Positions 1 through 64,000 of a stretch of 64,000 nt of DNA are shown here, one piece after another. The stretch covers positions 4,774,001-4,838,000 of the forward strand of contig CP110630.1 in NCBI GenBank assembly GCA_026210745.1. Reading direction: 5' to 3'. The notes beneath the pieces are model-generated. The model was given only the letters and a program-made list of their open reading frames with translations, was not told the DNA's origin and searched no databases. A program made the translations under genes and the position numbers. Within the stretch, counting starts at the first letter, position 1. Every line of letters begins with the position of its first letter. The DNA comes from Exobasidium rhododendri. Taxonomy: Eukaryota; Basidiomycota; Exobasidiomycetes; Exobasidiales; Exobasidiaceae.

Positions 1-1417
1 ATCGTTTCGCACTACGTAGACGAGTCCAAGGTGATCGTTGACCTGGTGGAATGCAAGGGTTGTATCCGGTGCAAGGCGCATTACGCTGGATGCGTACCGA
101 TCTGCACCGTGTCCGTCCTTGTCGTACTTGACACCACTGCTACTATAGAGACCGCTAAACTGCACAAGAAAGGTAAGGTAATCGGATATCATGTCGAATG
201 TCGCCTCGTCAAAGGGGCTGCCGTCTGCAGTGACATATGTCTTGCTTGGTACGTCGAATAAGAACACCTTTTCCAGCTTGGACGACTGGAGATAGGAATA
301 AAATGGAAGCGTCAGGCCTCCCCTCTCTCCACACAAGTGACAGCTTCCTTCTCCACACTCACGCTGCAGAGACCGTTGCAGATCGATTCCAACGTCCTTG
401 ATACTTCTACGTTCATTAAGTCGATCTGTACCCGAGACCAGGCAATGTTGATACTGCAATTCAGGATTGAGGTGACATGGAAGGAAAGCCGGACATCTCG
501 TTCCAGGTCGGATCCAATCCCTGACGGCAGCCCCGCCGATGTGAAATTGGACAGCATGGCGGAGGACGAGCGAAAGTAGGACGAGTGGCCTACTTCTCCA
601 CCGCCTTCTTGTACCGAGTCATGTTGCAGCTCCAAATTGGAATCTTGAGCAGCTGCAGCTTCTGCAATTATCTCATGAGCTGTCGGTGCAAAGATGAAGG
701 ATTGATTCGAGTCCGAAAGGTTGTCGGCTACTCTGGACTGGATGTCTTGCAGCGTGTCTGTGTTGAAGAGGAAGATAAGGTGATTCGTGCGGTCAGCATA
801 CAGCAAAGGGGGAAGGGGGGTGTTGCATCTGCTGGAGGAGGCCCCCTCAACTCACCATATCGATAATCATTGCTGTGCCCGTCAGCCTTGTGCACAAAGA
901 CATGGAAGTGTATGAGTGGATTGTAGGAATACGCGCTTAGGATCACATCATTCAGCCGCTCCAAGGCTTCGAAATACTCTCCCTACGAGACAGGCGTAGT
1001 CAGCAAACAAGTTGTCTTCCAGCCCTTCTTCCTCCTGCTGCCATCATCACCCACCTGCGAGTCGACGACAAAGATAATAGCGGAACATTCCGTCCAATAC
1101 AGCTGATCTCCAGTCCCAAAGGCCGCCTTTCCCTTTGCATTACTATCCTCCGCCTTGTCTCCACCGGCCTTCGTCGCTGTGTTACTAGGCATTGAAGTAA
1201 AATTACTGGTACCATCCCATATCTTCATGCAATGAAAGGCATTGACTGTGTAGGGTTCGCTTTTGTGGGCTTGCGTCACACCTTCTTGCAGCGCATCTTC
1301 CGGATTCAACGATTCAAATACCACCTGAAAGGATGAACTTTTCCCCGCCTTTCTCAACCCCAGAATGAGCACCTGATCTAGCGCGGGCTTATTCAGACGA
1401 CTTTCGCTCTGCGTCAT
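1..1417 (-). CDS. Gtr2/RagC-type Rag GTPase, 3' end cut by window edge
   Basis: Rag-family small GTPase; Gtr2/RagC pairs with Gtr1/RagA on the vacuole to pass amino-acid signals to TORC1. Exons on the minus strand are 1417-1055, 982-856, 757-363 and 285-<1, with introns of 72, 98 and 77 nt. At least 390 residues are visible and the C-terminus is missing. The P-loop GLRKAGKSS lies near residue 20, IIFVVDSQ follows, HKAD replaces the usual NKxD as in RagC, and the roadblock half (KLEKVFLFDVPSK, TTLAFHQVNDHLGLVY) is well kept. Two oddities: the switch-II segment reads KIWDGTSN instead of WDFPGQ and runs into a Gly/Lys/Ala-rich insert, and a roughly 65-residue low-complexity insert sits after DIQSRVADNLSD. 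The start is the only ATG before the P-loop. An unseen intron in exon 1 could explain the first oddity. The family call is firm; Gtr2 rather than Gtr1 rests on HKAD. Confidence 0.85.
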
Positions 1418-2623
1418 CTTTTCATGCCGATTCAGGTGATGAATATGGTGGTGTCAGGGCAAGAACAGAATGAAAAGCGAGGTGGAACGGCGCGGACAGT
1501 CTGGACAGCACGGGGGTCCGGGCCTGCAGACACTCAAGTGACGACGAGAAGAATTTCAACAGAAAGATAAGATTCCCAATTTTTACTGGCGCATAAACTC
1601 TGGTAGCGGCATTTAGAGATTGGAACGAGGAGATTGGACGTGGCTCGCGTGGGGGAGGGCATGACACACCATAACTCTGCAGAGGCAAAAGCAGAAGCCG
1701 GTGCTCGATCAAGCAAGGCAACGAAAGCTTGCGGGTCCTACTCTGCCTAAGTCAAATGAGAGCTAGGATACCTCCTCGACTAGGTCAGCGGGACACTTCC
1801 TGCGGAAGTGCAGACCAGAATAGCACGGCGCGAAGAATGCATGCCGTCTTATTCAGCTCTTCCTCGATTCCCGCCGTCTTGACTCAAAGTAGTCTGTGCG
1901 CCATGTCAACTTGTGCGTGGCACCAGTAGAATGAGCAAGCAGCCAGGATGCAGCGTTCTCACGGGGTACTCCGTCATCAGCTATCGTGTCTTTCCAATGC
2001 TCACTTTCCCTCGACTCTTTCTTGTATGGAACATTCATATCCTCTTGACATGGACGTTCCTGCCTTTCGTCTTTTCTTCGTCATGATGCCTCCCACTCGA
2101 TTGACACGAGCTCATGAATTGCACAAGAGGGGTGAGCGGTATTCGATTACCCAATGAAGACTCTCTCTGTGTGAAGTTAATTGAGCCAAGGTAGCCTCCA
2201 CTCTCCCACCTCTACCTCCAGCTGTTCTGAACCGCCATCACCACCTTGTCAACACGATAATCTCTGCTCAGACCAGCATAGTAGCGACAAGCAATCCAAC
2301 ACCGTTTTCATTTTCTCAGACAGAGTATATTGGTGAGGATGCCGCTGCCGTCTGGTCTAGATCTGCTTTTTCCAGGTCGATGTCTCCTATTCAGTGGATA
2401 GTATTCATGCTCGTATCTTATTTTTTCTCTTCTGATCAATCCTGTGGTCTGAAGTCACTCTTTGTGCATTACCTCCTTCTCTTTCTCGTGGGTCGTAACT
2501 CTTGGAGTAACCTTAATTAGCAATCAACAACCGTCCCGTCCGCGCCTTTGTCACAAGAGGAAATAGTATGATGACAATTTGCATGCTTTCTACGATTGCT
2601 GTATACAATACCGTTTAAAGCTC
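1418..2623. other. Intergenic region between two minus-strand genes
   Basis: This stretch holds the upstream region of the Gtr2-like gene and the downstream region of NDUFA5. The open frames in it are short, have no family resemblance and lack sensible splice partners. I looked for tRNA B-box and spliceosomal snRNA motifs and saw none. A small non-coding RNA gene cannot be excluded by eye. Confidence 0.5.
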
Positions 2624-3192
2624 CTACTCGTTTGTGGCTGCCTCTTCTGCCATGTCAAAGTAACTCCATTGGTGAGGAGCAGGTGGATGCTCTAGTGGCT
2701 CATGGCTGCATAGAAATGGCAAGGTATGAGCATTATATTCTCGCACGCCTCTTTGCCTCAACTCTTGACTTACGACTTCCATTCGAGCATCTTTGCTGCA
2801 AGCTTCAACTCATCATTGGCTTGGATCACCACCTCTTCAATCTGACCAGCGTCGATCTCCAATTCGAGCTGCTGAATGACCGATTCCACCTTTTCCTTGT
2901 CTCCGCTATTCATTGCATCTTGCTGAAAGCTTTCCACCTTCTTGAGAGCCGCTAGCCGACTTTCTGTTAGAGCTTGAGTGGCTTGGCGATATACCGATTC
3001 TGACGGTAAAGACTGTAAGAAAGACAGTGTCTTGTTGTATGTTTCGCTTAATGCTTGAACAGGAGCTGGATGAACGGCAAGTCCAGTCAATTCAGTTGTT
3101 GCCTTGGCCCGCAATAGTGAGGAGGCACCAGCGGCAGCACTAGTGATCGTGCTTGCACTTGATGCAGCACGAAGGACTCGAGTCGCAAGCAT
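2624..3192 (-). CDS. Complex I subunit NDUFA5/B13 (29.9-kDa type), mitochondrial
   Basis: Accessory subunit of respiratory NADH:ubiquinone oxidoreductase, in the peripheral arm on the matrix side of the inner membrane. Exons are 3192-2774 and 2705-2624 (minus), joined by a 68-nt GTAAGT...CAG intron that splits a Ser codon; the product is 166 aa. The N-terminus (MLATRVLRAASSAS) is Arg/Ser/Ala-rich without acidic residues, as expected for a mitochondrial presequence. The family core follows: TGLAVHP, a run matching the conserved YRQATQALTESRLAALKKVE region, GQIEEVVIQANDELKLAAKM, then EWKSHEPLEHPPAPHQWSYF across the splice junction. That tail, and the Trp-Ser-Tyr-Phe ending, confirm the second exon. 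The start is the first ATG with a presequence. The promoter is short, because a transposable element begins 163 bp upstream of the start codon. Confidence 0.92.
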
Positions 3193-3324
3193 GTCGATCT
3201 TGGGTGCAAGGCTGTATGAGGCTTCGAAATAAGACAGTGTCTACGATCTGACGACACTGACTGACTTACGGCAACTGTTAGTTGAACGTCTCTTGGAGAG
3301 GGTGACAGGCTGGTCCACCAAATA

Positions 3325-3330
3325 CACGTG
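3325..3330. promoter_or_regulatory. CACGTG box upstream of NDUFA5
   Basis: A CACGTG palindrome lies 133 bp upstream of the NDUFA5 start codon. Such boxes bind bHLH factors of the Cbf1 type. The surrounding AAATACACGTGC (3320-3331) equals the inner edge of the neighbouring element's terminal repeat, so it may instead be a relic of an older insertion. Function is inferred. Confidence 0.3.
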
Positions 3331-3355
3331 CAGAGAAAGAGGTCCCATTTGTATA

Positions 3356-6206
3356 CCATGCGCTACTACCATGCGCTACCACTAGTAAATACACGTGCGT
3401 TTTTCGACCACTAGTGAATACGCCGTGTACGACATGCTGTATCACCATGACCGCTTGTCCAATGTAGAATAGCTCCTAACAAAATAGAATTGTATGAAAA
3501 TTTTGAGCAACCTTGTCTGAACCAAAAAGTGTGAAACATGCCGTTTTGAGTGAGCTGCTCTAAGTGTGAAATTTTATTAGGCCCTTAAAAACCAGTCAAA
3601 AAGTCCCGGGAACGCGAACACCATACACGGTGTATTGATGGCCACCACGATGCTACCATAACATCCTCCGAAAAGTATGAGACTTTGATACATTGTGTAA
3701 AATTATAGTATTATATATATGGGGTGTGAAAAAAAATGAGAAGATACATATGAAAGAGAGGAGATATAGAGGTATCGAGCCACTACGCCAGAAGGGTCAA
3801 TACTACAAAAAAAGTCATGGTCACGGTACAAAGTTTACGCGATTCTAGCTCTGTTGCCTCAGCGCAATGGTTTTAAGCTTCGAAAACTTGTGTATAGCAT
3901 CCTAAGTATCGTATCTAGCACTCCATTCATTTAGAATGACCATTTGTTCTCAATAAGGGCGTGTCGGTACAAGTTTCTCAACCTCACTTTAATTGACCCC
4001 CAAAAACAGACTCGACTTCAATTATCTCCTTCTTTTGTCAAAATGTTGTATTTTGGGACTTAGTAGATGTTTTAGCTGTATATCAGAGCAATGTATGCTA
4101 TTAATACTATTTGCCCTAAAAGAGCCTGCAGATCACACAAATGAGCTTCGTAGATGGTAAAATGGTCAAATTTGGGTCATTATGGCAGTTTCACGGTCCT
4201 AAAATGACCCGATTTTGCTATCTTATCTGATAGACGTCGTGTTGAGTTCATACTATGCAAATATATGCAAAATTAGTGGGAAAAACGATTCAATGCTTAA
4301 AAATGACCAATTATTAATCATGCTGACGAGTAAACGGCCTTTAAAGCTTTTCAAGTTCATTTTCAATGGTGTACCCGATCAGCATGATTCTGGGCTTGAC
4401 ATACCCCAAAAGCAACTTTGTACCTAATAAAAGTTGTTCATTACTATCTTCTGTATCGTTTTCTGCTTTTAAATTTGTATATTATTAATGAGAATATGCT
4501 GCAAAACAAGATACCGCTGACACCATGGTGCAAAATTTCTAAAAAATGATGGCGTAGCTCGTATTTTTCAGTGATAGCTTTTTGGACGCGCACGAAACCG
4601 ACACACCATCTTCTCTTATAGGAAAACTTCATCAAATTTCATCAGAGCGTTTAAGTTACATAGGGGGGGTAATCCGATAGGAGTGCATGGTCATGCCTGC
4701 GGCGTCAGAGGGCGCAAATAGGGGCCAGGAGAGCGTCAATCGGGTGTTTTCACGTTCCCGAAATCACGTGTATTTACTAGTGGTAGCGCATGGTACTATT
4801 AAATACACGTGTGTTTTTTGACCACTATTGAATACGCCGTGTACGACATGCTGTATCACCATGACCGGTCCCCCAATGTAAAGTAGTCTCTAATGAAATA
4901 AAATTGTATGAATGTTCTGAACAAATTTGTCTGAAAGAAGAAGGGTGCATCATGCCGTTTTGACTGAGCTGCTCTAAGTGTGAAATTTTATTAGGCCCTA
5001 AAAATTCAGTCAAAAAGTCCCGGGAACGCAAACACCATACACGGTGTATCGAAGGCCACCACGATGCTACCATAACATCCTCCGAAAAGTATGAGACTTT
5101 GACACATTGTGTAAAATTATAGTATTGTATATATGGGGTGTGAAAAAAAATGAGAAGATACATATGAAAGAGAGGAGATATAGAGGTATCGAGCCACTAC
5201 GCCAGAAGGGTCAATACTACAAAAAAAGTCATGGTCACGGTACAAAGTTTACGCGATTCTAGCTCTGTTGCCTCAGCGCAATGGCTTTAAGCTTCAAAAA
5301 CTTGTATATAGCATCCTAAGTAGCATATCTAGCACTCTGTTCATTTAGAATGAGCTCTTGTTCTCAATAAGGGCGTGACGATACAACTTTTATCAACCTC
5401 ACTTTTGTTGACCCAAAAAACAGACTCGACTTCAATTATCTCCTTCTTTTGTCACAATAATGTATTTTGGGACTTAGTAGATGTTTTAGTTGTATATCAG
5501 AACAATGTATGCTATTAATACTATTTGCCCTAAAAGAGCCTGCAGGTCACGCAAATGAGCTTCGTAGATGGTAAAATGGTCAAATTTGGGTCATTATGGC
5601 AGTTTCACGGTCCTAAAATGACCCGATTTTGCTATCTTATCTGATAGACGTCGTGTTGAGTTCATACTCTACAATTATATGCGAAATTAGTGGGAAAAAC
5701 GAATTAATGCTTAAAAATGACCAGTTATTAATCATGCTGACGAGTAAACGGCCTTTGTAGCATTTCATGGTCATTCTCAATGGTGTACCCGATCAGCATG
5801 ATTCTGGAATCAATACACAATAAATTCAGTTTTGAACTTAATAGAAGTTGTTCATTACTATCTTCTGTATTGTCTCATTTTCTTAAATTGTAAGTTATTA
5901 ATGAGAATATGCTACAAAGCAAGATACCGCTGACACCATGGTGCAAAATTTCTAAAAAATGAGGGCGTAGTGCGTATTTCTCAGTGATAGCTTTTTGGAC
6001 GCGCACAAAACCAACACACCATCTTCTCTTATAGGAAAACTTTGTCAAATTTCATCAGAGCGTCTATTTTACATAGGGAGAGTGATCTGATAGGAGTGCA
6101 TGGTCATGCCTGCGGCGTCAGAGGGCGCAAATAGGGGCCAGGAGAGCGTCAATCGGGTGTTTTCACGTTCCCGAAATCACGTGTATTTAATAGTAGTAGC
6201 GCATGG
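3356..6206. mobile_element. Outer copy (B) of a non-autonomous TA-flanked TIR element, interrupted by copy A
   Basis: Copy B runs from 3356 to 3368 and then from 4796 to 6206, about 1,424 bp once the inserted copy A (3369-4793) and one TA (4794-4795) are removed. It is flanked by TA on both sides (3354-3355 and 6207-6208). The rejoined left end equals the reverse complement of the right end (6178-6206) at all 29 positions, so the inverted repeats are perfect. They begin CCATGCGCTACTA and end ATTAAATACACGTG. The body is AT-rich compared with its flanks and has no recognisable coding sequence; the longest open frame (about 110 codons) is unlike any transposase. A TA duplication suggests mobilisation by a Tc1/mariner-like enzyme encoded elsewhere, which is inference. 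Confidence 0.85.
3369..4793. mobile_element. Inner copy (A) of the same element, inserted into the left inverted repeat of copy B
   Basis: Copy A is 1,425 bp with perfect 29-bp terminal inverted repeats (3369-3397 and 4765-4793) and TA at both edges (3367-3368 and 4794-4795). Removing it together with one TA restores the left repeat of copy B exactly, so this is a nested insertion and not a tandem duplication. Its body aligns with copy B along the whole length. Some stretches of more than 250 bp are almost identical, for example around 3720-3860 against 5130-5280; others, near the ends and around 3470-3540, are clearly diverged. Copy A has no coding capacity. Both copies carry a CACGTG palindrome at the inner edge of each inverted repeat. 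Confidence 0.88.
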
Positions 6207-6672
6207 TAAGAAGGCCCCAGATAGAGCTACCGTATGTAATCGATATCTTATCGTTATGAGAAAGGAATAGAAAACGTGTAAGACTTTCGTTCGAATCGAC
6301 CGCGACGGAGCTAGTGCAGCCAGAGAGGAGGTGGTAATATTTGGCTCGCGTTGATGAGACTTCGAAGGGGGAGAACTTAATCCAAAGAGGGAGAAAGTGT
6401 GTCAGATCAAAGTCTTCTCATCCTCTACAGACAGTCTTCGACTAAAGACCACAGCAGTCAACACCATCATCGACCTGTCAGGAGACAATACTAGCAGCAC
6501 AAGATCCAAGACTGCGATTGGCATTCGATCCATCGAGTGCTTGAGGCGGGCGTTTCCTCTCCTTTGGCTCTCCTCCTCTTCCCTGCTCTCCTTTTCAACT
6601 CCTATTCGATCGCTTTGGACTTATCTCGACGTATCTACCTCACAGCTACTGAAAGACTAGAAGCAGCCAGCA
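6207..6672. other. Upstream region of the Sds3-like gene
   Basis: This stretch lies between the element's right end and the start codon of the next gene. An ordinary open frame (6397-6660) shows no family resemblance and is more likely 5' untranslated leader. No clear TATA box or repeat is seen. Confidence 0.4.
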
Positions 6673-9055
6673 ATGGCAGGTTACCCTCCTCAGCAGCGTA
6701 AGTACCTAGTGAAGAAGAAGAAATGGAGTTGGGCCAGCACCTTTGCAGCCGCACTCGGCAGTATGCTCATATCTCCTCTTTCTTCTCCACTCGCTTAGAT
6801 TATGCTTCCGTACATCAACCTCCGCACGTAGCTTCCTACCACGTTCCAAGCTATCCGATACCTCCTGCTGCACCACATCATTCGTACCAAGCTCATATGA
6901 GTCCGGGTGCTCCTTTTCAATCCAAATATGCTCCACTCCCACCACCTGGAGCAAATAATAACACGGGATCGGGCGATAATTCGCATTTACACGCACAGCG
7001 ACAATCACAAGCTAAACTGATGCAAGCGCATCGTGGACAACATGATCAAATCGGTGTATTTGACCCTCATCACCTCCAATCCGCTCGACCGGCACCACAT
7101 CTACAGCAATCTTCACAAGCTGGACCCTCGCTATCTCGTGGACCCTCGCTCTCTCGTCCTCCTTTTCCTCCTGTTCCTTCATCCCACGTACAGCAACACC
7201 AAATCAATGCACCACCAATCCATCCTCACACGATTGCCTCTGCTCTGCCTAGTCATGCTCAAGCGCACAACTTCCACCAATCACAGCACCAGAACCATCC
7301 ACAGGCGGGCTATGGCGTTCCTATGCAAGCACGCGAGTACGAGCAACAGCCTCTTCAACAGATGATTCACGCCGGGCCGCGAATGGCGAACCAAGAGCAT
7401 CAGCTTGCGCCTCCTCCTCCTGTGCAAAACAGTGGCAACAAAAGATCAAATGTCAGTGCTCGAGAAAAAGACCGAGATGGAGGCGGAACAGTGCCAACTC
7501 CTACTCGAGGAGGGGCAGCAAAAAATGGAGGAGGGCCAAGAAGGGGAGGGGGAGTGCAGGAAAACAAAGCTGGTGCAATCGGTAGTAACAAAGGCGTCGG
7601 AAGTGGAACGGCAGCTGATAAGACGGCTGCAGCTGCCACTGCTGCTGCTGCTGCTGCTGCTGCTGCCATCTCAATGAAAGACGAGCCGATTCAAGAAAGT
7701 AAAAAGATTCGAAAGCGCAAGGAGGTAGTCGATCGCATCCACAAGGTGCACTGGGACACCATGGAGAATCGAGAAATGTACGTATGAGATGTTGAGATGA
7801 AGAGCTGCAAGACACTGACTCTACCATTCGTATTCTATAGACTCTACAATGACATGCAGCATGCACTGGCTACAACATCGTCTATTCTTCTTCTCTCTCC
7901 ATCGCTTTCTAGACCCTATCTTATGGCACTACATCGCCTTACTCTCGAACGGGATGCTCAACTACGTCAATCGGCTCTTCTGCATGCTCATCAAGTCGAC
8001 AGCGCTCGGATGGCATTTGAGCAGGAGAGAAACAAGGTGGAGGATGAAGCTCGTAATTCAAAGAAACTCGTTCGAGAAAAGCTTTTGGCTGCCGTTGAAG
8101 ATCGTAGGCGCAGGTTGAGAGAGGACAAGGAAGGTGGAGAAGGCATGTCAGGTGCGTAACGCCCATAAAAGGAGGGGGGACGGGGCGAATTAGCAGAACA
8201 CGTGCTCGCCCCTTCCCACTTGCACCATTTCCATAGTAACGACCCCACTGACACTCTCACTTACCCTTCTTTTCATTGAAACTTGATGCAGATACGCTCC
8301 TCGACCCTTCTACTCGACCGCATGCGACTAGAAAGCTGAGAAACAAGGGCAGCAGCTCTTCGAAGCGTGATCCAGACAGTGATGTAGCCTTGAGTGCGCG
8401 ACTCTCTCATCCCGCTACAAACGGAAATGCCGGCCCCAGTGGATCATCCCTTGGCCTTCTACTTACTGGCAATGCCAACGGAACAAACGGAGGAGATGGA
8501 AGTGCAACACCTCGAAGCGGTGAAGGTGGTGCTTATCTGGGAAATTTGAACTCTCTCGCCGAATTTGGTCAATTGAGTGGTTTCCAGGGTCCGATAGCTT
8601 CCCTTCCTCCCAGCAATTTCGACAGTGCATCGAACAACGCCGTCAGTCTGTTGCACTTGCAAGGTGTGGGTGGTGGCATGGGTGATTCCAGCTTTATGGT
8701 TGGCTCTCGCATCGCTCTTCAAAATCAAACAAAGGGTAAAAAGAAGCCTGGGGTGAAAGGAACAGCCTCCACTGGTGGCGGCCTCGGGGCAGGAATAGGA
8801 AATTCTGCGTTGACTGGCAACGCATTCAACGGCAGTGGAGCTGATGAAGACGACGATGGAACCGGCTCGAATCTGAGAAGTGTGGCCGCTGCGGTAGCCG
8901 CTGTGGCAGCAGCAGCGTCCATCGCCAGTGGAGCAGGTCGGCTTCGTTGGGATCAAGGAAAGAGCGTCGGTCAACTGACTAGTGCAAAGGACATTGAAAT
9001 CGAATCGGATCTAATCAATATTCGTAAAAGCGGAAACAAGCGAAGAAGGCGGTGA
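6673..9055 (+). CDS. Sds3/BRMS1-like subunit of a histone deacetylase complex
   Basis: Likely component of an Rpd3-type co-repressor, where Sds3 proteins hold the deacetylase to Sin3 in the nucleus. Exons are 6673-6697, 6799-7777, 7841-8151 and 8292-9055, giving 692 aa; the 25-nt first exon encodes MAGYPPQQ. Residues 9-300 are low-complexity, rich in Pro, His and Gln, with a poly-Ala tract before the domain. The Sds3-like region (about 315-440) reads RKRKEVVDRIHKVHWDTMEN, then a charged coiled-coil with YLMALHRLTLERDAQLRQSA, ARMAFEQERNKVEDEA and KKLVREKLLAAVEDRRRRL. The C-terminal 250 residues are Gly/Ser/Asn-rich and end in a basic KRRRR. The usual HPEYL motif is replaced by SRPYL with about 11 extra residues. 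A 33-nt stretch there looks like a mini-intron but stays in frame. Dep1 or another BRMS1-family role is possible. Confidence 0.75.
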
Positions 9056-9482
9056 TGCATTTCCATTGTAGCTTTGTACTCTAGCAAGCCGTTGCTCGAT
9101 CCACTGCGCTCAATTTTTTACCACCGACTTTACCACACGAGAGGGAGGTGTGGCCTCCTTGACTCACTCTTCCTCCTTCTTCATCTCCCTGCTACTATCA
9201 AATTGTAATCGTTGGGCTTCTCCCTTCTTCGATGGTCCAACAAACCTAATCTCTCTTCAACCAATCCCTTTGTGTATATACTTCTCCCCTCTTTCAGCAA
9301 GCTAAAGATGCATCTCTTGCAAGGTCCTCCAACGTGACGGTTGTAGATGTGAATTTCATTTGATTTCTTTCTTTACGAGCCGTCTTACAGAATTTGATTA
9401 GACACACAACAACGAGACGGGCGAGAGAAGGAAGAGAGAGAGAGAGAGATTTAGGAAGAAAAAGAAGAAAAAGAAAGAACCC
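9056..9482. other. Convergent 3' region
   Basis: Space between the stop codons of the Sds3-like gene and pyruvate carboxylase. It contains T-rich and TATATA-containing stretches expected of 3' untranslated regions and a purine tract with a (GA)n run near 9430-9450. No gene is seen. Confidence 0.5.
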
Positions 9483-12400
9483 TTACTCGTGCTTGATCTC
9501 GCACAGCAGGTCGCCTTGTGAAACAGAATCATCCTTCTTGACCAAGATCCTTTCAACCTTACCAGACACAGGAGCACTGACGACGGTGTCCATCTTCATG
9601 GCGCTCATGACAAAGAGAGGATCACCTGCCTTGACATGTCCCTCTTCCTTCACTCGTACTTCCACACACACACCCGCCAAGGGACTACCGACGGAGCCAG
9701 GATCACTGGACGCCTTCTCCCTTCGCACGGTATCGTTGGAGGCCGTATGGTCATCGACGACAATCGATCTGGGCTCTGAATTGAGCTCAAAGTAGACCTC
9801 ACGTTGACCAGTCTCGCTGAGGGATCCAACGGCGAGCATTCGGACAATCAACAGCTTGCCTCGGTCGATATAAGCGTGGACCTCTTCTCCTTCCTTTGGC
9901 TTGCTCAAGCTGTGTTAACGAAAGGGAGAGAGAGTGAGTGAGTGAGAGAGCGAAACGAGGTGGAGTCAATAAAAAGGCACACATATGCGACAGTGCTACG
10001 TATGTCCACTCACAAGAATCGAGTAGGCAAGTTGCTCAAGTCACCGTAAAGCTCGACAAAGTCTTGGAACTCCTCAAACACCTTAGGGTACAATGCCCAA
10101 GAAATGGCGTCGCACGTGGAGTAGTTCTTATTGTACTTCTTTGACAGATCCTTCTTAATCTTGACCAAATCAACCGAGGGGAGATCTGCGCCAGGTCTAC
10201 CGACGACCTTCTTTCGACCACGGAGCAGTCTGTCTCTGAAGTCTGGGAAGCCGCCCGGTGGGACGCCCAGTCTACCCTGGAAGTACTCGTAGACCGACTC
10301 CGGCAAGTCCAACTTGTCCACCTGGTCGACAAATGCCTTTGGAGTCAGCTCGTTTCCAACCAAGAATTGCGCCAAGTCACCGCAGACCTTGGAGGAAGGC
10401 GTCACTTTGACGATATCACCAAGCAAGTGATTGGCATGGATGTAGGCATCCTTGATGGCATTCCATTGCTGACCGAGCCCATTGGCTTCACATTGCATGC
10501 GCAAGTTGGTGTATTGGCCACCGGGCATCTCATGATCGAATACGGACGAATCGGATGCTCGCAGGTTTGCTTCGAAGCAGGAGTACAGCTGACGAACCTG
10601 AGACCAGTACAGGTTCAAGTTCTGGATGTCTTCATGACGGATACCTGGTCCGAGACCCGTCTGCTCCAGAGAGGTGACCAGGGCGCCCATGGAGGGTTGC
10701 GAGGTCAGACCTGACATGGAATCGATGGCCACATCGACGACATCGGCACCCGCTTCGGCACAGGCCAGCATACTGGAGACCGCGATACCGGCAGTGTCGT
10801 GAGAATGGACGTGGATCGGCAAGTCGGGGTACTTTTTACGAATCCCTCCGACAAGTATTCTAGCAGCAGTAGGTTTCAGCAGACCAGCCATGTCTTTGAT
10901 GCCGAGGATGTGGATCCCCATCTTGACCAGCTCGTCTGTCAACTTGATGTAGTATTCGAGAGTATACTTGGGATGCTTTTTCGGGTTTGCGACATCTCCC
11001 GTGTAGCAGATTGTGCCTTCTACCACACCACCGGCTTTCTTAGCAGCATCGCACCCCAATCGAAGCGAGTCTACATTATTGAGCGAATCAAAGACTCGAA
11101 AGATGTCCAGTCCGCATTCGACGGCCTTTCTCGAGAATTCGTAGATGAGATTATCGGGGTAGGAAGTGTATCCCACCGCATTGGCACCTCGGACCAGAGC
11201 TTGCAACGGGATGTTCGGTACCAGCTTTCTGATCTTACGAAGCCTTTCCCAGGGGTCTTCGTAGAGGAAGCGCATGGCAACATCAAACGTCGCACCACCC
11301 CAACACTCCAAAGCAAAGGCATTCTTGAGAACGTAAGACGTCTCTTTGGCAATGTTCAGCATGTCAATTGTTCGTAGACGAGTGGCAAACAAGCTCTGAT
11401 GAGCATCACGCCAGGTTGTGTCCATGATCAAGGTACCATTGTACGCACGAACAGCCTTGGCAAAGGCTTCGGGGCCTTCATTGACGATGATGTTACGCCA
11501 TCCTTCTGTGCACGGCTTCGAGGCATCCAGGGGCTTGGATGGATCTTTTGGATCAGTGAAGGGCGGCATCTGAATTTCCGTCTTAAGACCCGGTTCGCCA
11601 TTCTGTCCGTTGATGGAGCTTCCATTGACGGCCACATCGCCCATGTAGGCCAACAATTTCTGAGCTCGATTCTTCGAAGGAACCAAGTTGAACAGCTCGG
11701 GAGTATCGTCAATCATCGTAGTCCAGGTGGAAGCCGAAGCAAATGCTTCATGGGTGAGCAGTCTGAACAGGAAGGGAATGTTTGTCTTGACTCCTCGAAT
11801 TCGGAATTCGACCAACGCTCGCAGCATCTTTCTACGAGCGACTTCATACGTTGCACCTCGACAGGTGACCTTGACGAGTAAGGAGTCGTAGTACGGCGTG
11901 ATTTGAGCACCTGCAAAGCCAGATCCTGCATCCAATCTAACACCATTTCCACCTGCAGATCGATAGACTTCGATCCTACCCGTGTCAGGTGTGAAATTCA
12001 TAGCTGGATCTTCGGTCGTGATTCGACATTGGATCGCCGATCCTCTCTTCTGAATCGTACTTTGAGACAGTCCCAAGTCTTCCAACGTGGCCCCTGCCGC
12101 GATTTGGATCTGCGCACCGACAATGTCGATTCCCGTGATTTCTTCCGTGATCGTGTGCTCCACCTGTAAACGGGGATTGATCTCGATAAAGTAATGACGA
12201 TTCTGCTGGTCGACGAGGAATTCACATGTACCTGCGTTCCTGTAGTTGGCCGTCTTGGCAATCTTGAGTGCATCAGATAGAATCTTTTGACGAGTCGCAT
12301 CAGGCAAATTGCTGGCAGGAGCTACTTCGACAACCTTTTGATGACGACGTTGAACGGAACAGTCTCGTTCGAACAGATGCACACAGTTACCTTGACCATC

Positions 12401-13564
12401 GGCCAGTAGTTGTACTTCGATGTGCTTGGGTCGATCCAAGAATCGTTCGATAAAGACGGTCGGATCACCAAACGAATTTTGAGCTTCTGATTTGGCCATG
12501 GCAAAGGCTTCCTTGAATTCTTCTTGCTTTCGCACAACTCGCATACCTCGACCACCACCTCCCATGGCTGCCTTGATAATGACGGGGAAACCGTTCTCCT
12601 CTACGAATCCAGCAGCATCTTCGTACTTTTCAATGGCACCCTCAGTGCCTGGACAGATAGGAACATTGGCTTTTGTAGCCAATTCACGAGCCTTGACCTT
12701 GTCACCGAGTCCATCGATTGTCTCTGGTCGAGGACCAATGAAAGCAATACCCGCATCTTCTACTGCTTTCGCGAAATCAGGGTTCTCCGATAGGAAACCG
12801 TACCCAGGGCTGGAGGGGAAAGCGAGAATTCGAGTCCTGTTCAGTCGCGAGCCTCTAGTAGATACTGACCAATTCTTCCCCCCTCTCTTCCTCCGGACTC
12901 ACTGAATCATATCGACTCCATGATCGACGGCTACCTGAACGATTTCTTTTATGTTGAGGTATGCTTGGACGGGGGTCAGGCCCTTTCCCACTTGATAGGC
13001 TTCGTCTGCCTTGTATCGGTGCGCAGTCATTCGATCTTCGTAGCTGCAGGGCGTGTGCGAAGTCAGATGTGCTTTGCTCTCAACATTCTCTACTTCCCTC
13101 CATAAGACGCCTCACCTGTAGATGGACACGGTCGTCATTGCCAGCTCGTGCTGCGCAAGACAATCATCAAATAAAAGTGGAGGGAGACAGAGACGACTTA
13201 GCACCTGTCTCATTTTGGCTGACAAGCCCGCACTTCCTGCAAACTTACTGCTGTTCGGAAGATACGAATGGCAATTTCCTGTGCTCAGTTCAGATTCACG
13301 TCGCTTCTGTCAGTCACTTTGTCGTTGATCGTCAGCCTTTTCCCACCCATCAGCACGACTCACACCTCTGTTGGCCACCATGAGCTTCTTGAGAGGTGTG
13401 CCATCGGTTTGCAAGTCCCGTCGTATACGATTGATTGTGGGAGGCAGACCGTGAGCGGTGTGTGTGCCAGGCGTTCCTGGTGAGCTATCAAAGTTGCCAT
13501 CCACAAAGACGCTTTTGGGGACGCCTGGGGGAGCCTGAGAACTTTCCGGCTCGTTCATCGGCAT
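9483..13564 (-). CDS. Pyruvate carboxylase
   Basis: Biotin enzyme that carboxylates pyruvate to oxaloacetate (anaplerosis, gluconeogenesis); cytosolic in most fungi. Six exons on the minus strand (13564-13364, 13278-13249, 13150-13116, 13043-12903, 12809-10014, 9909-9483) give 1,209 aa, the usual length. The biotin-carboxylase domain starts at KKLMVANRG and continues EIAIRIFRTA, HPGYGFLSENPDF and GGGGRGMRVV. The carboxyltransferase domain has TTWRDAHQSLFATRLRT and the zinc-binding HVHSHDT. The C-terminal biotinyl domain has SAMKMD with the biotin Lys near residue 1173. Two of the exons are only 30 and 35 nt, and all joins restore the family sequence (for instance NRG|EIAIRIF and RFF|LSKPKEGEE). 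The first 57 residues are a Pro/Ser/Gly-rich leader with no obvious mitochondrial presequence. All catalytic regions look intact. Confidence 0.97.
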
Positions 13565-14963
13565 CTTGACGTTTCTATTACCTAGCCTGGTGGGAAGGGG
13601 GTAGAAGAAGACGATGGAAGATCAGTCGTCAAAATCTTTTCGTGAGGTCTGTAAGAAGAAAGCAAGTGAACACGATCGACACTTTGAAAGACGAGCACAG
13701 AGAATAATCCGAGGGTCATGGGGGCAGATTTCAACTTTTGCTAGTGTCTTCCCACGCGAAAAGCCACCAAACCCGTTGAAATGTGTAATCCTTCCCGAAG
13801 GTGACGACGACGACAACAACAATCACCCCTCGATTAGCAGGAGCTTGGTAAGGTGTGGTGATCAAGGAGAGGCAGCAAGTGATGGGCCATCGGCAAAGCA
13901 GTCCATCAAACACAGTGAATTTGGCCCGGGACCGAGAGTAGCGCTCATCTCCTAGTACAGCGTCTCGGCTTGGCCCGTGCCTGGCTCCTGTCTCTCCACA
14001 AAGGACAGTCCTCTTCGTCCCTTCATTGTCCTGTAGATGTCACACTCCTGATGATGATGCAGGCCCTTCCCTTTCTTTCCCCTTGAGGAGCAGACAAAGG
14101 CTGATGACGATATACGCAGACCCCGACTCACAATTACGTATCAAGAAAGAAAGCTCTTCAGAGAAGGGTATTGCAGGTCTAGCAGAAGAAATGCCAGCCA
14201 CGAGATTAGCAGGGTTCCTTCTGCTTTTCCGAGCGAAAGGGAGAGGAGTGAGACCTGATTACAGGTGTATCGTCGACTGGGGCGAATTGATAATGACCTC
14301 TCTGAGGCGATGTGTGGAGAACAAGAGAGGAAGAAGAGAACGAGTAGGGAAGATTTGCTTTTTCCTTCTGTCGCGAAGATCTCTGGGCAAAGGGAGAGGG
14401 AGGTGGGTGGACAATCTTGCCGGGTCGAGATAAGAGAACTTACCTTGCTTTCCTGACTGAAAGCGAGCGACCGATACATGTCAGATATCAAAGCTTCTTA
14501 AAATTTCCACCTTTTTAACAATTGTAAATCTCGCTACTGATCGATTCATGTAAAGTATCGCATACGCAGTGGCACTAAGTAATGCCAGCCATAAGTGGCG
14601 CTAGTGTTGTATTGAGGACATTTAAATATAATTTCCAGACATGTTCAGATGAAAGTACACAACAAAGCACGCGCCTCATAGGCTCACTGATAACGATTGT
14701 GGTCATATCCGAGTCTCTTTCTCTCTCTCTCTCCACTTTGATATTCCCTGGCCACGCGAGAGTCGTGTTTCTAGATCGATCAACGTCCGCCGCGATCACC
14801 GCCTGTTCAACCTTGAGAAGTAGCCGGGAGGAGGCAGGCTTTGTCGCTCGCTATTCCCGTCTCCTGCTCGAGAAGCACTAAACACTCAAACATGATCAAA
14901 TGCTATTCCAAGATTGCAATGAGGTATCAATTTAAAATTACAGGACTACCACCGCTACTAACA
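13565..14963. other. Intergenic region between pyruvate carboxylase and the copper ATPase
   Basis: The stretch covers the promoter side of pyruvate carboxylase (near 13565) and the 3' side of the copper ATPase (near 14963). A 135-codon open frame at 14026-14433 is basic and resembles no family I know. A (CT)n run lies near 14715-14735. I see no RNA gene. Confidence 0.45.
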
Positions 14964-17900
14964 CTACGCCACTTCCAAAGGAATTGTCTCATAGCTACTT
15001 TGCTCACGATTGGATTTCCTTCTGCTGGCACCGAATAATGCCATAATTCTCTGAGTGCTAAATAGGCTGGATGCATCATCGTTCAACGACATCGGTTGCA
15101 TTTTGTCTTCATCTTCGTCAAGTGAGGCAATGTCGATTCCGTCCTTCACTTGAAGCCACTCTGGTCTCTTCCACCACTTCAGCGTCAAGCTACTAAGTAC
15201 GACGCTGACGCTACTGAAAGCCATAGCGGCACCTGCCATCATGGGATGAAGGTGAAAGCCCCACGGTAGACCGATTCCCATAGCCAGAGGAACAAAGACG
15301 AGATTGTACCCAGTCGCCCAAATGTAATTCAACTTGATTTGTTGAAAGATTCGTCTCGACAAGTGGAGCGAAGCAGCGACATCTAAAAGGTTGGCCCTCA
15401 TCAGGACAATCGAGGCAGCTTCCATTGCGATTTCCGTTCCACCTCCAATGGCAATGCCTAAAGTGGCTGCCGCTAAGGCCGGCGAGTCGTTGATCCCATC
15501 ACCGACCATGGCAATTCCGGTCGGTGGATCGGCTGCTTCCAGCTTAGTCTTCCATTGAGCGATGATACTTCTCTTTCCATTAGGACTCATTCCAGAAAAG
15601 ACATCTTCGTTTGCAATGTGAAGTTGCTTTGCGACTGCTCGAGCTGTCGCTTCACTATCGCCAGTCATGATACCACACTTGATTCCCATCCTCTTCAGTC
15701 CATCGATGCAATTCTTCGCTTCTACTTTCAGTTGATCCGCCAAAGATACGGCGCAGGCAAAAGAGCCATCAACAGCAACGAAGATCGTCGTCTTGCCTTG
15801 CGACGATTCTTGCACAGAGAAGGCATCAGCACGACCATCGATTGAGCAGCCTTGAGAGAGCAAAAAGGCGTAGTTGCCAATCAACAGTCGATGAGAAGAT
15901 GCACCCTCTACTTTTGCTCGACACTGGACGCCACTCCCCGTGACACTTTCAAAGTCTTCAATGACAATCGTCGATAGAGAACCAATGGATTGGTCGATCC
16001 AGAGCGAGGTAGCTCTTGCTAGAGGGTGCTCACTCTTCCTCTCGGCGGCTGCCACCATTTGCAAGACTTGTCTCTTTGTAGCATTACCAGCGCACAATTC
16101 ATCCATCTTTCCTTCCCTCTCCAGTGTACTAGCAGCATCTATTGACTTTTCCTCCTCTTCTCCCCCTGCATCCTCTTCAAGGAGCTGAAATTGGCCGTCG
16201 TTCCAGCAGAGGCTTGACACACTCAATCTTCCCTGTGTCAGCGTGCCGGTCTTGTCGAACAGGATGTGAGAGATAGTGCTGCTCGCTTCTAAAGGTCCGC
16301 CTCCTTTGATCAGTATCCCATTCTGTGCACCGACTCCAGTGCCGACCATCACGGCTGTCGGAGTGCTCAAACCCAGAGCACAGGGACAAGCAACGACGAT
16401 GACGCTGATACAGAGTTTCAGGCATACCATGAACTTTGTCGTGCCTTCTTGTTGAAAGAGATCGGGTAGTGTTTGTAATTGGAAAATGTGAGAGACGCTC
16501 ATCCAAAAGATGAACGTGAGAGCACCAAGTAGCACAATGCAGGGCACAAAGATTCCAGCGATCCGATCTGCAAATGCTTGGATCGGGGCTTTGCTTGTTT
16601 GTGCTTCGCTGACTAGGCGTACAATCTGACCCAGGCTCGCATCTTTACCTGCTCGAGTGACGCAAAAGTCAAATGATCCAAACGAGTTGACTGTTCCTCC
16701 GATGACCATGCTTCCCTTTTGCTTAACGATTGGCCTTGGCTCACCAGTCACCATACTTTCATCGACCGAGCTTTGACCTTGCACTACTATCCCGTCCGCC
16801 GCAATCTTCTCTCCTGGTATCACCTTGACGTAGTCTCCCCTTTGTATCAGCTCAGAAGGTACTTTCTTCTCCTGACGCAGCAACTTCCCGTCTGTGTAAA
16901 TCGTTGCCATGCTGGGTGTCAAGCTGATCAACTTGCTCAAGGCTTCGCTCGTTTTTCCCTTTGCCGCATTCTCCAAGTACCTTCCAAAGGTAACAAAGGT
17001 GATCAACATAGTTGAAGTTTCGAAAAACGTTCCAGGCATCATGCAGTCACCAGAGCAGAACAGAGCAATCACCATGGAGAAGAAACTGTACGCAAAGGAC
17101 GCAGTCGTACCAAGTATGATGAGGACGTCCATTGTAGCGCTGCAATGTCGAAGCGCTTTATAACTGCTGACATAGAAGCGTTTTCCAATGCCGAACTGTA
17201 CCGGCGTTGTCAAGAGGAGACATAACACATCGCCAAAGTATAGATTCGACAGCGGTTGCCACTGGAGTATGTTCCTGAAGAATGAAATTTTGGGAAGGAT
17301 CATGGAAATGGCGAAGACGGGCAAGGCAAACGACAGGGAGAACAAGAATGCTCTCCACCATTCTTTGATTTCCCTCGTCCTGCTCAGGCTTTGCAATTGA
17401 GTCGAGTCGGAGTTGTCACTCAGGACAGCATCGAATCCTAAATCTTCTATCTGATCCACAATATCCCTCACCCCGATCTTGCTGCAGTCATACTCCACTT
17501 TGGCTTCCTCTGTTGCCAGTGAGACCACACAAGACTTCACTCCATCCATGTCCCCGACTCCCTTCTCCACTGTCATCGTACAAGATGCACAAGTCATTCC
17601 AAACACCTTGAATACTTGAGCGTCTTCTTGAATTTCCACTTCCACGCTTGCTTCAAATCCCATGTCATCGATTTCTTCGGCAATCTTTTCAGGAGTCCAT
17701 CTGGATCCATCGTATTCTACCACTGCTTTCTCGGCTAGTAGGGCAACAGATACACTGTAAATGCCCTCCTGTTGTCGTAGCATACGTTCGATCGTCTGTA
17801 TGACGAAAGGAACATCAGCCCGCATCCCCTTCCTCGACAGCATCCTGTCATCACGTAACTACCCTCCGAGCACCCCCCCCCTCACTCACCTCGACACAAG

Positions 17901-17988
17901 CCCCGCATGTCATGCCTCCCACTTTGAAGTTGGCCATATTCTTAAAGGCAGCCTTTGTAGCCCCCCCTTCTGCTCCTTCGCCCTCCAT
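14964..17988 (-). CDS. Ccc2-type P1B copper-transporting ATPase
   Basis: Pumps Cu(I) into the late Golgi to load multicopper oxidases such as the Fet3-type ferroxidase, so it supports high-affinity iron uptake. Two exons (17988-17890 and 17795-14964, minus) give 976 aa. Exon 1 encodes the start of the first heavy-metal domain with [10 protein letters not shown]; the second domain has GMTCASC at about residues 99-105. The membrane part has the copper-specific CPC motif in [18 protein letters not shown]. Then come the phosphorylation site [18 protein letters not shown] and [13 protein letters not shown]. The C-terminal helices end near [18 protein letters not shown], followed by an acidic and Ser-rich tail. 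The TGEP phosphatase motif is present. The ATG is the first in frame and gives a short acidic leader before the metal-binding domain. Length and domain order match yeast Ccc2 (about 1,000 aa). Confidence 0.96.
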
Positions 17989-18490
17989 CACGAATGGTGA
18001 TCAGGAAGGGGATCCGCCTCAGATGATCAAGCGAGAACGCGACCGTTTCGGGAGACAATTCAGTGTGTCCCAGCTGCCGATCTGAAGCGAAGGGAAAAGA
18101 AGCGATTCGAACGAGTGTGCCGGAATGATGGGAGAGGAAATCGAGTGTGAATTGGACAGATGCAGGGGTGATACAAGGGAAATCTCTCGATTAGAGTTCG
18201 GACATATTTCGCCGGTGTTTAGCGAGACAAAAAATATCAAAGCTCGAGGCGTGCGTGTACCAGGTATTCGATGCGTCCTGAGAGTGAGGATTTTGGATGG
18301 CTCTCCCCTTCCTTCCCTCTTTCCTCATTCGCACGCCTTTACACTATCAGTCAATGCACACTCTATACTAACAATTGTCCTTCATTACGATGGTATTCTA
18401 GAACTTTTTAAGAAGAACATGGAAGCAGAGAATTCTCCTATACATGCAGTGAAGAGAGAAGAAGGAAAAGAAGAGCAGATTGGACTGTCA
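17989..18490. promoter_or_regulatory. Upstream region of the copper ATPase gene
   Basis: This 502-bp gap separates the start of the copper ATPase from the stop of the GH63-like gene (both minus strand). I looked for GATAA boxes that could link it to the Urbs1-type repressor in the same window and saw none. No other clear motif is visible. Confidence 0.4.
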
Positions 18491-21400
18491 CTACAACTCG
18501 TCGGGTGATGGAGGACGAGAGTAGGCGGCAGATGGAGCAATGGACCCAGTCTCGGATTTGCCGTCGTCGGTCATGTGTTCATCAAAGTAATGAGCGGCCA
18601 TACTACGAGGTGTTCTCGGCGTTCGAACACTCGTGCCAGTAGTACAGATTAGATAGGCGACCACACCGGTCCAACCACATTGATGACTGGCTCCTAGACC
18701 TGCTCCGCTATCACCATGAAAGAATTCGTGGAAGGGCACCAGATCACGGAAGTACGGGTCGTGATCCAAGAGGGGAATACCACCGTTGCAAGGTCGCCTT
18801 TGTTGTACTTCGTCCCGCTCAAAAATGGCAATCAAACGGGAGGTGAGTTCTTCGGCAACTTGCGCCAGGTGCATCATGTTTCCTGATCCAGTGGGGCATT
18901 CGACGGTGAAGGAGTTCCCGTAGAATTGATAGAACCGCTGAAGACTCTCGATCAACAAGAAATTCACAGCAATCCAAATCGGTCCTCGCCAATTACTATT
19001 GCCTCCGAACATGGAAGAACGACTGTCGCCTGGCCAGTAGCTGACGCCAAACTTCTCCCCTTTTGCTTCAATTTCCCAAGGGTGATCAGCGTGTTCCTTG
19101 GACAGACTACGAATTCCGTACGTCGAAAGGAACTCTGTCTCGTTGAGCATTCGTTTGAGGATGGCGTGCAGTCTATCACGATCTACCATGGAGAGCAATC
19201 TCCTATTCTGTCTACCTCCCGTCACTTGGATATTACGATTGCTCAATTCAGGTCGGTTCTCCAAGAACCATTTGACTCGCTTGCCGAACGACGGGAATCT
19301 AGTGAAGACCGTCGGTTCGAGCGTTAAGGTCGGGTAGAGTGCTATCAAGCCCAACAAGCTTTTCACTTGGATCTTTTCACTGTGGCCCGGACCAAATCGA
19401 ATAGCGTCAAAGTAGAACTGATCTTCTTCAGACCAAAGAGAGAAAGACTCTTCGTCGGAGTCCTTGTACGTCATGGCATCGGCGATGAAGATGAAGTGCT
19501 CAAAGAACTTCGAAGCAATGTCTTCATATGTCGGATTGTGTTTCGCCAATTCCAAGGCAATGTTCAGCATCTGTAGGGCATAGAAGCTCATCCACGCTGT
19601 TCCGTCCGCCTGACGCAGTGTGCCACCTGTTGGAAGCGGTTCTGATCGATTAAACGGTCCGATGTTGTCCAGGCCCAAGAATCCACCTTCAAAGACGTTT
19701 GATCCACCAGAGTCCTTTCGATTGACCCACCAGGTGAAGTTGATGAGTAGCTTCTGGAACACCCGCTCCAAGAAGTCTAGATCTTCTCTTCCGTACATCT
19801 TTCGCTCAATCTTGAAGACTCTAAAGGCAGCCCAGGCGTGTACCGGCGGATTGACGTCGCTGAAGTTCCATTCATACGCAGGCAACGCACCGTCTGGCTT
19901 CATGTACCACTCCCTGGTGAATAGGTCCAATTGCTTCTTTGCGTACGCCGGGTCAATCATGGAAAGAGGAATGCAGTGAAAAGCAGTATCCCACACAGCA
20001 GGGAAAGGATATTCCCACTTGTCTGGCATGGATAAGATGTCTTCCATGTGTAGATGTCTCCACTCCTTGTTACGAACATTCTTTCTTTCCGCGGGTGGCG
20101 GAGGTTGACCGGGGTCTCCTGCGATCCATTCAGGTTGAATAAAGCAGTAGAATTGCTTGTTCCATAGCATTCCTGCATATCCTTGTCTCATAATCGATCG
20201 AGTGTCGTCAGGAAGATGACCTTGCGCTATTCGGTGATAGAATTCCTCTGCCTCAGAACGTCGGTCTTCGACCAACGCATCAAATTGCTCGTCATCATTC
20301 ACACTAGGGTCTTCTGCAGCCGTACTGGTGGTCAATTTGATACGAACGACGGCGCATCCCCCATTCGGTGGCACTTTTTCAAAGACGTAATGAGCTCCTG
20401 CTTTCGTGCCTTGCTTTTTCGGATTCACATAGTCTCTTCTGGGAGAAGTGTCGGTGTTTGGTTCGTAGTACACTTCTTCCTCTTCCACTTCTTCGTGGTG
20501 CTCTTCTTCAATCTCCATCTCAATCATTTCATCCACTAGTCCCTCTGCTTCTACTCCCTTTCCTTCCTCGGGGTGATGTGTTACCCTGTATCGATTGGGA
20601 AGCTCTGACCTTTTGAACCATTTCTTCACTGGCTTTACGACCTTCTTCATCACCTTGACCATTCTTGTCTTCCGAAGCGCTTGTGGTTGATCCTTTTCCA
20701 GTCGATGCGCAGGAATAATGACGTCGTGGAAAGCGTCCTTGGCAAACGTCTTGTTGTTTCCTCCGTAGAGTCTTTCGAAATTTGTCTCGTTTTCGGTGAA
20801 CATGAGCGTCGGAACCACTTCTTCATCAGAGACAGGTTCAGGTGCAGATCCTCTCTTGGCAGGAGGTGCACTTGGTGCGGGACTGGAAGGACAGTAGAGA
20901 TGGTATCGTCCGAGCTCCTTGTGGTCTGCTTGAATCGTCATGTCATCGGTTTGCTTCATCGTCGGCTTGGGAGGCTCTTCCTTTGACCATGACCAATTAT
21001 TCTTGAAAAACATCTGTGGAATGATGTGTAGATCTGCTTCTTCTGGTCCTCGGTTGTAGGCACTAATTCGACAGGACATTGCGTCTTCATTTTCATCGTC
21101 TTTGGCATATTCGATGAAAATGTCCCAGTATTTACCCTCATCAAAGAGATCCATATCGGTGATCTCAAATTCAGCAACATCTCGACTTCTCATTTGAGAC
21201 TCTCGCACCAATTGTTCGTACGGGTAAGAAGCTTGGGGATACTTGTAAAGCATTTTCATGTAGCTGTGCGTGGGTGTATTGTCCAGGTACCAGTAGAGCT
21301 CCTTTACATCTTCTCCGTGATTGCCTGAAAAGAGAAGTGGTTAAAGATTTAGTGGCAGGCACATCACTCTATAGCCTACGCTGTGGGGAAAGGCACCCAC

Positions 21401-22452
21401 CCTGATTGTTTGCCAGTCCAAAGAGTCTTTCCTTCAGCATTCGATCTTTGCCGTTCCAAAATGCCAGACTAAATCCCAGCCGACAGTGATTATCTGAGAT
21501 ACCGGCAATCCCATCCTCTCCCCATCGGAATGTTCGACTACGCGCGGCTTCATGAGGGAAATGCGTCCAGGCATCTCCATTGCCGCTGTAATCTTCACGG
21601 ACAGTTGCCTACAAACGAGCACGGAGGTAAGCGGACACAACCTAGCATGGCTACCGAACGGCATGCATCTTAGCACTTACCCATTGCCTTTCACTCAAGT
21701 AACAGCCCCATCTTCTCCAATACTTCTCTTTCCTTGCATCTTCCTCCAACCTCTTCTCTTCGGTTGAGAGCAGATGATTTCCTCCCCAAGCGCGGAAATC
21801 TATGCCTTCTTCGGATGCTCCAGTCGTGCCTCTGCTATGGTGGCCACCTTCTGTAGTCTCGCTGGGAAAAGCGGAGTGTTGACCTGCACCACCACTCATC
21901 GTAGGCGTGCTTGGAGACTGTGCTCTACTAGAGCCTTTGTAGTAGGACTGGGACCTGTGATGATACGTCTCTGGTCTAGCAGAGTAGTGGTTGGGATTCT
22001 GGCATCATGAGAGCACTTTCGTGGTTAGGAAGATGCAAAAAATGTGTATGCCTGGACTCGTCACCTACAATATAAGGAGACTTGCCAGCCTGGTACTCTG
22101 TTTCTTGATCTACAACAGCCTCTCGCGAATGAAATGAATGTCGCTTTGAGGCACTGTGATGCGAAAGTTGAGGGCGGGCTTCTGGTATCTCTTCTGCTTG
22201 CAATGATTTCTACTGATCAGCTCCTGCTTTCTCACAGACTACTTTTCATGACTAACCTGCGTTGTCCTCTCGCTTCTTTCTTTGAGGATGAGCACCTCCA
22301 GGACCAGTAAGAGCAGCTGTACCTGTTCCAGGAATATTGATACGCAACTGATCAATGGTAGTGTCGATGGCGCTATCTGATCCACGACTTGATAGCACAG
22401 GAGTCGATCTACCTGAAGAAGCAGCGTGGAATTCGTCTTCGGAACCACTCAT
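18491..22452 (-). CDS. GH63-like glucosidase-fold protein (yeast YMR196W type)
   Basis: Large protein of the family related to mannosyl-oligosaccharide glucosidase and mannosylglycerate hydrolase; the yeast relative is cytoplasmic and poorly characterised. Five exons (22452-22257, 22193-22069, 21998-21681, 21608-21401, 21324-18491, minus) give 1,226 aa. Family hallmarks are KRWGxYLSERQW (here [12 protein letters not shown]), [56 protein letters not shown] and, at the C-terminal barrel, WGPIW-like [15 protein letters not shown] and [14 protein letters not shown] Lys/Glu-rich linker between the N-terminal and (alpha/alpha)6 parts is unusual. The first 140 residues are Ser/His/Tyr-rich and disordered-looking. 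There is no signal peptide, which argues for the cytosol and against the ER glucosidase I role. The substrate is not known from sequence. Confidence 0.9.
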
Positions 22453-23629
22453 GGAGATGAACGAAGTTTGCGGAGATCCGGCTGAGATGGAAGCAAGGGT
22501 GCCGCAAGTACAGTAGGAGGGAAGAGTGATGGAAAGTCGAGACGGACCAGTACCGGTTTCAAGCGAGGAAGAACAGAAAAAAGGAATGTGACCTGGTATT
22601 CGGAATCTTTAGAGAATAACTCGACACTCGACGACTCCAATAGACTACTGCCGAAGAGGACAGACAGTAAGTGGGAAGGGGAGAGGTGGGAAGATTGAAA
22701 CCGATGATGACCTCTGCTAGTCGAACAATGAGAAAGTGCACAAACTGACAGCGTAAGAAGAATTCACCAATCTCTTCCCCGTCACGCTTGTCTTTCTGTC
22801 CCTTTCCCTGTATCCATTGCCTGCCTAGTCTGCCAGACAAGTCTAAGAAGGTCCCGGCCCTCCACCGTCCGTTCGCGAAATTTACAACGAGTCCAGCTTC
22901 TGAGACCCCCCATTAGCGGCACCTGTGCATATTATTATGCACAATGAAGTGAAGCAGCCGCCTCTTTCCTCGACTGACCACCTCGTCGAACTTTTTAATT
23001 CTTCCCCCAACGCCCCAATTATCAACGCGTATCCGTAAGCACCCTCTGAGAGTGAATTGAAAGATTACGATAAGCGAATTCGGGGGAGTGCAACGTTCAA
23101 CGTTTGAGGCCACTATCACACTGGATGCGTTGAAGATGTGAGATGCGTACGATAGGCGGGGGAAGGTGCAGTTCTGCACGTCCATCCCAGCTGCTGCTAC
23201 TCCCCCTCCTCCTCTACTAATCTCCTCCTCTTAATGTTCCAATTCCCCTCCTTGTCCCCCTCCATTCAATGACATGTGCCCACAACCTCGTTAGCGCACT
23301 TCTCAAGGATCCACACGGTCCTTCGCGTAGCGCGTGGAATAGCGTTCTATGCAAAGGGCCAAGACGAGATGAGACACGCTTAAGTGACGGAAATAGTCAG
23401 AGCGGGTGATCCTATGTACTGTATACTACTGAATAAGATACTGAAGATCGCCCCGCACTTTTGGCTTCACTAGGCTATGTAGTGAACCTTGCGATTGATT
23501 ACCGCTCTAGCCACTGCAATTGAGGAGACCCCGGCAGTTGAGGAGACCCCGCTCTTGTTCTCTTGCTCGTCTCTCTGCTTTGAATGAGCATCCTCATCAT
23601 CACCACCACCTCCACGTCAAGGCAATCCG
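22453..23629. promoter_or_regulatory. Divergent promoter region
   Basis: Start-to-start gap of 1.18 kb between the GH63-like gene (minus) and the unrecognised 394-aa gene (plus). The short open frames in it have no family resemblance. No clear regulatory motif stands out. Confidence 0.4.
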
Positions 23630-24983
23630 ATGGCGGGTGAAGACGTAGCTGTTGCGCTACCTGCACTGGAAGCATCCCAGGTCTTTGCAACTCTCCTCGC
23701 ATCGTACGATAGCTTCAAACCTGACGTGGCACAACTTGGCAGAGCCGGTCATCCTGCTTTCTATGAACGAAGCGCTACTCCCGGCAGCGGAAACGGCAAC
23801 GGGGATGATTCAGGGGAAGATGATGCTGATGATGAGGTGCAGCCTGCATCCCCTACAGGCTTCACATCGAAGATTCCTTTCTTTGGCACGAAGAAGAGAC
23901 GGAACAGCAAGGTGAAAATTGCAAGGAAACGGCTGCAAGTTCAGTTCCCCAGGAAGGTCTTGCTAGATACTCGAGCGATCATCCGACAGCCACCTATCAA
24001 GTCTGCGGAAGACTTAAGACTAGCCAGGGGGAAGCCAGGTCGAAAGTACGTCACAGTGTTTGATTCTGAAAGGGTCGAGTTGGTGGGCATCCGAGAGAAA
24101 GAACCGCTGTGCAGGGTAGTCAGTCTACTATTCAACGGGAACTATAAAAATGACCCGAGGCTTTTCTACCCTTCTGAAAGCATCGTCAGCGGTACAAAAT
24201 GGTCTTCAAAGTATCGAGCCGACACAGTGACGGCGCCAGTCAAGTGGGCTACTTTGAGCGTCTTGACACCTCCAGATGATGGCAAGAAAGATAATTCAGT
24301 CTCTCCGGAAAATGAAAAAGAGTACCTCAAGTTGCTAGGTTCAACAATTCTTGACGACGAAGCAATACTGGAGAGACAGCTCTTCGAGCCGGGTCAAGAG
24401 GCTCAACGTAAATTGGATGAGATTTTAGATCATCTGTCACGAAGAGGATGTATTTGGACAAGAGCTGGTCATCGGTCTAGAGCTAGTCTGAGGAATCCCG
24501 ATCCTAAGCAGAGACCAGAATTCATGATCCAAGGCATCTTTACCGAGGTGAGTGCATCGGTCCTTTGTTTTCCCCCATTGTCTTCCCCTTTTCTACTATT
24601 GTCTTCCGCATTGTCTCATTGGGTTAAATCTCTCATCGTTTCTTTTCTTCAGGCATTTATCGATCGATGTAAGCGATTTCAGACCAACGATAATCTGCCA
24701 ATGCCGGCGGATCTGGACGAAAAGAAAGACAAGGAGCGACCTCTGATAACTTCGCTGCGGGGAATCTCGGTCGGCGAGGTTGAAGCTTTGGACAACGGTG
24801 AGTCTTTTCCAGTGCTTAAGACATTTTCCTCTTGTCGCTCACTGTCTTTTTCGTACCTCAGAATCGAAACTTGCAGCGGTGGATGCTCTGCAGGGCTGCT
24901 CAGTAAGAGTATCAGTCGAACCCTTCCGAGGTGCCGGATTCTTCGAAGACTTGTCAGCCTCCGGTGGAATTGCAGGCACATAG
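23630..24983 (+). CDS. Unrecognised 394-residue protein
   Basis: I do not recognise this family. Exons 23630-24547, 24653-24797 and 24862-24983 are joined by GTGAGT...AG introns of 105 and 64 nt. Residues 1-45 are mostly apolar (MAGEDVAVALPALEAS). Residues 50-75 are Gly/Asp/Glu-rich, followed by a basic KKRRNSKVKIARKR. The remaining 290 residues are well-mixed, globular-looking sequence with FDSERVELVGIREKEPLCRV, LFNGNYKNDPRLFYPSES and CSVRVSVEPFRGAGFFEDLS. There is no signal peptide, membrane segment, zinc motif or nucleotide-binding loop. It shares a divergent promoter with the GH63-like gene and ends 145 bp from the stop of the TBC gene, so it is a compact gene and probably real. The last exon could be extended by another splice, so the C-terminus is uncertain. 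Confidence 0.65.
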
Positions 24984-25128
24984 TCGCAGCTTTGGGAGGG
25001 AGCAGGAATGCATGTATATGGTTAGTCAGATGGAACTGTTTGTGCGTGCGAATACAAATGGGAAGGATCTATCCTGGCTTCTGTCTATGCGTATGTCTCT
25101 CTCTCTCTCTTTCTCTCCCTCTGCACCA

Positions 25129-27322
25129 CTACAACATCGGCTCTTTTCCTTCCTTCACCAAACGTCTATAGTCTAGACGTGCCTTCCTCATGACCTTCCT
25201 ATTATCATCTCGTTCCATGACTTGGAATATCCAGTTGAGAAAAGTGTCGTCGTCGATTGGAATGAACTCTCTCGTGAGGCTTTTCATGGCCGTTTCAAAC
25301 CCTCCCTCCATCAGATCTTCCCGTAACGACCACAGGATGGCGACGGCAATCACTACCAACAGATCTTTGCCTTGTAGTAAGTAGCAGTCCCAAAGTCGTA
25401 GTTGTGTACTGAAAGGTAAGACATTGGTGTAGAGGGTAATGTACCACTTTGTCGCATACGAACTGATTTCGACTCCCTCTTCCTCGAGCGACGCATTCAA
25501 TTCTGGACACAGACTCTCGCACAATTTTTTCTGTACGTAAAAGTCTTCCACCAAGCCTGGAAAGCCAGGCGAAAAGACCTCGTGAAGTCCGTAGAAGGAT
25601 CTTCTGTGCAACTCGAGCATGATCGCGTACGACCTCTCTGGGGTAAAGTAGACGAGTAATGTGGCCACGATAGGCCCCATGCCTTGGCAATAAGCACATT
25701 CGGAGCAATAAAGACTGAAGGCGTGAAGGACATGAAATAACGATCGCTGACCTTGCCCATAACGAGTGCGGAAGAGGACATGTCCTGATATCGTTCGCGG
25801 TACGTCTAGATCGATTTGAACGTCATGCGTCGAGGGGACGTCGAGTAATCGCTTGTAATTCTGCTCTGCATCACTGAAGAAAGCTGAGCTCTTCGCTTGC
25901 TCCAAAAGTATGGCCCACCACGCCGCCGAACGCCATCGGTCTGGAATGCCCTTGTAGACTCGCTTTCGGAATTTCTTGCTTTTGACAATGTTGGGAAGTA
26001 ATCTATAGCAGGATGATCCCTGATTTATTGTCCTGACTTCAAGCATTCGGTCCCACTTAGCTACTCTGATTGCCTCTCTTTCACGCACAGCCGTTTCCTT
26101 GTTGTTTCTATTCTTCAGCACAAATTGCAACGTCTTCTCATTCGATGACGAGTCTTTCCCGCTCCAAGTGATATCGTGGTCGCTAGCTAGATCGGAAGGT
26201 GGCACTCGTTTTCCTAAGTGACCTTTTGGAGTACCTTCTCTCCGAAGTTTGAGACCTTGTCGACCTCCTCGTCGTCTCGGAATCGATTGCAACGAAGAGG
26301 CAGGCAGTACTGTGATTCTCGAGTGAGAACTTTGACTGGATTGACTATCCTTGAAGAAGAATCCATATCTATTCAGGCAAGACGGTTCGAATTAGTACAC
26401 TCTCGGTCCATCCTAGAACTGCTCACTGTACCCACCTGTCGATGTTCTTCATCAACTCTTGCCTCTCGAGGTCTATTGCACTGTCCGTGATCGGGCCTAT
26501 CCTAGCCGCTGTACTCTTCACACTCTCTACGCTTTGAGCTCCCAAAGAACTACTGCTCACTCCATACAGACCCTCTCCTAATGATCGTGTTGGTGAGGTG
26601 ACTCTTCGATCGTCTGTCGGTGATTCGAGCATCTCCATCGAGGCAGGCGAGGAAGGCAAGTCTTTCATTCGAGGTGAAGCCGTCAATAGACAATTTTCGC
26701 CGATCGGAGAGGGAGCCGTGTGCTCTCTTCTGCTGCTCTTCGTCGACAAGCGTGTACTTCTGAACGGAGGTACGGCTGAATCTGACGGATCCCAAGCCGA
26801 TCTTGAACCTCTCTCTCTCGTCCACTCCTTTCCGTCGACATGACCATCTCCTTTTATACCGCTTGCGTCAAAATGTGCATACGTCCTCCTAATGTAAGCT
26901 CCGTCTGCATCTTCTGGGCCAGTCCAATTTTCGGAAGAATTGGAAGCTGCTTGCGAGTAAGGAGCAGAAGGTGGGTGCGACTTGGAAAGAGAAAGGGAGG
27001 AATCAGCAGCTGTCATCGATACCGCTATTTTTCGAATGGAGGGTGACGCTTTGACTGGTACGGCGGGATGACCATTCGAAGGTGGTAAGACAGGTAAAGG
27101 TTTAGTCGCACTTGCGGAACTTGCTGGTCGACTGATGGACTCTCCGGCTTTCAGGGATACAGGAAACGGCATATTGCCATCACTGTTCGCAGTTTGGGTC
27201 AACTCTTGAGCATTATTACTTGCAACGGAGCTCAACGGCGGCAGTGATAGGGTTGTCTTTTCATCTTTCGAGCTGCCTGGTCTCTTTGACTTTCGAGAAG
27301 AAGATCGCCGTAAGAGTTTCAT
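25129..27322 (-). CDS. TBC-domain Rab GTPase-activating protein
   Basis: Stimulates GTP hydrolysis on a Rab GTPase; which Rab cannot be read from sequence. Two exons (27322-26436 and 26368-25129, minus) give 708 aa; the 67-nt intron splits the Arg codon of NIDRYGFFF. Residues 1-290 are a Ser/Pro-rich, disordered-looking region. The TBC domain spans about residues 430-680 with GIPDRWRSAAWW, the catalytic arginine finger in IDLDVPRT (Arg487) and the glutamine finger in YCQGMGP (Gln524). Both are intact, so GAP activity is expected. LRLWDCYLLQGKDLLVVIAV is also typical. The start at 27322 is the first ATG of the exon that leaves a normal gap to the divergent uL5m gene; an upstream in-frame extension begins with a non-ATG codon. 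Confidence 0.9.
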
Positions 27323-27730
27323 TGTCGATATCCTCAGATGGACGCCTTGACTATGCGTTCGACGTTTAAAGGGGACAGAGGAGAGCCTGAGACGTAACAA
27401 GCTGTCATGCTCTATGCTATCTCGGGGACGTCCAGCATGTAGGCGGCGCCTCGAAGTTGAGTGTACTGACAGGGGGTTGAGTGTTCGCCGCCCCAGTGTT
27501 ACGCCCACCGTTCTGATCTCTATTCTGTGAGTTCGACCGACGCTTGCTCCACTTACTACTACCGTACCCTTAAAATCACTAAAGGTCCTCAAAGAACAAA
27601 TCGCGGAGAGGGTGGTCCCCCAGATTAGGCACGTGATGGCTGTTTCTGTGCAAGTTCCCACCTTCTCCCAATTTATTTTCAGATGATCGACCTCAATTCA
27701 CTCCTTGAGTAGTCCTTGTCACTGAGTAGG
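27323..27730. promoter_or_regulatory. Bidirectional promoter between the TBC GAP and uL5m genes
   Basis: Start-to-start gap of 408 bp. It contains a CACGTG box at 27630-27635, 96 bp upstream of the uL5m start codon; a similar box lies upstream of NDUFA5, another nuclear-encoded mitochondrial gene. The presence of the box is seen; a role for a Cbf1-like factor is inference. Confidence 0.45.
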
Positions 27731-28736
27731 ATGGCCTCGACTTCACGGGCAGCTCGGCTGCTTGGCAGCAGGTCTTTTCACTCCTCCTGTAGGAATCTAG
27801 AGCAAAAGAATCAGCTACCCCGACATACCATTCAAGTGGGACCTGTCCAGTTGAACCGATTAGAGGAGTACTACAACACGACATTGGCGAGGGATCTGCT
27901 GTACATGACCTATCAGCACCCGACAGCGACGACGGAAGCGGAAGATGCAGAGGCAGAAGAGAAAGTGGATGCGAGTGTGAGATCCTGGGACCCTTCATCA
28001 CCATACTCCAAAAATAGGCCGAGTCGAGCGAATCGAGGTAATCGTGTTCTACAGTCCGAATCTAATGGAAAGGACGTGGTCCAGCTGGAGCGAGTCGTCA
28101 TCACAGCGTTCTCAAAGGAAGCTATCACCAACAAACATAACCTGATCCCTCTACTGGCGCAGATGAGAGCCATCACAGGCAAGCCAATCCTCGGTAGTTT
28201 AGCAGACCCAAATGCTACTTCGTTGACCGACTTACCAAAGCAAGGGTATATCAGAATCCTAAAATCAAAGACGGGATCAGCTTCGTTCAAATTACGTCCT
28301 GGAATGCCAGTCGGAGTGCAGGCTGTTCTTCCTATGAAATCAGGTCTCGAGTTCTTGGAAATCTTCACCACCTTTGTCTTACCGAGATTACGAAGCTTCA
28401 ATGGATTTCTGCTTCCACCTGGGAGTCAACCTCGACAAAGTCCAGCGGCGATGAGCGGTGTCGTCAGCTTGGGAATGGGACCAGATGCAATCAGTCTCTT
28501 CCCACAGACAGAAGTCAACTGGGATTCCTATCCTAATCGAGGTGTTGGATTTCAGGTGAGTAGAGTGGCATGACTCGAGGATTGTAGTATAAGGCTCGAG
28601 GCTCATGCAATATCTTCACACCTCTCTCCTGAAGATTGACTGCATCACTAATCAGAGAGGAAGGCAGGCAACACAAAGGGCACGACAACTTCTGAGTGGT
28701 CTGGGGGTTCCATTTGTACGACACGGTGATTCATAA
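27731..28736 (+). CDS. Mitochondrial ribosomal protein uL5m (MRPL7 type)
   Basis: Large-subunit protein of the mitochondrial ribosome, at the central protuberance. Exons 27731-28555 and 28635-28736, joined by a 79-nt GTGAGT...AAG intron, give 308 aa. The N-terminus MASTSRAARLLGSRSFHSS has the Arg/Ser pattern and FHSS end of a mitochondrial presequence. L5 features include ITNKHNLIPLLAQMRAITGK and KLRPGMPVGVQAVL. They continue with FLEIFTTFVLPRLRSFNGF, VNWDSYPNRGVGFQ and, after the splice, IDCITNQRGRQATQRARQL. The start is the first ATG; a TTG-initiated extension of five codons is unlikely. Its stop is 43 bp from the stop of convergent gatA, another mitochondrial translation gene. Confidence 0.93.
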
Positions 28737-28779
28737 GATTGACGATGATGATGATGATAATAGTACATTGCGAAGGGTT

Positions 28780-30390
28780 CTATGATGTCTTGATTGTTAC
28801 AAAGTGTGCCACATCGATCTTTTCTAAACTCTCGGCCACGTCAAAGAGCACTTCATCGCAGCCCCACTGTGTAGTCAGCGATGCTCCGATTGGCATGCCT
28901 TTCAGACGACCTACAGGAACGTTCAAGACTGGTAGGCCTGCAAGACTGGCGGGTACTGTGAGGAAGTCTTGCGTGTAAGCACGGATACCCATATCTGACG
29001 CTTCCTTTACCGTGGGGGCAATGTCGACGGTCGTAGGCGTAAAGAGGACATCGACGCCGTTTGCGTTCCGCTCCCTCGAACAATTCAGTGCGTTAGGTGT
29101 TCTGAAGGCCGCATCGTAGTCTTGTCGAATTAATTTGCGAACTTGTTGAGCTTGCAGGAAGTAATTGTCGAACAGATCGGAGGTAAGCGAATAGGTGCCC
29201 AAGAGGATCCGTTTCTGTACCTCTTTCCCAAAGCCTTCTGATCTCGTCTTGGAAATGTGGGAATGATAACGTGATGAACCTGGCTGAATAACGGCAGAAT
29301 CGCTTTCAGTGCGATAGCCATATTGGATGCCGTCGAACTTTGCCAGATTACTACTTGCTTCTGCACTGGCGAGGACGTAGTAGGCACTCAGAGCAAAGCG
29401 AGCAGTCGGTAGCTGCACGCTGACAATTTCTGCCCCGAGCGACTTGAGCTGGCCAAGGGTGTTTTGGAAATACGGTAGCATCTCTCTGTTCAATTCTTCG
29501 GGAAAGAATTCCACTGGAACGCCGATTCGTAGTCCACGGAGAGGTCCCCCATCTTCGTCCAGCCTGCCTACAATCTTTCTGGCTTTGACACTTGCCTCGT
29601 CTCGCACCCTTGAGGGTACACTGGTGGGATCTTTGCCGTCATGCTGATTGATGACATTGAAAGCTGCTCTTACGTCTCTGCTTGTCGATGCCAGCAACCC
29701 CACAGTGTCGAGACTGTCTGCATAGGATATCAGTCCCCATCGACTTACAAGTCCATACGAGGGCTTGAATCCGAGCACACCACAATACGCCGCTGGTGTG
29801 CGAATGGAGCCCCCTGTATCTGATGCAAGAGAGACCCTGCTCCCGCCACAAGCAACACTGGCAGCTCCGCCGCCTGAACTTCCTCCAGCCACCCTTTCCT
29901 CTCCAAGCCAGCTTTCAGGATTCAAGACCGGTCCATGAGCCGAATATAAATTGGCAGAGCCCATCCCAAATTCATCACAGTTCGTTTTGGCTACTATGTC
30001 TGCACCAGCTTGACGGAGGAGCCTCACCGCCGTCGCCTCGATTGGTGAGACATACCCTTTCAACATTTGACTGGAGCACGAAGTTGGCATGTCTAATGTG
30101 CAAATATTGTCCTTGATCGACACGGGCCAGTGTTGCAGAGGACCATCTACTGTCGTGCTGGATATGATTCGCTGTGGCACATCCTTGGGAAGATGTACGT
30201 GAGCGCTTTCGAGGACGTCCTTTCCCAATCTACGAGCAGTATTGAATTGCGCCCGCCAGTAGGATGGTCGCATGCTGAGGTCAGAAGAGAAAGGGAAAAG
30301 TTTGACGAAGCAAGGCAGGAAGAAGTCCAAACGTATAAGAAGAGTCCAGAAGTCCGTGCGCGCCAACTTGATCACTTTTGTTAGGGTCAT
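28780..30390 (-). CDS. Mitochondrial glutamyl-tRNA(Gln) amidotransferase subunit A (GatA/Her2)
   Basis: Amidase-signature subunit that, with GatB and a third subunit, converts mis-acylated Glu-tRNA(Gln) to Gln-tRNA(Gln) in mitochondria. Single exon, 536 aa. The Lys-Ser-Ser triad is present: Lys93 in PVSIKDNI, the Ser of GGSSGGG (171-172) and Ser195 in SDTGGSIRTPA. GFKPSYGLVSRWGLISYADS is typical. Compared with human QRSL1 the N-terminal helical part before the catalytic Lys is diverged. A second ATG at 30273 (Met40) would remove a hydrophobic, Arg-containing leader that could serve as the mitochondrial targeting signal, so I keep the first. The gene lies 99 bp from the start of the divergent Siw14-type gene. 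Confidence 0.95.
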   Translation of the reverse strand: MTLTKVIKLARTDFWTLLIRLDFFLPCFVKLFPFSSDLSMRPSYWRAQFNTARRLGKDVLESAHVHLPKDVPQRIISSTTVDGPLQHWPVSIKDNICTLDMPTSCSSQMLKGYVSPIEATAVRLLRQAGADIVAKTNCDEFGMGSANLYSAHGPVLNPESWLGEERVAGGSSGGGAASVACGGSRVSLASDTGGSIRTPAAYCGVLGFKPSYGLVSRWGLISYADSLDTVGLLASTSRDVRAAFNVINQHDGKDPTSVPSRVRDEASVKARKIVGRLDEDGGPLRGLRIGVPVEFFPEELNREMLPYFQNTLGQLKSLGAEIVSVQLPTARFALSAYYVLASAEASSNLAKFDGIQYGYRTESDSAVIQPGSSRYHSHISKTRSEGFGKEVQKRILLGTYSLTSDLFDNYFLQAQQVRKLIRQDYDAAFRTPNALNCSRERNANGVDVLFTPTTVDIAPTVKEASDMGIRAYTQDFLTVPASLAGLPVLNVPVGRLKGMPIGASLTTQWGCDEVLFDVAESLEKIDVAHFVTIKTS

Positions 30391-30489
30391 TCTGTCTAAA
30401 TGTATAGGTTACGAGCAGCCTACCGCTTTACTCCTCTTGAGGGTATCTCCCCTTGACACACCTTTTCTTCCCTCCCCCTTCGTTCCTCC
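30391..30489. promoter_or_regulatory. 99-bp divergent promoter of gatA and the Siw14-type gene
   Basis: The two start codons are only 99 bp apart, so both untranslated leaders and any core promoter elements must fit or overlap here. The stretch is pyrimidine-rich on the plus strand with no TATA box. Confidence 0.45.
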
Positions 30490-31353
30490 ATGCCGGTTAC
30501 CGCCCCGTCTCAATTACCTCCCTTTCTATCCATCGCTCTGATAGACAAGGGTGATGTCAGGAATGATGAAGCTTCATACCTCCCGTCTGGATCTGGACTG
30601 ATACCATCTTCCACTACCGCAATTACACCCTCGGCATCAAGAGCGAAACCCACCGAAGAGCAGCAACACACGGCGAGAGCAAACAAGACTGATTGGACAC
30701 AATTGAGCGACTCTTCTACAACACTGCTGCATTCCTCCTCACCTCTGCTTGTGCCACCTCTGAACTTCGATATGATTTATTCTGAAGGTGGAAACGGAGC
30801 AATCTATCGCAGTGGACACCCCAATGAACGCAATTTCCACTTCATGTCTACTCTCAATCTAAAAAGTATCATTTACTTGGCTTCCGATGATGTTCGCGAT
30901 AATCTGCAAGGATGGATCGATGCCACGCATGGAAATGTGAAATTGCTACATTTTCGATTGAATGTCAACAAGGAACCGTTCGCAGAGATGGATCAAGATA
31001 TTGTAGCACAAGCTCTTCAGGCTCTACTAGATCGGCGGAATCTACCAGCCTTAGTTCACTGCAACAAGGGCAAGTATCGGGTCGGTGTCATTACTGCTCT
31101 CATACGCAGATTACAGAAGTGGAGCATGACGAGTATCTTTGATGAGTATGCACGATTTGCAGGCATCGATCGTGTAGCCGATGAAGAAGTGAGTGTGGGG
31201 AAGCGGCGCTATATGGATCAGGAAGATACATGCCGATTCGCTGAGTCTCCTTTTGGTCTCTCTGCTTTGCAGTTCATCGACATGTTCCCACTCTCTCTGA
31301 TCAAATGCGACGCACACTATGCTCCAGATTGGCTAACGATATCGCACAGCTGA
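30490..31353 (+). CDS. Siw14/Oca-type atypical dual-specificity phosphatase
   Basis: Plant-and-fungi atypical DSP family; yeast Siw14 cleaves the beta-phosphate of 5-diphosphoinositol phosphates. Exons 30490-31188 and 31273-31353 give 259 aa. The first 90 residues are a Ser/Thr-rich leader, followed by LNFDMIYSEGGNGAIYRSGH and NLKSIIYLASDD. The catalytic loop HCNKGKYRVG has Cys191 and Arg197; the usual Siw14 loop is HCNKGKHRTG, so two positions differ. The 84-nt intron has no stop and keeps the frame, but removing it restores the family sequence VADEE-FIDMF, so it is very likely spliced out. The C-terminus WLTISHS is short. An Oca1- or Oca2-type role is possible. Confidence 0.88.
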   Translation: MPVTAPSQLPPFLSIALIDKGDVRNDEASYLPSGSGLIPSSTTAITPSASRAKPTEEQQHTARANKTDWTQLSDSSTTLLHSSSPLLVPPLNFDMIYSEGGNGAIYRSGHPNERNFHFMSTLNLKSIIYLASDDVRDNLQGWIDATHGNVKLLHFRLNVNKEPFAEMDQDIVAQALQALLDRRNLPALVHCNKGKYRVGVITALIRRLQKWSMTSIFDEYARFAGIDRVADEEVSVGKRRYMDQEDTCRFAESPFGLSALQFIDMFPLSLIKCDAHYAPDWLTISHS

Positions 31354-31723
31354 AAACAGTGTATTAGTTCACCTCCATTGTAATAAAAGTCAAGTCGACA
31401 TCGAGTCATGCTAGAGAGCAAGTCAGATGCATTGGAAGGTCTTCGTGAGACAGGAGTGCGGTACCTGTTCCTAATCTTGTTGTGTAGATCTAGCACACAA
31501 TCGCCTAGGAAGAGAAGGAGAGGGCGTGAAAAATATATAGGGGTACGAGGTACATCGGAATGCAGAAGGAAAGTACGAAGTGAGAGATTGCTTTTGTAGT
31601 ATTGAACGATGTTACATTGACGTTGAGTGCGCGAAAAAAGGGAAGAGTGCCACAAAAAAGAAAATGGAGAAAGGAGAGCGAGAGCGAATTGTTCGTCATG
31701 TCTTATCTGTAACGTCAAGGCTG
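31354..31723. other. Convergent 3' region
   Basis: Gap of 370 bp between the stop codons of the Siw14-type and Opi1-type genes. It is AT-rich with AAAATATATA-like stretches suited to 3' processing. No gene is seen. Confidence 0.4.
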
Positions 31724-34211
31724 CTAATTGCGCTGATCGGCCTGCATGGTTCCGCCATGCTTGCCGTGGGGATCTGTGTGGTCGTGCAAAGACAATTCGT
31801 GCATCATCGGTGTATTGCTAGCAGAGGGAGTTCGTGCCGAGCTGATCTTGCCACTTCCCTTGCCTTTGATTCTTCGATACGAGCTCGTCCCTTGATATTG
31901 GTGATGAGGGTGATGGCTACTGGTGGTGACTCCTCCCTGTGCGGTGATTATTCCGGCCCCCCTGCCGACCATTGTTGCAGCTTTCTCTGTTTCAGTCAGA
32001 CTACCTTCATCGCTCACCAATTCATCGTCACTTTGCGCAGGCTTCGGGGAAGCACTAGTTCTGAATTTAATATTCTCCTTCTTCTTCTTCGTTCGTCTAC
32101 GCTTAGCTGAAGCAGATGTACCCCAAGATGTGTTTGATTCTGCACTAGGTGATAGCTTACTTGTGTTTTTGATGCTTCGGACGTTATCCCAGTTTCCCCT
32201 CGTCAGCGCACCTCCCATGCCTACGTCGATTCCTGCAACGGCTTCTTCTGCTGCTGCTTGCTCGTGCGCTCTCTTCCTTTGGAGACCTAAGATCCTAAGT
32301 CGCTCGACCCACAAGTCCGCTCGGTCTAAGCTTTCTCCAAAGACGACAGTGACACTTCTTAAGATATCTAAAGATTCTACTGCTAGCGTCATGACTCGAT
32401 TGGCTGCGACAACTGTGGCAGCTGCGTGTTGTTGAGCGACGGAAGCAGATGATAGACTAGTAGAAGTACGACCATGGTGATCGCTAACGTGCGCCGATGA
32501 GAAGGACGGTGATGAAGGCGACCCTCCAAAAGAACCTTGACGTCCCTGCGAATCGAATGTCGAAGGTGCTCGATTCACCGTCGCCCATCTGGCAGGCAAA
32601 CTTAAGATGAATGCTTTGACACTGCTTCTGGCTGGTTCCGGTAGTGCACCTCCAGCATACTTTCCCACTACGTCAACGACACCTCGGATAGTATTGACAA
32701 CGTCTCCTTTAATCGCCGACAGGTTTTGAGAAGCCGGTGAAGAAAGGTCCAATTCGCCGTGATTTAGTTTGACGATCAAATCTCGAAGAATGGTAATCTG
32801 ATGTTCGATATGTGCAGTAGCATACTGCAACCATTGCAAACAGTATTTGAGGCTCTTCATACTTTCTTCACTCATGGCTGCGCTCAGTCCACCGGCTGTC
32901 ACCCCGGCCTCTATCAGTATAGAGCCCCACCCTGACCCTCCAATGTTGTTGCCACCACTGGCAGCCTTGTTGCTCTGCATCTCAGTGTGTGCTCGGACGA
33001 GAGCTTGTAGAGGTGCGCCTTGCTGCGATCTGCTATCTCTGCTCCCGCTTTGGCTTGCAATGGCAGAATCTACTGAGGGTGCAGAAGTTGCTGCCATCAC
33101 TTTGTCTTCCTCTCTTTTCTTCATCTCCTTCACCATCAGTTCTCGCTCTTTTTCTTCCCACCGCAGTGCCCAGTATGCTTTCCTCCTCTTTGATCTTTCT
33201 TCATCGTCCATATGCTTCCACTCCGTCTTCTCTTTGTCGTCTAGTTCCTGCAAGATCATTTGCCTTTCTTCTTTCGAAGGGGATTGATCAGATGCAGGGT
33301 AGATACGATTCAATTGTCGACAAGCAAAATCGTCCAGCTGTTCCACTCCTCTTCCTCCAAGACGTGCCCCTAGTCGGCTCACGACCGGCCTAGAGATCGC
33401 TTTCACTGATGACTCGACAAGATCACCCCCATACTTTACCACCCTACTCTTCTGCTTTCCCAGCTCATATGCTTTGAGAGTGCCTCGAACGATGGGCAGG
33501 TGGCTGACCCTTTTGAAAAAGTCGTCGTCTGCCATGTCTTCCCAATCTACTCTGACTTCGTTGCCGTTCTCGTCGTGGACAATGGCCGGAAATTCAAAGT
33601 CGGCAGGTAAATCGGCCAATGTCGCTAGATCCGACGAAGAATTTGTGGTAGAGACGGACGTCTTTCGAGTGACAGGACCACTTCTAGGCGGTGAAGAAGT
33701 CGAGGCGATGGAATCGTAGGTCACTTCTGTTCCCGGTGTGGACGTAGCTGGAGATGAGATGGCCGTAGAGGCAAAGGAAGATGTCGACATGGCAGAAGCT
33801 GATAGCGTTAAAGAGATCAGAAGTTAAGTGTCAGATTGTCAGAAAGTCTCTCCGCCTCGGACACTCACAGGTTGACGTCTTTGCCGTATTCTTGCCGCTG
33901 TGAATCTCTGCACCGCTCCTCGATCTTCCATCTAGATTCTTCATAGCGCCCAAAGCCATAATAGCAATTTTCACATCTTCATCATCTGCATCAATGTTCA
34001 TGCCACTCGAAGCAGGAATAGATGGACTCATCGTTTGAAGTGATGATTCTTGGGGCGCAGCAGTTGAGGCGTGATCCAGTGCGGACACATTGTCTGGTAC
34101 TGGAGTCGAAGGTTCGCTGGGTATAGTGCTTTCTTCTCGTGTCCTCTGCCATCGAGCTTCCGCCGACATGCTCGGAGTGTGTGATGTAGGAATGGACTTC
34201 TCTGGTTGCAT
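31724..34211 (-). CDS. Opi1/ccg-8 family transcriptional regulator
   Basis: Member of the Opi1 superfamily, regulators of phospholipid/inositol genes in yeast and of the clock-linked ccg-8 in Neurospora. Exons 34211-33869 and 33798-31724 (minus), joined by a 70-nt intron, give 805 aa. Exon 1 holds the family segment DEDVKIAIMALGAMKN. Exon 2 has the strongly conserved block SHLPIVRGTLKAYELGK, SRVVKYGGDLVESSVKAISR and LDDFACRQLNRI, then a Glu/Lys coiled-coil. The second block SLKYCLQWLQYATAHIEHQ (about residue 430) and a basic C-terminal KRRRTKKKKE stretch follow. An acidic DDDFF just before the first block recalls the ER-tethering FFAT motif of yeast Opi1 but lacks its full pattern. The start is the first ATG in exon 1; an unseen upstream exon is possible. 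Confidence 0.87.
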
Positions 34212-35866
34212 GCTCGACTCCGTCCAGACAGCACTACACCGCAATCAAAACAAGATGTCTTGAGGTCCAGGCTGACTTGGACCTTCGACTTTGCAGGTGC
34301 AGTGTATGGTGGCGCAGTCAAGTGTGGACTCCTCTTCCTGTAAGGAAAGGGGCGATAAATGCGGAGAGGGTAAAGAGAGAAGGTCCCACAGGCGCCAGGT
34401 TGATTTCGCAGTGACGGACGGGTGCGCTTTGTTTTGAAGTGGTGGATGGTGTCGATGATAAACGAAGAGAAATCGTGCGAATGTGCTGTTGTGACGTCTG
34501 CCCTATACTGCCGTGCTCGTGGACATGCTACGACAATACTGCTGCTACTACTATTGTCTGGCTATCGTCTGGTAAGGATCTATCTTACGCACGCAGATTC
34601 TTCAAGCGAGTCAAAAGACCGAAAGGGCGGACAATTTTAAAGTACAGTAGAGTAGTAGTCGACAGTGGCAGGGGGAGAGGCCTCCAGGTAGGACTTTCTT
34701 CTAATAATGGACCAAATACAAAGCGAACTATACCAGGCCTGCGTAGAATGGATCTATTCGACGAATTTACCCTTTTGCACAGCGCAAATTAATCCCTTCT
34801 ATCTCACTGTACCCTGTTGAAAGACGAGGCCCGCATCATTTCTATTAATTCCGTCTGACCGCTGTGACAAATGATATTGAAGTCTATTTTACGCTAAGGT
34901 CAATATTTTCTTTTTTCCAAGGCAGGCCGTCGTAAATTGAAAGGGGAGTGCGTGAAACGGCGATACGTCCTTTTTTTCCCTTTTTCAAAAGCGGATGGAA
35001 AGCAGAGAAAGGTCGCCAAGGTAGTGCGGTTCACGGCTTGAGACTAGTAGCGACCACAGATATACTTACTATTTTATAAAATACGTAGGGCGTTTTCTTT
35101 TAACGACGACAAATGGCGTCAGGAGAAAGTAGGGTAATTACCCACCCACTCATGGACGGCGTAGCATAGCCCAACTTGAGCTGGAAATTGCCTCGATCGG
35201 AGATAAAGTTCACCGAGTCGCGCACGCGTAGGAGATGCACTGGCACTGCTCATGTAATCTTGTCTTGTAAATACAATTTAGCGAGAGGGTGCTCCGGGAA
35301 ACGAAGCCTTGGATCTTGGAGCTCCGATGTGTCAAGTCAAAATTAAGTGAGAGGAGGGAGGGGACACGCGCTTGTACCAGAGAGGCGAAAAAGGATAGCA
35401 AGAATCAAGAAGGAAGTGCCACTAACGCGCTGGAGTAGTGGATAGTTAGAATGGAGGGGGGGGGGGGGGGGGGGGAAAGTGGGGTCAGACCCCCTCTGCT
35501 TTCCCTCGCTGCAAGCAGGGGGGGCAAGCAGTGGCGGCAGCACAGCAGCAAGGAACGGGCGGGCACCGTATCTGGCACTGCTTTCTATTTCAATTGCCAC
35601 TCTCTCGGTGCAAATAGATCATTGTTTATCCAGCTCCTGTCTCGGATTGCTGCAATTAAATCGAGATCTAGACAAGCACACCGCAAGGACTCGTGTAAGG
35701 GCCCAGTCATCGTACCCAGTCGATGAACAGGTTCATCTATAAATGAAGTCTCTGCGAGAAAAGAAAGAGTGGATGGAAGGCAGGTACAGTAATCCTGTAT
35801 TGAGATTGTAGACTTTGTACGCTCGGAGACTCAGAGGAAGAGAGTCGTTTTCCTCGGAGCATGGGG
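34212..35866. other. Intergenic region with a 20-base poly-G tract
   Basis: The gap spans 1.65 kb upstream of the Opi1-type gene and downstream of the secreted-protein gene. It has AT-rich parts around 34800-35100 and a long G tract. Short open frames show no family resemblance. No RNA gene was recognised. Confidence 0.45.
35456..35475 (+). repeat. Uninterrupted run of 20 G
   Basis: Twenty consecutive G residues lie about 20 bp from other G-rich stretches. Such a run can form G-quadruplex DNA and is prone to length change and sequencing error, so the exact length should be treated with care. Confidence 0.9.
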
Positions 35867-37399
35867 TCATGACCTAGTGTGGGACCTGTACGCCGGTTGG
35901 TGATGGGGACGAGAAGAGGAGGAAGAGGCACTCTGATGAGACTCGGGTAGGTGTAGCTTTGGCAAATACTGCTGTATGAGATGTGTGACGTGAGCCTTGG
36001 CTGAAGGATAGACGTTGGGCGAGACACCATGGACTTCTTCCGGATGAGTAGCCGGCTCGAGACGCACGTTCGTCTTGATTGTGACTGGATGGAATGACTG
36101 GGACCCGAGATTGTCATCTTGGACAGCATCGCGGTGTCCCAGTTTCTCGTTCTGCACTGCGATATGATGCAGAGCGATATGATTTGCATCGCAAGCTTCG
36201 ACCATGCAACCTTCCTCCAAACCAACAAGCACAGATTTCAGGCGTGAGACCACGTTGTTCTTCTCAGTCCCTTTGATCTCTATCAAATGAGCCAAGTTCG
36301 CTCGGAGGATGGGAAGGTTTTGTTCGCGTAACCAATTGGTGCCAGGATAGCGCTCTTCGTCGTTCAATCGCATCATCCAAGTCTCCTGCTCTGTCAGGTC
36401 TCCATGCAGGCCGACGTATGGAAGCGCTCTATGACCCGGCTCTTGTTCAATTTCATAGTTTGACTTATGTAGTTGCGACAGGTGGAACAACTCTAGTCTG
36501 CCCACTTGGTCCAGGTCCTCCTGAGGAACTCGGCCATCAAGAACGTGGTATGGTTGCGTGGTACCCTGGGTCAGCTTTCCGTCTTTATCACGGAAATTGT
36601 ACTGACTGTTGCTGAGGATGACCTTGTTATTTTCATTCCTCGACTTTTCCTTCATATTTCTTGCAAAATTCACGGCAAAGTTCTGCGTTTCTTGCGAAGC
36701 CTCTGTTCGTGACTTGCGATCTTGACGAGTGTTGTAGCCCACGATGTGGCCGGTCTGGGTGACGAGCTTCCCACTCTTTGCTGCCCACTCTGCCGATTGC
36801 AGAACCTCGCGTTCTGGCGTAGGACCGATCTGGTAGATGTGAGCCTCACGACTTTTACTCTCGCCCAAGGCCGCTTCCAAATCTTCCAATCTGTGTAATT
36901 TGGGCACACGAGTACCCATGCCTGGCCGATTAAAGAGTTCTTCATGACCCATCTTTTCGGCGACCCATTCCTTAGTTGCCTTGTCCTGAACCATGAAGGG
37001 GGATCCGCCACGATAGTAATGCACTGTGTCTGCATGTCTAAATCCAGAGCCCATCTTCTCGTTCATGGCCTTCATCTTTTGACGGAACAGGTGCATGTCG
37101 CCAAGAGCACCCTCATGGTCGTTGATGCCATTCAGGACGACATGCATGGTTCCGTAATTCTCCATCCGCTCCGCTAACAACGCAGCAAGCTTGTCATCGA
37201 ACTTTGCATCTGTGTGGAGTATCAAGTCTTTCCTAGCCTCTACTGCCTGAGCGGGAACTTGCTTTGCCCTTCCTAGCTTTCCTTTACCTCTGGCTTTGAG
37301 CTGTCTACCTTCCATTGGAAGCGGTGCAGCTAGGCTGGATCCAATCACCAGCAGGATGGAGGTCACTGTGAAGATTCTCGGGAGACGAGCCAGCATCAT
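35867..37399 (-). CDS. Secreted nucleoside-hydrolase-like protein with a degraded metal motif
   Basis: Single exon, 510 aa. Residues 1-25 form a classical signal peptide (Arg, then TVTSILLVIGSSLAA), followed by a basic KARGKGK stretch that could be a Kex2-type site. The N-terminal fold resembles inosine-uridine nucleoside hydrolases: LILHTDAKFDDKLAALLA mirrors the DTDPGxDDxxAxxxA motif. VVLNGINDHEGALGDMHLF and TVHYYRGGSPF fit the next two strands, and IYQIGPTPEREVL fits the region before the second half. The metal motif has lost its first Asp (His in its place) and the Pro-Gly, and the later Asn/Glu and catalytic His positions are not obvious. The protein is rich in charged residues and ends in a Ser/His/Pro-rich tail. 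Catalysis is doubtful; an effector or binding role in a plant- or insect-associated fungus is speculation. Confidence 0.6.
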   Translation of the reverse strand: MMLARLPRIFTVTSILLVIGSSLAAPLPMEGRQLKARGKGKLGRAKQVPAQAVEARKDLILHTDAKFDDKLAALLAERMENYGTMHVVLNGINDHEGALGDMHLFRQKMKAMNEKMGSGFRHADTVHYYRGGSPFMVQDKATKEWVAEKMGHEELFNRPGMGTRVPKLHRLEDLEAALGESKSREAHIYQIGPTPEREVLQSAEWAAKSGKLVTQTGHIVGYNTRQDRKSRTEASQETQNFAVNFARNMKEKSRNENNKVILSNSQYNFRDKDGKLTQGTTQPYHVLDGRVPQEDLDQVGRLELFHLSQLHKSNYEIEQEPGHRALPYVGLHGDLTEQETWMMRLNDEERYPGTNWLREQNLPILRANLAHLIEIKGTEKNNVVSRLKSVLVGLEEGCMVEACDANHIALHHIAVQNEKLGHRDAVQDDNLGSQSFHPVTIKTNVRLEPATHPEEVHGVSPNVYPSAKAHVTHLIQQYLPKLHLPESHQSASSSSSRPHHQPAYRSHTRS

Positions 37400-37868
37400 T
37401 GCAAACGGGAGAGATTGAGGAAGAGAAGTGGGAGGAGGACGTTTTGCATGGGAAGGTGGCGTACTTATATGATGGCCGCAAGGATTATTTCATTATACAA
37501 ACAGTCGTCTAGGGAGGTACGTTCTTACATTCGGTCGCTCTTCGGAAGCCAAGGCTGGCGACATTACTTCTTGCTTGGATTATATGTATACATGAGGAAG
37601 GACCCGTCACATGATATTACGCCAACGCAAACGGTCGCTTCTCGGAGGCCACAACCCTTGCGGTAAGATTGACTCGCTGAATGGCTGGTGGGCTGGCCTG
37701 CTGACGAGGTTGAGACCTGTACGTATAGCGTGTTGCCTTTTAGTATTTGCGAAACATCATGCGAGCGAGCAATGCTGGCGTGAGCAAAGCAGTGCTGAAA
37801 GTGAAGCTTCGAAGAGAAGTGAAAATTGCTGAGCAAGACAGATTGGGCCCTCTCCCGCTCTTTTTACC
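37400..37868. other. Upstream region of the secreted-protein gene
   Basis: Gap of 469 bp between the start of the secreted-protein gene and the stop of the F-box/RCC1 gene, both minus strand. No gene or clear motif is seen. Confidence 0.4.
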
Positions 37869-40004
37869 TCAGATCGCTTGCGTCTTGCTCGTCAGGCTAG
37901 TGTACTGCTCTTCTTGAGTCATCAGTGAACGATCGATCGCAAGGGCACCACTATGCCAGCCTGCAAAAGCAATGTCAAAGGTATACTTCGTTTCCATGGC
38001 GTCATCTTCCATCATGAGGCGGCCGTTCCTCTCTTCTCGCAAGACCGGAAAACCAAATCGAACTGGTAGAGGGTTCTTGATCTCTGTAGGTTGATTTCTC
38101 AGCTTGTATCTTTCCTTTTCCGCTTTCACCATTGTGCTTTCCACTTCTCGATTTAGGTCTTGCTCTTGTTGTACCGCTTCTGCCGAAATGGGTGTCGGCA
38201 GTCGTCCTTGTCGAAGACCTTGTCTCATGTGGATCGAATTCCTCCCAATCGGCATAGTGGACTGGTGATCAGCTGCTCTAGCAATGTGAAGCGTAGAGGG
38301 AGCATTGTCAGCCACCGGTATAGAGTCCCAGGTGCCAAGAGCGCCGTTGCTCCTCGCACCCCACGTTACTACCCGACCGTCCAGGGTGAGTGCGCCATGA
38401 TGCCAATCCCCATGAGCTACCTTGATGACTTGTATTCCCTGTAGCTCTGGTATGACGATAGCTTTGCCGACATCATTCCTGTTGCCAAGAATGACGATTC
38501 CCTTTCCTTTTTCACTCTCAGGAGATTCGGAGCCTGCATTGGGAGCGTACACGGCAAAATTCTGGAATTGTGCGGAGATGTGGGTGATTTTGGTGTCATC
38601 GTTGATCAGATGACTCAGATCGTCTTGACTCCATATGTTACTATCGTCCGCCTGCCTCCCAGAGGCCCGAAGATCTTTGCAGAATTGTGGAAGGAGTCGC
38701 CATGCGATCTCGCCTGACCTGTATTTCTTAGAGACAGAAGCGATGGCTCGGTTTATCAGTCTTCCTACTTCGGCTCTTCCTTGCTCGCCAATGTCTGGAG
38801 CAGCGTCAGCTTGGAGCATCATGCCCATTGGATCATCGATATCGCGCGGTGTTGCAGGGATGGAAATGTAATAGACGGAGTGCTCCTCTGTCAATGCGAT
38901 GATGAAGTCTTCTCCTGCCGCAATCTTGACGATCGGACTGGGTAAAGGAGGGAGCGTGATGACGTCCATCTTTAGAGAGGGGAACTGCCAACCATCGCCA
39001 TTCGCGGTCGATAGCCCATTTACATTCCCGGCCGTCTGCTTGAGGAGTGGGCGGAGATATCGCTCTCTCCACAGCAGCGTCCACTTTGTCCTCCACAGGA
39101 AAATGCTCGTCTTGGAGTTTGGCTCACTCCCCTGCGTGCCCCTACTCTGCTTGGGCTGTGTCAAGACGGCAGTAAAGTTCCAGCCGGCTTCAACTTGGAC
39201 GATGGTGAAGGCTGGTTGTGACGGAGATGACGGCGACGTATCTAACAAGAGGCTGAAGACGTCCAAACATATCGGACGATCCCAATTATTTGTCCACTCG
39301 ACGAGGCTCCCGTCATCTAGCTGAGCTACCGCATGTTCACGACCAACTGTCAGGGATTTTGCTCTCCTCCCGTGTAAGTCGAGCAACGTCGGTCTCACAA
39401 AATTCATCACATTCTGTGCTACATTCTCAAATCCTCCTGCACAGGATCCCCAAGCTAGGATGTGGCCTTTACCTGTGAGTGCATAGAAGCTCCAGCCTCC
39501 TGCATGTATCTGGATGGGAGCTCCAAAGTCTTCTGTAGATGGCATCAGGGGGATTCTAGATGCCCCTCCATCATCCTCATCTTCTTCTCCGTTCTCGCTA
39601 CCCTCATCCTTTCGATTGACACATTTAGGAGCATCTTGCCACTTGATGCTCAAAGGAAAGGGTACGCCTCTACACCTGGATATGATGTTCCAGACACGAG
39701 AAGGTAGTGTGTCGATCGTGAGCTGCTGGCCAATCCGATAGTCACCGTAATCTCCCCACGTGAACAGCTCCGGATTGTACAGACCCTTGTAGAGATTCTT
39801 CCAGCCAGATGTCCTTGCCGTACTCTGAATGGGAAAAGTGAAGTCTTCTGCAATTTTCCGTCTCCAGACCAGGTCGTCATCAGCTAGCTGTTGGAAGGAT
39901 CGGGACACTTGTCGTAAGTTGAGGATTGCGTCCACATCGAGATTGTTGACTACTTCGTCGAGCAGCAACTGATAAGGTAGATTCGTCAAGCCACTCATGC
40001 TCAT
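37869..40004 (-). CDS. F-box protein with RCC1-type repeats (Saf1-like)
   Basis: Probable substrate receptor of an SCF ubiquitin ligase; yeast Saf1 has the same architecture and targets vacuolar and metabolic enzymes. Single exon, 711 aa. The F-box occupies about residues 5-50 (LTNLPYQLLLDEVVNNLDVD, LRQVSRSFQQLADDDLVWRR). RCC1-like repeats follow: LFTWGDYGDYRIGQ, ILAWGSCAGGFENVAQN, VEAGWNFTAVLT, VAHGDWHHGALTLDGRVVTWG and a final FAGWHSGALAID. Start chosen at 40004, the first ATG before the F-box; the frame stays open upstream but only from a non-ATG codon. A short upstream exon is possible. It shares a 347-bp divergent promoter with Dicer. The substrate cannot be inferred. Confidence 0.85.
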   Translation of the reverse strand: MSMSGLTNLPYQLLLDEVVNNLDVDAILNLRQVSRSFQQLADDDLVWRRKIAEDFTFPIQSTARTSGWKNLYKGLYNPELFTWGDYGDYRIGQQLTIDTLPSRVWNIISRCRGVPFPLSIKWQDAPKCVNRKDEGSENGEEDEDDGGASRIPLMPSTEDFGAPIQIHAGGWSFYALTGKGHILAWGSCAGGFENVAQNVMNFVRPTLLDLHGRRAKSLTVGREHAVAQLDDGSLVEWTNNWDRPICLDVFSLLLDTSPSSPSQPAFTIVQVEAGWNFTAVLTQPKQSRGTQGSEPNSKTSIFLWRTKWTLLWRERYLRPLLKQTAGNVNGLSTANGDGWQFPSLKMDVITLPPLPSPIVKIAAGEDFIIALTEEHSVYYISIPATPRDIDDPMGMMLQADAAPDIGEQGRAEVGRLINRAIASVSKKYRSGEIAWRLLPQFCKDLRASGRQADDSNIWSQDDLSHLINDDTKITHISAQFQNFAVYAPNAGSESPESEKGKGIVILGNRNDVGKAIVIPELQGIQVIKVAHGDWHHGALTLDGRVVTWGARSNGALGTWDSIPVADNAPSTLHIARAADHQSTMPIGRNSIHMRQGLRQGRLPTPISAEAVQQEQDLNREVESTMVKAEKERYKLRNQPTEIKNPLPVRFGFPVLREERNGRLMMEDDAMETKYTFDIAFAGWHSGALAIDRSLMTQEEQYTSLTSKTQAI

Positions 40005-40351
40005 CTGCCGTGTCTGCGACGTCACCGAAGCACCTACTGATGGACACTGCACCAGTATTCCGGTGAGTATGAAGTATTGGCACGGTAACAAACTTCATAG
40101 TGCTTTTAGAGCTGAGCCGCGTCCCAGAGTCGCGGAGGGACATGCTCATTGCACGGACCAAGCGCTGTTCTAAATTTTTGTTTTTTTCCCTTTATCCCCT
40201 CCCTCCCCTTTGTATGCATAAGAGGAGAATGTTGATCACTTTACTCCGGTGCTACCTGTAGAGAAAAGACCTTGGAATTGCATCACCGGAGTCAAAATGT
40301 AGCTACGGAACCTTGCCTCCCTCCTTCGACACGGAGCCTGAGATCACCATC
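40005..40351. promoter_or_regulatory. Divergent promoter of the F-box and Dicer genes
   Basis: Start-to-start gap of 347 bp with a T-rich run followed by CCCTCCC on the plus strand around 40180-40210. No specific factor site was recognised. Confidence 0.4.
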
Positions 40352-43300
40352 ATGATAGACTTTGACCGAGAAGATGACTTCTCCCCCTCTTGGCAGATCG
40401 AAGCAGATCCGGACCCCAGCATTCAGCTTCAGACGATCATTAGCAAGGGTGAAGAGAAGACTTTATGCCTCAATCCAAGGCAGTATCAGGTGAGCTTCGT
40501 AGCGTGAGGAAGCATTCTACTACCCTGTCAACGGTATTGTACCTTTCCTTCAGTCACAGATGTTCGAAAGGGCGAAGAGAGAGAACATCATTGCTTGCAT
40601 GGGTACGGGTAGCGGCAAGACACTGGTCAGCGTCATGTTGTTGAAGGTGGGCAGCATGATCATTACGAATCTCGCCAGTGAATCGGAGACTAAGACGAGT
40701 CTCTTCTCTCACAGTATGTCTTTAATGAAGAGGCTGCTCAGCTACAAACGATGGGAAGCAAATGCAAGAAAAGAATATCTTTCTTTCTCGGTGAGGGGGC
40801 ACTTCGACTGATGTCGCAGGTAGCAGCACGTCCTTATGCACCTTGCCCTGTCTCTTCCCTGTCCAGTGAATAAGATCCCCCTGGTCGATCAGCAAGCGAA
40901 AGTGATCGAGAACAATTCCTACCTCAAAGTTGAGAAAGTCTTTGGAGACTCTAGCAAAAGAGTGGAGAAGAGTAGACTTGCGTTTCGATTCGACATGTTG
41001 ATACAGCAAAGTCAGTGTGATGTCATTGTTGCAACGGCACAGACGGTGCTGGATGCCCTGGTGCATGACTTCCTCAAGATGGAAGACATCAATCTGATTG
41101 TGTTTGATGAAGTTCACCATGCTATCAAGATGGACGCTTACGCTAGGATCATGCAAGATCATTACTTCAAGAGTACGCTGGAGAATCGTCCAAAAATCTT
41201 TGGCATGACGGCGAGTCCACTTAAATCAGACGGTGACTACCAAAAGGCCATTGGCAAGCTACAGAACATGATGGATGCAAGGGTCTTTACGGCTTCACTT
41301 GAATTACGAAGGGAGCTTGAGACTGTCTGCAAACCACCGCAAGAACAGATCATCGAGTACGATGCAGCAACACCGATGAAAAAGGGTGCCCTCGCACGAA
41401 AAATTGAGGCAGAATGCGGTCATTTGGAAGGTGTCGAGAAGCTCCTGGGAAGGATGGCATTTGCTGATCAAGAACAAGGACCTCTCATGTCTGACCTGAC
41501 TTGGTTGGGCTCGTCCGAGGAGATCAAAGGTCGAATGCTTCGTAAGTTGGAGCAATCCGAAGCACACATGCCTGACACTAGACTGCTCAGTAAGGAGTGG
41601 ATCCAGCAAAAGGCGAAAGAAGCGACTCTTGAGAAAGCAAACAATGTGAATGCGAGCGGCACGAGTGCAAAATACATCAAAGATGCTGTTGCGTGTAGTG
41701 CTGTCAACGAGGTAATCATGGCCCACGATCCCATCCCTGATCTTCTCGAAGTCAGTTTCACCAACGCTACCCCAAAGATTCTCAAGATGATCGAAGTGCT
41801 CAAGTTGTGTGGATCATCTCCTGCCTTGCGACGCAATTTTTGCTGTATCATGTTCGTCGAACGACAAAGGACGGCGATCGCTCTGACAGAACTGCTCAAG
41901 AGGATGGCAGAATTGAAGAGCTGGCTGAAGCCTGAATGGATCATCGGTCACAATACCGATCAAGGGGACGGCATGGACCCCAAAGCACAAGCAGCAACAC
42001 TTCGACGATTCGGCACGGCAGGATCGACAAATTTGCTCATCGCCACCAATGTAGCGGAAGAGGGACTAGACATCTCCCCCTGTAATTGCGTCATTCGTTT
42101 TGACCTCTTCGCTCATCATACGGGATACCTGCAGAGCAAAGGAAGAGCCAGAAGCAATCATAGTCGCTTCATCGTTCTTTTGGAAAAGGAAAATGCAGAT
42201 CATTACAATCTGGTCAGCAAGGTGGCTACGACGGATCAAGAGATTACAGATTGGCTGAAAGGTCTGTCGCAAGAGCAAGGTGCTATTGCTAGCATGAATC
42301 TGGAGGAAGAGGAGTGCGACGATGCAGACGACTACTCATATCAACTCGCCATCCATTCCAAGACTACAGATGCTTGCATCCGACCGATTGACTGCATTTC
42401 TCTCGTTTGCTACTATGTGGACCTTCTGCGAAAAGATGAGTTTAGCGTTCCAAAGCCGGAGTTTTTCCAGAACCAAGAGGCGGCCTCTGGGTTCCAAACA
42501 CAGATCCGTCTGCCTGCAAATGCAAAGATTCGAGTGGTCGATGGACCTTGGTGCTCCTCTAAGAAGAAAGCTCGTCGGATGGCCTGCTTTGAAGCCTGCA
42601 AACAACTGTACGAAGTAAACGAGCTTGATGAGAATTTACTGCCAAGGAAGATTCCAAAAGTGCCAGTCGTTCGAGCGGCCCTGTACGCCAAGAGAAGCAG
42701 AGCAAAGGGCGCAAGTGGCAATCTCAACACTATCAGAAGAAAGACGCCACAGGTCTATGGAGACGGAATACCGCGAGGAGAGTTCGTTCAAGGGTCAATG
42801 ACTCTCCACGCCATCATAGTCGATGTGCAAGCAGCTCTTGCTGATCACGTCACCAGTCGACCCATCTTACTGCTCTTCCCTTCTCCCGTCAATGCGTTTC
42901 CCAGTGTGGAGATGTTCACGAGTTCTTCCCAAACCATTCCCGCCACCAAAAGCAGTGTTGCAATCAGTCTGACAGAGGCGGAAGCAAAGCAAGCATGTCT
43001 CTACAGCGACCGAGTTTTGTCTTTGATTGGACGTCAACAGTACCTGGGTGACAAGATGCCCTACCTCGTCTTACCGACGACCACTACTCCATTGCGTGAC
43101 CATCTACTGATCGACAAGAAGATCATCGATTGGGTCGAAGTAGGAAGATCCGCAGTCCCACTAAGTATGAAGCTTGACTACAGTGCCTTCGTCGACGCAG
43201 AATCGACAAAGGATATATTAGTCCACGAATACAAGGGCGTGCTCTCCCAAAGACTGTACGAGGTGCTGTCTTTGATCAACACGTCTGATCATGACGATGG

Positions 43301-45221
43301 ACAGGGTACGTCATCTATCGGTACCCGAGCTCGAACGTGTGAAGGGCTAGTGGACGGCGGACCCGCTCTACGTTGTCGACCTATCCTACGACAGGGCAAT
43401 CTCCTGGAGAATATCAAGCGAAATGACGCAGACAAGTGCGACACCCTTCGGGACATACGACTTGCTAGCGTGGTAGCATGCTCAGCGAGTTTCTATCGAA
43501 GTTGCACAGTATTGCCTTCGCTTCTTTATCGATACGATCAAGTGTTGCTTGCCAGGGAGCTTAACAAGGACTTGTTCGGAAGCGTAATCAGAGAAGAGTC
43601 CCTACTGGAAGCCCTGACCATCCCTGAGGCGCATCAGAGAATCAACTATCAAATCTTGGAGTTCTTCGGAGATGGCTATCTGAAGTTGCTGGCTTGCTGT
43701 TGGGCTTTCTCCAAGTGTGATAGTCACCAAGAAGGAGATCTCCATCTAGAGTGCGCGAAAAAGATCAGTAACAAAGCGCTACTGCAGATTGCGATTGAGA
43801 AAGAGCTTGCAACATACGCATCCAGTCACACATTCACGCAGAAGAATTGGTGTCCTCCCATGCTTGGTAGAAGTAGAGAGGCAGCAGCAGCAGCAGCAGC
43901 AGTAGAGGAGGATAAGATGGAGGATGAGATGGAGGGGGCGACGGAGGAGGCATCCGGAGTGGTCTTCAGATTGCCAGATAAAGGAATGGCTGACATTGTA
44001 GAGGCCATCCTTGGAGCCGGGCTTGCAAGCTCTCCGTCTCTTGATCTCAGTGTAGTCTGCCAGTGTGCGCAGAAGTTGGGCATTCTAGGAGTAGATGTGT
44101 CCACCAAGCTGCAAGATTTTCAAACCATGTTCTACGACGTCGTTCGACCAAAGGAGATGCAAGGTTCATGGCATGCCAGGGTGGAATCGGGCACACTGGC
44201 TCGACTTCAGGAAAAATTGCAGTATACGTTCCGGTCCCCTCACTTAGCACTGGAAGCCGTGACTCACTCTTCTCTCTTGGAGTCTGATCTACCCTCGTAC
44301 GAAAGATTGGAGTTTTTAGGCGACGCCGTACTTGATTTCCTGGTTGTTGATCTGATCAAGGGCAAGTTTCCAAATTTGAATGAAGGTGGCTATACCATGA
44401 TCAAGCAGAACGCTACGTGTAATTCCTCTCTCTCTGTCCTTTGCATAGAGTCCGATCTCCACTTGCATAGCTTCCTGCTTCATGGCTCCGCCATGATATC
44501 GGAGAGCGTGGCAGCGTACAAGACGGACCTAGCCATGGCCAAAAAGGCAGCGGCGGAAGACGAAGGAGGAGTGTATACGGGCAACGGTGAAGACATGTTT
44601 CCCTACTGGTCTGATCTGAAGGCACCAAAGATACTGGCGGATGTAGTGGAGAGTATGCTGGGCGCCGTCTTTGTCGACTCTGGCTTCAATCTCAGCACTG
44701 CAAAAGAATACTTTGACAAGTTCTATAGACATCACTTTGAATCTTACTTTCGCCCAGAGACGTCGGTGGTACGAACTCCCTGGGATTTCATACAATTTGT
44801 TCATTACCATCAGTGTACCGAGTGGGATCTGCTTCTGGAAGATGTCGAAGGAGAAGGAGAAGAAGGCGAAGGTCTTGCTGATCATGACGCGGAAGAACAC
44901 TGTGTGTTGTCTTCCCTAGTCATACACAATGTCGTGATCGCTCGACGTCTATCGAGGGGTCTCAAAGCCAATCGTATCCGAGACAAGAGCAAGCAAGAAT
45001 TGGATAACATCCGCAAATTAGCATTAACCCAAGACTTGTCCTCACAAGACCATCGAGACATCAAAGCCATACTCCAACACTCTTTGCCCCTCGACTTTAT
45101 TCGTGATAGCGTCAAGTCTTCCGATGTAGATGAAAGCGGACAATGTGTTCAAGAAGACTTCAGGAAGACAAATCAGATCACTGCCCTGCAATCGCTCTGC
45201 ACCTGCAAACGCAGGCCTTAG
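40352..45221 (+). CDS. Dicer-type ribonuclease III
   Basis: Cuts double-stranded RNA into small interfering RNAs, the entry point of RNA silencing. Exons 40352-40489, 40554-40646, 40715-40790 and 40867-45221 give 1,553 aa. Domains in order: helicase with Walker A GTGSGKT (residues 63-69) and DEVH (183-186); helicase C with SKGRARSNHSR near 526; the dimerisation domain (DUF283) around 590-680 with VVDGPWCSSKKKARRMACFE; RNase IIIa with LEFFGDGYLK near 1030 and ADIVEA near 1144; RNase IIIb with YERLEFLGDAVLDF near 1247 and ADVVESMLGAVF near 1360. All catalytic acidic residues of both RNase III domains are kept. Between residues 760 and 900 I cannot recognise a PAZ domain. The C-terminus has only a weak double-stranded-RNA-binding pattern. 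RNase IIIa contains an Ala run and an acidic insert. The three small first exons restore helicase motifs, which supports the joins. Confidence 0.95.
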
Positions 45222-46274
45222 GAAAAATGCAGCGCCATTCCACGTCAAGACCTTGCTGTGTGAAGTGAACCCATTAGGCTTCCTTTCTTCTCAAACAAGT
45301 TGAGCATCCATCCCTCCTCGTGTGGCTCGTAGTCTTTAATCTGTATCTCGAGTCAATCACTATATTGTGATATCACGAACATCTCCCTAGTCGTGAGTGT
45401 CGCCGTCCATCGTCGTCTTTTCACCGTCCTTTCCGCCCTTCCCAGACCCTGCATTAGAAGACTGAAGACGATTCTGGCCCGGGCCGACCAACGATACGCG
45501 CTGAGAACCCACGTGGAAACGGCTCACCTTGGCATTTGTTGATAGAGGCAGAGGGAGCCAATTCAAAAGTATCTACAGGGTAACAATTATTTCCATACTT
45601 TGTGTTTGATTGAAAATGAAATTAGGGAGAATCGAAGGAAACAAGAGAGAGAGAAAGACAGAGAGAGAGAGAAAGCATGCGGAGACTTGAGTTGCATGAC
45701 TATCCCTTTGGCTGCGACTGTTCCTTTTTTTGGGGGGAAGACACGCACAGTTCTATTCACACACCGGATCTCTTTCCCTACCCTTCCTTTCTGCACCGTC
45801 AGACTTCGAGAGTCTACAAATTGTCATCCTGTCAGCTCTGACCTTTTGCTTCCCTCGATCGTTAGGGAACGGGGGAAAGGAAGGCGACTTTAATTATACT
45901 ACCAACGACCCAGACGATCAGCGATCGAGGACGTGAGAAGTGTGTACCCGCCAATCTCTTGCCCCTCTTGTTACCTACAACCCCTCTTCCGGGCAAAGAC
46001 AAGATTACGACCTCCGAGACGACTACTTCCTTCCCTTGTAACGACGACGACTTCTGGACCTGTCTCTTGAGGGAGGTCTAGTACTCAGCTTAAGGAAAGG
46101 AACATAGCGGAAGCTTTCATCATTTGGGGATTAAAGAGCAGGAGTGAAGTGCCATTTGCTGTGCTACTACCCCGCGAAGGCCTCTCATTAAGCTTGCAAG
46201 AAAGCTCTTAGGTTTTTTGAGTTCGTGATATCTGCATCGGGTCAGGACAGACACCAGAGTCGCTTGGAGTCGTT
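45222..46274. other. Intergenic region between Dicer and the Rho GEF
   Basis: Region of 1.05 kb with a GA-rich microsatellite near 45640-45675. On the minus strand a stop-free stretch of about 60 codons (45389-45574) ends in a Gly/Lys/Asp-rich tail but has no matching upstream exon and no family resemblance. The right part is presumably the leader and promoter of the Rho GEF gene. Confidence 0.4.
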
Positions 46275-49200
46275 ATGCCACCAGTCGAAATGAATGGCGG
46301 AAGCAACGACGGGCCCGACAAAAGGACGACAGCTTACGAAAATATTTTTGGTAGACCAACAGCCAAGCCAAAGGGGCCTAACAATGCCTTTCCTGCTAAT
46401 GGCAATGGCCATCCACCAGTGCCGGTACCGACTAATCATTGGGTGAATCAACAGGCATACTTGGCAGGTCAGCAAGCTCAACGATACAATAGCATTCCTC
46501 CAGGGAGTGGTCCTTCGGCTCCTTATCGAAACCCACAGCAAGCGTACGGATATGCCCCTCCTCAACCACCCCTGCAACAGGAAGTGATTGATAGAAGAAT
46601 CAGTGTAGCACCTAGTTCAGCTTCTCAAGATTCAAGAATGTCGACATACCTTCCCGGAGGGAATTACAATCTTGCTAGTGCAGCTGATGCTTATGGAGGA
46701 CCCTCGAATCAAACACCTTACTATCAAGTTGCCACTGCTGCCCCCTTCTTACGCTCAACCTCAGCTTCCCCTGCACCGATACATCGACCTTTACCTTCGA
46801 TATATGGCGCTCAAACAGAGGGAATCGTAGATCGAGGTTCTACTTCCAGTGCTGCCTTGCCTCCCTATGCCAGCCAGTCCTCCAATATAGGCGTTATTCC
46901 CCCAGATGAATCGTCTTCTTACAAGGCGGCGCCTCGTCTACCTAGTTTCGACCTTACACAACAAAATGCAAGCTCGGAAGACTTATGGTTCACCAATGGG
47001 AATGGGGCGACAAGCAATGGCGGACAGGTGCCGACGAGATCACCACCTGTGGTAGAAGAAGAGATGGATCCGGCCAGTCCCGCAATCCAGTCTCTCGCCA
47101 ATCTCGACGTTTCTGAGAGGGATGAAAGCGCAATAGGCGATGAAGGGATGTATCGTAATGGTAAGTCATCATTTGGCATCATGATTGTTCTACCGCTGAC
47201 GAACGTATACACACACTCTCTCTCACGAACACGGAACTCACCCAGACTACCAAGAGTATCAGCGACAACTGTATGGTCAATCCAGAGCTTCATCGATACG
47301 AAAGAATTCGTTTGACTCTGATCGACAAAGTATCGCCAACTCGCTGTACAACGTTGTTGCTGGGACGACAAGTGCAAATTCGAGAATGTATCCTGGTCAA
47401 GGAGTGCCTAGTGGTGGCTACTTTCAGCCTTCCGGCCTGATGCCACATGGAAGTGAAACGTCTTCTACGACCTGGGGAAAGCAATCGAGGATGCGGACGA
47501 CATCAAGTGCGACAACTCAAGCTGTTCCTTACCAAGAATCATCAAATAATGATTGGAGGAGAAGCGTGGAGTCGGGCATGGGAAATGGCGGAGGGAGAGC
47601 CATGTCTTTTGGACAGCAGAGTGCTCCGAGTAGACCGATGGCTACATCGCCTCACGGTAGTGTCAAAGACGTCCATCCTTCACTTCCGTTGCAGAGTCGT
47701 CGCGGACCGATCGTCTATCCAGCTCTACTCTCCAAAGTAGCAGAAGCGTTCAAGGCGAGGGTCAACTTGACAGAAAGGCAAAAGGACGGACTATCGTACA
47801 CCGATTCATTTGATGGGAGAGAAGCGGTAGATCGAATTGCGTACATCATCAAGACTACGGATCGAAATTTGGCCTTACTGTTAGGTAGAGCGTTGGATGC
47901 GCAAAAATTCTTTCATGACGTTACCTATGATCATCGTCTGAGAGACTCACCCAACGAACTTTATCAATTCCGCGTCCGACTAACAAGTCCTTTTGAAAAG
48001 GAAGAAGAGATGTACGAAGACGCTGTAGAGTACCGGACAAACAATGGAGCGAAATTGGGTGTGCCGGGTATGAAGAGTAGCGCGCCTTCCAGGGAGAATT
48101 CCACCTCGACACTTCAGGACAGCGATAAGATCAATCGACTGAGCACTGTATCTCCCTCGATCAAGCGACAGGAATCAGAGCTTGCGACGGACGACGAAGA
48201 AGATGCGCTTCCGACGGGAGTCTTCACCTTGCTCACGGATTGTTACAGTCCAACGTGTACGCGTGATCGACTGTGTTACAGCATCGCCTGTCCAAGAAGA
48301 CTGGAGCAGCAAGCAAGGCTTAACATGAAGCCTCAACCGGGACTCAAGCGGAGTATCAGTAAAGAGAGTCTGGGCGACGTCAAAGATCAAGGCGCCTTAT
48401 GGGCCGAGTCTGTTTCTGAAGAGATCCTCAAGAGCGTTTCAGACGAAGAACGGAAGAGGCAGGAACTCATCAACGAGGTCATCTACACCGAGCGAGACTT
48501 TGTGAGAGACCTAGAGTACCTTCGCGATCAGTGGATTAAACCGCTACGATCTCGCGACATAGTTCCGGACGCCAAGAGGGAGGACTTTGTCACGCAAGTG
48601 TTCTGGAACGTGCTCGAGATCCACAGTGTGAATTCCAAGTTGGCCGAGATGCTGACGAAGCGACAGAAGCAGCAGTCGGTGGTGGAGAGAATAGGCGATA
48701 TCTTGCTGGAGATGGTACCTTACTTTGCTCCATTTGTCAAGTACGGAGCCCATCAACTGTACGGTAAGTATGAGTTTGAAAAGGAGAAATCAGCGAATGC
48801 CGCCTTTATGAAGTTCGTGGATCAAACGGAACGACTTCCTGAAAGTCGTAAGCTAGAGTTGAACGGATACCTGACAAAGCCGACGACGAGACTGGCAAGG
48901 TACCCTCTCCTGCTGGAAGCCGTCGTCAAGGCGACACCCGACGACAATCCAGACAAGCAGTCTCTGCCGAAAGTCATCAAGATTGTCAAGGAATTCTTGA
49001 GCAAAGTGAACACGGAAAGTGGAAAGAGTGAGAATCGGTTCAATTTGGCTCAATTAGATCAGCAATTAGTCTTCAAGCAAGGTGAAGCGGTTGATCTGAG
49101 GCTGCGAGATGAACAGCGTGAGCTCGTCTTTAAAGGCCCACTGAAGAAGAGGGGTGGCACGCAGAGTGAAAGCGCCGAATTGCAGGTTTTCCTCTTCGAT

Positions 49201-51027
49201 CACGCTTTGTTGATGGTAAAGGCAAAGACTGTGCACAAGAACGACCTGTACAAGGTGTTTCGGAAGCCCATTCCGCTTGAGTTGCTCATAGTGACAGTCT
49301 ACGATGAAGTGCCGACCGGCAAAGGTAGTGCTACGAGGCCAAAGTCTGTCATGTCAAAGACGTCTACAGGTAATAGACTGAGCGGACAAGTTCCCACTGG
49401 CTCTGCTCCCAAGCAAGATCAAAAGACGGGCTATGCTCTCACTTTCACCTACCTGGGAAGGAAGGGCTATTCCCAAACACTCTGGGCGAATACCTTTGTC
49501 AGTCGAAAGAAGTGGTTCGAGAACATCGAGAAGCGACAAGAGATCCTGCGCCAACGATCCAACATCTTCGACACGATTACCCTGGCAGACGGCTTCTTCA
49601 GTGGACCTAGTCGAGTAACTTGCAGTGTTCCCTTTGACTTTGGTAGACGGATCATCTATGGCGCAGACGATGGAGTGTACCTGAGCGATCTACGAGAGAG
49701 GGCAAGAGCGCCAACGAAGGTCTTACCACTACCAGGAGTAACGCAAGTGGATGTTCTGGAAGAGTATCAGATCTTGATCATCTTGGCAGAAAAGAGCGTC
49801 TACACATTCACACTAGACGCACTCGATCCGACTGATCCAGTGGGAAGTTTGAAGAGGGGGAGAAGAATATCCTCGCATACTTCCTTTTTCAAGGCTGGCC
49901 AATGCTTAGGGCGCACTCTGGTCTGCGTGGTCAAGTCGTCGTCTTTGTCCTCCACCATCAAGACTCTGGAGCCCATCGAGCAGAACTTGCGGGTGGGAAA
50001 GAAGCAACAGACGTTCCGGAAGCTGCTTCAAGGAGGACAGGATAGTCTGCGCGTCTTCAAAGAGTTCTACATCCCCACCGAAAGCAGCAGCATTCACTTC
50101 TTGAAGACGAAGCTCTGTGTTGGGTGCACCAAGGGATTCGAGATTGTCGATCTGGAGACGCTGGACACGCAAGGCCTGCTGGATCCGGCCGACAGCAATC
50201 TTGACTTTGTTCAGAAGAAGGAGAATGTTCGACCGATTGCCATCTATCGCATCGACGGGGAATTCCTCCTCTGCTACGACGACTTTGCATTCTACGTCAA
50301 CAAGAACGGTTGGAGGTCAAAGGGGAACTGGATAATACACTGGGAAGGCAATCCCACTTCCTTTGCTCTTCATCATCCTTACGTCCTGGCGTTTGAGCCA
50401 AGTTTCATCGAAGTTCGTCACGTATCCACCGGTGCCTTGCATCAGGTTATTACTGGCTACAATCTGCGTTGCCTGTTCGCAGATGTGCCACCGCCTTCCT
50501 CTGGCAGCGGTTCAAGTTCTAGCTCGAGTGCTTCCTCTGTCGCTTCATCTACGCTTCACGGCCATGCTGGGATGGGCACAATGACACCGTACGGTCGACC
50601 GACCCCACCGATGCATTATGCCATTGGAGCACCGCCGTACAACAATAATGCGCTTTCAAGACAGCAGAGCTTCAATATGCTCAACCAAACACCACCACAG
50701 CAAATTCTACCACCACCACAGCAGGGTGGCCTATATACGCCCTCTCCTCCGTTTGCAAGTCGACCTTCGTACGGAGCGCCGACGATGCCAGGTCAAACAC
50801 CACCGCCACCACACATGTACAACAGACAACCATCTCAACAACATCCACCAGGGATGCCTTATGCATTCACTCAACCACCTCCACCTTCGCGACAAACTTC
50901 TGTTCAACGCAACCCAGTCTGGGAAAGCGTGGCCGCCAGTCGGAACCAAATTGTCTTTATAGGGGACACGACCGTCTTCTGTGTCCGCCCCGCTGAACAG
51001 ACGAGTGCAAATGCAGGTGCAAAGTGA
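46275..51027 (+). CDS. Rom1/Rom2-type Rho guanine-nucleotide exchange factor (DEP-DH-PH-CNH)
   Basis: Activates Rho1 at the plasma membrane for cell-wall integrity signalling and polarised growth. Exons 46275-47160 and 47246-51027 give 1,555 aa. The first 440 residues are disordered, rich in Pro, Ser, Gln and Tyr. Then come a DEP domain (about 450-540, FKARVNLTERQKDGLSYTDS), a Rom2-typical Cys-rich segment TDCYSPTCTRDRLCYS, the DH domain (about 705-890, RQELINEVIYTERDFVRDLE, LNGYLTKPTTRLARYPLLLE), a PH domain, and a CNH domain (about 1090-1370, RRIIYGADDGVYLSDLRE). The C-terminal 200 residues are Pro/Gln/Ser-rich. The intron splits an Asp codon and its removal keeps the frame. Domain order matches yeast Rom2 and fungal Rgf proteins. 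Confidence 0.95.
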
Positions 51028-51468
51028 GCGATGGTCCATTTCTTCTCTCTTGTGCCTCCCCCCCCTTCCTTCTTCCCTCCATTTATCCTCGCCCCCTTCT
51101 TGCCTCACCTTTCTCCTCTTCTCCATTTCATCGACTATTCTGTCCTCCTTCTCCACTTCGCGCCTCCGTACCAAAATCACGAACTTGTGTCCCGGAATAC
51201 TGTATCCATCAACTTTGCTCTATCCTTCGAACGTGTACTCCTCTGTCCTCGTCCTTTCTCAAAATCATACAATGCATGAGATTGCAGTCTTTTGTACACC
51301 TTGCACAACCAGGAACAGTCACTGCCATTAGCAGTGACAGAAGTACAGAGTGAGAAGTATGGAGTGAGGGGCATGAATCCCACGATATATATTCAGGACG
51401 ATATAGACGGCAAGCGAACGCAATCAATCCAAAAAGCAATGATACATTCACTGGAGAGCTCGTGCCCT
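51028..51468. other. Convergent 3' region
   Basis: Gap of 441 bp between the stops of the Rho GEF and the GATA-factor gene. The left part is a long pyrimidine-rich stretch on the plus strand. No gene is seen. Confidence 0.45.
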
Positions 51469-54400
51469 CTACTTTTTAAGACGGTCTTTGGACTGAAGAG
51501 CGCTTTCACCAGCACTGCTGTTCCTGACATCACCCCGATCTCGAATCGGCTTTGCGAGGCCGTTCCAGTCGCCCTTTGTCTGCATTGTCCTGCCCCCATA
51601 AGTTCTTTGGTATTCTTCTCGAGCTTCCTCTTCGTCGTAGCCGTCATCCATGGGATCATCCAGGGCCGATTGGAGTTCTCGTTCTCCTCCTCCTACCACT
51701 ACTCCTGCTCCTCCTACGTCTGCTCCTACTACCACTCTTGCTCTCCCACCGCCTCTACCGTCGAAAGACATAGAATGAGGAGAAGGGGGGATGTTTACGC
51801 TGCTGTCTGTCGATGCCGTGGTGGTGTTCCCAAGGCTCTTGCTTGATGCGCCACTACTGACGGTCTCCACGTCGGTCCCCTTGCCTTCCTTGCTGTTGCC
51901 AATCGTCGGTGGAAAGGCTCCCCAAACAAACTGCTTGGATCTACTGGTCCCAAAGGTGTTTGGTACCGATGCGGTAGACGAAGTTCGCAAAGATGCCTTG
52001 AGTAGTGGTCGAAGCTTCTGAAATGATGGCGTGGTCGGTGGAGTCAGAGTCTTTGAGCGATCGAGTGGCAGAGCGGCCAGGACAGGCAGTTGACTCATCC
52101 TCTTTTCAAACGAATTCTTTCCTTTTCTTCTCTGGGCCGGACCTTCACTGCTGATGCTGTGCGTTCTGCTAATGGGCTGGGAAGAGGACGTGTCGGTGGC
52201 AAAGCTGCTCCGACTAACGCCACTGCTGCTGTTCTCCTCCATCGAATGCTGCGCAGGAGCAGGGGCGATCGTTGATGTGACGGGTCCACTCCTCCCATTG
52301 ATCAAAGGCGACGAGGCGACAGATGACTTCGATCCTTTCTCTACTGCTTCATTTCCGCCATTCTCTATCAGGGTGATTGGATGGTCCCCTAATCCATCTT
52401 CTTGGCCTTCTTTGACCTCACTGATTCTTGCCCGCTTCGTCGCCGTCCATCGCCAACCTGCCTCTTCCCCCATTCTGGCCGCATGAACGAGGGTCTCCGT
52501 CTGATGCAGTAGAGCGTCAATCCTGCTTCGTTCATTCAGCAAGTCAAGCCGATTGCGCTCCAATTCTTGCAACCAGAATGTCTGCGCTTCTTGTTGTGAT
52601 GACAATGACATTGTTCCGAGCGAAGGGGCTGTTTGTTTCGGAGATGAACCTATCGCCCTCGCTGTAGAGGGGTCTTGAGTAGAAATCACGGCGGCTACAG
52701 TACCGTTGGACTGTTGTGACGTAGACGAGCTTGGATGATGATGATGAGCATGATGGTGAATGACGTGAGGATGAGGATGATGATGGTGATGAGCATGAGG
52801 CACCACTGCCCGATGATGGTGGTGGTGGTGATGGTGAGCTGCCTTACCGCCACCGTTACTCTGTGAGGACAGCATAAGGGGCAAAGATGTCGACCCAATT
52901 TCAAAATTATCATCTTCCTCTCCCTGTCCTTCGGCCTCATCCACTTCTTCGTACGTCATGTTCTCCGTCTCTGCGTCCTCGACTTCCATTGGAAGCTGCA
53001 GCTGTGAATCAGTCTCTGATGGGACCTTTCCGGGTTCTTTCACTCTCATGTTGTCCTCTCCGCCTATCGTATCAAAGCTCCTTGTTCTCTTCACCGGCTT
53101 GTTCGGGTGGGAGGTAGTCGACAGGGGTGGTCCACTACCAGGAGAGAAGTTTGGTCTACCAGGTTGTGAACTTGCGCCTCTGCCCCCTACTTCCATGAGT
53201 GCTATTGCCGCTTCTCGATGTGCCAAGCTCATGGAATTTTCCACATATCCACCAGGTGCAGACGACGTACTCTCCATCATGGGAGGATGATTTTGATACT
53301 TTGTTGCCATCGAAGAAGGCGTGACGTTCGTGTTCGCTTTTTGACCTGCTGAATACGCCGCCGTTCCTGCTGCTGCTGCTGCTGCCGCCGCTGCCTTTGC
53401 TGGTGTCATTCCGGCGGGAACTCTCTTCCTCCTCTTGATGACGGTCTTTCTCATGCCGATCGGTCGCTGTGTGCCATGCAACTTTTGATAAAGACCGCAG
53501 GCATTGCAGATATTGTTCCCGTCTTCGTCTCGCCGCCAAAGGGGAGTAGTTGTCGTTCCGCAGTTAGTGCACTTCAAAGCTCCAACACCACCCACTTCTG
53601 GCTCCCCTCCTCTTATCGCCTCCTTTTCTTTACTTCTTGAAGTCTGGTCTGGAGAAATGTGTGGGTTATTCGACGTTTCTGTCAGCATTGTGGGCGAAAG
53701 CAATTGATCTTCCTCTACACCCTCCAAGCTATCTGCTTCGTCTGCCATCTCCACCTCTTCTGATTGCACTCCCGGCGAAGCTAGGCCCTCATCCTTGACA
53801 GTATCATCTTTGGTCTTCTTCCTACGTCCACCATGACTTAGATTGTTGTTCAGAGCAGGACAACCATTACAAGCTGCTTGACCACCTGTTCCATTGCAAT
53901 ACCCGTCACCAGGACAAGAGCCTCGTTGCAGCCTAATTGCGTCTGCTTCTTTGGCAGCGAGTGCCTCCTCTGTCAATGTGTGGTCGTTCTGATTCGATAA
54001 AGTGGGTTGTGACAGAGACTTTGGAATCGCCGGTGATCTTTGAGAGGATGTCGAGGGAGCACGCTGTCCATGATGCGTCTTCGAATAAAGTCCACAAGCG
54101 TTGCATAGATTGCTACCGTCATGTGCTCTTCTCCATAACGGAGTTCTTGTTGTACCACAGTTAGAGCATTGCATGCCTAGACCGTTGGTAGTCGTTTGTC
54201 CGCGCTCGATCATACTGGTACTGCCCTCTCCTTCGCCATCTTCACTTTTGCTGCGGGCACTGGAATGATTGTAATGAGCACTTGCTTCCTTTTCACGCGC
54301 TCGGAAAGAGTGTAGGAAATTACGTCCGTTCGCTTCTGATACACCGTTACTAATCGGCAGACGAGGGGAAGAGTTGCCCTGGTGAGATTGGATGGGCGCA

Positions 54401-54813
54401 GCGCCTGACATGGGCGTTTGATACGCATGGCGTGTATCACCCACACCACCACTGGGCAATGAATGGAGAAGGTATCGCGCTTGCTGAGGTGAATCGAACG
54501 AAGACGAGAACGTTGGCAATGATCCATGAGTCATCGGCTTATTGCTTGGCGATCCAACATCATCGTGGGACAGCATAGGTCGTTGATGACTTTCTCGTCG
54601 TTGCTGCTGCTGCTGCTGCTGCTGCTGAGATGTGTAGATGCCAGATGAAGGATACTGGTGAGACTGAAATGCTTGCTGCTGCTGATGCTGCTGTCGTAGG
54701 GGTGGAAGCTGGACCGGTGCTTGTGATTTAATCCCATTACTTCTCGAATAGTCGTGAGGGGGGGAAGAGGGATTGATAGATCCCATCGAATTCTGATTCG
54801 AGTGTGAAGACAT
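51469..54813 (-). CDS. Urbs1/SreA-type iron-responsive GATA repressor
   Basis: In Ustilago maydis Urbs1 represses siderophore synthesis genes under iron-replete conditions by binding GATA sites. Single exon, 1,114 aa. Two Cx2Cx17Cx2C GATA fingers (about residues 217-241 and 415-439; LWRRAHDGSNLCNACGLY and LWRRDEDGNNICNACGLY) flank the cysteine-rich iron-sensing segment CPGDGYCNGTGGQAACNGCP near residue 300. That arrangement identifies the Urbs1/SreA/Fep1 class. After finger 2 comes a basic KTVIKRRKRV and a poly-Ala run. A His-rich tract lies near 659-693, followed by Ser/Gly-rich sequence. The N-terminus has poly-Gln. Start set at 54813, the first ATG; the frame is open further upstream only from a non-ATG codon. 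A cluster of GATAA boxes lies upstream. Confidence 0.92.
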   Translation of the reverse strand: MSSHSNQNSMGSINPSSPPHDYSRSNGIKSQAPVQLPPLRQQHQQQQAFQSHQYPSSGIYTSQQQQQQQQQRRESHQRPMLSHDDVGSPSNKPMTHGSLPTFSSSFDSPQQARYLLHSLPSGGVGDTRHAYQTPMSGAAPIQSHQGNSSPRLPISNGVSEANGRNFLHSFRAREKEASAHYNHSSARSKSEDGEGEGSTSMIERGQTTTNGLGMQCSNCGTTRTPLWRRAHDGSNLCNACGLYSKTHHGQRAPSTSSQRSPAIPKSLSQPTLSNQNDHTLTEEALAAKEADAIRLQRGSCPGDGYCNGTGGQAACNGCPALNNNLSHGGRRKKTKDDTVKDEGLASPGVQSEEVEMADEADSLEGVEEDQLLSPTMLTETSNNPHISPDQTSRSKEKEAIRGGEPEVGGVGALKCTNCGTTTTPLWRRDEDGNNICNACGLYQKLHGTQRPIGMRKTVIKRRKRVPAGMTPAKAAAAAAAAAGTAAYSAGQKANTNVTPSSMATKYQNHPPMMESTSSAPGGYVENSMSLAHREAAIALMEVGGRGASSQPGRPNFSPGSGPPLSTTSHPNKPVKRTRSFDTIGGEDNMRVKEPGKVPSETDSQLQLPMEVEDAETENMTYEEVDEAEGQGEEDDNFEIGSTSLPLMLSSQSNGGGKAAHHHHHHHHRAVVPHAHHHHHPHPHVIHHHAHHHHPSSSTSQQSNGTVAAVISTQDPSTARAIGSSPKQTAPSLGTMSLSSQQEAQTFWLQELERNRLDLLNERSRIDALLHQTETLVHAARMGEEAGWRWTATKRARISEVKEGQEDGLGDHPITLIENGGNEAVEKGSKSSVASSPLINGRSGPVTSTIAPAPAQHSMEENSSSGVSRSSFATDTSSSQPISRTHSISSEGPAQRRKGKNSFEKRMSQLPVLAALPLDRSKTLTPPTTPSFQKLRPLLKASLRTSSTASVPNTFGTSRSKQFVWGAFPPTIGNSKEGKGTDVETVSSGASSKSLGNTTTASTDSSVNIPPSPHSMSFDGRGGGRARVVVGADVGGAGVVVGGGERELQSALDDPMDDGYDEEEAREEYQRTYGGRTMQTKGDWNGLAKPIRDRGDVRNSSAGESALQSKDRLKK
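52734..52838 (-). repeat. Histidine-codon-rich tract in the GATA-factor gene
   Basis: On the minus strand CAT/CAC codons dominate and encode runs of eight, five, three and four His separated by Ala, Pro and Val. The tract sits in the C-terminal half, outside the zinc fingers and the Cys-rich segment. It is a low-complexity triplet repeat that could also bind metal. Confidence 0.8.
54601..54627 (-). repeat. CAG triplet run encoding poly-Gln in the GATA-factor gene
   Basis: Nine consecutive Gln codons on the minus strand, near the N-terminus of the Urbs1-type protein. Likely variable in length between strains. Confidence 0.8.
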
Positions 54814-55394
54814 GCGCCGACTCTCTGGCTGTAATTGGATTTGACTGCGCAGATCAGTGACGATGCCCACACTTTCGAGAGACGACGATGAAAGATGCAG
54901 AAGAGGGTAGTGTCCCAAAGTACTGAGCGAGCAATGACAGCTGGATAATCGACGGGCGCTGAGTTCAGGTGCCTTTGTTTCCACGTAGACGTCAATTCGT
55001 TTGCATTAGAATGGCAAGAAACTGATCCGAGCCAGATGACATTAAAATCTCTTTGATGATGTGCGTGTGTAATGTTCGTTTGTGCGATTCGGAGGGAGAT
55101 CTCACGAGTCGATTGAGTGACAGTACACGGGAGGGAGCGATCTCTCCTAAGCACGAGATCTGCTACAAGAAGAAAATTAGGATACGAACGAAGTTCTGCC
55201 TGGCAGCTCCCTCTCCCCCCTGCTCTCTCTATAAGCGTCAAAAGCGTAATTTTTACCCAATAAGATTGTATTCTCGCAGGGCAACAAAGAGTACTGCAAG
55301 GTTTTTTTTCCCTTTTCTCACCCACTTCTTTGCTTTTATTAGACTTTTCTTTTATCTAAACACCAAGAAAAGAAGGATTTTTTTTAGTGGGTAA

Positions 55395-55493
55395 AGATAA
55401 TATCATCGTGCTGATTATCATTATCATAATCATTATCATAGCGGAAAACGGCAGATTAAAGGCCTGATTACGCGCACCGCGATCGGAAGATAA
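55395..55493. promoter_or_regulatory. Cluster of GATAA boxes upstream of the Urbs1-type gene
   Basis: AGATAA occurs at 55395-55400 and 55488-55493. TTATCA, which is TGATAA on the other strand, occurs at 55415-55420, 55421-55426 and 55433-55438. Five (A/T)GATAA-type sites in 99 bp, about 580-680 bp upstream of a gene that encodes a GATA factor, suggest auto-regulation or control by another GATA factor. The sites are seen; binding is inferred. Confidence 0.5.
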
Positions 55494-56350
55494 TAGAACT
55501 CATCAAATCAGTCTGGAAGAAAGGGGGGGGAGCCAGCACAGAAGCGAATTTGCGCAAGCACAGCATGAGCGTGTGCATTTCGCCGCCTTACCTCGAACCA
55601 GCTTGCTTCCCACAGAGCTCCCTCCTGGGCAGAGATCAACTTGGCAACATCGCACTGCCAATGCACTCTCTGGTCCGCGGCCGACTTTGCAGCAATCGAT
55701 ATAATCGAGCCAGCAATCTCGAGATTACTGGCTGCGCAGTAAATGCTTGCAATTGTAAACCTTTCTTCATCTCCCCCAATCTGGTCAGGGCAAATGGACG
55801 GATAAGGCAAGCAGCAAAAGCTAGTAGAGAATGTGCTGTACCATTAGATGTATCTTTGGCCAGCACGTAATGTTTGGGTGCGTAAAGGACGAGAGATAAC
55901 GATGGGAGAGATAGGCGAAAAAGGCATCTCTAATCTATACTGGAGAAGGAAGGGCCTGACCCAGCCGAGGGAGGGGAAAGGGAAAGGGGAGCGGGCGTGT
56001 CGTTGTTATCTTGGCGCGCGCGAAGATTCGGTCAGCGCGGACACGGGGGCGAGATAACCGATTAAGATTAGTATTCGAAATCTAGAGGCGAGTCTACAGT
56101 ACATGGTGTATCAAATTGATTCTCAGAAAGGGGAAGGGCTAAGAATAAGAATCGAGAAATAAGATTCAATGCAGACACTGGACGCGACCCTTGCTTTGAT
56201 AGAAAACAGAGTTCAAACGAAAAAAAAAGGGGGGGCGGGGCGAAGGTGACCATGTGGATGGGGGAGGGGGGGACAGGGGCAAGCCGAGACACCTTTTATC
56301 TTTCCTTATCTCGAACTTTACTTTCATTTCTTGCTCTGGAGGCACGTATA

Positions 56351-56378
56351 CACACACACACACAAACACACACACACT
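56351..56378 (+). repeat. CA dinucleotide microsatellite
   Basis: Nearly pure CA repeat with one interruption, in the intergenic space upstream of the GATA-factor gene. Confidence 0.85.
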
Positions 56379-56535
56379 CTCTACACTTACAGAATTAAAG
56401 TCACGCCCGTGTTCAATCCTGCTCTAGACAAGTGCAATGCGGTCAGAGAGGTTGGTACAATCGTCAAGGTTGGGGATGAGACAAGTCCTAGATGCGGTAC
56501 ATTGTTGCAAGAGGGAGGGGGGGGGGGGAGACTAG

Positions 56536-58809
56536 CTAGCTCATTGAATTCCAATTAGGCGGTAGACTGCCTAGACCGACACCAACGGGGAGACCGTCTT
56601 GTGTATTGAAGTGCTGTTGCTGACCTTGCTGTTGATTTGCCTGTGGTATAATTTGCGGCGAAGCAGAGCCAGCGTGATTAGTGTTGTGTTGCGCGGCAGC
56701 TAAGGCCTGAAGGTGCTGTTGCATCTGATTGGGGTGAGCAGAGTTCATCATGAAGTTGGAGTTCATGCCAGATTGCTGTAGTGCTCGTTGGATAGCAGCC
56801 TGCTGTTGCTGCTGCTGCTGCTGCTGCTGCTGTCCATTTGAAAAAGCGCCGGTCTGACCGCCGGGTAGACTGATGCCGCTAGAGTTGTTGCTGTTGAATT
56901 GACCAGGAAACAAGGCTGGATTTCCCTGACCAAGATTCTGTTGATGTTGATTCATCATCATGTAGTTGTTGTTGTTCGCATGTTTCGGGTACGAGTTGCT
57001 GTTCATCGGTACTGGTTGAGGTGTATTTAATGCGTTCGTCTGTTGCTGTGTGTCGGTAGAAGTCTGATTGCTGACAGGGCTCGGCTGGATCTTTGCCTTC
57101 TTTGATTTACTTGCCTTTTTCGTAAGCTTCTTTGAGCTATCAGTGACAGAAGCTTCCATTTCGGCGGCCGCTTCTGCTTCAATCTGAGCCTGTGCTGCTG
57201 CGTCTTTATCTTTTTTCTTGCCTTTCTTGGCCTTCTTCTTGGTCTCTTCTGTCTTATTCTTACTTGCCGCCGCCGCCGCTGCTGCTGCTGCCATCGCCCG
57301 CTCTGCATTCTCTTGCTCCACCCTCTCTCTCTCTTCCTTTTCTTCTTTTTCCTTTTGAGACTTCTTCTTCGATTTCTTCTTTGGCGTTTGTGTAGTGGGC
57401 GGGGTTGCTTCCTTTGGCTCTCGTTTCTCTTCGTCTGCCGCATTCTTCTTCTTCTTGGTCTTTTTCTTGCTACTCACTGCTTTCTGCTCGTCAGCAGTTC
57501 CAGTAAGACCTGCACCGCCTTCCCCTGATCCGTTTCCGTCAGTCAACTTGACAGAATGGGCATCAGTAGCTTTCATTGACCTCCATCTTTCTACAAACGA
57601 CATGCGAGCAAACGAAGGAGCGTGCGTACTCGGCCCCACTATAGTTTCCTTTGCCTTTGCAGAGCTTCCTTTCTCCATCATTCGCATAATCTTCTCTCGT
57701 CTCTTCTTATTAGCTTCATCCATCTCCACTTCAATGCTGTTGATACCCCGTTTTCGATCCGTTTGTCGAAAGTATGGAAGGGGCGCAGTAGGCAACGGTG
57801 AATAGGCACAGGGAGGGGCTGTGGCACCCAACATCAGATTAGCTATTCGGCTTACTTGTGGGTCGGGCGTCAAGCAAAGCGGGGGTGAAGTAAGTGTCTG
57901 TCAAGTCAATGAATGCAAGAATTAAATCACGGGTGCAGTTTGTGTGTTTGTGTAGCATCAACCTTCCGATCCCGACGTACCAATATTCTACTCTCAATTT
58001 CGAGAACATCCTCATCTGTCCATAGGCCTCCTCCTTCCACTTCGTTGAGCATTCTTAGATCGGTCCACAGAGTCTCTGGACTAGGGTATAGTACCACTCT
58101 GTACACACTGGGATTGGGTGGACCACTTGAGCCTGATTGATCTCCATTTCTCTTTCTAGCATCCACGCCGAGTCTTCTCAGAAAGCCGTAATTACCACCT
58201 AAAGCTCTGGCTGATGATTCTGCATTGAAAATGGAGGTTGTTGCATTCTCATTGGACGACGAGCTGGATGATCCATTCACAAGTCGAGAAGGTACTGGCG
58301 TTGGAAATGGTGAGTCTTGAGAAGAGGATTGTGACCGATGATCGTGGATCTCGATGATTAGACAGCCTTAAAAATCAGAGGAGGTGCTGGTCAGTAGTGT
58401 TGCTTTTGCATGCTGTTGGCGCACTGGGGACTCACCCTCAAAGAATGGAACGTTGGCCTCGTCAAAGATATCAACTAGATCTGCCGGCACCTTTTGATCT
58501 CGTATATAATATAGCAGATTCTTAGAGGGAAATGGAGTCAGAATATAAAATCAGGTAGTGACTGTCGATGTAACTCACCTTGAGCGGACTCTCGCAGAGA
58601 AACGCACCATCCTGAGAGCATTCGAAACTGACTGCGTTAGACTACATCCACCTTCTCTACTTCAGGTGTGAGTCTGTACTCGCCTGCTTTTCAAATCGAA
58701 AGGTGTTGGCATGCAGATGAAGAGTCAAGCTAGGACCCTCCTTCCTGTGCCTCTTCAAGACCTGTCTTGTGGTCCTGCTGGCATTATAGACGGACGCCGT
58801 TGTCGCCAT
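56536..58809 (-). CDS. SAGA complex subunit Spt20
   Basis: Spt20 keeps the SAGA co-activator together in the nucleus. Five exons (58809-58684, 58611-58579, 58520-58436, 58366-57981, 57897-56536, minus) give 663 aa. The Spt20 domain is built from pieces of all five: TTRQVLKRHRKEGPSLTLHL and FRFEKQ, then DGAFLCESPLK, then YYIRDQKVPADLVDIFDEAN, then GCLIIEIHDHR and YRVVLYPSPETLWTDLRML, then LTSPPLCLTPDPQVSRIANL. The remaining 400 residues are Lys/Glu-rich coiled-coil and Gln/Asn-rich sequence with an 11-Gln run. The first intron would start with GC (CAG|GCGAGT) to give the family sequence FEKQDG. A GT alternative (donor 4 nt downstream, acceptor at CGCAG) also keeps the frame but inserts about seven residues (AISFECS). 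The frame and family match are otherwise unambiguous. Confidence 0.88.
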
Positions 58810-59164
58810 TCCGACCTCCGTAGGATGGTAGAACGGACCTTTATACGGGCGGAGTGTATGCTATATCAGCGCTGCTTAAGTGATACACATTTGACAGTAA
58901 TTGCTGGACAGTACACTTTGAACCTCGTCGGCTTTGCCTTGAAAGCTTGGCCGTCAGTGGGCCTCGGATATGATGAGAAGGAATCCTGTGTATGGTGATC
59001 GTTCGCAAAGTATGGCTCATGGAATTGTCAATTCTTAAATACGCCGCCAAGCACGCGACGCCCAGCCAGTAGTAGTCACAACGCGAAAGGATGCTTGGCT
59101 CTTGACAAGGACCAACCTTCTCGCCTGTAATCGTCCTCTGAAGAAGTTGTAGTCTAGTGACAGT
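58810..59164. promoter_or_regulatory. Divergent promoter of SPT20 and the amidase gene
   Basis: Start-to-start gap of 355 bp. Short open frames in it have no family resemblance. No clear factor site is visible. Confidence 0.4.
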
Positions 59165-60495
59165 ATGACCTTGGCTGCTGTTGCTCAGCTCACGTCAACT
59201 GGAGTCATTGCTGATAATTTGGCTGCATCTGTCAGCCTCATAAGTGCGTCTGTGTGTAAAGCATCTCTATCATTGCTTGCAGCTGAGCTGCAATTGGCAC
59301 TCTTTCCCCACAGAAAGAGCAGCGGCGGCAGGCGCCAAGGTGGGTTCTTCCTCTAAACATTGCTGGACCAACAGCGCTTTCATGAGCAGTGCTGAAATAT
59401 ATGCCTCCTTGTTCAGGCTATATTCTTGCCTGAGGGTGAGTTTCTACACCAATGCTACTATGATATAGAGAACTCGTGAAGGCCAACCCTATGTCTCACT
59501 ACTATGCACACAAAAAAGCCACGGACTTCATAGCTCCAAGTGCCAGCGTAGGCAGCTTGACGAGGTCCATCGAAGCACAGAATTTCGTCGAAGGAATCCG
59601 CAGCGCTGCTCAATCATCTTCAATATGGGTCAGTGTAGGTATTCACGAGCCACCGAGCAGTACCGCGCACGACGATAAGGTTGAAACATCACAAAGATGC
59701 TTTAATACTCAATTACTCATCGATTCCGAGGGAAGCATCTTGGCAAGGTATCGAAAGAACCATCTCTTCGATGTCGATATAAAGGGTGGTCTGACCATAT
59801 TAGAGAGTGACACTACAATACCGGGGACTTCGATGGAGCCGCCCATCAGTTCACCAATCGGTAAAATAGGCGTGCGTACCCTGAAGCTTTAGTGAAGTGG
59901 GGAGTTCGTCACCCAGCGTTTCAAGATCTGCTGACCTCGACCAAATGACTTGACCTGACAGCTGCTCACATGCTATGACCTCCGCTTTCCGGAACCTTCC
60001 CTCAAGCTTCGAAGGCAAGGCTCAGATGTGCTCACCTATCCAAGTGCATTCACTGTACGAACGGGTGCTGCACACTGGGAGATCCTGCTAAGAGCCAGAG
60101 CGATAGAGACGCAATGCTATGTCATGGCTGCCGCTCAAGTGGGCACGCACGCTGGCACGAGGAGAGTTTCGTGAGTCAGAAGAGGGGAAATAGAGGGAGT
60201 GCTCTGTCACCGCTGACTTGGCTCATTGTTTTTCAATTTAAAAGGTGGGGTCACGCAATGATCGTAGACCCATTTGGTTCGATCGTCGCTCAGTGTGCTG
60301 ACATGCAGCCATACCAGGCGACGTTCTGCATGGCGGATCTTGTGAGTTGCCCAAGATTGGAGTTTCGGCTCGACAAGGGAACACCGATCTGATCAGGGCG
60401 AATCGCAATCGCAGGACCTCGATACAATGACAGATGTGCGGAAAGAGATGCCATTGTGGTCACAGAGGCGGACAGACGTTTATCCGCAATTGTAG
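59165..60495 (+). CDS. Nit1/Nit2-type carbon-nitrogen hydrolase (deaminated-glutathione amidase-like)
   Basis: Nitrilase-superfamily amidase; Nit1 hydrolyses deaminated glutathione, a metabolite-repair reaction, and Nit2 is an omega-amidase. Seven exons (59165-59243, 59314-59339, 59417-59435, 59519-59871, 59962-60170, 60245-60341, 60415-60495) give 287 aa. The Glu-Lys-Cys triad is complete: Glu41 in IFLPEATDF, Lys121 in [13 protein letters not shown] and Cys163 in [34 protein letters not shown] and [11 protein letters not shown] are typical, and the tail [12 protein letters not shown] matches Nit1 better than Nit2. Exons 2 and 3 are only 26 and 19 nt and encode KRAAAAGAK and AIFLPE, the latter carrying the catalytic Glu. 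Its stop is 57 bp from the convergent aminotransferase stop. Confidence 0.92.
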
Positions 60496-60552
60496 CGTGG
60501 GCAGCACAGTAGATGGAGGAATTGAAGGACATGGCAGATGGACCCCCTTTGA

Positions 60553-62167
60553 TCAGACCTTGACGCCGACTGTTTGTGCGACTTCCTTGACTGATTCGGC
60601 AAAGATCTCAAAGGCTTGCGAAAGCTCTTCTTCGGTGACGTTGAGCGGTGGGATGAATCGAATAACGTCAAAGCTGGAAAGAGAACAGGAGGTCATGGCA
60701 TGTGTTCAGCATGGATGTCGGACGAAAAGTGATCCACCCAATAAAAGCGACACTCACCAACTAGTACTGAGAACGAGCATATCACGCTTGATACAGGCCT
60801 GCACAATCTTGGGAGCCAGTTGTTCCTGACCAGATTCGTAGTGCCAGGGATTTTGCGACGAGGTGTTTTGACTGTCGGCATTTAGGCCTCGAGGTAGTGC
60901 ATCGATCGATCCCTTGATCGCGGGATGGATGAATTGAACACCGATCATCAGTCCGTAGCCTCGAATCTGTTGAATCACACTACCTTCTGGCTTCTCCTTC
61001 AAGGCGTTCAAAAGTGACATGAGCTGTTCGTGACGTGCCTGTACATTTTCCAGAATGTTCTCCTCCTCGAACGCCTTGAGCACGGCCCAGGACGCAGCAC
61101 ATGAGACAGCGTTACCTGTAAGGAAAAAGACAAGTTAACATAAGTAAGCTCCGTCGTCCACCTTGCCTTCTCGGAAATCATAGCCACTACGTACCAGCGT
61201 ATGTTCCTCCCATGCTACCGGGCTTCTGCAAGTCCATCAGCTCTTTGCGACTGGCGATACCACTCAAAGGGAAGCCGTTGGCGATACCCTTGGCGAAGAC
61301 TAGGATGTCTGGTCGAACCCCACTGTACTCCATGAACCAGAACTTTCCTGTTCGACCGCACCCAGACTGAACTTCATCGGCGATCAACAGAATGTTGTGT
61401 TTATCGCAGATCTCTCGCAAGCCCTTCAGGAACGAGGCCGGTGCAGGGACATAACCTCCCTCTCCCATGACAGGCTCCAGGATGATCGCAGCAGTATCGG
61501 AAGGTGCAGTCTGTTGAGACAGTAAAAGGTGGAGTTGATGAAGTGAAGAGGCAACAAGTGTTTCGACGTCTGTCTCCTCTGGTACCCCGTGCTGAGAATA
61601 GTAGGGAAACGGTGTGCTAAAGACGCCGGGCATGAGTGGGGAGAAGCCTTCGGAGTAGATAGTCTTTGACTTGGTCAAGGCCATGGTACCGTAAGTACGT
61701 CCATGGTAAGAACCTTGCATGACGATGATATTCTGCTTCTTTGTTGCAGCTCTGGCCAACTTGATGCTTGCCTCCACTGCTTCAGCACCGCTGTTCCACA
61801 GAAAGACAGAGTCTAGCGAGGGGTCTAGATTAGCTAGTCTGGGGAGGAATGCCTTCACCATGCGAAGGTAGGAAGACGAGAATCCGATGTTGATCTGAGC
61901 ATGAACCATCGTTTCACATTGCTCCTGTGCTGCCTTTGTGACACCTGGATGACAGTGGCCCAAGTTCGTGACACCGATTCCACAGGTCATGTCCAAGATC
62001 TTCTTGCCTTGTTCATCCCAGACCCAAGTGCCCGAACCCTTGCTCATCACCATCGGCGTCAATCTTCCCACTCCTCGTGCAATGTGAGCCGTTCCAAAGT
62101 CGGCGCTCGAGGTGTTGGCTCCGTTTCCCTTCGATTGCACATTGTCAGTGGTTGCTGAAGGTGTCAT
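60553..62167 (-). CDS. Class-III PLP aminotransferase, 4-aminobutyrate aminotransferase-like
   Basis: PLP enzyme that moves an amino group from an omega-amino acid or amine, probably 4-aminobutyrate, to a keto acid. Exons 62167-61195, 61115-60758 and 60673-60553 (minus) give 483 aa. Motifs: GIGVTNLGHCHPGV, WNSGAEAVEASIKLARAAT, SYHGRTYGTMALT, Asp264 in LLIADEVQSGCGRTG, which pairs with the PLP nitrogen, and the Schiff-base Lys293 in VFAKGIANGFPLSG. The C-terminal domain has GYGLMIGVQF and VIRFIPPLNVTEEEL. There is no clear mitochondrial presequence, only a Ser/Thr/Asn-rich leader. A stretch before the last intron (LNADSQNTSSQNPWHYESG) is an insert compared with bacterial GabT. Substrate could be another omega-amino acid, since this subfamily is broad. 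Confidence 0.88.
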
Positions 62168-63450
62168 CTTGCTGTGAATGTTGGGAAGAAAGATGAGAAG
62201 AAGGAGATACTGGCTAACCTGTAAACGATTCCACCACTGACTAGAAATTTGGTCAATCTATCTTGCCGGGCACACAAGGAGCGCTGCGAACGCCACTTCT
62301 CGTTCCAAACTTATTGGGTTAGATAGGGAAGCATTGACAAGTGGAGCCGCGGCCGAGAAGAGTAGCAAGAGCAAAGCAAAGCAGTGCAGTGCAGCCCGCG
62401 GTCAGGGCGGAGTCAATCCCCTTCGCGTTCTGGAACTTGAACCTCAAAGGAAGAACGACTTGGCCGCCGAACATGCATTCTTGGTCCTGGTGCGATGGGA
62501 CACGACATGTGCAGCGAGATGACGACGTATAGGAAGAGATCCGACAGTATACTTGTGAGGGACAGGGTCTGAACACAAGGATGCTTACATTGCTTCACAA
62601 GCCTTTCACCTTGAAAAATTGATGAGTCCACCGACATGATGTAGTAAGATTCAACTCGGCCGCCCGTGCCCGTCCTTGTTCGTGTTGAACGACAATTGGG
62701 AGTAAAAGGGTATCGAGGTAGCAGAGCACACTGCAGTCCCACAGACTGTATCGGTCTGAAAGCACCGCCGAGCAAGCCAAGGCAGCATCTCGGTATCTGG
62801 AAGACAGTGTGAGCCTCGATGTGTAGATACGAAGGGGCTCACGGGGGGGGGGGCGGTAAGGATCAGAGAATGGAGATTGGATGCGCTCAGACCTAGATGG
62901 CGTTCTTGCCAAGACACTCATCCAGGGGTCCTGATCGACACCAGTCACCAAAAGATCTGCGAAAGGACGAAAACGACTCTCCAGTAGCAGTGGGGGACAC
63001 CAAGAGGCGACGATCTGCGGATTGGGTTGAGGGTTGAAGTGCAGATGGCCGTGTCGTTGTATTATCACGAAAGTGCAGTGACGAACTTTATCTCGAATGA
63101 ATTTGCTTGACTAAAACTGCGCAACGGCCAAATCAAGGTGACTTCCTCTCCATGGAGGTAGACATTTGATGAGAACTTGTCCCACCCGAACTTACAACGG
63201 TGCTTGAACAAACATCGCACCTTCTTCCATCGCATAACATACTTTCACACTCAACAACATCGACCACATCTCCACCTCACCACCTTCACCCCTCTCTCTC
63301 CGCTCATGTCCCTCATCCTCGCACGAGTCGTGCTTCTGTCTGCTGAAAAGCGATTCTTGCCCGAACAAGGAAGCATACAATTGAATTGTAAATGAATTAC
63401 AGAGGTGACTGACTGCACCGACAGCTTGATAGTATCGTGAGAATGAAAAT
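62168..63450. other. Intergenic region between the aminotransferase and uS13 genes
   Basis: Gap of 1.28 kb, upstream of the aminotransferase and downstream of uS13 (both minus). It contains an 11-base G run at 62843-62853 and a CAAAG/CAGTG-rich short-repeat patch near 62370-62392. Open frames up to about 150 codons look random and start with non-ATG codons. No RNA gene was recognised. Confidence 0.45.
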
Positions 63451-64000
63451 CTACTTCTTCTTGTTGGCAACAGTTCGACCACGTCGTCCGGTAGTACAGG
63501 TGTGTTGCTGCAAGGTGCAGAAGGAGACACAACCAGTCAGTCAGACAAAAATTGCTCAACAACTCTACACTTCCTCCCGCGACCCTTCCACTCACTCCTC
63601 TGACTCGCAACGACCAGTGATGACGGATACCTCTGTGTGCTCTGATCTTCTTCAATCGTTCAATGTCGTCACGCAGCTTACTGTCAACACCATTGGACAG
63701 CAATTGACCGTGCTTTCCATCGACGATGTCCTTTTGTCTGTTCAAGAACCAGGTGGGAATCTTGAATTCGGCGGGGTTTTGCAGGATCTGGACAATTCGT
63801 TCGAGCTCATCTGAATTGAGCTCACCAGCACTGAGGAACAGAAGAGTCATGGTGATTGTTAGCTAAGTTATTCACGCCATCTTTCCTTTCTTCCTCCCTC
63901 CCCCCTTTCGATTTCTAAGACGGCGAGACGGCGCCAGAGCACTCTCGATCATCAAATAATTCCTTCCCTTTCCAATCCTGTCTTGCTCTTTCTAGCTCCT
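63451..64000 (-). CDS. Cytosolic ribosomal protein uS13 (S18), 5' part beyond window edge
   Basis: Small-subunit protein at the head of the 40S ribosome, contacting the large subunit. Two coding exons are visible, 63830-63596 and 63507-63451 (minus), giving the C-terminal 97 residues or so. They read [37 protein letters not shown]-like sequence (here [18 protein letters not shown]), [18 protein letters not shown] and [10 protein letters not shown], then after an 88-nt intron [18 protein letters not shown]. Positions 63831-64000 are intron; the exon with the N-terminal part lies outside the window. The match to eukaryotic S18 is almost residue for residue. The last residues (ANKKK) are slightly shorter than the usual GVSKKK ending. 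Confidence 0.95.

Follow-up and report, generated by a model that had tools for sequence, protein, structure and literature searches.

The insertions of a transposon family from the fungus Exobasidium rhododendri CBS101457 are very probably directed by the six-base word CACGTG, which constitutes the inner end of all 54 terminal inverted repeats (TIRs) of the family, 23 bases from the flanking TA, and which also lies at 10–32 bases from the target TA in 16 of the 25 non-nested insertion sites, versus 0.10 sites expected (P 1e-32). This expectation was derived from the 1565 occurrences of the word in the whole genome (0.089 per kb), which consists of 17.65 Mb in four contigs, three of them being 7.13, 5.45 and 4.98 Mb. 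The targeting evidence comes from sequence comparison in this one genome; within the genus, E. cylindrosporum, E. phylloplanum, E. vaccinii and E. maculosum have also been sequenced according to PMC13010171.

The family came to light through a nested pair of 1.4-kb copies, designated A and B, in the window, i.e. the whole stretch of 64,000 nt that was analysed (contig CP110630.1, positions 4,774,001–4,838,000). Copy A (1425 bp) interrupts the left TIR of copy B, which measures 1424 bp after removal of A plus one TA (Table 1). The initial annotation had proposed that A jumped into a TA inside this TIR, and the reconstruction is indeed exact: by direct letter check, the 29-mer obtained by joining 3356–3368 to 4796–4811 is the perfect reverse complement of 6178–6206. 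The TIRs of each copy are identical at 29 of 29 positions, both copies are flanked by TAs, and the insertion point of A is the TA at positions 12–13 of the 29 in the left TIR of B. The two copies are 91 % identical to each other (1304 of 1426 aligned columns), and the exact reconstruction of A inside the TIR of B likewise sustains the proposed relative ages, with A younger and B older. The ends assigned to both copies (3369/4793 and 3356/6206) and the TA target duplication were borne out in the rest of the genome, where the ends of other copies could have differed: all 27 complete copies have the same end positions and a TA on both sides. The nested arrangement is not a chance pattern, because the same ends recur in these 27 copies.

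Table 1. Features of the nested pair; positions are those of the window.
Feature	Position	Strand	Remarks
AAATACACGTG around the CACGTG next to B	3320–3330		11-mer identical to the inner end of the TIR
CACGTG next to the site where B inserted	3325–3330		23 bases from the TA of B
TA target duplication of B, left copy	3354–3355		Right copy at 6207–6208
Outer 13 bases of the left TIR of B, severed by copy A	3356–3368	+	
Final two bases of the outer TIR piece of B	3367–3368		Also the left TA of A
Copy A, younger non-autonomous element, 1425 bp	3369–4793	+	TIRs at 3369–3397 and 4765–4793
Filler of A, ca. 740 bp, occupying the position of the transposase gene	3803–4541		Approximate limits, calculated from element coordinates
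TA target duplication of A, right copy	4794–4795		
Inner 16 bases of the left TIR of B	4796–4811	+	CACGTG at the end, 4806–4811
Greater part of copy B, the older element (1424 bp when 3356–3368 is included)	4796–6206	+	Filler at ca. 5217–5954
Right TIR of B, 29 bp	6178–6206	-	Followed by TA at 6207–6208

In the whole genome, the family comprises 27 complete copies, namely 23 with a length of 1418–1426 bp, two short ones of 651 bp and two long ones of 2.9 kb, as well as one relic of 564 bp (L054). Every complete copy starts with CCATG; the base next to the flanking TA is variable, and the consensus adjoining the TA is weak. A search of the whole genome with the TIR pattern, allowing up to three mismatches, produced 54 hits, all of which were listed: 52 are copy ends (50 without mismatches and two with one), one belongs to the relic and one is presumably a chance match. 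It missed only two ends, which are those split by nested copies. Copies L036 and L037, situated in different genomic places, differ at a single column, so this pair is young and the family has moved recently. MITEs are short (usually under about 0.6–0.8 kb), non-coding and of high copy number; with 23 of its 27 copies at 1418–1426 bp, the family does not correspond to this type, and the two 651-bp copies alone would fit.

CACGTG is found within 60 bases of the TA in 17 of the 25 non-nested sites (0.27 expected, P 3e-28), and taking random TAs of the window as background gives the same outcome (15/25 within 30 bases, 0.16 expected). It occurs on either flank of the insertion TA and never at 0–9 bases from it in the 25 sites, and the median spacing in the 16 sites is 23, equal to that inside the TIR. 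Additionally, the longer word TACACGTG, the form shared by TIR types 1 and 2, accounts for nine of the 18 motifs at target sites versus ca. 15 % of the genomic CACGTG outside of TIRs (P 5e-4). A comparison of the 25 pre-insertion sites at E 1e-3 revealed no similarity between any two of them.

We propose that A and B are non-autonomous cut-and-paste elements of the pogo superfamily (Fot/Fot-like). A protein that recognises the inner TIR end, with the transposase and one of its two HTH domains as the most likely candidate, would also bind CACGTG in host DNA and from there direct strand transfer to a TA some two helical turns off. The TIRs of resident copies would serve as targets too, because every TIR carries CACGTG, and A may have jumped into the end of B because this end was a favoured target. 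As to the reader of CACGTG, we consider the case for the transposase to be about evenly balanced. With a similarly even degree of belief, the transposase would find its targets by the same DNA contact that it uses for its own ends, with TACACGTG at ca. 22 bases from a TA acting as a half-end; the element would then home to TIR-like sites, among them its own TIRs, and nesting would be an intrinsic by-product.

A variant of this explanation, which shares directed targeting and differs in the reader, is tentative but possible: a host bHLH protein sitting at E-boxes, presumably Cbf1/USF-like, would read CACGTG and tether the transposition complex, and the motif in the TIR would recruit the same protein. 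CACGTG is the classical bHLH palindrome, and the proteins Atf1 and Sap1 tether the retrotransposon Tf1 to nearby sites; the loose (10–32 bases), two-sided spacing is what a tether would be expected to give. The genome also contains a second pogo family, 1897 bp long and with a 521-aa frame, whose six copies share at least 99.9 % identity over 1901–1902 aligned bases. This family itself carries CACGTG three times with a 21-base spacing, as might be expected if the word recruited a host protein. However, this second family has the motif and yet none of its six insertions has CACGTG within 60 bases (Fisher P 0.004 versus the first family). The agreement between the median target spacing and the spacing inside the TIR, and the preference of the targets for the TIR-like word, also fit a TIR-binding protein better than a host reader.

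In a second nested pair, a 651-bp copy interrupts L035b at TIR positions 9–10, a TA of its right-hand repeat, and its removal restores identical 29-bp TIRs. TAs occur in the TIR at positions 9, 12, 15, 18 and 22, corresponding to distances of 13, 10, 7, 4 and 0 bases from the CACGTG motif. Those used by the 651-bp copy (13 bases) and by copy A (10 bases, measured to 4806–4811) are the two situated at least 10 bases from the motif, which is also the minimum spacing of the other sites. Two TAs on the body side of the left TIR, 14 and 21 bases from CACGTG, were not hit, but two nested events are too few to give weight to this. That both nested insertions are due to chance or to local hopping, independently of the motif, is very improbable. 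Transposons do nest, local hopping is known for Tc1/mariner-like elements, and copies L032a and L032b are only 3 kb apart on contig C3; against this, two insertions into TIRs were seen versus 0.004 expected under uniform use of TAs (P for at least two, 9e-6, or 2e-4 if just a fifth of the genome tolerates insertions), both are at the same distances from CACGTG as non-nested sites, and no copies were found inside the bodies of other copies, even though the bodies hold 93 % of the TAs of the elements. Nesting in this family thus does not look accidental, and a target choice directed by CACGTG accounts for both pairs.

Since E-boxes are promoter elements, the motif could alternatively be a by-product of insertions surviving in open promoter DNA, which we consider very unlikely. 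Transposons often favour open chromatin, and the density of CACGTG at 100–800 bases from the same sites (five in 35 kb, or 0.14/kb) is slightly above the genome mean, although three of the five fall within an adjacent element of the second pogo family. However, the excess is ca. 100-fold and restricted to the 10–32-base band, and is not a regional effect because the density drops at 100–800 bases from the same sites. Moreover, a scan of the 6-mers occurring within 45 bases of the sites placed CACGTG first (16/25, 0.4 expected, P 4e-23), followed in ranks 2–4 by words overlapping it, and no unrelated word came near (the first non-overlapping one being CGCACG, P 2.7e-5); the second pogo family, with six copies in the same genome, shows no effect either. 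Least credible of all is that the flanking CACGTG words are remains of older TIRs, with copies re-inserting beside their own debris: the match to the inner end of the TIR does reach 11 bases, AAATACACGTG, at B and L050, but most sites resemble the TIR just over CACGTG or TACACGTG with no longer shared sequence, their orientation to the TA varies, and, besides the intact ends, the TIR pattern search recovered just the relic end and a presumed chance match.

Eight of the 25 non-nested sites lack CACGTG within 60 bases (L031, L035b, where it is at 65, L036, L037, L039, L044, L047 and L053), and loss of the motif by age cannot explain the sites of L036 and L037, because the pair is young. One-mismatch forms of the word occur at 10–32 bases in three of the eight, with a chance level that is a rough estimate. 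No CACGTG is present in the 3.5-kb locus of the relic L054, and including it leaves 17 of 26 sites with the word within 60 bases. The motif of the 2.9-kb copy L052 is at 47 bases, outside the 10–32 band.

The initial annotation had also suggested a Tc1/mariner-type helper, and a full-length relative with similar ends and a DDE transposase was looked for; it exists as the 2.9-kb copies L052 and L053, which share both ends with the 1.4-kb copies and contain between them a pogo transposase gene on the minus strand. The helper part of the suggestion thus stood, and Tc1/mariner in the narrow sense, defined by DD34D or DD34E and no CENP-B-type domain, was ruled out by the DD35D and HTH_Tnp_Tc5 of the transposase. 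The gene of L052 would code for 582 aa without stops after predicted splicing of four GT-AG introns, whereas the frame of L053 contains three in-frame stops. The public gene model P0001 of L052 (364 aa) agrees with the last two splice junctions and reads the upstream part otherwise, so the 582-aa model is a prediction. The spliced model showed three domains over the cut-off (in brackets, E-value, bits and cut-off): DDE_1 (PF03184; 1.7e-13, 50.9, 22), HTH_Tnp_Tc5 (PF03221; 3.5e-6, 27.3, 22.2) and HTH_psq (PF05225; 4.2e-5, 23.6, 20.4). In the unspliced exon pieces of L052 the HTH domains remained above the cut-off and the DDE_1 pieces were just below it (21.6 and 21.4 bits), which is why neither L052 nor L053 was among the hits when the genome was searched with DDE_1. 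The second D is separated from the third by 35 residues (DD35D), the catalytic residues having been chosen by eye from motif positions. Protein CBS101457_002273 of E. rhododendri is 99 % identical over 56 % of the helper transposase and, setting aside this annotation of its own, the five nearest proteins are 22–29 % identical.

The 1.4-kb copies keep ca. 1–434 of L052 on the left (73–93 % identity) and, in most of them, ca. 2658–2910 on the right (73–91 % over 233–253 bp); eight full-length copies (L032b and L043–L049) keep on the right just the last 84 bp of L052 (86–96 %), adjoining a different module. The coding region is absent from all of them. The TIR type of the helper is common to just eight of the 27 copies, and type-1 and type-3 copies differ from L052 at TIR positions 7–12, so any mobilisation of these by its transposase would be cross-mobilisation. 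No long copy with the commonest TIR type was found in the genome-wide TIR pattern search. The second pogo family was rejected as helper, as its ends are unrelated.

The place of the transposase gene is taken in the 1.4-kb copies by a non-coding filler of ca. 740 bp. Neither A nor B encodes a protein, as proposed from the window: no frame is conserved over the 23 1.4-kb copies and the variable columns of the filler have no codon phase bias (115/105/105), which also dismisses the filler as a hidden gene. Copy B does contain a 112-aa open frame (4825–5163, minus strand), and the statement stands because this frame is not kept across the 23 copies and codon phase is lacking. Nor did the filler give a convincing match in a sensitive comparison with L052 and L053 (best E 0.034), which likewise speaks against a hidden gene. 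A known RNA was rejected because the single Rfam match had 19.9 bits for a cut-off of 52, and capture from the host genome because a search with B as query against its own genome showed the filler in family members alone among the best candidates scored.

The bodies of the 1.4-kb copies are mosaic. Over 350 informative sites in the 23 copies, incompatibility between neighbouring sites was 0.191 versus 0.407 after shuffling, with none of 2000 shuffles as low, and it increased with distance, being 0.15 for sites less than 20 bases apart and about 0.45 for those more than 200 apart. Recurrent mutation was rejected as the source of this pattern, because of this growth with distance and because the signal persists with transversions only and TIRs excluded (0.174 versus 0.351, 0/2000). 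For example, the first half of L031 is near B and its second half near L039. The TIRs fall into three types, with 17, 8 and two copies, and modules are combined across them: in L032b, L035s and L051, type-1 ends are joined to the right-hand module otherwise seen in type-2 copies, and L052 shows the opposite combination, with type-2 ends and the right-hand module of type-1 copies. Bodies and TIR types have therefore been exchanged.

The two ends of each copy are nevertheless always matched, as all 27 copies have the same TIR type on the left and on the right, and in 18 of them the two TIRs are identical over all 29 bases. L033 and L036 differ in 33 of 1435 columns, and among these differences are two changes that appear, mirrored, in both TIRs. 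Mirrored TIR positions 7, 8, 9 and 11, not mutually independent, have r2 = 1.0, whereas in 2211 other left-right pairs r2 averages 0.147 and its 99th percentile is 0.82; part of this signal is linkage, because r2 is also fairly high between the left TIR and the right-hand module (mean 0.47). These data suggest that only copies with matched ends are mobilised or that one end corrects the other. In insertion sequences, according to the available part of PMC3004938, gene conversion between the two TIRs can make them identical; unlike that bacterial case, which is tied to inversions, correction in this fungal family would be deduced solely from the matched ends.

By its predicted domains and DD35D, the family can be placed in the pogo superfamily, as a putative Fot/Fot-like member with unusual, CC-starting ends. 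It has a DDE_1-type transposase with a CENP-B-like domain (HTH_Tnp_Tc5), as in the pogo superfamily, and the presence of HTH_psq together with HTH_Tnp_Tc5 and DD35D in L052 and of TA duplications in 27 of 27 copies agrees with Fot/Fot-like elements. Fungal mimp and Vader elements are internally deleted transposons or MITEs. The 1.4-kb copies are comparable to them in being non-coding and having the ends of an autonomous relative, and differ from them in their size, in an unrelated conserved filler common to three TIR types and in their strong mosaicism. Tf1 (Sap1/Atf1) and Ty are retrotransposons tethered by DNA-bound host proteins; the likeness lies in insertion at a short, loose distance to either side of a DNA motif, whereas the present family, unlike these integrase-based retroelements, consists of cut-and-paste DNA transposons with the motif fixed in their own TIRs.

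As described in the available part of PMC7386202, Fot/Fot-like elements have DD35D with HTH_psq and/or HTH_Tnp_Tc5 and target duplications of TAA, TA or TAAA, TA being found among Fot in FotC and FotD alone and also in many Fot-like elements. Their TIRs are mostly of 40–60 bp (ca. 100 bp in FotC) and not strictly defining, and TIRs reach up to 40 bp in most pogo families (PMC7386202), a length class that includes the 29-bp TIRs of the present family. DD35D is found in groups 33–40, with Fot1 as clade 37, in the available part of PMC7325037. Our family is like Fot/Fot-like elements (PMC7386202, available part) in its DD35D, HTH_psq plus HTH_Tnp_Tc5, DDE_1, TA duplication and fungal host, and its element length is inside the 1.2–5.2 kb given there for pogo. 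It is unlike them in its 29-bp TIRs, versus 40–60 bp for most, and in its CC-starting ends, four predicted introns and CACGTG-directed target choice, of which the available part of PMC7386202 makes no mention. Among the matches listed in a search of the open-access literature, no title or abstract start described CACGTG-directed insertion or this family, which is weak evidence of absence.

Tc1/mariner and pogo elements are generally considered to require hardly anything beyond a TA. Here, one family would aim, at about two sites in three, for a six-base word at short range, which is also present in its own ends. This would be a natural case of sequence-aimed insertion by a cut-and-paste transposon, opening the question of how a transposase chooses its targets, and it would account for self-nesting, usually ascribed to chance. 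Additionally, the combination of reshuffled bodies and always-matched ends makes the recognition of end pairs testable in this family.

The second pogo family, separate from the main family, is represented by six copies with an identity of at least 99.9 %, six being a lower bound for the copy number, and looks freshly active. Its element is 1897 bp long, contains an open frame of 521 aa and ends in the TIR CAGTAGAACCTCC, flanked by TA on both sides; near one end, the motif CACGTG occurs three times with a spacing of exactly 21 bases. The terminal sequence of this family was also found at locus L032, immediately left of the second main-family copy, and the CACGTG triplet, with its 21-base spacing, lies farther left of that sequence. 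This locus is a small cluster holding both the main family and the second pogo family.

Location of the element loci (C1 and C3, genome contigs) and of two open frames of the window
Feature	Coordinates	Description
Second pogo family (L061-L066)	C1:145900-149600 and five more places	DDE_1, pogo-type
L032	C3:3493199-3501056	Two main-family copies, 3 kb between them
L054	C1:1633738-1634301	Decayed relic, 564 bp; ends like type 3 of the main family, TA flanks
Open frame	window 40836-45221	Best solved relatives, Dicer enzymes
Open frame	window 47386-51027	Best solved relative, Rom2 Rho exchange factor

No CACGTG was found across the 3.5-kb locus of the relic L054. In L052 and L053, the 2.9-kb main-family copies with a transposase gene, the second predicted intron contains a perfect inverted repeat, whose stem bases differ between both copies with pairing kept. 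Additionally, the word CGCCATCATTTTT recurs within L052, in three stretches predicted to be intronic or 5′.

Among the 23 non-coding 1.4-kb copies, genome-wide, C/T variation was concentrated at TCG: 27 of 28 TCG sites were variable, versus 277 of 524 sites in other fully determined contexts (P = 1.5e-6). TCG was also depleted in these copies, with an observed/expected ratio of 0.65 compared with 1.19 for the remaining window sequence. Together, this variation and depletion form a RIP-like signature; TCG-type RIP has been reported from other basidiomycetes. One open frame of the window has Dicer enzymes as its best solved relatives; E. rhododendri seems to possess an RNA-silencing enzyme, which could act on the transposable elements.
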